Below, one piece after another: positions 1 through 30,559 of a DNA stretch of 30,559 nt. The DNA comes from a virus, in the IMG/VR virus record IMGVR_UViG_3300020404_000244, positions 1-30,559 of that record. One strand, written 5' to 3'. Positions within the stretch are counted from its first letter, which is position 1. Every line of letters starts with the position of its first letter. A program made the translations under genes and the position numbers. The notes beneath the pieces are model-generated. The model ran no database searches. It had not been told where the DNA came from and worked only from the letters and a program-made list of their open reading frames with translations.

Positions 1-301
1 TTATTCCAGCGATTGCAGTTCCACCTTCTGCACTATATGTTAAAGGTGTGTTTGCAGTATATCCGTGTGCAGTAATAGTAATTCTTTCATTACTTGCGTT
101 CACAGAAGATGTAGCAACTGTTCTAGGTGGTGTAAGGTTTTTTACTCTCACTTTTTCTCCACCAGCTGTAGTTATTACATCACCTACTTTTACTTCGGTT
201 TTGTAGACTCCACTAGCGTTAGCTTGTACAATCGCACTTCCATTTGTAAAAGTGTGAGTACCAGTCAACGAGGAGCCATCATTCATACTCCATAAACTCA
301 T
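1..301 (-). CDS. Virion-type protein, N-terminal part (runs off the left edge)
   Basis: The first 100 codons of a gene that continues beyond base 1. It starts at an ATG preceded by a good ribosome site (AAGGAG, about 6 nt upstream). The N-terminus MSLWSMNDGSS is followed by a Thr/Ser/Gly/Val-rich, beta-type stretch with no signal peptide or hydrophobic helix. Such 'MSLW/MALW' beginnings are, from memory, common in structural proteins of marine T4-like phages, so a virion role is inferred. No enzyme motif is visible. A T4-type late promoter octamer lies about 26 nt upstream, which fits late, structural expression. The exact function cannot be decided from the fragment. Confidence 0.6.
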   Translation of the reverse strand, partial: MSLWSMNDGSSLTGTHTFTNGSAIVQANASGVYKTEVKVGDVITTAGGEKVRVKNLTPPRTVATSSVNASNERITITAHGYTANTPLTYSAEGGTAIAGI

Positions 302-325
302 TGTTTTCTCCTTATAGTTTTATAA

Positions 326-853
326 CTATTTATAACCTAATTTTTTCAATTCGTTCAATGTTGTACTCACAGATAAATGATGTATTCCGATACCACCTTT
401 TGATTTCCACTCTTTAATATTCTTAGCGTGGTCATCAATCAAAACATTAGGTTTGTTGTTTGTCATTGCAAAATCTTGTTTTTGAGAACGCCTTACTAAA
501 TGTATACGACTTCTCTGTGTTAAATTCAAATTCTTTCTCAACCATTTCATTTTACCAGGCACACAGTTACTATCTTTTGTTGAATATGCAGATAGTATAT
601 GTGAACCATATTTATTAACGAAACTCCATAATCTCTTTGCACCAGGCATCCACTCTAAGTTTTCCCAAAAGGTTTTATTCTTGTGAATAGTTGCCCACCT
701 TTTTGCATTATCCATTTTTACAAAGGATTGACCGACTTCTTTGTCAGCACCCTTTAAAAAATCAACCAACACCATATCCATATCACAAAATAGTGTCGGT
801 AGTTCCTCTTTCTCAGTTAATGTAGAATTATAAACATCATAAAAATTTCTCAC
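326..853 (-). CDS. HAD-superfamily phosphatase, 5'(3')-deoxyribonucleotidase-like
   Basis: A 175-aa protein with the HAD catalytic signature near its N-terminus (FCDMDMVLVDF, residues 22-32). D24 would be the nucleophile and D26 the acid/base. A motif IV-like acidic pair is seen at residues 139-142 (IDDH), followed by AKNIKEW. Length and motif spacing fit the cytosolic 5'(3')-deoxyribonucleotidase group, which dephosphorylates nucleoside monophosphates. Related proteins are common in T4-like marine phages and may serve nucleotide salvage. The start is a GTG with AGAGG just upstream. It has its own near-perfect sigma70 promoter and is followed directly by a structural-type gene. Substrate is inferred only. 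Confidence 0.8.
   Translation of the reverse strand: MRNFYDVYNSTLTEKEELPTLFCDMDMVLVDFLKGADKEVGQSFVKMDNAKRWATIHKNKTFWENLEWMPGAKRLWSFVNKYGSHILSAYSTKDSNCVPGKMKWLRKNLNLTQRSRIHLVRRSQKQDFAMTNNKPNVLIDDHAKNIKEWKSKGGIGIHHLSVSTTLNELKKLGYK
327..334 (-). promoter_or_regulatory. Candidate T4-type late promoter (TATAAATA)
   Basis: An exact TATAAATA octamer on the minus strand, overlapping the last codons and stop (TAT AAA TAG) of the HAD gene. It sits about 26 nt before the ATG of the structural gene that follows. T4 late promoters consist of this octamer alone. AT-rich DNA gives chance matches, so the support comes from its position. Confidence 0.45.
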
Positions 854-876
854 TTTACCTCTCTTTTCATTCTGTT

Positions 877-904
877 ATTATAACATACTATTGTAGGTTG
901 TCAA
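877..904 (-). promoter_or_regulatory. Consensus sigma70 promoter for the HAD gene
   Basis: On the minus strand, TTGACA (904-899) and TATAAT (882-877) are separated by 16 nt: both hexamers are perfect. The start codon is about 24 nt beyond the -10 box. It fills the short gap between the 261-aa gene and the HAD gene. Confidence 0.8.
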
Positions 905-909
905 CCCTA

Positions 910-1695
910 TCAAGATTTTTTTTGTTCTTTTGTTTCTACATCAGACATTGGTTTACCAGTCATAGTCTTATGCATTTTTTTACCCATAAGTTTTTCACCA
1001 TTTTTGCCTTTTTTATCTTTTTTATGGTTTTCGTGTCCTTCTTCGTGAACTATTTCCAAATCTTTAGTTGGAACTTGTTTTTCAATTCCGTGATGAAACC
1101 AAACATCATACCATTCAACCATACCTTTTTTATCTGGGTCGGCGTGCATAGAGTGTATTGTATTACCTTTACCCCATTTTTCGTGTACTACATTTTTTGC
1201 ACACATATGCCATTGGTTAGCTGGGTTAGGTGAATCTTCTAGTTTCTTTTCTTCTAGAGATTCTTTTTTAGGTTCAACAGATTCTTTTACTGCATCACCC
1301 CATACTTTTTTTAGAGCATCTCTCATAGTATCAACTCTAAAATATGCGTTTTCATTTTTAGACATTTTTAACTCCTTAACAGTCTCTTCAACTTCTTTTA
1401 CTTTATATTTTTTACCAGAAACGACCATTTCATTTTCACCGTTTTTTCTTGCTTGTGCAAGTTTCAATGTAAATGCATTACCTTCTTTTTCAATCGCTTT
1501 AGTAATTGCCTTTCTTCTTTTATGAAGAAATTTATCTGTTGAATCCACATCTCCATCATTATCAATATCTTTATCTTTTCTATCGTCAAACTTTTTCTTT
1601 ACAGCGTTTTTATTTACTGGGTCTAATTTTTTCTCGTAAACAGATAACACGGCATTTTCCAAAGTTCCATTTTTTGTATCAAAATACTTTGTCAT
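910..1695 (-). CDS. Structural-type protein with an EF-hand/dockerin-like calcium loop
   Basis: A 261-aa, Lys-rich protein. Residues 43-54 (DIDNDGDVDSTD) have Asp at loop positions 1, 3, 5, 7, 9 and 12 and Gly at 6, which fits a canonical EF-hand/dockerin calcium-binding loop. Around it are basic helices (KKKFDDRKDK, KFLHKRRKAI). The C-terminal third is rich in His, Trp and Lys and ends in a highly charged, probably disordered tail. From memory, similar DxDxDGDVD segments occur in virion proteins of marine T4-like phages, so a head-associated role is inferred. It follows the 350-aa gene through a TAATG stop/start overlap, so the two are probably translationally coupled. No enzymatic motif was recognised. 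Confidence 0.55.
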   Translation of the reverse strand: MTKYFDTKNGTLENAVLSVYEKKLDPVNKNAVKKKFDDRKDKDIDNDGDVDSTDKFLHKRRKAITKAIEKEGNAFTLKLAQARKNGENEMVVSGKKYKVKEVEETVKELKMSKNENAYFRVDTMRDALKKVWGDAVKESVEPKKESLEEKKLEDSPNPANQWHMCAKNVVHEKWGKGNTIHSMHADPDKKGMVEWYDVWFHHGIEKQVPTKDLEIVHEEGHENHKKDKKGKNGEKLMGKKMHKTMTGKPMSDVETKEQKKS

Positions 1696-2747
1696 TAATT
1701 TTCTCCTTGTTTCTCACGACTCGCATCAGTAACATCTTTAATTTTTGCTCTTTGCATAATTGTGTCGTGTTTATCTTTCATTCTCTCTTTTTCTCTATTA
1801 ATCAATTCTTTGGCGGCATCAGTAGCATCACCTTCTTTCATAACATTATGAAAAATTTGCATATGTTTTTTAACTCTTTCAGATTGACCTAAATGCATTT
1901 TAGATGCAGCTCTTAATTCATCACATATAGTATCTAGTGTTTTGTTTTCTAAATCTAATTTATCAATACGAACTGCCTGACCTAAATGCATTTTAGATGC
2001 ACCTTTAAGTTCTGCAACAACTTTTTTCATATCTTCAATATCACCATCTTTCTCCATAATAACACTTTCGTCAATAGGATTAAGAATATAATCTCTCATT
2101 TTATTCATACTGTTTGATGCAACTGCAAGTTTATTTGTCCACCAAGTTGGTAGTGAACCTTCCTTGTCCATAGAGTTTAGTTTACTCATAATCTCATTTG
2201 CATCTTCAATAACTGTTTTACATTTTCTAATCATTGATGGAACATCACTATGTCCATCTTCATTAAGTTCTTCTTTTAATGCTTTTTCAACACCTTTAGA
2301 ACTATCTGTACCATATTTCTTTTCAAGTGCCTTCATTAATTGTTTATCAAACTTCTTAACTTGAGGCCCCTTTGTAATACCTTTTTTTTGTAATTCACGA
2401 TAATACTTAAATAGTGCTGGTGCTTTAAGTTCTATAAAATTACCCACCTCTATTCTTGCCTGTAAAGGGTCTGGATTTTTTCTTTTCATAAGTTGAGCAA
2501 TCCTTGCAACTATAGCTTCTTTCGGAGGTAACGCTTGAACATATCTAGATTCATTAACTTCTTTTTTTGCCATCTTTGTTGCAGTTGCCATTTTTACAGA
2601 TTTCCAGTCATCACCATATCTTTTTTTAAAATCACCATCTGGTAAATCCTTTGCAATCTCTTCTCTGCGTTTCAATTCAGTTGGAGTCAGTTCTCTTTCC
2701 CTAACTTGTTGATACATCTCTGTCATAGTTTTTCTATATGTTGTCAT
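1695..2747 (-). CDS. Structural-type helical protein with an internal 31-residue repeat
   Basis: A 350-aa, strongly charged, helix-rich protein beginning MTTYRKTMTEMYQQVRE. Two copies of ASKMHLGQ, each preceded by EL(K/R)(G/A), lie exactly 31 residues apart in the C-terminal third, each followed by a basic segment. Several (V/L/I)xE sites (VNES, LNED, IDES) would suit a T4 gp21-type prohead protease. There is no signal peptide or membrane segment. By context it belongs to the structural or head-packaged group transcribed after the 833-aa gene, from which it is separated by only 8 nt carrying an AGGA ribosome site. The molecular function is unknown. Confidence 0.55.
   Translation of the reverse strand: MTTYRKTMTEMYQQVRERELTPTELKRREEIAKDLPDGDFKKRYGDDWKSVKMATATKMAKKEVNESRYVQALPPKEAIVARIAQLMKRKNPDPLQARIEVGNFIELKAPALFKYYRELQKKGITKGPQVKKFDKQLMKALEKKYGTDSSKGVEKALKEELNEDGHSDVPSMIRKCKTVIEDANEIMSKLNSMDKEGSLPTWWTNKLAVASNSMNKMRDYILNPIDESVIMEKDGDIEDMKKVVAELKGASKMHLGQAVRIDKLDLENKTLDTICDELRAASKMHLGQSERVKKHMQIFHNVMKEGDATDAAKELINREKERMKDKHDTIMQRAKIKDVTDASREKQGEN
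1885..2001 (-). repeat. 24-nt direct repeat with 93-nt period inside the 350-aa gene
   Basis: The same 24 bases occur at 1885-1908 and 1978-2001, 93 nt apart (31 codons). They encode the duplicated ASKMHLGQ core. Identity at the DNA level as well as the protein level suggests a recent or conversion-maintained duplication. Confidence 0.85.
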
Positions 2748-2755
2748 AACTTTTC

Positions 2756-5257
2756 CTAATTATCAACCTTTGCACCTTTTCTCCACTGAAAACAACTCCA
2801 GTATCGTGCTTTTGTTTTTGGGCCAGGATTATCGCAATTATGTCTTGCTCTAAAACTTTTTAATCTGCCAGGGTCGTCCCTCTTTATCTCCATATTTGGG
2901 TCTCCGAAAGTCACTTTAACTACATTACCTTTTTCATTTTTCACATAAACACCAAACTTTTTATTACTTCCACTAGGTAGTCTAAATGGGTCATTTAACT
3001 TAACTTTACGACCTTGATATTCAGATTCTACTATCTCTAGTTTCTCTATATATTTATCTTCACAGTCATCTTTAGAAATCTTTGACCTCATAAGATTATA
3101 GGTTTCTTGGAGTTTTTCTTCCCACTCATCTTTGTATCTTTCTTGATACTCTTTTCTAGTAGACGGTCTTTCAAACCAGTCTTGTATGTTGGATTCACTC
3201 GCAACCTTTGACTTGACTGACTGTTCATAGTCTTGGCCTGGTGTAACATCAAATGTATGTCTAGCATAAGGTTCTCCTATTTCATATGATTCTTTCTTCT
3301 TTTTCTTTTTAGATGCTCTTGCTTGTTTTTGTAAATCTGGGTCTGCCTTACCACCAGTTAACATTGAGTTCACTCTTGCAAATGCCCATTGTTGTGGTGT
3401 AGTGCCTGGTCTGTGTCCAGTTCTCCAAGCTGCAAGTCCTCTATCATAACTCTTTTTTAGAATACCATAAGGAACACCAGTTTGTTGTGATTTCTTAACA
3501 AGACCAGCAATCTTCTCAGTAAGATTTACAGATTCATCTATTTCAAAATCAACTTTGGCTGCAAGTTCAGATGGTAATTTACCTTTTTTTACTAAACCAT
3601 TTATGTAATATGCAATATCTCTTGCCTCAATACCCTTTACCATTTGTCCTAATGCTCTAGCAGGATTTCTGTGTCCTTGTTTATGCATCTGCATATACAT
3701 TTTAAGTATCTTATCGTAACCTTTAGGGTGAGTCATTTGATGTATCTTATCATAGATTTTTCTATAATAAGGCATTTCTTTTATATCAGTTTCTTCACCT
3801 TTTGCTCTTTGTAATTGTGCTGGTGTGGGTGCTCCCTTTTCACCTTTCTTTCTCATCTTCTCACCAGAACCTTGTTTTATTCTTTGTCTTTTTTTATGAA
3901 TGTTTGCCCATAAACTCTCGTCAACTTCTAACTGTTCTTTTAATGCACTTAACATATCTTTATATGATTTAGAAATCATTTTCTGAAACTTTTCTTTGTC
4001 TGCTGGTTTCTTCATAGAATCATATTTTGATTGAACTGCTTGTGCAATCTTAGATGAAACTTTTACTTTTTTCTTATCCATAAATTGAACTGGAAAATTA
4101 CCTCTTAGTGATACAGACTTTCTTAGTTGCATCATAATATTTTTATCTGCAGCTTTAATATCATCATCTGTTGCAGAAGTATCAACATCTGCTGGGTCAA
4201 TTCTTTTTTCTGTTACTTCACCATACATTTGTTTAAACTTTTTAGTATATTGCGATGGTTTAGTTTTCTTATCTTTATCACCAGGCGCTGGTTTGTATGC
4301 GTTTGGGTTATCATCGTCCATTTTCGCTCCCTTTGTAAAATGGGCATCTCTTGCCTTTTTAGTAGATACAGACATTCCTTTTTTATCACCTACACCTTTT
4401 GTGTAATACTTTGCTGGTTCTGTGCCTGGACTGTCTTTTATATCTGGGTCTTGTTTAACTTTTCTTACTTTTTTTGCTTCTTTTATTGAATGAAGAAATG
4501 CTTTATGTACATTTTCACCGTCTGTGTATTGTACATAGTTTGTTCCTCTTCTAATAATCTCACCACTAGTTCCATCATTTATATTTTCTACCAAATCACC
4601 GATTTGATAGATTGCACCTCTGACATATAAATCTCTTTCAATTTCTTCATCAGAGTATTTTGAATTTTCTTTTAAGTTCATACCTTTTCTCACATCCTTG
4701 AATAATTGATTACCATTTTTGAAACCTCTTGGTAATCCTTTTTGAAATGTATCATAATCATTATTGGTTGCAGCTGCCCTCATCTTAGATGCACTCATTC
4801 CAGTTACACCTTCTGCATCTGGGTCTCTTTCACCAGCACTAAAAATTTGTATAGTATCAAAATCATAAAAACCGTGTCGTTTTTCTTGACCATTATATGT
4901 TGTCAATAGTTTTTTAAACTCTGCAACTCTGTCAGAACCTACTACCATATTCAATTCTTTATAACCTTGTTCGTGAAAGTAAACTGCAATATCTAAAACT
5001 GTTTTTAATTTGTTATTTGCGATTATGTTTCTTTTATGTTTTGGAAACATATCTCTCATATATGCAACTTTCTTTGCAAGTGGTAAAGGGTCTTTCTTAT
5101 TGTTCTGAGAATGTGATGGGAATATGTAATAATCATCACCACCAGCAATCTTCTTGACTTTCTCTATTAGTTTTTCGTGACCAGTTGTTGGTGGATTGAA
5201 TCTACCAAATGTAAATACAACTGATTCAGTTCCTTCTAATAAGTTTCTAAGTTTCAT
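2756..5257 (-). CDS. Modular head-associated protein with N-terminal cytidylyltransferase-like domain
   Basis: An 833-aa protein. It begins MKLRNLLEG, resembling a capsid-targeting tag with an LLE cleavage site. Residues 13-165 form a nucleotidyltransferase: GRFNPPTTGH (18-27) is the HxGH-type motif, VGSDR (106-110) an internal strand motif, and GMSASKMR (153-160) the ISSTxxR-like motif. The rest is a string of basic modules: a small beta segment (about 215-255), a GAKMDDDNP-PAPGD segment (about 310-345), LWANIHKKR (449-457), a segment with GVPYGILKKSYDRG (594-607) and an end rich in FRARHNCDNPGPK (802-814). The modules are separated by IKE, VDE, IDE and LTE sites. The modules recur, from memory, in proteins of marine T4-like phages. 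Candidate activity is transfer of a nucleotide to a small molecule, but the substrate is unknown. Its start overlaps the 66-aa gene by 11 nt. Confidence 0.7.
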   Translation of the reverse strand: MKLRNLLEGTESVVFTFGRFNPPTTGHEKLIEKVKKIAGGDDYYIFPSHSQNNKKDPLPLAKKVAYMRDMFPKHKRNIIANNKLKTVLDIAVYFHEQGYKELNMVVGSDRVAEFKKLLTTYNGQEKRHGFYDFDTIQIFSAGERDPDAEGVTGMSASKMRAAATNNDYDTFQKGLPRGFKNGNQLFKDVRKGMNLKENSKYSDEEIERDLYVRGAIYQIGDLVENINDGTSGEIIRRGTNYVQYTDGENVHKAFLHSIKEAKKVRKVKQDPDIKDSPGTEPAKYYTKGVGDKKGMSVSTKKARDAHFTKGAKMDDDNPNAYKPAPGDKDKKTKPSQYTKKFKQMYGEVTEKRIDPADVDTSATDDDIKAADKNIMMQLRKSVSLRGNFPVQFMDKKKVKVSSKIAQAVQSKYDSMKKPADKEKFQKMISKSYKDMLSALKEQLEVDESLWANIHKKRQRIKQGSGEKMRKKGEKGAPTPAQLQRAKGEETDIKEMPYYRKIYDKIHQMTHPKGYDKILKMYMQMHKQGHRNPARALGQMVKGIEARDIAYYINGLVKKGKLPSELAAKVDFEIDESVNLTEKIAGLVKKSQQTGVPYGILKKSYDRGLAAWRTGHRPGTTPQQWAFARVNSMLTGGKADPDLQKQARASKKKKKKESYEIGEPYARHTFDVTPGQDYEQSVKSKVASESNIQDWFERPSTRKEYQERYKDEWEEKLQETYNLMRSKISKDDCEDKYIEKLEIVESEYQGRKVKLNDPFRLPSGSNKKFGVYVKNEKGNVVKVTFGDPNMEIKRDDPGRLKSFRARHNCDNPGPKTKARYWSCFQWRKGAKVDN

Positions 5258-5447
5258 TTGATACCTCTACTATTGGTTCACTACTAGATGTGTCTATGTA
5301 ATCACCTTTAGATGATTTCATATATTTTCTTGTAGTAACATCTTTTACCAACATACCATCTTTTAGAGTGTAAGTAATATATTTTGCAACAATTACACCT
5401 TCTTTACTTCTTTCAATATGTTCTTTCATAGGCCCTTCTTCTATCAT
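5247..5447 (-). CDS. Small hypothetical protein (66 aa)
   Basis: A 66-aa protein of mixed charge with beta-type character in the middle (VIVAKYITYTL). Its ATG overlaps the stop of the 153-aa gene by 4 nt (ATGA), and its end overlaps the start of the 833-aa gene by 11 nt. This tight packing argues that it is a real, coupled gene. An internal ATG six codons later (MKEHIERSKEGV) has a better ribosome site (GAAGG), so the protein may be 60 aa. No domain was recognised. Confidence 0.55.
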   Translation of the reverse strand: MIEEGPMKEHIERSKEGVIVAKYITYTLKDGMLVKDVTTRKYMKSSKGDYIDTSSSEPIVEVSNET

Positions 5448-5905
5448 TTTTTTGCTCTCATTTTTGCAATTCTCTCTCTATCTGCAATTCTTACTTTTCT
5501 TTCTTGTTTCTTCGCAATCTTATTAATCTTCTTTTTAATATTTGGTTTAGATAAGAAGTTCTGAGTTATCTGTGCTTTTCTTTGCATTGGTAAACTTCTA
5601 TATGGAAGTTTGTATATCTTTTGCACTAATAAATCAATCGCTTTCTTTCTTGCAATTCTTTTTATCGCTTGTGGTTTTTTATATCTTTTTAATGACCTCA
5701 TTCTTTTTTTCACAAACATTGCAGATTTTGCTCTTAACTTTCTTCCTGCCTTTCTTGCTCTTTGTATAAACTTTGAAATCGCAGTAACTTCGTCAAGATT
5801 TTCACTATCCATTATCTCAACAATCTCTTGGTCTATTGAATACATATCTCTAACATCATCATCTAAATCCATAACAAACTTTTTTAACTCTGTAAATGTT
5901 TTCAT
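5444..5905 (-). CDS. Very basic head-associated protein with capsid-tag-like N-terminus
   Basis: A 153-aa protein starting MKTFTELKKFVMDLDDD, an acidic N-terminal third with an LDE site near residue 38. About 110 residues extremely rich in Lys and Arg follow (for example RARKAGRKLRAKSAMFVKKR). The pattern of a tag, a protease-type site and a polycationic body matches T4 internal head proteins that bind packaged DNA. Similar basic proteins are, from memory, conserved in marine T4-like phages. Its ATG overlaps the preceding stop by 4 nt. A DNA-binding, head-packaged role is inferred, and no enzyme motif is present. Confidence 0.6.
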   Translation of the reverse strand: MKTFTELKKFVMDLDDDVRDMYSIDQEIVEIMDSENLDEVTAISKFIQRARKAGRKLRAKSAMFVKKRMRSLKRYKKPQAIKRIARKKAIDLLVQKIYKLPYRSLPMQRKAQITQNFLSKPNIKKKINKIAKKQERKVRIADRERIAKMRAKK

Positions 5906-6339
5906 ATTTCACTCCCTAATTCAACAGTTTCTTTTTTCTGACCTCTTTCTTGCCAGTCGTATGATTTTTCATCAGTTTTAATCGGGCCACCTTTTGCCCA
6001 AGTATGACACGCTCTTGCAGAATGACATTTGAAATGATGCATCCAACAATATCCTAATCGTCCATCTTCATCAGATGTACTGCCTGGCAAACAAGCATCC
6101 ATTCTCTCAGAAATATCAAATGCAACACAATTATTACATACAGACTTCTTTGCAGCTGTTTCGGTTGTTTTCCAATATTTTGCGATATCTTTCCAGTAAT
6201 CACCTGGCTCATCTACATTCAACGGCCCGTAGTTATAATTTTTAATCGTTGCATCTCTATTCTTAGTATTTAACTTTAGATTTTGAGTTGCAGCTGGACA
6301 AGACATTTTCTCTACAATATGTTGTTTAAATGTCTTCAT
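5902..6339 (-). CDS. Cysteine/histidine-rich protein with capsid-tag-like N-terminus
   Basis: A 145-aa protein beginning MKTFKQHIVEK, almost identical to the tags of its neighbours. The body has seven cysteines: C14, C68, C71, C83, C98, C105 and C111. These include a CNNC pair, with histidines at 101, 102, 106 and 112 (the segment YCWMHHFKCHSARACH). The spacing suggests binding of zinc or an iron-sulfur cluster. A PLNVDEPGDYWKDIAKYW segment precedes the cysteines. From memory, such proteins occur in other marine T4-like phages with no known function. ATGA overlaps join it to both neighbours. Metal binding and packaging in the head are inferences. Confidence 0.6.
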   Translation of the reverse strand: MKTFKQHIVEKMSCPAATQNLKLNTKNRDATIKNYNYGPLNVDEPGDYWKDIAKYWKTTETAAKKSVCNNCVAFDISERMDACLPGSTSDEDGRLGYCWMHHFKCHSARACHTWAKGGPIKTDEKSYDWQERGQKKETVELGSEI

Positions 6340-6656
6340 TTGTTCATTTCCTTTGTTTTCTTTTTCATCTTCTCTATATAAGCACGATAGATTGCAGCCT
6401 CTTTTGTTTTACCAGCAACTTTTGCTCTTTGTTCCATTGCAATCGCAGCTTGTATTTTGTGTGCGTGTTTTCTATTACTACTATTTATTTTCTTTACACT
6501 TTCCCTTGCAGTCTTTTCATCTTTAAATCCTAGTCCGTGTATTGTACCTTTAGGATTCTCATCTGTATATAAATCAGAATGTTTATCAGACCCTGCTGGT
6601 TGACCTTTCTTTCTAGGTATTCTTGGTGCTTCTATAAATTGTTTAAATGTTTTCAT
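6336..6656 (-). CDS. Small conserved phage protein with capsid-tag-like N-terminus
   Basis: A 106-aa protein read from the ATG that forms a TAATG overlap with the upstream stop. A GTG two codons earlier is possible but would break the tag. It begins MKTFKQFIEAP. The middle has a characteristic PRKKGQPAGSDKHSDLYTDE segment, then IHGLGFKDEKTA, then HAHKIQAAIAMEQRA. I believe this corresponds to a conserved phage domain of unknown function (possibly DUF5872), but I am unsure of the family number. It is basic and has no membrane segment. Position and tag place it among the presumed head-packaged proteins. Confidence 0.65.
   Translation of the reverse strand: MKTFKQFIEAPRIPRKKGQPAGSDKHSDLYTDENPKGTIHGLGFKDEKTARESVKKINSSNRKHAHKIQAAIAMEQRAKVAGKTKEAAIYRAYIEKMKKKTKEMNK
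6633..6656 (-). repeat. 24-nt repeat encoding the shared tag (second copy 7730-7753)
   Basis: The 24 bases encoding MKTFKQFI, ending at the ATG, are identical here and at 7730-7753, the starts of two different genes. A closely similar stretch starts the gene at 6339. The rest of the genes are unrelated, so the tag appears to have been copied. Confidence 0.8.
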
Positions 6657-7753
6657 TACCACTTAACCATATTATTATATTTCACAACTGGTTCTAAAAC
6701 CATAAATTCCATCAATGATTTATAAGATTTAGAAACAAAACTATAAATTTTTTTAAAAAAACTTTTTATCCAGTTAATTGCTTTTTTAAAAGTTCTTTTT
6801 ATTATATCAAAAATACTCTCATTTAACAAATCTGCATTTTTTATTTCTTCTTCTTGTATCATTTTAACACCGACCTTCAAAGCAGACCAAAAGGTGTAAT
6901 AACCAGTACCACCTTTTTTATTAGATGGTGATTTTAATTTAGCAGAAGTTCTTTGTGTTGTTTTAAAAGTTGCATCTGGTTTAACATATTTCATTATTTT
7001 AGAAACATATTCGTCTGATGATTTAGTTACTTTATGTAAAGTTGCATTACCATCATAATCTGTTACTAAAAAATGGTCAGCAGTTCCATCATTATCACCA
7101 AATTTAATTTTACCAGTCATTGCTTCAAAAGTAAATTCTCTACCAAATCCTTCTGAATTTATAAATACATCTCTCATATCTTTTTTAAATGCTTTATGAG
7201 CTTCATCTGCTTTTTTTAGTATTTCTATCTCTGCAAATTTACCTGCTTTTGATAATTGTGTTTTATTACCTTTTATATTATATTTTGTCATATCTGTTGA
7301 TGGTAACATATTGTCTATATGTTTTTTTAATCTTTTAACTGCATCATCCAATGTTTTTGTATTATCCATTGCATTATAAAAAGTAGCAGTTGCTTCTTTT
7401 CTTTCACCAGACATTAATACTGCATCACCAGTTTTTAAAGATATCTTTTTGTTACCGATTATAAAATCAGTTTTAGGTGTCAATGTTGAACCTTTAGGTT
7501 TATCAGGCAAAAAGTATTTTGCCCATTTATCAGTTGCTGGATAAGAATTTTTAGGAAAATACGATTTACCAGTTAATTTTAAATCATTAATAATTTTTTT
7601 ACCAACTTTTTCTGAATTAGGAATCAAGTCTGAAACGAAGTTTTCACCTCCAGCTGCAGATACAATCACTCTTTCCATATCATATGCTTTTTTTGTGTCA
7701 CCCATAATTAAATACTCCTTTTGTTCGTTTATAAATTGTTTAAATGTTTTCAT
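6656..7753 (-). CDS. Tagged 365-aa protein, possible nuclease fold, basic C-terminal helices
   Basis: It begins MKTFKQFINEQ, the clearest match to a T4-type capsid-targeting tag with an INE site. The N-terminal domain contains TDFIIGNKKISLKTG (about residues 94-108), a D-x(n)-xK arrangement that could be a PD-(D/E)xK nuclease core, but this is weak. A conserved-looking segment follows (REFTFEAMTGKIKFGD). After an LLNES site near residue 312 come about 40 residues of alternating aromatic/aliphatic and Lys residues (IFDIIKRTFKKAINWIKSFF), an amphipathic, cationic, helical stretch that could be membrane-active. The ribosome site is GAGGA. The function is unknown. Nuclease activity and membrane binding are both testable guesses. 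Confidence 0.6.
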   Translation of the reverse strand: MKTFKQFINEQKEYLIMGDTKKAYDMERVIVSAAGGENFVSDLIPNSEKVGKKIINDLKLTGKSYFPKNSYPATDKWAKYFLPDKPKGSTLTPKTDFIIGNKKISLKTGDAVLMSGERKEATATFYNAMDNTKTLDDAVKRLKKHIDNMLPSTDMTKYNIKGNKTQLSKAGKFAEIEILKKADEAHKAFKKDMRDVFINSEGFGREFTFEAMTGKIKFGDNDGTADHFLVTDYDGNATLHKVTKSSDEYVSKIMKYVKPDATFKTTQRTSAKLKSPSNKKGGTGYYTFWSALKVGVKMIQEEEIKNADLLNESIFDIIKRTFKKAINWIKSFFKKIYSFVSKSYKSLMEFMVLEPVVKYNNMVKW

Positions 7754-7778
7754 AACATTCCTCTACTTTATAATTACT

Positions 7779-7799
7779 ATATTTAAATATGTTTGTCAA
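7779..7799 (-). promoter_or_regulatory. Possible promoter for the tagged-protein cassette
   Basis: TTGACA (7799-7794) follows directly after the stop of the ligase-like gene, but no good -10 lies at 16-18 nt. A TTTAAATA octamer (7786-7779), one base from the T4 late TATAAATA, is present in a context (AAATATAGTA) shared with the promoter at 9066-9094. A late promoter seems the better reading. Confidence 0.35.
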
Positions 7800-7800
7800 G

Positions 7801-9039
7801 TCACTTATCCCAATTCTTTATTGCAGTAAAGTTATTAAAACTAAACTCCATTCTATCAACAAGTTTTACGGCCTTACCATCATTATTAATTGCGACATAA
7901 CCTTCTGGATTTGTAACCTTAAATCCATTTTTTGTTTTTATAAAGGTGTCCGTCAGTTGTTTAACTGAATTTAACTTTTTAACAATTAACATCTTTGCGG
8001 CCACAAGGGCTTGTTGAAAAGAAATGACACTTTCTATATTTCTGATATGTTTCTTAAACTCTCTCAGATACTCGTTCTTATTTCTTTCAATCTTTTCTTT
8101 TGCTCCGAGTGTCTTTACTTTGTCCTTATTCTTATCAAAATGATTTGCAATATGGTCAAGATATCCTTGAGCGTGTTGTCTTACATTTTTGATAGTTTGT
8201 CCTTCTCTTACTTTTAAATTATTATATGTTTTCAGAGAAGCACCAGACAAATTCCCTACCATTGAATTTTGAAGTCTAATAAACTTCTCTAACAATGATG
8301 AATTTATTCGTCTAAAAATCTTACCTACTGTTGATAAGTATGATGTTACTTCATCTGTTTCTGATTGAGTAAATGTTGCCTTACCAGAAACATCTTTAAA
8401 TGAAGCATTATCCATCCATACACTATCTATATTTTTTAATCCTTTTATATCCACACCGAATTTTGCAGACATTGATGGTAGTGAATCACCTTCATAGGTG
8501 GTGTGCCATACAACTCCAATTTGTGATTTAGAGATTCGTCCAGCAAGTTCAGAACCAATAGGTGTAGCATACACGATAGTATTAGGCTGAAAAGAAATAA
8601 AGGTTTTGTCATCTATTTTCTCCTTTTTTAAATCTTTCTTGGTGAACATCAAATCACCTTGAATTACATCTTTTATTCCTAGTTTTTTAAATTCTTTAAG
8701 TGCGATTGCAAACTTATCTTTTAAATCACCAGAAACATCTATCTCTGATTCTTCTTTATACAACTTTGGATTTACATTGAATACTGATTTCTTTGCGACA
8801 AAGAACTTGCCGTCTGATGGGTCAACGCCTGCAAATATAGCAGGAGCTCCGTCCCACTTAACAGTCATATTAACTGAACCTTTAGATGACCCAGATAACA
8901 TATCTCTAAGTGATTGTAGAAAATTAATCGCACCTCTACCCCCACCAACACCGAAGTTGAGTATTTCATCTTCTAGGTGTTCAAGGTGTAGATTTTTGCC
9001 TTGTTTATCTTCTAATAAAAATTCTTTAAATGTTAACAT
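7801..9039 (-). CDS. Ligase-fold nucleotidyltransferase candidate with capsid-tag-like N-terminus
   Basis: A 412-aa protein beginning MLTFKEFLLED, with an LLE cleavage-like site at residues 8-10. MTVKWDGAPAIF (58-69) fits motif I (KxDG) of the DNA/RNA ligase and capping-enzyme superfamily, with K61 as candidate for the covalent nucleotide adduct. Further possible motifs are QGDLMF (127-132, motif III-like), PEGYVAI (378-384, motif IV-like) and VKLVDR (391-396, motif V-like). A long helical insert (about 225-365) separates III and IV. Similar proteins with VKWDGAPA are, from memory, widespread in T4-like marine phages and usually unannotated. Activity is unproven; it could be a nick-sealing, RNA-repairing or degenerate enzyme. 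It stands alone behind its own promoter. Confidence 0.6.
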   Translation of the reverse strand: MLTFKEFLLEDKQGKNLHLEHLEDEILNFGVGGGRGAINFLQSLRDMLSGSSKGSVNMTVKWDGAPAIFAGVDPSDGKFFVAKKSVFNVNPKLYKEESEIDVSGDLKDKFAIALKEFKKLGIKDVIQGDLMFTKKDLKKEKIDDKTFISFQPNTIVYATPIGSELAGRISKSQIGVVWHTTYEGDSLPSMSAKFGVDIKGLKNIDSVWMDNASFKDVSGKATFTQSETDEVTSYLSTVGKIFRRINSSLLEKFIRLQNSMVGNLSGASLKTYNNLKVREGQTIKNVRQHAQGYLDHIANHFDKNKDKVKTLGAKEKIERNKNEYLREFKKHIRNIESVISFQQALVAAKMLIVKKLNSVKQLTDTFIKTKNGFKVTNPEGYVAINNDGKAVKLVDRMEFSFNNFTAIKNWDK

Positions 9040-9065
9040 AGTTCAATTTTTCCATAGTTGTATAT

Positions 9066-9094
9066 ACTATATTTATAAATTGAACATTTGTCAA
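9066..9094 (-). promoter_or_regulatory. Sigma70 promoter overlapped by a late-type TATAAATA
   Basis: TTGACA (9094-9089), a 17-nt spacer and TATAGT (9071-9066) precede the ligase-like gene. An exact TATAAATA (9077-9070) overlaps the -10 box by two bases. The site could serve both the host sigma70 and a T4-type late sigma factor. Confidence 0.65.
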
Positions 9095-9098
9095 GTCC

Positions 9099-9671
9099 TT
9101 AAAACATTCCACTTCTTGCATTTATATTACCAGCAACCATAACTCTTTCGTGGTCGTTTTCTTGTGGTAATACCTTATGTTTTACCCAGCCTGGAAATAC
9201 TACTAGTAATCCATTTACTGGTTGTACTTTATAATCTGTGTTAGTAAATACTAGTGGAGTACACTGACTTGTAACATTTACATAGTATGTCCAAGACCAT
9301 ATTGCAGGCCAATGGTCGTGTGATATAGTATAATCACCTTTTTTATATACTGCACCCCAAACATCATAACAATCTGGTATAAATTGAACTGGTGATACTT
9401 CTAAAGAAACTTCTCTAACCCAGTTTACTAGTTCTTGAAAATGTTCACCACCAGCTTCTAATTGCATATTCCACTCTGTCATTTGTGCTTTTACATTTGA
9501 CCTATGGTTTATTCTATCACCTTGTTGTCTAATATATTTTTCTAATAGAGGATTGAGAGTTTTCCATTTGTCATATGTTTTGAGAACAACTGGATATCTC
9601 TCTTTGAATAATATTTGTCTACCTTCTTTACCCCATATTGGTGGGTGGTCTTTTACTGGGTCATCTTTCAT
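9099..9671 (-). CDS. 2OG-Fe(II) oxygenase-like protein
   Basis: A 190-aa protein with the layout of the phage 2-oxoglutarate/Fe(II) oxygenases. It has a metal-type HDHWPAIWSWTYYVN segment in the middle, a second histidine in FPGWVKHKV, and an arginine for the 2OG carboxylate in ERVMVAGN. The metal triad would be HxH/D...H. The substrate is not predictable from sequence; the family includes protein and small-molecule hydroxylases. It is the last gene of the UvsX-gp41 operon, overlaps the 75-aa gene by 4 nt and is followed immediately by the -35 box of the next promoter. Confidence 0.7.
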   Translation of the reverse strand: MKDDPVKDHPPIWGKEGRQILFKERYPVVLKTYDKWKTLNPLLEKYIRQQGDRINHRSNVKAQMTEWNMQLEAGGEHFQELVNWVREVSLEVSPVQFIPDCYDVWGAVYKKGDYTISHDHWPAIWSWTYYVNVTSQCTPLVFTNTDYKVQPVNGLLVVFPGWVKHKVLPQENDHERVMVAGNINARSGMF

Positions 9672-9895
9672 TTTTTTTCCTTTAAGAATTTCGGTAAAGG
9701 GTCTCTACCAAATGGTCTTATAGTCATTAAATTTGAAACCATTTCTTCAGCATCTTCCTTGAACTTGAATACTTGGACAACATCATTTGTTGGTAATTCA
9801 ATAACAACATAGACAGCTTCTTTATTTCTCCATTCAACATCATAATAGTATTTTATCTTATACTTTTTATATCTTGAGGTCGGAAAACTTTTCAT
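9668..9895 (-). CDS. Small hypothetical protein (75 aa)
   Basis: A 75-aa protein with a Tyr/Lys-rich N-terminus (SRYKKYKIKYYYDVEWRN), a short beta pair (AVYVVIEL) and an acidic helix. It could be a small alpha/beta fold. It starts inside the end of gp41 (29-nt overlap) with a good GGAGAG ribosome site, and it overlaps the oxygenase by 4 nt. This supports it as a real coupled gene. No family was recognised. Confidence 0.6.
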   Translation of the reverse strand: MKSFPTSRYKKYKIKYYYDVEWRNKEAVYVVIELPTNDVVQVFKFKEDAEEMVSNLMTIRPFGRDPLPKFLKEKK

Positions 9896-11273
9896 AAGAC
9901 TTCTCTCCTAATCTTTTTCCGACACCAGTATTATCAAAGACTGGTTCATCTTGTCCAGAGTCTAACACATCTTTTTGTGCGACTTGTTCAACATCATATA
10001 ACCTCATCTTTGCTCTATCTATTCCTAATATAAACCTTTTATTCATTGTGGGGTCATTATATCTATTCTTTAATTGTTTTATCATTATCTGATTTAAATC
10101 TTCTAATTCCTCAGTAGATATTAATGCAAACATCAAATCAGCAGTTGCAGGCAAACCAAAACTTTCTGATGTATCTTCTAGTCCTACATCTGTTGAAGTG
10201 TATGCACTTCTTGTAGTTTGTGTTGCAGAAACAATCGGAACATTAGATTCAACTGCAAAACCTCTAAGTTCTTCTGCAATCGCCTTGATATAAAAATATG
10301 AACCTACACTCGCATTACCTTTAAATCTAACTGATGAACATATATTTAGATAGTCTATAAAAATAATGTCTGGTTTAAATGATTTCTTGAGTGCAAGTTC
10401 TTTGACTAAACTTTTAAAATGACCACTATGTGCAGATGCAGTTGGGTATTCTTTGATTACTAATTTACCAACTGTTTTCTTTGATATACCATTAATTTTA
10501 TCATCAAACATTTTCTTTGGTAGTTCGTGTAAATCATCAATAGATAGATTCATTAAGTTTGCATCTATTCTTTCTGCAATCTTTTCTTCTGCCATCTCTA
10601 ATGTAATGTATAAAACATTTTTACCTTGCATCAAAGTTGATGCGGCCATATGACACATAAACAATGATTTACCAACACCAGTACCAGCAAGTGCAACATT
10701 TAAAGTTTTGTTAGGTAAACCACCTTTAGTAATCTTATTAAAGTATTCTAAATCAAAAGGTATTCTATCTTCTTTTCTATGATAGTATTCAAATCGTCTT
10801 TCTGACTCATCAATATAATCGTGTCCAATATGATTATCAAAAGATACTGCAAGTGCATCTGATAGTATACTAGGAATAGATTCTGGTGTGTTATTCTTAT
10901 CTTTATCTTCTATTATTTTTATACTATCAACAACTGCATTATATACAGCCTTGTCTTTACAGAATTGTTCAACTGTTTTTAATAACCAATCGTAATCAAC
11001 CTTTGATTTATCAAGTGATTTTAAAAGTTCTAATGCACTAGTATTTTCAGTTTCTGATAAATCTCTTCTGTTTTGAATTTCTATTTCTAAAACAGTTTGA
11101 GTTGGTGGTTTAGAATATTTCTCTACAAAGTCATTTATTTCTTCAAAGACAATCTGTTGACTTCTATCTTTGAAATATTCTTTTTTTAAAAACGGTGTAA
11201 CCTTACGATTAAATTCTTCATTGTTCAATAACTGACTTAGTGTCGTCACTTCTATCGTCTGATTTTGTACCAC
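9867..11273 (-). CDS. 41: Replicative DNA helicase, T4 gp41-like (DnaB family)
   Basis: A 468-aa protein. The N-terminal helical region resembles the DnaB N-domain. The C-terminal RecA-like ATPase core has Walker A GTGVGKS (197-203), the segment LYITLEMAEEKIAERID after it, and Walker B IIFIDYLNI. QIMIKQLKNRYND and FILGID... near the end match the later DnaB-type motifs. It would form the hexameric 5'-3' helicase that unwinds the fork ahead of gp43. Length matches T4 gp41 (about 475 aa). The start is a GTG with GAGG upstream and lies inside the preceding gene, as expected for coupled expression with uvsX. Confidence 0.93.
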   Translation of the reverse strand: MVQNQTIEVTTLSQLLNNEEFNRKVTPFLKKEYFKDRSQQIVFEEINDFVEKYSKPPTQTVLEIEIQNRRDLSETENTSALELLKSLDKSKVDYDWLLKTVEQFCKDKAVYNAVVDSIKIIEDKDKNNTPESIPSILSDALAVSFDNHIGHDYIDESERRFEYYHRKEDRIPFDLEYFNKITKGGLPNKTLNVALAGTGVGKSLFMCHMAASTLMQGKNVLYITLEMAEEKIAERIDANLMNLSIDDLHELPKKMFDDKINGISKKTVGKLVIKEYPTASAHSGHFKSLVKELALKKSFKPDIIFIDYLNICSSVRFKGNASVGSYFYIKAIAEELRGFAVESNVPIVSATQTTRSAYTSTDVGLEDTSESFGLPATADLMFALISTEELEDLNQIMIKQLKNRYNDPTMNKRFILGIDRAKMRLYDVEQVAQKDVLDSGQDEPVFDNTGVGKRLGEKSYEKFSDLKI

Positions 11274-11613
11274 TAATAACCCCCTCTGAATAATGTTTAT
11301 CTACTATATCACAAAGTATATCACCTAGAAGATTTTTGAAATCTATGTTCAAATGTTCTTCTTTCAATCCATTGTAATCTACAACTGTATATTGAAATTT
11401 AAGAACTGCTTCTAGACCTTGGTTTTGTGAGTCTTGTACTGATGCAATCTTTCCATACTTAAATACAACACCATCATATCTACCACCTTTAATACCAATG
11501 CAATCTTGTTCTGTTTTTGATTTGTTTTCTAAAAAAACATATTTGTCTGCGATATTACCCAAGTATCTCTTGGTATTATCATTCACTTTCTTCAAAGCTT
11601 TCTGTTCCACCAT
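11218..11613 (-). CDS. Conserved small protein between uvsX and gp41
   Basis: A soluble protein of about 131 aa, read from an ATG with AAGGA 7 nt upstream. The open frame extends to 11640, and a GTG at 11586 that overlaps the end of uvsX by only 8 nt is another possible start. The core ([20 protein letters not shown], then [20 protein letters not shown]) has a mixed alpha/beta look. No catalytic motif was recognised. It overlaps both uvsX and gp41, so it is embedded in the recombination-replication operon and may be an accessory of one of them. The function is unknown. Confidence 0.6.
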
Positions 11614-12619
11614 ATCTAAATTCCTTTTTCGCACATTCATCTAAGATATCCATAACATCTTTAGTGAAATATTTATTTGGGTCATTCAATATAGTTTTAC
11701 CATATTGTTTTGAACCATCTGGTAATTCATACCTTGTTGCAACTTTCTTAAATACTTTATATTTTTCTGCAAGTTCAAGTAATCCATAATATCTATCAAG
11801 ACCTTTATTATATGTTAGTCTAACATCTACCATTTTGTTTTCAATGGTAAGTCTTGATTTAAAGTTTTTACAATGTATAATATTACCTACAACTTCTGTT
11901 CCATCTTTTTCTTTTCTTTTAGAAAGATACACAATAGAAGAGGCTGCATATTTTAATCCAGAACCACCACCCATTTCTTTTGTTGGAAACATAGAACCAA
12001 CAACATCATATGTGTGATTCGTTACAACCATAGGTACTTTTGCTTTACCAAGTTTCAAAGTCAACACTCTAAATGCAGCTTTCAATACTTGAGCACGAGT
12101 CATATCTCTTGTTTCTTTTCCCTCAGCAGTATCTTCAACTTCTTTAGTTGTTGATAACATACCAAGTGAATCTAATGCAAGAAATAATGGTCTACGAATA
12201 GATTCTTCTTGATTAATATAACTATCTAGAACTTTCAATGATTGAGTTCTAAATTCTTGTACTGTTGTTACTGGAAGTATAACCATTCTTGATGGGTCAA
12301 TACCTCTATCAATAATCATTTGTTTAGTAATCGCACTTTCACTTTCAAAGTATATTACACCACCCTCTGGATTTTTGTCCAGAAAGTTTTTACACATACC
12401 CATTAGAAAAAATGTTTTACCAGTTGCACTTTCACCAGCGATTGCAGTAATCTTATTTGCTGGTAGTCCACCATTTATTGAACCAGATAATAATGCATTT
12501 AGAGCATATGAACCAGTGTCAATAAACTCTTCAACATCTCCAGCTTCAACTCCGTCTGAAACTAAAGATGCATATTCGTTACCAGTTGTTTTGATAACTT
12601 CTTTTAAAAAATCAGGCAT
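11579..12619 (-). CDS. uvsX: RecA-like recombinase UvsX
   Basis: A 346-aa protein with Walker A GESATGKT (62-69), a Walker B-type strand [11 protein letters not shown] (145-155), and a downstream [11 protein letters not shown] segment like the RecA/UvsX L2-adjacent strand. [17 protein letters not shown] is also typical of T4-type UvsX. It would coat single-stranded DNA and drive strand invasion for recombination-dependent replication. The C-terminus is acidic (ESFEESE), as in RecA-like proteins. The start has AAAGGAG 7 nt upstream and a sigma70 promoter just before. It leads an operon with gp41. Confidence 0.95.
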
Positions 12620-12637
12620 TCAAATCTCCTTTTACAT

Positions 12638-12665
12638 ATTGTACCATATTTTTTATATTTGTCAA
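12638..12665 (-). promoter_or_regulatory. Sigma70 promoter of the uvsX operon
   Basis: TTGACA (12665-12660), a 16-nt spacer and TACAAT (12643-12638). The TGA stop of the upstream 403-aa gene is contained in the -35 box (T-TGA-CA). The predicted leader is only about 12 nt. Confidence 0.8.
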
Positions 12666-13873
12666 TCCATAAATCCATCTAAATCAGTAACTTCAGATGA
12701 TTCTGACTTCCAAGATATCTTTTTATCTTCACCATTTTCATCTTTTAAATTCTGTGTAAACTCACCCTCTACACTATCTTGTTTGAATAAACACACTTGT
12801 GTCGTATCAAATTCTTGAGTTACTTGAGGAACACCACCATAAAGTGTTAAGTTTTTAGATTGAATAGTTGCACCATTAAAAATAATATCACTATAATTAT
12901 CAAGTTGAGTATTCCAATCTACCCAAAATTTTGTTAACCTTGTAATGTATTGTTCAATACCACCAGTAATAATTCCACAATGAACTATGACTCTTACTTC
13001 TTCATCTGGATATTTCTTTGCTAAACCAACAGCCTTAACTTGACCCTTAGTTACAAAATCAGAAGACACAATAATATATCTTACTTTCCCTTTAATATCT
13101 TTATACTTTGAACCATCTAACCAAGTCTTTGCTTTTTCTTTTGTCATTGGTAATACTGGTTTATCGTCAGTATTGTTTAGAGCAGTCATTGCAAGGTAAG
13201 TACACCTAATTTTTCCAATACCCACTGCATCACATTGAGGTTTAATTCTATCAAAAACTAATTGAAAAGCATTTGGTGATTCTCTATCAATCCAACCTTC
13301 AGAAAACGCTCTTGTGCCTTCATCAATAATATCATATTCTTTTGCCTCAAATTGTGGTAGTGTTTTTGGATTAAAAATATTACCTAATTGCGAAAGTTCA
13401 TCCAGAACTTGTTCATCAGTAAAACCAGGCTTTCTTTTGTATACTGCAACTAATCTATTTGCAAAATTATATTTTACATATCTTCCATCTCTAGTCTGTC
13501 CAGTAATGTAAATATAATCATTTTCACCTCTCTCCATAACAGCTCCAGGCGGTACACTTAATATAACACCTTTAGTTGTTAATGATGTATCTAATTCTTT
13601 TTCTTCTGTATCACTGACACCACCACCTCTTCTTGCTTTTTGAGTAGCAACGGATGTTGACTCAATTTGTTTTGTGTCCAAACTAATTTTTTCTTTATCA
13701 ATAATTTTAAAACCAGCAAAATATATTGTTTTAAAAACATCTTTGCCATATAACGATGGATATGCTTCTACATTAATCAATGAAATCATTGATTCTAAAT
13801 GTTCTGGTGTGAATTTATTAATTATTGTATTATCTGCGGCTGCAGATATGTTAAATTTATATGAATGTATCAT
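12662..13873 (-). CDS. Unrecognised 403-aa protein, possible ParB/Srx-like segment, acidic tail
   Basis: The segment at about residues 95-160 contains TKGVILSVPPGAV, YIYITGQTRDGRY, RLVAVYKRK and GFTDEQVLDEL. This resembles the ParB/sulfiredoxin-like fold, in which a G-x-T-R motif follows the substrate loop, but the match is weak. Later parts (VRYIIVSSDF, VRVIVHCGII) look like alpha/beta strands. The last residues (SSEVTDLDGFMD) are acidic with aromatic anchors, as in single-stranded-DNA-binding or clamp-binding tails. The gene stands alone between the methyltransferases and uvsX with its own promoter, so a role in DNA replication or recombination is likely. It lacks gp32's zinc motif. The start has AAGGA upstream. 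Confidence 0.45.
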   Translation of the reverse strand: MIHSYKFNISAAADNTIINKFTPEHLESMISLINVEAYPSLYGKDVFKTIYFAGFKIIDKEKISLDTKQIESTSVATQKARRGGGVSDTEEKELDTSLTTKGVILSVPPGAVMERGENDYIYITGQTRDGRYVKYNFANRLVAVYKRKPGFTDEQVLDELSQLGNIFNPKTLPQFEAKEYDIIDEGTRAFSEGWIDRESPNAFQLVFDRIKPQCDAVGIGKIRCTYLAMTALNNTDDKPVLPMTKEKAKTWLDGSKYKDIKGKVRYIIVSSDFVTKGQVKAVGLAKKYPDEEVRVIVHCGIITGGIEQYITRLTKFWVDWNTQLDNYSDIIFNGATIQSKNLTLYGGVPQVTQEFDTTQVCLFKQDSVEGEFTQNLKDENGEDKKISWKSESSEVTDLDGFMD

Positions 13874-13932
13874 AATATTTCCTTTTATTGTAGCCTTTTA
13901 CAGCATCTATTATAGAGTTTTACCTCTAACAG

Positions 13933-13963
13933 TATTTATACTACAAAATTATTGTAATGTCAA
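13933..13963 (-). promoter_or_regulatory. Sigma70 promoter with embedded TATAAATA
   Basis: TTGACA (13963-13958), lying in the last codons of the methyltransferase gene, a 17-nt spacer, then TATAAA (13940-13935) that continues as TATAAATA (13940-13933). It precedes the 403-aa gene with a leader of about 55 nt. A second TATAAT (13914-13909) has no matching -35. Confidence 0.7.
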
Positions 13964-14575
13964 GTCACTTTGTATTCTTTTTTTACATAAATTGTAGTAT
14001 TCTTCATTTATCTCACTTCCAAGATAATTTCTTCCAACCTCTAGGGCTGCAATCGCAGTAGTACCACTTCCCATAAATGGGTCGTATACTACATCATTTT
14101 CATTAGTATGATTCTCTATCATCATACGACAAACTAATGAACTCATACCAAGTTTGAAACCATCTATATTAGTTGATTTTTCATCTAATATAACATCTAC
14201 CATATGTGGGTTTTTTAATTTAAATGGTTTCTTTGCAAATGTAAGTATGTGCATATAGTTCATACGAAACATATTTACTTTGTATGACTTAACCCATATA
14301 TTAGTCTTCCTTAAAAACCAACCATTATCTTCAAATACCTTAATTACTTTTATATGTTTTGGATATATTCTACCATCACCTTTTCTATCGGTGGTGCAAA
14401 CAGTAACCAAATTATTTGTAGGATTTAATAATGAAACCCAACTATACAAAAAATCTTCCCAATCATTTGTGTGAGCTGGAATACCTAATTCATTATAATC
14501 TGGTGGACTTGTAAGTACATAATTGTAATTAATATTTTTCTTTAATGTTTCTATGCAACTCTCTAGGTATATCAT
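13949..14575 (-). CDS. DNA methyltransferase, N4-cytosine/N6-adenine type, beta-class order
   Basis: A 208-aa enzyme. The catalytic motif IV, TSPPDYNELG, is near the N-terminus (about 22-31), and the SAM-binding motif I, DPFMGSGTT, is near the C-terminus, followed by the LGSEINEEYYNLCKKRI helix. This order is that of beta-class amino-methyltransferases (N6_N4_Mtase family). The S-P-P-D-Y catalytic tetrad is closer to N4-cytosine enzymes, but the base modified cannot be decided. Its ATG overlaps the stop of the larger methyltransferase in TAATG. There is no restriction endonuclease nearby, so it is a solitary phage methylase. The end of the gene carries the -35 box of the next promoter. Confidence 0.85.
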   Translation of the reverse strand: MIYLESCIETLKKNINYNYVLTSPPDYNELGIPAHTNDWEDFLYSWVSLLNPTNNLVTVCTTDRKGDGRIYPKHIKVIKVFEDNGWFLRKTNIWVKSYKVNMFRMNYMHILTFAKKPFKLKNPHMVDVILDEKSTNIDGFKLGMSSLVCRMMIENHTNENDVVYDPFMGSGTTAIAALEVGRNYLGSEINEEYYNLCKKRIQSDLTLQ

Positions 14576-15837
14576 TAAAAGAAACTTTCTAGTGTACTGA
14601 CTCTACAATGTTTAAATATGTCTTTATTTTTATCTTTACTAAAATACCATATATTCTCAATATACATTTTCTCCATAAATTCTTTTAACTTTTTTGAGTC
14701 AAAGTTTCCGTCTTCGTCTTTAAATTTAGTTGCACCTTGTGGTCTTTGCATAATTCTCATACCAACTTGACCCATAAAATGTGGTAATAACATATCAACA
14801 AGTTCATCTCCAGAACGATATCTTTTGTTTTTTACTTTAGGGTCTAATATGTTTATCATCATTACACCATCATCACTTAATGAGTCAAATGTTTTTTGTG
14901 ATACTGGTAGATAAAAATTATCTCTCCAAGATTCATATTCATTAAATTTATACCACGATTGTAATTCTTGTTTTTCACCACCCTCGTTATATCTCTCTGT
15001 GGAAAAGTATGGTGGACTTGTAAATGCACAATCAACATTTTTTATTTCATCCCAAGGTAAATCTTCTGCACCACAATTATATATTTGTGTAGTTTTTTTA
15101 TTTCCAGTTAATCCATTCCAGAACTCAATCATCTTTTTATATCTTTTAAAAGTATTTGGATTAGGGTCGCAACCAATATAGTGTGTTGCATTTGAAGCGA
15201 AGAAACCAGTAAGTCTATCACCCCAACCCATAGATGTATCTAATACAGTCTTTGCATCTGTCATATCATATATTGTTTTTGCAACTATTGGTTTAAATTG
15301 TGTTGCAATATAAGTACCTAATCTAAATGACATAATATAAATTCTACCATTTAGTTCTTTAGTATCATTAACATTACGAAAGATAGGCCCAAATGCACCC
15401 CACAGATTATCACCATCATTCCACCTTTTTACTGGTGATTTATAACCATAAGAACCACACTCTAATCTTAAATCATTCATAAAGTAATCAGAACAATAAT
15501 TAAATTTAGGTGGGGCACTAATTACACCTAATCCATATTTACTATATGGATATTTGTAATCTGGATATTTTTCTAAGACTCTATCTTTTTTGTCTAGTGT
15601 TATATAATCGGTAAAGTCTGCACTTTGTAATTTACGAAAATTATCAACAACCTTTTTCTCTTCAAATTTTGCAAGTGGAAAAGGTGGTTTTACATTTGTA
15701 ATATATTCTGCAAGAGTCTTACGAAAATCTTCTTTACCATAGTCATCTATGGTTTTCTGAAATAATTCTGTTTTCATAACTGGTAAACCAGTTTCATCAG
15801 AACATTTTCTTAATAAATCATATAGTTCTTTATTCAC
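14575..15837 (-). CDS. DNA methyltransferase with clamp-binding-like C-terminal tail
   Basis: A 420-aa protein. The SAM-binding motif I, VLDTSMGWGDRLTGF (about residues 194-208), precedes the catalytic TSPPYF by about 75 residues. Between them is IGCDPNPNTF (motif II). This order (I before IV) differs from the other two methyltransferases here. The N-terminal 180 residues may be target recognition or a separate domain. The last residues, RVSTLESFF, closely resemble the DNA polymerase tail TLEDFF and fit a PIP-type sliding-clamp-binding peptide. Start GTG overlaps the polymerase stop (TAGTG), so it is co-transcribed and coupled with gp43. The base specificity is unknown. Confidence 0.8.
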   Translation of the reverse strand: MNKELYDLLRKCSDETGLPVMKTELFQKTIDDYGKEDFRKTLAEYITNVKPPFPLAKFEEKKVVDNFRKLQSADFTDYITLDKKDRVLEKYPDYKYPYSKYGLGVISAPPKFNYCSDYFMNDLRLECGSYGYKSPVKRWNDGDNLWGAFGPIFRNVNDTKELNGRIYIMSFRLGTYIATQFKPIVAKTIYDMTDAKTVLDTSMGWGDRLTGFFASNATHYIGCDPNPNTFKRYKKMIEFWNGLTGNKKTTQIYNCGAEDLPWDEIKNVDCAFTSPPYFSTERYNEGGEKQELQSWYKFNEYESWRDNFYLPVSQKTFDSLSDDGVMMINILDPKVKNKRYRSGDELVDMLLPHFMGQVGMRIMQRPQGATKFKDEDGNFDSKKLKEFMEKMYIENIWYFSKDKNKDIFKHCRVSTLESFF

Positions 15838-18323
15838 TAAAAGAAATCCTCAAGTGTACCTTGTGTTCCATAGGTACGGTCTATGTTCCATTTTATCGTA
15901 TTTAAAATTAATGTCAAGGGGTCAATGAAAACTTTTTCAAACTGTATATCGTAATCAACAAAACTGTGTATATCAAATTCTTTAGGAAGTTTAGTAATGT
16001 ATGTGATTACATTTGAAGTAAATGGATTAGGTTGTTTCAAATAAACAAACTTAATCTTATCACCCTCTTGTATCAAAGGGTATTTGTTTATAAGTCTATT
16101 TTGTTTTATCTTGTGATTGTATATCAATGCACCTTTTATATGCATAGGTGTTGACTTTTTAAATGTCGTTCCACTATCAAAGTATTTTGATAAACCTTTT
16201 ACTGAGCGAGGAAACGAAATCAGTTCTGGTTTTACTTTAAGAAACTCTTCTCTAAAATTAATTACAAACTTGTTTAATTCTTTTTCATCACTTGTCATTA
16301 TAAGTTCAAGTGCATCTTTAATCTTTTGTCTACATATTGCAGGCGTTGATGACTTGACAGCTTCAATACCCATCATCTTCAACTTTGGTTCTTTATATGA
16401 TACACCTTCACTATTCCAAACATTTAGAATATATCTTTTCTTTGCAACCCAAATACCTTTGTCTGCAATCACTTCTCGTTTCATAAACATCTTATTTGCA
16501 AATGCATTTGTGTATTGTTTAAGTTCATCATACGATTTTGTAATGTATGGTTCAATAGATTCTGATGCAACCTTATCTAGAAAGTTTATTGTTTTAGATA
16601 ATGCATTATCACTTTTAATTGTTTTAGTAACAAGTTTATCCATAGTCAAATAAACAGAATCAGTATCAGATGCAATAACATAATCATCATCTGTTTTTAA
16701 AATATTGTTTAGGTATTTGTTAAGTCTGTTTTCAATCCAACGAATAGATAACTGACCACTCTTTGTAATACCTTCTGCAATCGCTTTGTCGTAATAACGA
16801 AAGTATTGATTACCTATTGCACCATAAGCAGAGTTCAAAGAAATCTTACGAGCCATCTGAATATTGTTATAACGACTTATCAGTTTCTTATACTTGTTGT
16901 CTTTTGTGTTTTCAAATTCTTGTTGTGCAGATAACATTTTCTTTTTGTAAGTCACTCGTTCATTGTATAACTCTTCCATCATAGTTGGTAAGAAACCTTT
17001 TTTATCTGTTCTAAACAATGCACCATTTGGTGTCATAGTAGTTTTGTCTGGTATGTTTAGTTTGATACCTTTTAACATATCATCAACTGTAATATCTTGA
17101 TGTTTACTTTTCAATAATGTTTCTGGTGAAAGATTATATTGCATAATCAAATGTGGATATAGTGAATTTAAATCAAATGACACAACCCACTTATGTAAAC
17201 CAGTGATTGGTTCTTTTACATATGCACCTTCATATTGTTCGTCTTTATGATAAGATTTTTTCTGTGGTATAACAATCTTTCTTTTTCTCAAGAAGTTGTA
17301 GATTAGAATATCCCAATACTTAACTTGACCAAACACATCTGAATAATTTACTTTACCCTCATAGGCCATAGTAAGTGCAAGGTCAATCAGACCCATCTTA
17401 TCTTCTAGTTTATCAACGATTTCCACATCTTGAATGTTGTAGTCAATGAAAGATTGAAAGTCATTTTCATACCACTCTCTAAATGTTTCATATGGATTTT
17501 CATCTTTCTTTTCACCAAGTTCAACACTTGCGATATAATCTAACTTGTATGATTCTTGTCTGGTATAAGTAAACTTTTGATAGAGTTGTAAGTAATCATA
17601 TTGTGATACACCCATAATATCATACATCAAATGATTTCTACCCATACTATAAATCTGTCTTGCACTAACATTTTTCCAAGGCGATAGTTCTCGCATTTTA
17701 TCTTCACCACAAACTTGTTTGATTCTATTTGCAAGATAAGGAATATCAAAGAAGTCTGTATTCCAACCAGTAATGACATCTGGATAGTTCTTTGTCCAGA
17801 AAGACATAAACTCCATAATCAAATCGTGTTCGTTAGGACAACGAATATAAGTGACATCTTCTCTTGTATTTTTGTAGGGTTGAATACCCCACACTATAAT
17901 CTTTTTAGATTGTTGATTTTTTACTGTAATAGAAAGTAAAGGTTCTATCGCAGATTCTGGATTAGGAAAACCATTCTCACATTGAACCTCAATATCAATC
18001 GTCATAATTAATAGTTTGTCAATGTTCCAATTTACCTTCTGTGGAAATGTATCTGAAATATATGTGTATGCAAATCTGTTTAGTCCGTGAACAAGATGAG
18101 GCTGACTTTCGTATTTGAGAAGAAAGTCTTTTGCATCTTTTATACAATCAAATTGATATGGTGTTACAGATTTACCATCAAGAGTTTTCCAATCAGTTTG
18201 TTTCATTACTGGAACAAACAAAGTTGGTTTATATTTTAATCTAAAATTAACTCTTTGATTATTATCAATACCACGAACTAAAAGAAAATTACCCCACTGT
18301 ACAACATTAGTATAAAAATCCAT
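15837..18323 (-). CDS. 43: Family B DNA polymerase, T4 gp43-like
   Basis: An 828-aa replicative polymerase with all expected motifs. Exonuclease: TIDIE (D110, E112), GWNTDFFD (186-193) and YNIQD (295-299). Polymerase: motif A DLNSLYP (384-390), motif B KISLNSAYG (493-501) and motif C DTDS (553-556). Length is close to T4 gp43 (898 aa). The C-terminus QGTLEDFF matches the QxxLxxFF sliding-clamp-binding consensus, fitting its partner gp45. It has no Shine-Dalgarno sequence: the -10 box ends 6 nt before the ATG, so the message is predicted to be leaderless. It is separated from the regA operon by a short promoter gap, keeping the T4 order 45-44-62-regA-43. Confidence 0.97.
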   Translation of the reverse strand: MDFYTNVVQWGNFLLVRGIDNNQRVNFRLKYKPTLFVPVMKQTDWKTLDGKSVTPYQFDCIKDAKDFLLKYESQPHLVHGLNRFAYTYISDTFPQKVNWNIDKLLIMTIDIEVQCENGFPNPESAIEPLLSITVKNQQSKKIIVWGIQPYKNTREDVTYIRCPNEHDLIMEFMSFWTKNYPDVITGWNTDFFDIPYLANRIKQVCGEDKMRELSPWKNVSARQIYSMGRNHLMYDIMGVSQYDYLQLYQKFTYTRQESYKLDYIASVELGEKKDENPYETFREWYENDFQSFIDYNIQDVEIVDKLEDKMGLIDLALTMAYEGKVNYSDVFGQVKYWDILIYNFLRKRKIVIPQKKSYHKDEQYEGAYVKEPITGLHKWVVSFDLNSLYPHLIMQYNLSPETLLKSKHQDITVDDMLKGIKLNIPDKTTMTPNGALFRTDKKGFLPTMMEELYNERVTYKKKMLSAQQEFENTKDNKYKKLISRYNNIQMARKISLNSAYGAIGNQYFRYYDKAIAEGITKSGQLSIRWIENRLNKYLNNILKTDDDYVIASDTDSVYLTMDKLVTKTIKSDNALSKTINFLDKVASESIEPYITKSYDELKQYTNAFANKMFMKREVIADKGIWVAKKRYILNVWNSEGVSYKEPKLKMMGIEAVKSSTPAICRQKIKDALELIMTSDEKELNKFVINFREEFLKVKPELISFPRSVKGLSKYFDSGTTFKKSTPMHIKGALIYNHKIKQNRLINKYPLIQEGDKIKFVYLKQPNPFTSNVITYITKLPKEFDIHSFVDYDIQFEKVFIDPLTLILNTIKWNIDRTYGTQGTLEDFF
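15890..15917 (-). promoter_or_regulatory. Possible intragenic promoter at the 3' end of gp43
   Basis: TTGACA (15917-15912), 16 nt, TAAAAT (15895-15890), within the last codons of the polymerase gene and about 50 nt before the methyltransferase start. It would let the methyltransferases be expressed apart from gp43. Coding constraint and AT bias make chance possible. Confidence 0.35.
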
Positions 18324-18329
18324 AATGTA

Positions 18330-18357
18330 ATTATATCATCTTTTTAAAAATAATCAA
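18330..18357 (-). promoter_or_regulatory. Sigma70 promoter giving a predicted leaderless gp43 message
   Basis: TTGATT (18357-18352), 16-nt spacer, TATAAT (18335-18330), then exactly 6 nt and the ATG. The TGA stop of the upstream 79-aa gene is inside the -35 box (T-TGA-TT). The predicted +1 is the A of the start codon. Confidence 0.75.
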
Positions 18358-18593
18358 CCCTCAAGTGTTTTTTTTTCATCTGGAAAGTATTTGTTCATTG
18401 CATCTACTAAATCTTCATACTTAGCAACTTCGTGCAATTCTTTTTCTATTTCACTTACGATATCACCGTGTTCACTAATACCTCTTGGATTACTAAGTAA
18501 CACCTCAACATTTGCAAGGTGTTTCTTAATATGTCCTTCAGCGTGAAATAAAAATGCAGATTTTAGTTTTTCTTTAATCGCTTTTTGGTTCAT
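18354..18593 (-). CDS. Small conserved phage protein (79 aa)
   Basis: A 79-aa helical protein, read from an ATG with GAGGA 6 nt upstream inside the end of regA (20-nt overlap). An earlier in-frame start 8 codons upstream has no comparable site. It contains KLKSAFLFHAEGHIKKHLAN, then NPRGISEHGDIVSEIEKEL. This pattern is, from memory, conserved in T4-like marine phages next to regA/gp43, with no known function. It ends KKTLEG, whose stop is shared with the polymerase promoter's -35 box. It is the last gene of the clamp-loader operon. Confidence 0.7.
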   Translation of the reverse strand: MNQKAIKEKLKSAFLFHAEGHIKKHLANVEVLLSNPRGISEHGDIVSEIEKELHEVAKYEDLVDAMNKYFPDEKKTLEG

Positions 18594-18999
18594 CAGTTTC
18601 CTCTTTCTTTTTTCCAATATTATATTTTGGTTCTAAAATCCATTCACCTTTTTCTTTAAAAGAGATAACTTTTATTTGTGATAGTGGAGCTTTGGTTTCT
18701 GGTTCGTTCTCAAAACTAACTAGTCCCCAATCTTTTAAAAGACAGGCTATAGAATTTCTTCTTCCTATATCGTTATCTGATATGTTGTGCTCTTTACCAT
18801 CAAGTGCAAATAGTTCTTTGAAGTGAACTATGTAATATTTGCCTTGTTTGTGTAGTATGTGACAAGATTGAAAGAGTTTCTTTTCTTTCCTAGATGATAC
18901 TCCGATTCTAGAAAGTGTTTCTCTAACCTTTAGAAAATCATCTGGTTCTTTTAAAGAAACTTCTAACATCTTATCTGTGTTCCATAAAGTTTCGTTCAT
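18574..18999 (-). CDS. regA: RegA translational repressor
   Basis: A 141-aa protein. From residue 11 (MLEVSLKEPDDFLKVRETL) it aligns by eye along its whole length with T4 RegA, including FQSCHILHKQGKYYIVHFKE, RRNSIACLLKDWGL and VISFKEKGEWILEPKY. RegA binds early mRNAs near their start codons and blocks translation initiation. There is a 10-residue N-terminal extension relative to T4. The ATG used overlaps the gp62 stop by 4 nt, and the internal ATG lacks a ribosome site. Like T4, it lies directly after gp62 and before the polymerase. The C-terminus is a charged tail (GKKKEETDEPKSD). Confidence 0.93.
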   Translation of the reverse strand: MNETLWNTDKMLEVSLKEPDDFLKVRETLSRIGVSSRKEKKLFQSCHILHKQGKYYIVHFKELFALDGKEHNISDNDIGRRNSIACLLKDWGLVSFENEPETKAPLSQIKVISFKEKGEWILEPKYNIGKKKEETDEPKSD

Positions 19000-19397
19000 T
19001 TTTTCATTCCACCTTTATTCAGTTTACTTTTGATGAACTCTATTTGTTCATCGTTCAGTATGTCAAGAATTGATTTAGCCTTTGAGTTATTATATCCATA
19101 ATATTCTTTTACATACTCAAGGTTTTTAGATTTACTTTCCTTAATCCAAGGGGCATATCTTTTCCTTGTTCTTATAGTATTTAGTAAAAAGTCATACTGC
19201 AACTTCTTGTCTTTGTCTAAAACTGAACCATAACGATTCATTTCATTCACTAATAAGATACAATCATTATGTGGTGCAAGACATTTATTTACAATAAAAG
19301 GACTATACTTTTTTTCATACATATCGTCCTCACCGTCCATAAGATTATTCTTATTGAAGTTTATAGAATTAAGATACTCTTTTAATTCATATGCCAT
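18996..19397 (-). CDS. 62: Clamp-loader small subunit, gp62-like
   Basis: A 133-aa protein, shorter than T4 gp62 (187 aa) but with the pattern of marine T4-like gp62: YSPFIVNKCLAPHNDCILL, NEMNRYG, DKKLQYDFLLNTIRTRKRY and VKEYYGYNNSKAKSIL. With four copies of gp44 it would form the loader that opens the gp45 clamp. It is separated from gp44 by an oxygenase gene, unlike T4, but still precedes regA. Its ATG shares a TAATG with the oxygenase stop. Confidence 0.85.
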   Translation of the reverse strand: MAYELKEYLNSINFNKNNLMDGEDDMYEKKYSPFIVNKCLAPHNDCILLVNEMNRYGSVLDKDKKLQYDFLLNTIRTRKRYAPWIKESKSKNLEYVKEYYGYNNSKAKSILDILNDEQIEFIKSKLNKGGMKK

Positions 19398-20161
19398 TAT
19401 TGTGGGCTCTGTGCAAGTATCTTTTGGTCTGCAAGTAAAGGCATAGTTTTTAATTCTATCTCAAAGTTTGCAGATAAAGTTCTTCTTTCTCCTTCACCAT
19501 AAAATGGTGATACAGAATGTTTTAACCAATTAGGAAACATTAAAAGTTTACCAACTTCTGGTTTTACAAATGATTCTTGAACTGGTTTTAATTGTTTAAT
19601 ATCACTAGTGCAGTTCATACCCCAACTAAAAAATGTGAAACCATCAGTAGTACCAGATGCATTATTTAAATCTAGTTTAAGTCCACCAGTCTCATATTCT
19701 TTTGCACTACCAGATAGTTTTTCTATTTGTGGTGGTACTTTTAAATATAAAATGCAAGACATTCCAGTAGGTGTATTAACACCGTGGTCGTGTAGTGGAT
19801 TATAATCACCTTCATAACTATGAACTGTCCACATAGATACACAATCACTTTTTGCATCTGCACAACCTAAAAATGATAGATATGAGTGTGTAAAACCTTC
19901 AAGAAGTGCTTTCAAACCCTTCACTGGTTTATCTTCAAAGTTCATATCTAGTTGTGCAGACTTTTCATTTGATTTGATTTGTCCTACAAGTTCGTGTGAA
20001 AAACTTTTTGCACTTCCTCTTACACCATCAATATACTCATTAAATTCTTTTGTAACATAATCTGGTAAGAATACTTCCAACATATTTAATGCTGGTTTAG
20101 TAACCATTGACATCTTTATATCTTTTGCAAGACTATATGCTTCTTCTTTTGTATCAACCAT
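19397..20161 (-). CDS. 2OG-Fe(II) oxygenase-like protein inserted between gp44 and gp62
   Basis: A 254-aa protein with a conserved Fe/2OG oxygenase core in its second half. SYEGDYNPLHDHG supplies the first metal histidine and an Asp, MFPNWLKHSV the second histidine, and ERRTLSANFE the arginine for 2-oxoglutarate. Between them are CILYLKVPPQ and FTFFSWG strands of the jelly roll. The N-terminal half is helical. It lies between the two clamp-loader subunits, a break in the T4 gene order, yet it is tightly coupled (9-nt gap after gp44, TAATG with gp62). The substrate is unknown; a link to the replisome is suggested only by position. Confidence 0.75.
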   Translation of the reverse strand: MVDTKEEAYSLAKDIKMSMVTKPALNMLEVFLPDYVTKEFNEYIDGVRGSAKSFSHELVGQIKSNEKSAQLDMNFEDKPVKGLKALLEGFTHSYLSFLGCADAKSDCVSMWTVHSYEGDYNPLHDHGVNTPTGMSCILYLKVPPQIEKLSGSAKEYETGGLKLDLNNASGTTDGFTFFSWGMNCTSDIKQLKPVQESFVKPEVGKLLMFPNWLKHSVSPFYGEGERRTLSANFEIELKTMPLLADQKILAQSPQ

Positions 20162-20169
20162 AATAACTC

Positions 20170-21108
20170 CTATTTAAATTTACACTCACCCATCAACTGT
20201 GTTAGACAAGCAAGTAAATTAATCTCTTGGTCAGCAACAAACGCAGCCTTGTATTGATAATCTGCAATCAATAAAACTGCCGTTGCGATTGAACGACCAT
20301 CTTCAAAATACTCATAAAGATTGTCATACATTTTTCTAAATATTCTAGCAGGGTCATTGTCTAAATTATTAACAACCCACTTTCTCATACTTGTAAAATC
20401 TTTCTCTCTCAAGAATGTGATTAAATCTCTCATATTCTTTTCAGAAAGGTTTACTAATATTCCACTATCAATTTGTCCAGAGGTAGAATATCTTTGTAAT
20501 TCATTAAGACATCTTCTCCAATCTGGAAAGAACTTCATAATTAATTCTGCAACAACTCTTTCTTCAAACTTTACATTCTCTGTTGTGAGAACAGTTCTAA
20601 TACTAGACATAAATTGTTTTGCAAGATTAGGTTTTTCAGTTTTAGGAATATTAAATTCAACAACACTACAACGACTATGTAAAGGTTCTATAATTCTATT
20701 CTTAAAATTACAAGTAAGAATAAATCCACAGTTCTTGTGGAACTCTTCTATCATACCACGAAGTGCTGGTTGTGTTGATTGTGCATTTAAATAATCTGCC
20801 TCATCAATAATGATAAACTTTCTACTACCTTCTAACGACATAGTAGATGCAAAGTTCTTCATCTTATTACGAAGTACATCAATACCAGATTCTTCAGAAC
20901 CATTAATCATAATATAATCATAACCTATCTGTTCTAACATTGCCTTTGCAACTGTTGTTTTACCAACACCAGGCCCTCCAGTTAGTAATAAATTAGGAAT
21001 ACCATTCTTAACAAACTCAGAAAAAGTTTTCTTTAGATTTTCTGGTAATACACAATCTTGTATAGTTTTAGGTCTATACTTCTCAACCCATAAAAAGGTG
21101 TTATTCAT
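20170..21108 (-). CDS. 44: Clamp-loader ATPase, gp44-like
   Basis: A 312-aa AAA+ ATPase. Residues 8-14 (VEKYRPK) are typical of clamp-loader N-termini. Walker A is GPGVGKTT (45-52), Walker B IIIDEAD (99-105), sensor 1 LTCNFKN (131-137) and the SRC arginine-finger motif at 145-147. T4 gp44 is 319 aa. It assembles with gp62 to load gp45 on DNA. A GGGGAG ribosome site precedes the ATG; only 9 nt separate it from gp45. Confidence 0.96.
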   Translation of the reverse strand: MNNTFLWVEKYRPKTIQDCVLPENLKKTFSEFVKNGIPNLLLTGGPGVGKTTVAKAMLEQIGYDYIMINGSEESGIDVLRNKMKNFASTMSLEGSRKFIIIDEADYLNAQSTQPALRGMIEEFHKNCGFILTCNFKNRIIEPLHSRCSVVEFNIPKTEKPNLAKQFMSSIRTVLTTENVKFEERVVAELIMKFFPDWRRCLNELQRYSTSGQIDSGILVNLSEKNMRDLITFLREKDFTSMRKWVVNNLDNDPARIFRKMYDNLYEYFEDGRSIATAVLLIADYQYKAAFVADQEINLLACLTQLMGECKFK

Positions 21109-21117
21109 TTAACTCCC

Positions 21118-21792
21118 CTATGAATTGTATGTTGATTCTGGTTCTAATGCAATAAAATAAGATACATCTAAATTCTTATGTTGGAAATAAGAAATACCTT
21201 TAGATGAAACTTGAACTTTATAATCACCAGGCAATAGTTTTAGATTCTCTACTTTGAAATAAAATTCAAAAAATGCAGATGCACCACTACCGATTGTGAT
21301 TGCAAAGTCATTTGATGCTTTGTTCTTTTTATCTTTTACTTTAAGTTGTATTGTACTATCTTTTTGTCCAGTTAATACTAAATCAGTAACACCAAGTGTA
21401 CCAGCTGCAGTAATAACTTTCTTTAGATTTTCTTCTGTGATATCTACTTCTACATCAATAGAAGGCATATTAATTTCTTTATCAACTGTTACAATAACAG
21501 ATGGGTCAGAATAATGATACTTACAACTTGAACTGTTATCTTCTTCTGCAATAGTCATATACTTGTCAGAGAAAGACAGAATTGGTTCTTTGAATAAAGA
21601 CATAGCTGCAAGATACTCATTTAAATTATAGATAGGAATCTCTTGTGAAAACTCATCTGGAACAGTTGCAGATGCAACAATATTTTTCATTGCAGATACA
21701 GTTTTTAATTGATTACCTTGTTTTATTAAAATGTTTTGATTGATTTGAGAATAGTTTTTTAATATCTCTTTAGTCTGATTTGACAATTTCAT
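21118..21792 (-). CDS. 45: Sliding clamp, gp45-like
   Basis: A 224-aa protein beginning MKLSNQTKEILKNYSQINQN, close to the T4 gp45 start, with IPIYNLNEYLAAMSLF and a beta-rich remainder typical of the clamp fold. T4 gp45 is 228 aa. As a trimeric ring it tethers the polymerase and, in T4, activates late transcription. It is the second gene of its operon, coupled to DUF3310 by TAATG. Several proteins in this window end in peptides that could dock on it. Confidence 0.93.
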   Translation of the reverse strand: MKLSNQTKEILKNYSQINQNILIKQGNQLKTVSAMKNIVASATVPDEFSQEIPIYNLNEYLAAMSLFKEPILSFSDKYMTIAEEDNSSSCKYHYSDPSVIVTVDKEINMPSIDVEVDITEENLKKVITAAGTLGVTDLVLTGQKDSTIQLKVKDKKNKASNDFAITIGSGASAFFEFYFKVENLKLLPGDYKVQVSSKGISYFQHKNLDVSYFIALEPESTYNS

Positions 21793-22013
21793 TATTTAGT
21801 TTCCTTCACTTCAATAAGTTTATTTAAGTACCATTGGGCTTTCTTTAAGTCCTCAGTACCATTTTTATAATTATATCTCCAAATGTATTTTAATATATTA
21901 CCTTGAAGATAGTTTTCAAAGCCATCACCAGTTGCACATTCTATTGCATCTATACATTCAATTTTTTGTTGATTGTAATGTGGTGGGTGGTTAACATTAT
22001 CTATTTTTTTCAT
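21792..22013 (-). CDS. DUF3310 protein, leaderless start
   Basis: A 73-aa protein of the DUF3310 family: VNHPPHYNQQKIECIDAIE, then LQGNILKYIWRYNYKNG and EDLKKAQWYLNKLI. Such proteins are common in phages, sometimes described as nucleotide kinase-like, but the function is not established. It is the first gene of the gp45-gp44-gp62-regA operon. No Shine-Dalgarno sequence is present, and the -10 box ends 6 nt before the ATG, so the transcript should begin at the start codon. Confidence 0.85.
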   Translation of the reverse strand: MKKIDNVNHPPHYNQQKIECIDAIECATGDGFENYLQGNILKYIWRYNYKNGTEDLKKAQWYLNKLIEVKETK

Positions 22014-22019
22014 AAAATC

Positions 22020-22048
22020 ATTATATATTAAAGGTGGGGTCTTGTCAA
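22020..22048 (-). promoter_or_regulatory. Perfect sigma70 promoter of the clamp/clamp-loader operon
   Basis: TTGACA (22048-22043), 17-nt spacer, TATAAT (22025-22020), then 6 nt (GATTTT) and the ATG at 22013. The -35 box lies mostly in the loop of the hairpin at 22033-22055. Melting or occupancy of that hairpin could link hsp20 termination with replication-gene initiation. Confidence 0.85.
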
Positions 22049-22055
22049 CCCCACC
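22033..22055 (-). terminator. GC-rich hairpin downstream of hsp20
   Basis: An 8-bp perfect stem (GGTGGGGT / ACCCCACC) with a 7-nt loop, beginning 7 nt after the hsp20 stop and followed on the minus strand by TTTAATATAT. It would act as an intrinsic terminator with a poor U-tract. It could instead be an operator dyad. Confidence 0.65.
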
Positions 22056-22062
22056 GATAAAT

Positions 22063-22494
22063 TTATTTCACTTGAATCGTTTGAGGTTTCTTGTGGTCAG
22101 GCACGATTCTTTCTAATGCAATGTATAACATTCCATTTTCCATTTTTGCACCTTTCACTTTCATCTCATCTGATAAAGTAAAACTTCTTTTGAAACTTCT
22201 ATGAGAAATACCCTTATGTATCATAGTTGTATTCTCATCTATTTCTTCTTCTAGTTTTTTAGAAGAAATAGTTAAGTTTCCCTCCTTTAGTTCAATATCA
22301 ATGTCTTTTTTGGAATAACCAGCCAAGGCCATCTCAATTTGATAGTTGTAGTCATCATTTTTGACTATGTTATATGGTGGGAATCCACCACTTGTTGTAT
22401 GAAAGTCAGTATCAAAAAGTCTATCAAATAGACTATCAAAACCAACTGTATACGGTGTTAACCTATTACGGTCTAATGTTGCTAAAGTATTCAT
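22063..22494 (-). CDS. Small heat-shock protein, Hsp20/IbpA-like
   Basis: A 143-aa protein with the alpha-crystallin domain of IbpA-type chaperones: YNIVKNDDYNYQIEMALAGY (about residues 41-60), KKDIDIELKEGNLTISSKK, then the conserved HRSFKRSFTL and a late MENGMLYIALER strand. The N-terminus (VGFDSLFDRLF) is the usual IbpA beginning. It would hold unfolding proteins, and in marine phages it is thought to help virion assembly or host stress tolerance. It stands alone behind a 210-nt structured leader, with an AAGGAG ribosome site 7 nt before the ATG. Confidence 0.93.
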   Translation of the reverse strand: MNTLATLDRNRLTPYTVGFDSLFDRLFDTDFHTTSGGFPPYNIVKNDDYNYQIEMALAGYSKKDIDIELKEGNLTISSKKLEEEIDENTTMIHKGISHRSFKRSFTLSDEMKVKGAKMENGMLYIALERIVPDHKKPQTIQVK

Positions 22495-22704
22495 ATCTAT
22501 CTCCTTCTTTAAGCAAGATTAATATTGAGTCCCAAAAAGGCAACTCATAAAGTTGGGGTTTTTTATAGAGAACCCCATAACTCTATTTATTTATGACACT
22601 AGGGTAGGTATATTATATTGTGTCATTGAGGTGTCTTATGAACAGCACCTCATCTTTATTTATATAATTATACACTACCACAGAGTCAATAATTTGTCAA
22701 GTCC
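22495..22704 (-). promoter_or_regulatory. Structured leader/regulatory region of hsp20
   Basis: A gene-free stretch of 210 nt between DUF932 and hsp20. It holds promoter-like elements (TTGACA at 22700-22695; TTGACT at 22689-22684 with TATATA 17 nt away at 22666-22661; an exact TATAAATA at 22664-22657). Four inverted repeats follow: 22627-22652 (7-bp stem), 22594-22625 (6 bp, with TATAAT in the loop), 22554-22577 (7 bp) and 22541-22555 (5 bp). The last is followed by CCTTTTT, as in a terminator. That CCTTTTT can also pair with AAGAAGG at the ribosome site (22509-22503). Confidence 0.55.
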
Positions 22705-23658
22705 CTAAGCAACTTCTGCCATTTGAAGTGCAGTATCAAGTGCTTTCAACTTAACTCTTCTGTTTCTACCATACCAAGCAGAAGTAAGTCTTCCGTCAGT
22801 AGTAGAACCTTGTTGGTGGTCAGTATTAAAAGTAACAGCATTAAATGCCTGCCACCAAGTACCTTTTGCATACTGATTACCAGGCTGAGTTTCAATAACC
22901 TCAAATGCTTTCCTACCATTAACTGTTGTCGGAACAGATGGGTCTTTAATATCATCATCTTTGATATTAGATGGATATACTGTGTTAAGATACTCAACAA
23001 GTCTTTCAGTAGTATATCTTTTACTACCAAGAAACTCTGCCATAGTCTTGTAATTATCCATTTTTTCTTTTGCAATACCAAGTTGTTCTTTAACCATTTC
23101 TGGATTAAACTCTCTTCTATGATTTACTTTTACCATAGAATCACTATCGGTACTCAAAGATAAAGTTAAAGTATTATTACAAACAACCCTAATAGGTGTC
23201 ATTCTAATATCAATAGACTTACCAAACTGATGTGGGTTTGAAAACAACATATAGTTTTCTACCTCATCACCTTTGAATAATTCAAAACTTTGTTTAACTT
23301 TTGCAAGAGCCCATACCATTTTACCGTCCATTAAAGAACCAGCAGTATGCATCTCTAAATCACCAGCTTCAACATACTCAGAAAAGAAATCAAACGCTTC
23401 TTTGTTTTGAACTGGATTCCAGTTTTGTCCTACACTTGGTGCAAGAACTTTGTTATCAGAACTTCTAACTAATGCAAATGAACCAGTCTTTTGTTGTCCA
23501 GATGGGTTATCTACATAAGTAGGTAGTTTTTTTACATACCAATCAAGACCAGATTGTTTTAACATCTCGTCAGTTGATAAATCGTGTGGAACTTTTGTTC
23601 CTAATCCGTGCCAAGGCACTTCACCAGCATATGCCATTGTTTCAACAGCTGCAACCAT
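22705..23658 (-). CDS. DUF932 phage/plasmid-like protein
   Basis: A 317-aa protein of the DUF932 family (phage/plasmid-like protein TIGR03299 type). It has MAYAGEVPWHGLGTKV at the start, VGQNWNPVQNKEAFDFF (about residues 76-92), the core DIRMTPIRVVCNNTL and a Trp-rich WWQAFNAVTFNTDH segment near the end. The biochemical function of the family is not settled. There is no signal or membrane segment. It has its own consensus promoter and an AAAGGAG ribosome site, so it is probably expressed early and strongly. Confidence 0.85.
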   Translation of the reverse strand: MVAAVETMAYAGEVPWHGLGTKVPHDLSTDEMLKQSGLDWYVKKLPTYVDNPSGQQKTGSFALVRSSDNKVLAPSVGQNWNPVQNKEAFDFFSEYVEAGDLEMHTAGSLMDGKMVWALAKVKQSFELFKGDEVENYMLFSNPHQFGKSIDIRMTPIRVVCNNTLTLSLSTDSDSMVKVNHRREFNPEMVKEQLGIAKEKMDNYKTMAEFLGSKRYTTERLVEYLNTVYPSNIKDDDIKDPSVPTTVNGRKAFEVIETQPGNQYAKGTWWQAFNAVTFNTDHQQGSTTDGRLTSAWYGRNRRVKLKALDTALQMAEVA

Positions 23659-23707
23659 AATATACTCCTTTTTTAATTGTTATTATGTAATTTGTTATCA
23701 TAACTAC

Positions 23708-23735
23708 ATTATACTTGTTTTTGAAACAATGTCAA
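23708..23735 (-). promoter_or_regulatory. Perfect sigma70 promoter of DUF932 with internal dyad
   Basis: TTGACA (23735-23730), 16-nt spacer, TATAAT (23713-23708). The spacer contains a perfect 6-bp inverted repeat, TTGTTT-CAA-AAACAA, which could be an operator. About 50 nt of A/T-rich leader follows. Confidence 0.85.
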
Positions 23736-23801
23736 CCCCTTTTTGTATTTTTTTGATATTTTATTTATGAATATACATTATATTTTTTATACAAAATAAT
23801 A

Positions 23802-23807
23802 TATAAT
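23802..23807 (+). promoter_or_regulatory. Possible -10 box of the plus-strand microgene
   Basis: TATAAT about 28 nt upstream of the 22-codon plus-strand reading frame. No clear -35 is seen, and the region is nearly all A/T. Confidence 0.35.
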
Positions 23808-23835
23808 GATATAGACCAAGCCATAGGAGATTCAA

Positions 23836-23904
23836 ATGAATTTATTTACGATTACAATGTCAGTATTCACAATATTAATGAGTATAGGAATGGGAATCAA
23901 CTAA
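23836..23904 (+). CDS. 22-aa hydrophobic microprotein, the only plus-strand gene candidate
   Basis: Reads MNLFTITMSVFTILMSIGMGIN. It has AGGAGA 5-6 nt before the ATG, a -10-like TATAAT about 28 nt upstream, and an intrinsic terminator starting 8 nt after the stop. The peptide is hydrophobic and Met-rich enough to insert in a membrane. Promoter, ribosome site, short frame and terminator together make a complete mini-transcription unit. It could also be a small RNA with an incidental frame. Confidence 0.5.
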   Translation: MNLFTITMSVFTILMSIGMGIN

Positions 23905-23932
23905 AAAAAAAGGGAACACTAAGTTCCCTTTT
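23905..23932. terminator. Bidirectional intrinsic terminator
   Basis: GGGAAC (23912-23917), 5-nt loop, GTTCCC (23923-23928), extended by A/T pairs on both sides. A run of A precedes and TTTT follows on the plus strand. On the minus strand the stem is followed by at least eight T. It can end both the plus-strand microgene and the long minus-strand operon. Confidence 0.85.
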
Positions 23933-23934
23933 CT

Positions 23935-23988
23935 CTATACTATGTAAGGTAATAGTAAATACCCTACAATACCTATTGCAATCCACAT
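23935..23988 (-). CDS. 17-aa single-span membrane microprotein
   Basis: Reads MWIAIGIVGYLLLPYIV, an almost entirely hydrophobic peptide long enough for one membrane span. The ATG is 7 nt after a GGAG that overlaps the end of the glycine-zipper gene. The stop lies 3 nt before the terminator. It is the last frame of the envelope-protein cluster. The size makes chance possible, but ribosome site, position and composition support it. Confidence 0.5.
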   Translation of the reverse strand: MWIAIGIVGYLLLPYIV

Positions 23989-23992
23989 ATTT

Positions 23993-24313
23993 TTACTCCA
24001 TATGTACGACTACCCATTGTCCGAACTCTCTGCAAGCCATACCTACACGATTAGTTCCAGTAATAAACTTTTTACATCTTTTACCTTCTATTTCGTGTAA
24101 TTCTTCAACTCTGTCAATATGTTGACCGACTTGACCACCAATGAATAGACCTAGTAGTCCACTAGCTGCAAGTTTATATGGGTCAGTTACATTTAATTGT
24201 TTTGCACCCAACACACCTAAAAATGCACCAACACCCTCAAATAATCCCTTTTTAGGTTGACTAAGTGCAGTTGTTGATGCAAACAGAAAAATTAAGACAA
24301 TAAATAATCTCAT
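23993..24313 (-). CDS. Exported glycine-zipper protein (17-kDa antigen-like)
   Basis: A 106-aa protein read from the ATG that overlaps the LPP20 stop (TAATG). An earlier in-frame codon at 24328 would place five charged residues before the signal peptide. Signal peptide MRLFIVLIFLFASTTALSQ. Then come glycine-zipper stretches (GVGAFLGVLGAK and AASGLLGLFIGGQVGQHID) and a C-terminal part with CREFG and one more Cys. This resembles the Rickettsia 17-kDa surface antigen/SlyB-type glycine-zipper 2TM domain of outer-membrane proteins. It has no lipobox cysteine at the cleavage site. It probably acts in the host envelope; what it does there is unknown. Confidence 0.65.
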   Translation of the reverse strand: MRLFIVLIFLFASTTALSQPKKGLFEGVGAFLGVLGAKQLNVTDPYKLAASGLLGLFIGGQVGQHIDRVEELHEIEGKRCKKFITGTNRVGMACREFGQWVVVHME

Positions 24314-25020
24314 TATTCTGTCATCCAATTATCAGGCCCAATAGAGGGAACTGTTTTGATGTATCTATTATTATTACCCAAGTCGTCTATTTCTTTTTCT
24401 ATATTAGATAAAGATTGTACTTCGTCTTGGTCTAAAGATTTGTCAACACTTCTTTCTAGTTCTTGAAATGCATTTTTAGAACGAAGTTTTGCATAGACAG
24501 CTCGGTCTTTTCTCATTCTATTCATAAGTATTTTTATTGCTTCTTCATCAGAATATTCTAATAATACAAATGAACGATATTGAGTTCCAGCAGGATATAC
24601 TTCCATATCTTTAATTTTATAACCAGCAACATCTACTGATGCAATTACATTCTTAGATACTCTTTCTAGTTCATTTAATACTTGAGAATCTAAATCAGTA
24701 GTACCAGTTTTTGCAATAAATTGTTTGGTCATACTATCAAGTTTACCATTTATTCTATCTGCAAGAACTGTTTTTGCGTTCATAGTTGCAATATCAACAG
24801 ATAATTGTAAGTCTGGTGCGATTGCAGTTCCAGATGAGTAAATCATTTTTTCATCTTCTGGAAGTTCTTTGAACCAATCTGGTATAACACTAGATGTACT
24901 TTCAACTTTTTGTATTTGTTGTTGAATCTCTGGTGTTTCAACCAAAGGTTCAACATCTACTTGAGTTGCACAAGAACCTAGTGCGATGAGAGGTAGAATA
25001 CTAAAGAGTTTCTTCTTCAT
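24313..25020 (-). CDS. LPP20-like lipoprotein
   Basis: A 235-aa protein. It starts MKKKLFSILPLIALGSC, a lipoprotein signal with LGSC lipobox (C17 lipidated). The body has IPDWFKELPEDEKMIYSSGTA (about 46-66), then a repeated-Ala helix (DIATMNAKTVLADRINGKL), as in the LPP20 family. Members of that family sit near CsgG-like or flagellar outer-membrane genes in bacteria. Phage-encoded copies are unusual. A helical acidic region follows. It overlaps the entericidin-like gene by 20 nt and the glycine-zipper gene in TAATG. A role in the host outer membrane is inferred. Confidence 0.75.
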   Translation of the reverse strand: MKKKLFSILPLIALGSCATQVDVEPLVETPEIQQQIQKVESTSSVIPDWFKELPEDEKMIYSSGTAIAPDLQLSVDIATMNAKTVLADRINGKLDSMTKQFIAKTGTTDLDSQVLNELERVSKNVIASVDVAGYKIKDMEVYPAGTQYRSFVLLEYSDEEAIKILMNRMRKDRAVYAKLRSKNAFQELERSVDKSLDQDEVQSLSNIEKEIDDLGNNNRYIKTVPSIGPDNWMTE

Positions 25021-25195
25021 AATTAATCACCTCCTCTTCATCAGATTTGAGTAGTTTTTCTTTTGACCAATCAGATACACCTTGTATATCTTGACCGAAT
25101 CCAGAAACAGTACCACACGACTGTGTAAATATAAGTAGAGCAGCAACTCCACATAAAATTAAAACATTTGTTAAAATGCCTTTAGTTTTATTCAT
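25001..25195 (-). CDS. Entericidin-like small lipoprotein
   Basis: A 64-aa protein with a hydrophobic N-terminal segment (VLILCGVAALLIFTQSC) ending in a lipobox-like TQSC. It is followed by GTVSGFGQDIQGVSD, which matches the C-terminal pattern of entericidin A/B-type lipoproteins. An acidic tail (DEEEVINYEEETL) is unlike entericidins and overlaps the next gene. In bacteria, entericidins are small toxin/antidote-like lipoproteins, so a role in stressing or stabilising the host envelope is conceivable. An AGGTGA ribosome site precedes it. Confidence 0.55.
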   Translation of the reverse strand: MNKTKGILTNVLILCGVAALLIFTQSCGTVSGFGQDIQGVSDWSKEKLLKSDEEEVINYEEETL

Positions 25196-25198
25196 ATA

Positions 25199-25651
25199 TC
25201 ACCTATTACATTGTTTAAGTTTAACTTCTTGTAATCCCAACCCTGGCATTACAACATTAAGTGTCTCTATTCTACACTCAATTCTTTGTTTTGTCAAGCT
25301 CTTAACTTGACAATTTAAATTTTTAGTTGATTCTAATTTTTCTGGAACAAACTCTTGTAATAATCTTTCCTTTGCACGATTAACTGCATTTTGACAAGCT
25401 TCGTTCTCTGACATATCTGGTGTGAATATATAATCTTGTGAAGTGATATACCATTTACCTTGTACTTTTGCTTTAATTATTACTTTGCATTTCTTTGTTT
25501 CTCTAAAATATTCTGTTACTGTTTTATCTTTTACGATTACTGATTCTACTGTACCTTGCATTGTAGATGTAGTTTGATTATCATATTCACAAGGATTTGT
25601 TGCGAAAACAAATGATGGTAATAAACACAATACACTAATCTTTTTAATCAT
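25199..25651 (-). CDS. Exported cysteine-containing protein of unknown function
   Basis: A 150-aa protein with a Sec-type signal peptide (MIKKISVLCLLPSFVFA, cleavage before TNPCEY). The mature part has several cysteines (such as NPCEY, KKCKV, EACQN, NLNCQ and IECRI) that could form disulfides in the periplasm. The mid-part alternates beta strands with an Ala-rich helix (ACQNAVNRAKERLL). That is reminiscent of the N-terminal domain of FlgT-like or similar outer-membrane accessory proteins, but this is weak. It overlaps the methyltransferase end by 8 nt and begins the envelope cluster. Confidence 0.55.
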   Translation of the reverse strand: MIKKISVLCLLPSFVFATNPCEYDNQTTSTMQGTVESVIVKDKTVTEYFRETKKCKVIIKAKVQGKWYITSQDYIFTPDMSENEACQNAVNRAKERLLQEFVPEKLESTKNLNCQVKSLTKQRIECRIETLNVVMPGLGLQEVKLKQCNR

Positions 25652-26837
25652 AAAACCCCTCTAATGTTGATTTAGTTTCTACTGATTCTATTCTTGCAGT
25701 TGCAATATTAAAATACTCTTCTTCTTTTTCTATACCTACAAATTCAAAGTTCTCTTCTTTTGCAGCCATACCAGTTGAACCACTACCCATAAATGGGTCT
25801 AATACTGTACCACCTTTTGGTGTAATCAATCTACATAAGTATTTCATTAACTTAATAGGTTTTACTGTTGGGTGTATATTTTTCTTTTGAGTTACAAATC
25901 TACCAGTAACATCATTATCTATTTTAGAATCTTTCATATCATCTGGGTTTCTACGACCAGGCATACTTGATGCTTTCTTTGTTGGTAGATTATTTAATCC
26001 TTGATTTCTTTCTACTTTTGATGTTTTTGCACAATAAAAATATCTTGATTTATCTTCAAACAATTCTTTTATACTATCACTACCATCGTGCATTACATTT
26101 GATGGAAATCTACCTCTAGGGTCTGCATCTGCATATAAAGCATTCTCTGCTTTAAAACTAGAATTACCATTATTAAATACAGAATCATCAGTTCTTGATT
26201 TACGAACAACCATTTTTCTTTTTACATTTTCTGTTTGACCAAAACTTAATTTATCAATACCCATATTTTCTTTTGATTGACGGCCTTGGTCACGAAAGTC
26301 TGGATTAGTATCTGGATATTTTGCATCATTACCCTCAACTCTACATTCATCTATATTAATACCACCAGTTCTGTGTTTCAATACATTATCTACAACTGAT
26401 TTTTCTGATAAAGGTTTTCTTGCAAGAACTAAAGGTTCGTGTGCTGGTTTAAGTGCAGTACCCCAACCCTTATATTCATTCATTATTTCTCTATTCTTTT
26501 TATCTATTACCTTACCAATATTCATACTCTTTGGAAATCCAGAACCATATAACCACATTACTTGGTCACGAATCTCAAAACCAGCATCTTCTATTGCAAC
26601 TGCCATTCTATGATATGTTCTACTTCCAGAAAATGCAAGTAGATGTCCACCAGGCTTCAATACCTTAAAACATAGTTCCCAAGTTTCTTTTTGAAATGCA
26701 ATACCAGTAGAATCCCAACTTCTTCCCATAAAACCTAATTCATAAGGTGGGTCTGTAACGATAGAATCAACGAAGACCTCATCTTCTATCATCATCTTTA
26801 AAATATTTAAACAATCACCGTTGTGTAATCTCATCAT
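25644..26837 (-). CDS. DNA methyltransferase (beta-class) with clamp-binding-like tail
   Basis: A 397-aa enzyme. Motif IV, TDPPYELGFMGRSWD, near residues 28-42 and motif I, DPFMGSGSTGMAA, near 350-362 give the beta-class order (N6-adenine or N4-cytosine). DPPY favours N6-adenine but is not decisive. The long region between them carries target recognition. The last residues, KSTLEGFYD, match the TLExF(F/Y) tail of the polymerase and the 420-aa methyltransferase. It follows gp46 with a 4-nt overlap. There is no nearby restriction enzyme. Confidence 0.85.
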   Translation of the reverse strand: MMRLHNGDCLNILKMMIEDEVFVDSIVTDPPYELGFMGRSWDSTGIAFQKETWELCFKVLKPGGHLLAFSGSRTYHRMAVAIEDAGFEIRDQVMWLYGSGFPKSMNIGKVIDKKNREIMNEYKGWGTALKPAHEPLVLARKPLSEKSVVDNVLKHRTGGINIDECRVEGNDAKYPDTNPDFRDQGRQSKENMGIDKLSFGQTENVKRKMVVRKSRTDDSVFNNGNSSFKAENALYADADPRGRFPSNVMHDGSDSIKELFEDKSRYFYCAKTSKVERNQGLNNLPTKKASSMPGRRNPDDMKDSKIDNDVTGRFVTQKKNIHPTVKPIKLMKYLCRLITPKGGTVLDPFMGSGSTGMAAKEENFEFVGIEKEEEYFNIATARIESVETKSTLEGFYD

Positions 26838-28540
26838 AATAATTTACTAAAGTTTCTTTGTTTTTCAAACTTTATCACACTTCTAAACTTATCAAACATT
26901 GTATCTCCCTTATGACTTATGACAAATACATTTTGGTCAGCAAAAGTGTGCAATATTTTTAAGAAATCATCAGTACCAGTAGTATCTAAACTACTATCAA
27001 AGATTTCATCTAGTATTAGTAAATTAGTGTTGGTTGAGTTTTTCATCTTTGCAACAGCTCTCCAAGTAAAGAGAAGTGCAAGGTCAATCCTCATTTTTTC
27101 ACCTTCACTAAAAGACGAATAACTAAACTCATCTCTGTGTCTGGACTTAATAGTTTCATTAAAATTATTGTCCAGTGTAAAGTTAACATAAAAATCCATA
27201 CTTGTCAAGTACCCATTGATTAATTTATTCATAATCGGTAAATACTTGTTGATTATCTTTGTTTTGATACCAGTGTCCATTAATAGATTTCTTGCAACAT
27301 CTACATAAAACTTATCTTCTCTTAACTTAGTTATTTGTTCCTCTTGTAATTTACATCTTTCTGATAGTCTTGTAAGTTTAACTCTATCTTCTTCTGATAC
27401 CTCACCCTTTTTCATAACATCAATCTGTTGTGATGTTTGTGTAATTAATCTTTGCATATGTGTTATAGAAGTACATATTTTTGCAACCTCAACTTCTTTC
27501 TCTCTAATTTGTTTTGACAACATCTCTATACCTTTAAGAAGTTGTTCTTTATCATTTAGTTCTATTTTAAGTTTGTCTATACCACCATTAAGTTCTTGTA
27601 TTCTTTTTGACTTCTCTTCTATCTTTTGTTTCTTTAATTCTAGTTCTATATCTTGAGTACAAACTGGACAAGTTTCGTTATTCTCAAAAAACTCTTTTTG
27701 TCTTTTATTCTCATCTACTCTGTTAGATAATTTAGCTTCCATTTTATGATATTCACGAATACTATTTTTAACATTTTCTTTTTGTAATGTTTCTGGTTGT
27801 AAACTTTTTATTTCTAAATTTATCTTATCTGCTTTCTCTTGTTCTGACAACACAACTCTGTCACTATCAAGTATTAAATGTTCTTTTTCTTCTATAATTT
27901 TTTCTTTGTTTCTTTTTATATCTTCAATATATTTGTTTTGTAAATCTATCTTTTCTTTTGATATTCTAAACTCATATTCTATTGATTTTAATTCTTCTGA
28001 AACTTCTTTTACTTTATGTTTTAATAAAAAGTTCATTAAAGAAAATATCTTAATATCTAATATATCTTCTACTACTTCTCTTCTATCTTTACTTCTTAAT
28101 TGCATAAAAGGAATAAATGTAGAAGAGCCTAGTATTACAACTTGAGTAAATGAACGATAATTTAATTTAAGGATTTGTTGTTCTAATATCTTTTGAGTAT
28201 CTAATGCATTTGCATCTTGATTCATCATACGACCATTACAATATATCTCAAATATATTTGGTTTCATACCACGAATAATTTTAAAATTATTTTTCTGTAT
28301 TACAAATTCTATCTCAACAATAGTTCCCCCTAAGTTAATAGAGTTAACAAGTTGTGATTTACTTATAGTTCTAAATGGTTTATTGAACAATACAAAACAT
28401 AGTGCATCAAGAACTGTTGATTTACCAGAACCATTTTCACCGACTATAAGTGTTGTAGGACTTCTATCTAATTGAACTTCTAAGAAATAATTACCAGTAG
28501 ATAGAAAATTCTTCCATCTAACTTTCTTGAATATTATCAA
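26834..28540 (-). CDS. 46: Recombination endonuclease subunit gp46 (Rad50/SbcC-like)
   Basis: A 568-aa SMC-type ATPase. Walker A is GENGSGKST (34-42). A long coiled coil is interrupted by the zinc hook CPVC (291-294). The signature is SFSEGEKMR, and the Walker B/D-loop LLILDEIFDSSLD. With gp47 it processes DNA ends for recombination-dependent replication. T4 gp46 is 560 aa. gp47 is not in the window. The only start fitting the conserved N-terminus is a TTG inside the 80-aa gene (23-nt overlap), with a weak ribosome site. Confidence 0.95.
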   Translation of the reverse strand: MIIFKKVRWKNFLSTGNYFLEVQLDRSPTTLIVGENGSGKSTVLDALCFVLFNKPFRTISKSQLVNSINLGGTIVEIEFVIQKNNFKIIRGMKPNIFEIYCNGRMMNQDANALDTQKILEQQILKLNYRSFTQVVILGSSTFIPFMQLRSKDRREVVEDILDIKIFSLMNFLLKHKVKEVSEELKSIEYEFRISKEKIDLQNKYIEDIKRNKEKIIEEKEHLILDSDRVVLSEQEKADKINLEIKSLQPETLQKENVKNSIREYHKMEAKLSNRVDENKRQKEFFENNETCPVCTQDIELELKKQKIEEKSKRIQELNGGIDKLKIELNDKEQLLKGIEMLSKQIREKEVEVAKICTSITHMQRLITQTSQQIDVMKKGEVSEEDRVKLTRLSERCKLQEEQITKLREDKFYVDVARNLLMDTGIKTKIINKYLPIMNKLINGYLTSMDFYVNFTLDNNFNETIKSRHRDEFSYSSFSEGEKMRIDLALLFTWRAVAKMKNSTNTNLLILDEIFDSSLDTTGTDDFLKILHTFADQNVFVISHKGDTMFDKFRSVIKFEKQRNFSKLL

Positions 28541-28760
28541 TCTTTATTTCACTTTCAGTTTCAATAACAACTCTTGCACCACAAGGTAGAATTGGTTTAT
28601 CATTACCACCATAAAATAATTTAGATGGGCCTAGTATTTCAACACTATGACAATAAGTATTTTTACGACCTTCTTTGATAGTAATTACTGGTTCATTAGT
28701 TCCGTGTTTTTTGTTTGCACGAATCTTGTGTTGATTTATGTGTATATATTTTTTAACCAT
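28518..28760 (-). CDS. Conserved small phage protein before gp46
   Basis: An 80-aa, beta-rich protein: YIHINQHKIRANKKHG, then EPVITIKEGRKNTYCHSV, and a C-terminal CGARVVIETESEI. From memory this pattern recurs next to gp46 in T4-like marine phages, with no known function. It overlaps the oxygenase by 8 nt and gp46 by 23 nt. The strongly conserved basic NQHKIRAN segment would suit nucleic-acid binding, but that is a guess. Confidence 0.65.
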   Translation of the reverse strand: MVKKYIHINQHKIRANKKHGTNEPVITIKEGRKNTYCHSVEILGPSKLFYGGNDKPILPCGARVVIETESEIKIDNIQES

Positions 28761-29274
28761 ATATGTAATCCATTGCGATTATTATTCTGTCTTCTTCTTC
28801 TAAGACATCTTTAGGTAAATCTGGAGCCCTATGTGGAATACTTGCATCAAAAACTACAAGTGAATTTTGTACACCCTCTTTCATATCTCCAATACCTATA
28901 TAAGTTCCATACTTAGGATATTTATTTTGTACATAATATATGATACTTAAATCTGGACTTTCGTTAGTGTCTGCTTTCTGGTGTGTGTGATACATATTTA
29001 TTGTTTCTTTAGATTGTTTCATACCCCAACACATTGTGAAAGCACCAAATCCTATCTTGTTTAAGATAAACATATCATATATTGATTTGAAAAAATTATC
29101 CCAATGTTTATGTATTTTAACATATTTTCTGTGTATGTCAACCTTTGTTTGATATAAAGGTTTAAGTTTATTTGGAGTAGGGTTATGTTTTAACTCATAC
29201 TGTATATCTTTTACCATAAGAAGTCTATCTTCCTCTGATAATATATCATTTTTTGTTATAATCATTTTAGTCAT
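28753..29274 (-). CDS. 2OG-Fe(II) oxygenase-like protein
   Basis: A 173-aa protein. It contains MYHTHQKAD (first metal histidine), PDLSIIYYVQNKYPKYG, SLVVFDASIPHRAP (second histidine) and EDRIIIAMDY (arginine for 2-oxoglutarate). The Asp partner may be the D of HQKAD. The layout is that of the compact phage dioxygenases. The substrate is unknown. It lies in a run of similar proteins and is coupled by 8-nt overlaps on both sides. Confidence 0.6.
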   Translation of the reverse strand: MTKMIITKNDILSEEDRLLMVKDIQYELKHNPTPNKLKPLYQTKVDIHRKYVKIHKHWDNFFKSIYDMFILNKIGFGAFTMCWGMKQSKETINMYHTHQKADTNESPDLSIIYYVQNKYPKYGTYIGIGDMKEGVQNSLVVFDASIPHRAPDLPKDVLEEEDRIIIAMDYIYG

Positions 29275-29896
29275 TTACTATTAAATTTGTAACGATAGTT
29301 ATTCTCATTTCTTCATCATAAGACTTATCTACTTGATGTTCTAAATAAGATGGAATAATTATCATATCATCTTCTGTTGTCAGAACAAAGTGTTTTTCAG
29401 AAAATATTGAGAAGTCTAAACTATTTATTTTAGGTTTAAACTTAGGTTTTAAATGATGTAAAGTTTTAGCATACATACTTGGATTTCTAAATGTAGTTGG
29501 TTTATGAATATCTTTATTAAACTTTATATAATGAATACAAGAATAATCTGCAACTGGTAAATGATTATGAGGAGCCATATACTGAGAACCTTTTGTTGCA
29601 ACAATATTATCTAAACTATATTCAAAACTTTCAAATTTTAGTTGTTTAGTAAATTCAGTAAATGTTCCCTTATATACATTTAATAATTTATCTAAATTAG
29701 GTTTGATATAATTGTCATTGTCAAAATCACCATAAGAATGATGTAAGTCACTATTACTATCAAAGTTGTTTCTATAATTACTTTTCTGATAATTTTTTTC
29801 TACAACATCAATTATATTTTGTTTATCATATGATTTTGGGTCAATATTAAATTTATAAATCATTGTTGGAAACAATGGTATACTATCAATCCTCAT
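29267..29896 (-). CDS. 2OG-Fe(II) oxygenase-like protein
   Basis: A 209-aa protein beginning IPLFPTMIYKFNI, as in the TIGR02466-type putative 2OG oxygenases. The core includes YMAPHNHLPVADYSCIHYI (metal histidine), KPTTFRNP, MIIIPSYLEHQVD (second histidine) and EEMRITIVTNLIV (arginine). The substrate is unknown. It overlaps both neighbours (11 nt and 8 nt). Confidence 0.7.
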   Translation of the reverse strand: MRIDSIPLFPTMIYKFNIDPKSYDKQNIIDVVEKNYQKSNYRNNFDSNSDLHHSYGDFDNDNYIKPNLDKLLNVYKGTFTEFTKQLKFESFEYSLDNIVATKGSQYMAPHNHLPVADYSCIHYIKFNKDIHKPTTFRNPSMYAKTLHHLKPKFKPKINSLDFSIFSEKHFVLTTEDDMIIIPSYLEHQVDKSYDEEMRITIVTNLIVND

Positions 29897-30383
29897 CTTT
29901 ACAAATACCCATAATCAAACTTAAAAATAATTTGCCTGGTGGTGCAATAATTCTAATACCAGAGTTAGGAGGCATTACTATAAAACTTCCCTCTTTGAGT
30001 GGTAGTTTAAAAATACCTTTTTCACCAGTTTGAATATCTAAGTCAATACAATCTGGAGAACAACAAGGTATATATAACATTCTATAATGTGATGGAACAT
30101 CTGTGGCTTTATTTAAATCTGCTTGTACAACATAATATTTACCGAACCCAACATCTTCTAATAACTTCATTAGTTTATCAAATAGTGGTTGCATCCAATC
30201 GTGTTCAGTTACATCTGCAAATCTTTTTTCTTCTGTAAGAACATCTTTTGCAACATCAAGAAAATTCTCGTGAAAAGATAACGCTTGACTATGCAAAAGA
30301 GTTTTGTCATTCATATTACGATTTTCACCTATCCAAATAGAACCCTCTGGATGTATATCTTTTATTTCACTAAATTTAATCAT
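29886..30383 (-). CDS. Cupin/oxygenase-like hypothetical protein
   Basis: A 165-aa protein with no clear catalytic motif. The C-terminal half (LPLKEGSFIVMPPNSGIRII, then LFLSLIMGICKDED) has the strand pattern of a jelly roll and the place of the second metal site, but without an obvious histidine. YIPCCSPDCIDLDIQTG has three cysteines. It may be a degenerate relative of the adjacent oxygenases or an unrelated beta protein. It overlaps pstS by 8 nt. Confidence 0.45.
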   Translation of the reverse strand: MIKFSEIKDIHPEGSIWIGENRNMNDKTLLHSQALSFHENFLDVAKDVLTEEKRFADVTEHDWMQPLFDKLMKLLEDVGFGKYYVVQADLNKATDVPSHYRMLYIPCCSPDCIDLDIQTGEKGIFKLPLKEGSFIVMPPNSGIRIIAPPGKLFLSLIMGICKDED

Positions 30384-30559
30384 TAAGTGGTATAAGTCCT
30401 TTTTCTATCAAATATCCGTCATCACCTATTGCTCTATCAGATGTAAATTCTTTCACATATTCTCTAATGCCTGGAATTACAACTGCGTGTGCATCTTTTA
30501 CATAAAACCATAATGACCTAGAAATAGGATATGTACCATTACTAATTAATTCAAATTCT
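30376..30559 (-). CDS. pstS: Phosphate-binding protein PstS, C-terminal end (runs off the right edge)
   Basis: The last 60 codons of a gene that enters from the right. The residues TYPISRSLWFYVKDAH, VVIPGIREYVKEFTSD and DGYLIEKGLIPLND match the C-terminus of bacterial and cyanophage/pelagiphage PstS. PstS binds phosphate in the periplasm for the Pst ABC transporter, and phage copies are thought to raise phosphate uptake during infection. It is followed by an 8-nt overlap with the next gene. The signal peptide lies outside the window. Confidence 0.85.
   Translation of the reverse strand, partial: EFELISNGTYPISRSLWFYVKDAHAVVIPGIREYVKEFTSDRAIGDDGYLIEKGLIPLND

Follow-up and report, generated by a model that had tools for sequence, protein, structure and literature searches.

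Two converging short genes and the operon behind one of them

The window analysed here, a 30.6-kb virus record (IMGVR_UViG_3300020404_000244), belongs to a T4-like phage of marine origin. With Methylophilales phage Melnitz it shares 60% identity in the DUF932 protein as well as the gene order clamp loader, clamp, DUF3310, Hsp20, DUF932. The minus strand carries every sizeable gene of the window, and the long open reading frames found on the plus strand elsewhere in it are antisense to these genes. Between 5444 and 9039, several adjacent genes (5902–6339, 6336–6662, 6656–7753, 7801–9039 and, more weakly, 5444–5905) have similar N-termini, with the motif M(K/L)TFK(Q/E)F/HI, as if they had a common leader or prohead-targeting sequence. 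When the intergenic gaps, which together make up 902 nt, were all scanned for ATG frames of 12–59 aa with a Shine–Dalgarno-like motif, exactly two frames were recovered, one of 22 aa on the plus strand and one of 17 aa on the minus strand. Both are located where the initial annotation had placed them, each with a ribosome-binding site that is read directly from the sequence, and across the 902 nt of intergenic DNA the plus frame is, as that annotation had also stated, the sole plus-strand candidate outside genes.

The plus-strand gene (23836–23904; MNLFTITMSVFTILMSIGMGIN) runs from ATG to TAA and encodes a 22-residue hydrophobic microprotein; its start is preceded by AGGAGATTCAA, with the Shine–Dalgarno sequence AGGAG (23825–23829, plus strand) 6 nt before the ATG. 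The minus-strand gene (23935–23988; MWIAIGIVGYLLLPYIV) encodes a hydrophobic microprotein of 17 residues and is preceded by GGAGTAAAAAT, its Shine–Dalgarno sequence GGAG being embedded in the last codons of the gene upstream. Both peptides are hydrophobic (GRAVY 1.4–2.1) and contain no charged residues, and their lengths of 17 and 22 residues, which do not exceed that of a typical transmembrane helix, are marginal for a span.

The two frames converge on a bidirectional intrinsic terminator (23908–23932), a hairpin of the form AAAAGGGAAC-ACTAA-GTTCCCTTTT with a GGGAAC/GTTCCC stem and flanking A and T runs, which folds on either strand, with energies of −12.9 and −17.1 kcal/mol and z-scores of −4.6 and −5.8. 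This confirms the arrangement that the initial annotation had described, including its distances of about 8 nt (measured to the GC stem) and 3 nt between the frame ends and the terminator. Among relatives, the stem varies by compensatory changes, to GGGGAC/GTCCCC in contig L037, GGGAC/GTCCC in L041 and GGGGC/GCCCC in L102, and all of these variants fold well in both directions.

An envelope cluster that encodes a 150-aa exported protein, a small lipoprotein, an LPP20-like lipoprotein and a glycine-zipper protein ends with the 17-aa frame as its last cistron. Directly upstream of this frame lies the gene of the glycine-zipper-like protein (23993–24328, minus strand; 111 aa), which has a signal sequence and was classified by synteny and by the Pfam family Gly-zipper_Omp, matched below threshold in all four homologues (best E 0.043). 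The synteny of this gene is kept in L041, L049 and L102, and the 17-aa gene follows it wherever it is visible, divergent lineages included. The LPP20-like lipoprotein (24313–25020, minus strand) has the lipobox LGSC and was recognised by alignment with its homologues in Melnitz, Mosig and HTVC008M (49% identity between the window and Melnitz), while the Pfam family LPP20 is matched below threshold in two of six members. The small lipoprotein, a 64-aa product of the same operon taken from the list of open reading frames (25001–25195, minus strand; SCGTVSGFGQDIQ), is kept in L039, L041, L049 and L102 and has no PHROG match and no Pfam match at 0.001; from its SCGTVSGFGQDIQ sequence we take it to resemble the entericidin-type lipoproteins.

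Conservation of the two frames

Relatives of the locus were collected through the DUF932 protein, through degenerate DNA patterns for each peptide end and through neighbouring proteins. The 22-aa frame occurs in 21 IMG/VR contigs besides the window, as nine nucleotide haplotypes that are all 22 codons long and without any frame-breaking indel, and both the ATG start and an AGGAG or AGGGG ribosome-binding site are kept in all 21 carriers. Many of these carriers are near-identical and thus non-independent, so that the weight of the comparison falls on the diverged contigs L004, L015, L041 and L049. The variants follow the pattern MNLFTI[TSA][MV][SL][VI]FT[IFV][LV]MSIGMGIN, and over all pairs the gene has a pN/pS of 0.33, the lowest of the six frames. 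Silent differences account for 6 of 8 between the window and L015 (P 0.001) and for about 6.5 of 11 between the window and L041 (P 0.013); for the two microprotein genes taken together, the pairwise binomial P values for silent bias range from 0.0004 to 0.03, on small counts and among contigs with shared ancestry.

The allele of L049 (MGYINSILILTVILVSAGMGIN) is highly diverged, with about 38% of its nucleotides changed, and it keeps the reading frame, the length and the GMGIN end intact. With a hidden Markov model built without this allele, the L049 frame ranked first among 534 frames (E 6e-4). The pattern of substitutions across these contigs indicates that the 22-aa frame is under protein-level selection and is a genuine coding gene.

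The 17-aa gene is present in all carriers of the 22-aa gene and additionally in L007 and L102. Its homologues are 17–23 aa long with an invariant MWIAxxxxGYxxLP motif, and its pN/pS of 0.24 is again the lowest of the six frames. Between the window and L037, all six differences are silent over the codons compared, which exclude the last one, where V is replaced by T. Conservation in relatives, one of the checks proposed by the initial annotation itself, held for both frames at the protein level.

As anticipated there, the two frames escape the usual gene callers, and no annotation or family model covers either of them. The 22-aa peptide matched no PHROG, Pfam or PADLOC model, and two patterns of it found no match in GTDB genomes. 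Among cultured phages there was no relative of the region by DNA search, of the 111-aa protein or of the 22-aa peptide, and searches of three cultured relatives did not recover the 17-aa peptide. Three pattern matches (L069, L070 and L071) were set aside as chance, since they fall at the C-terminal end, ...VSVGMGIN, of a viral protein that is unrelated and roughly 140 residues long.

Transcription, loss and exchange of the plus-strand unit

The promoter region of the plus unit (23763–23813, plus strand) contains the box ATTTATGAATATA at 23763–23775 and a −10-like TATAAT(G) at about 23801–23807, and transcription is expected to start near 23813. Among relatives the ATTTRTGAATATA box and the TATAAT-like −10 are conserved and the sequence between them varies; because there is no good −35 hexamer, the class of this promoter is assigned tentatively. 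In viral contigs a close form of the box, GRTATTTTATTTRTGAATA, is found in almost all carriers of the plus unit and otherwise in only seven unrelated contigs (L152–L158). We considered whether the box is a genome-wide promoter motif of the phage and ruled this out, since the window has one exact copy and the remaining occurrences are in unrelated DNA only.

The DUF932 gene has a consensus sigma-70 promoter on the opposite strand (23708–23735, minus strand; TTGACA-16-TATAAT, 12 of 12 matches), which is divergent from the plus unit and adjoins the edge of a segment that is missing in L007. The plus and DUF932 transcripts start about 100 nt apart, point away from each other and do not overlap. 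Since they diverge, the plus RNA is unable to act as an antisense RNA to the DUF932 leader, and a small RNA opposing that leader, which the initial annotation had offered as an alternative, is not borne out. Barring read-through, the terminator is the sole place where the plus RNA and the operon transcript come together. An inverted repeat (23843–23855 and 23949–23961) was examined as a site of RNA–RNA contact and rejected, since the repeats have the same sense in both transcripts and are not kept in L005.

In two relatives the plus gene is missing. In L007, everything from just after TGTCAACCCC through the plus stop codon is absent, and in L102 the plus reading frame and its Shine–Dalgarno sequence are absent with a promoter-like remnant left behind; in both, the terminator and the minus gene stay. 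The plus unit is thus a separate, dispensable one-gene unit, whose complete loss leaves the minus gene in place. The two genes had been described as a pair, but an obligate pairing does not fit contigs in which the minus gene persists alone and still ends at the terminator.

The plus unit also appears to be exchanged. Between contigs L037 and L049, identity is 92% in the promoter and 94% in the minus gene but drops to 57% in the plus leader and 62% in the plus reading frame, such that more than half of the plus-peptide residues differ while the minus peptide differs by one residue. Compared with the window, L037 is instead 96% identical in the plus leader and 99% in the plus reading frame, but only 68% in the promoter. 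The simplest reading is that the transcribed part of the plus unit has been exchanged between phages, in one case, that of L037, a contig that ends about 20 nt past the 17-aa gene and in which an assembly fault is possible.

Other cargo is found near the plus unit. In L037 and L049 a 91-aa gene occupies the gap between DUF932 and the plus unit. In L047 (contig 3300020432_000058, 10985–12350), and in this contig only, the same gap holds a type II-like methyltransferase (N6_N4_Mtase by Pfam, a type II MTase by PADLOC) and a 200-aa protein with no family match, which are possibly a restriction–modification pair inserted at a hotspot beside a duplicated TGTCAACCCC. The cargo of this gap in L102 (contig 3300029448_006102, 1438–1704), located directly before DUF932, encodes 88 aa that consist of little more than sigma-70 region 4 (Pfam E 2.4e-17). 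The window itself contains three DNA methyltransferase-like genes of the N6_N4_Mtase family within 30 kb (13949–14575, 14575–15837 and 25644–26837).

Possible roles of the two peptides

We favour, with a probability of roughly 0.6, the reading that these are two genuine but separate very small membrane-protein genes, the 17-mer at the end of an operon and the 22-mer in an accessory one-gene unit. Under this reading, each peptide would form a single uncharged helix in the inner membrane of the host. The 17-mer could be an adaptor or small subunit for the envelope proteins whose genes lie immediately upstream, and the 22-mer could act during infection on a membrane target of host or phage, either modulating it as an accessory factor or serving in exclusion, with its conserved S-x-G-M-G-I-N end as the likely contact or packing face.

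Such an arrangement has counterparts in bacteria. KdpF and CydX are encoded in operons with their larger complexes, as the 17-mer is encoded with larger envelope proteins, and both phage peptides resemble small membrane proteins of the KdpF, AcrZ and CydX type in being very short and hydrophobic, with one predicted helix and their own Shine–Dalgarno sequence. No likeness of sequence is claimed, and the phage peptides are shorter, at 17–22 aa compared to about 29–49 aa.

A toxin or lysis role is possible for the plus peptide. As a full module, with a membrane-disrupting 22-aa peptide controlled by a convergent transcript, this could be a type I toxin–antitoxin-like system comparable to par of pAD1 (fst/RNAII) and ibs/sib, or a small holin- or antiholin-like unit, and we consider it unlikely. 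The size and hydrophobicity of the peptide fit, given that the Fst and Ibs toxins are hydrophobic peptides of 19–33 aa, and a plus unit that is lost and swapped among relatives is in keeping with such a module. In par, a bidirectional terminator is shared by two converging transcripts (PMC8167048), a layout also seen here, and read-through of the operon terminator would yield an antisense transcript covering the plus mRNA in full. At the phage locus, however, the convergent partner is not an RNA gene but a protein operon, which exists without the plus gene in L007 and L102. The features that distinguish Fst/par and Ibs/Sib were looked for and not found: a repeat scan of 23600–24000 showed no par-type direct repeats spanning the two transcripts, the 22-aa peptide has no charged C-terminal tail, and no minus-strand site of at least 9/12, in a scan for the sigma-70 class only, could provide a dedicated antisense RNA promoter between 23836 and 24296. 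As for lysis, the relative Melnitz reportedly has no lysin-like genes except gp67, and a curli pore, instead of a pinholin, has been proposed to time its lysis in a pinholin manner (PMC9004378); no recognised lysis gene lies beside the two peptide genes in the window. Like holins, pinholins and antiholins, the two peptides are small proteins of a lytic phage with a membrane location, which here is predicted, but at 22 or 17 aa they are far below known holins, and the lack of PHROG and PADLOC matches for the 22-aa peptide also speaks against a module of this kind.

If the plus transcript acted as a small RNA, or as a decoy linked to the terminator, and the frame were incidental, one would expect what is seen in its length of about 120 nt, its end at a strong terminator, its well-conserved leader (TATAGACCAAGCCATAGGAG) and a fold z-score of −2.5, which is mostly due to the terminator. 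Yet this leader is altered in L041 and L049, the transcript does not overlap the DUF932 leader, and Rfam gave no match at the gathering threshold, with only sub-threshold matches at chance level. An RNA in place of a peptide, as the initial annotation had entertained, is improbable, since the codon-wise silent changes, with conservative replacements among the others, the fixed 22-codon length and the diverged L049 allele favour a translated product. We would give equally little credence to the two peptides as obligate partners in a hetero-complex: the minus gene accompanies the plus gene in every contig that has it (21 of 21 and the window), but it also occurs without it in L007 and L102, and between L037 and L049 the plus peptide differs at more than half of its positions next to a minus peptide with a single change. 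Chance frames in a conserved AT-rich spacer would explain the hydrophobicity, since T-rich DNA tends to encode hydrophobic residues, and close relatives would retain any frame; this is very hard to reconcile with conservation that reaches the clearly diverged L015, L041, L049 and L102 together with silent-site excess and Shine–Dalgarno retention, and nothing else in the intergenic DNA of the window is alike.

A more specific and rather improbable reading is that the plus unit is a cassette for immunity or exclusion whose alleles are swapped; its 22-residue peptide would act on the host inner membrane, and its diversity would be kept by exchange of the whole transcription unit between otherwise near-identical phages. 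Among the protein-coding accessory genes known from viruses it would, if this is true, be one of the smallest. More generally, if the plus unit provides an exchangeable membrane-active peptide, a streamlined ocean virus could change the host membrane at very low cost, with a gene of 69 bp.

Tiny phage membrane proteins are already known as a kind, and what is found here are two new families at the lower size limit. Frames of 17–22 codons are under the usual gene-caller cut-off and too short for most homology tools, and such genes are therefore absent from phage annotation. Same-length conservation, silent-site bias, Shine–Dalgarno retention, swapped alleles and losses allow them to be validated from DNA alone.

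A tiny gene before an LPP20-like lipoprotein is also seen in the operons of Melnitz EXVC044M, Mosig EXVC030M and HTVC008M. Unlike the window, these phages carry the LPP20-like gene at another genomic position, where it is accompanied neither by the 17-aa gene nor by the plus unit, nor by the 111-aa gene in matching order. In other marine phages with LPP20/glycine-zipper operons (L092, L094, L095, L115 and L149), another hydrophobic peptide, 25 aa long and with a Shine–Dalgarno sequence of its own, for example MITGLTIIGGIVIANAVITLVGTML, is encoded directly after the glycine-zipper gene or one gene later. Its presence in some of these other operons suggests, short of proof, that LPP20/glycine-zipper operons recurrently include a tiny membrane peptide.
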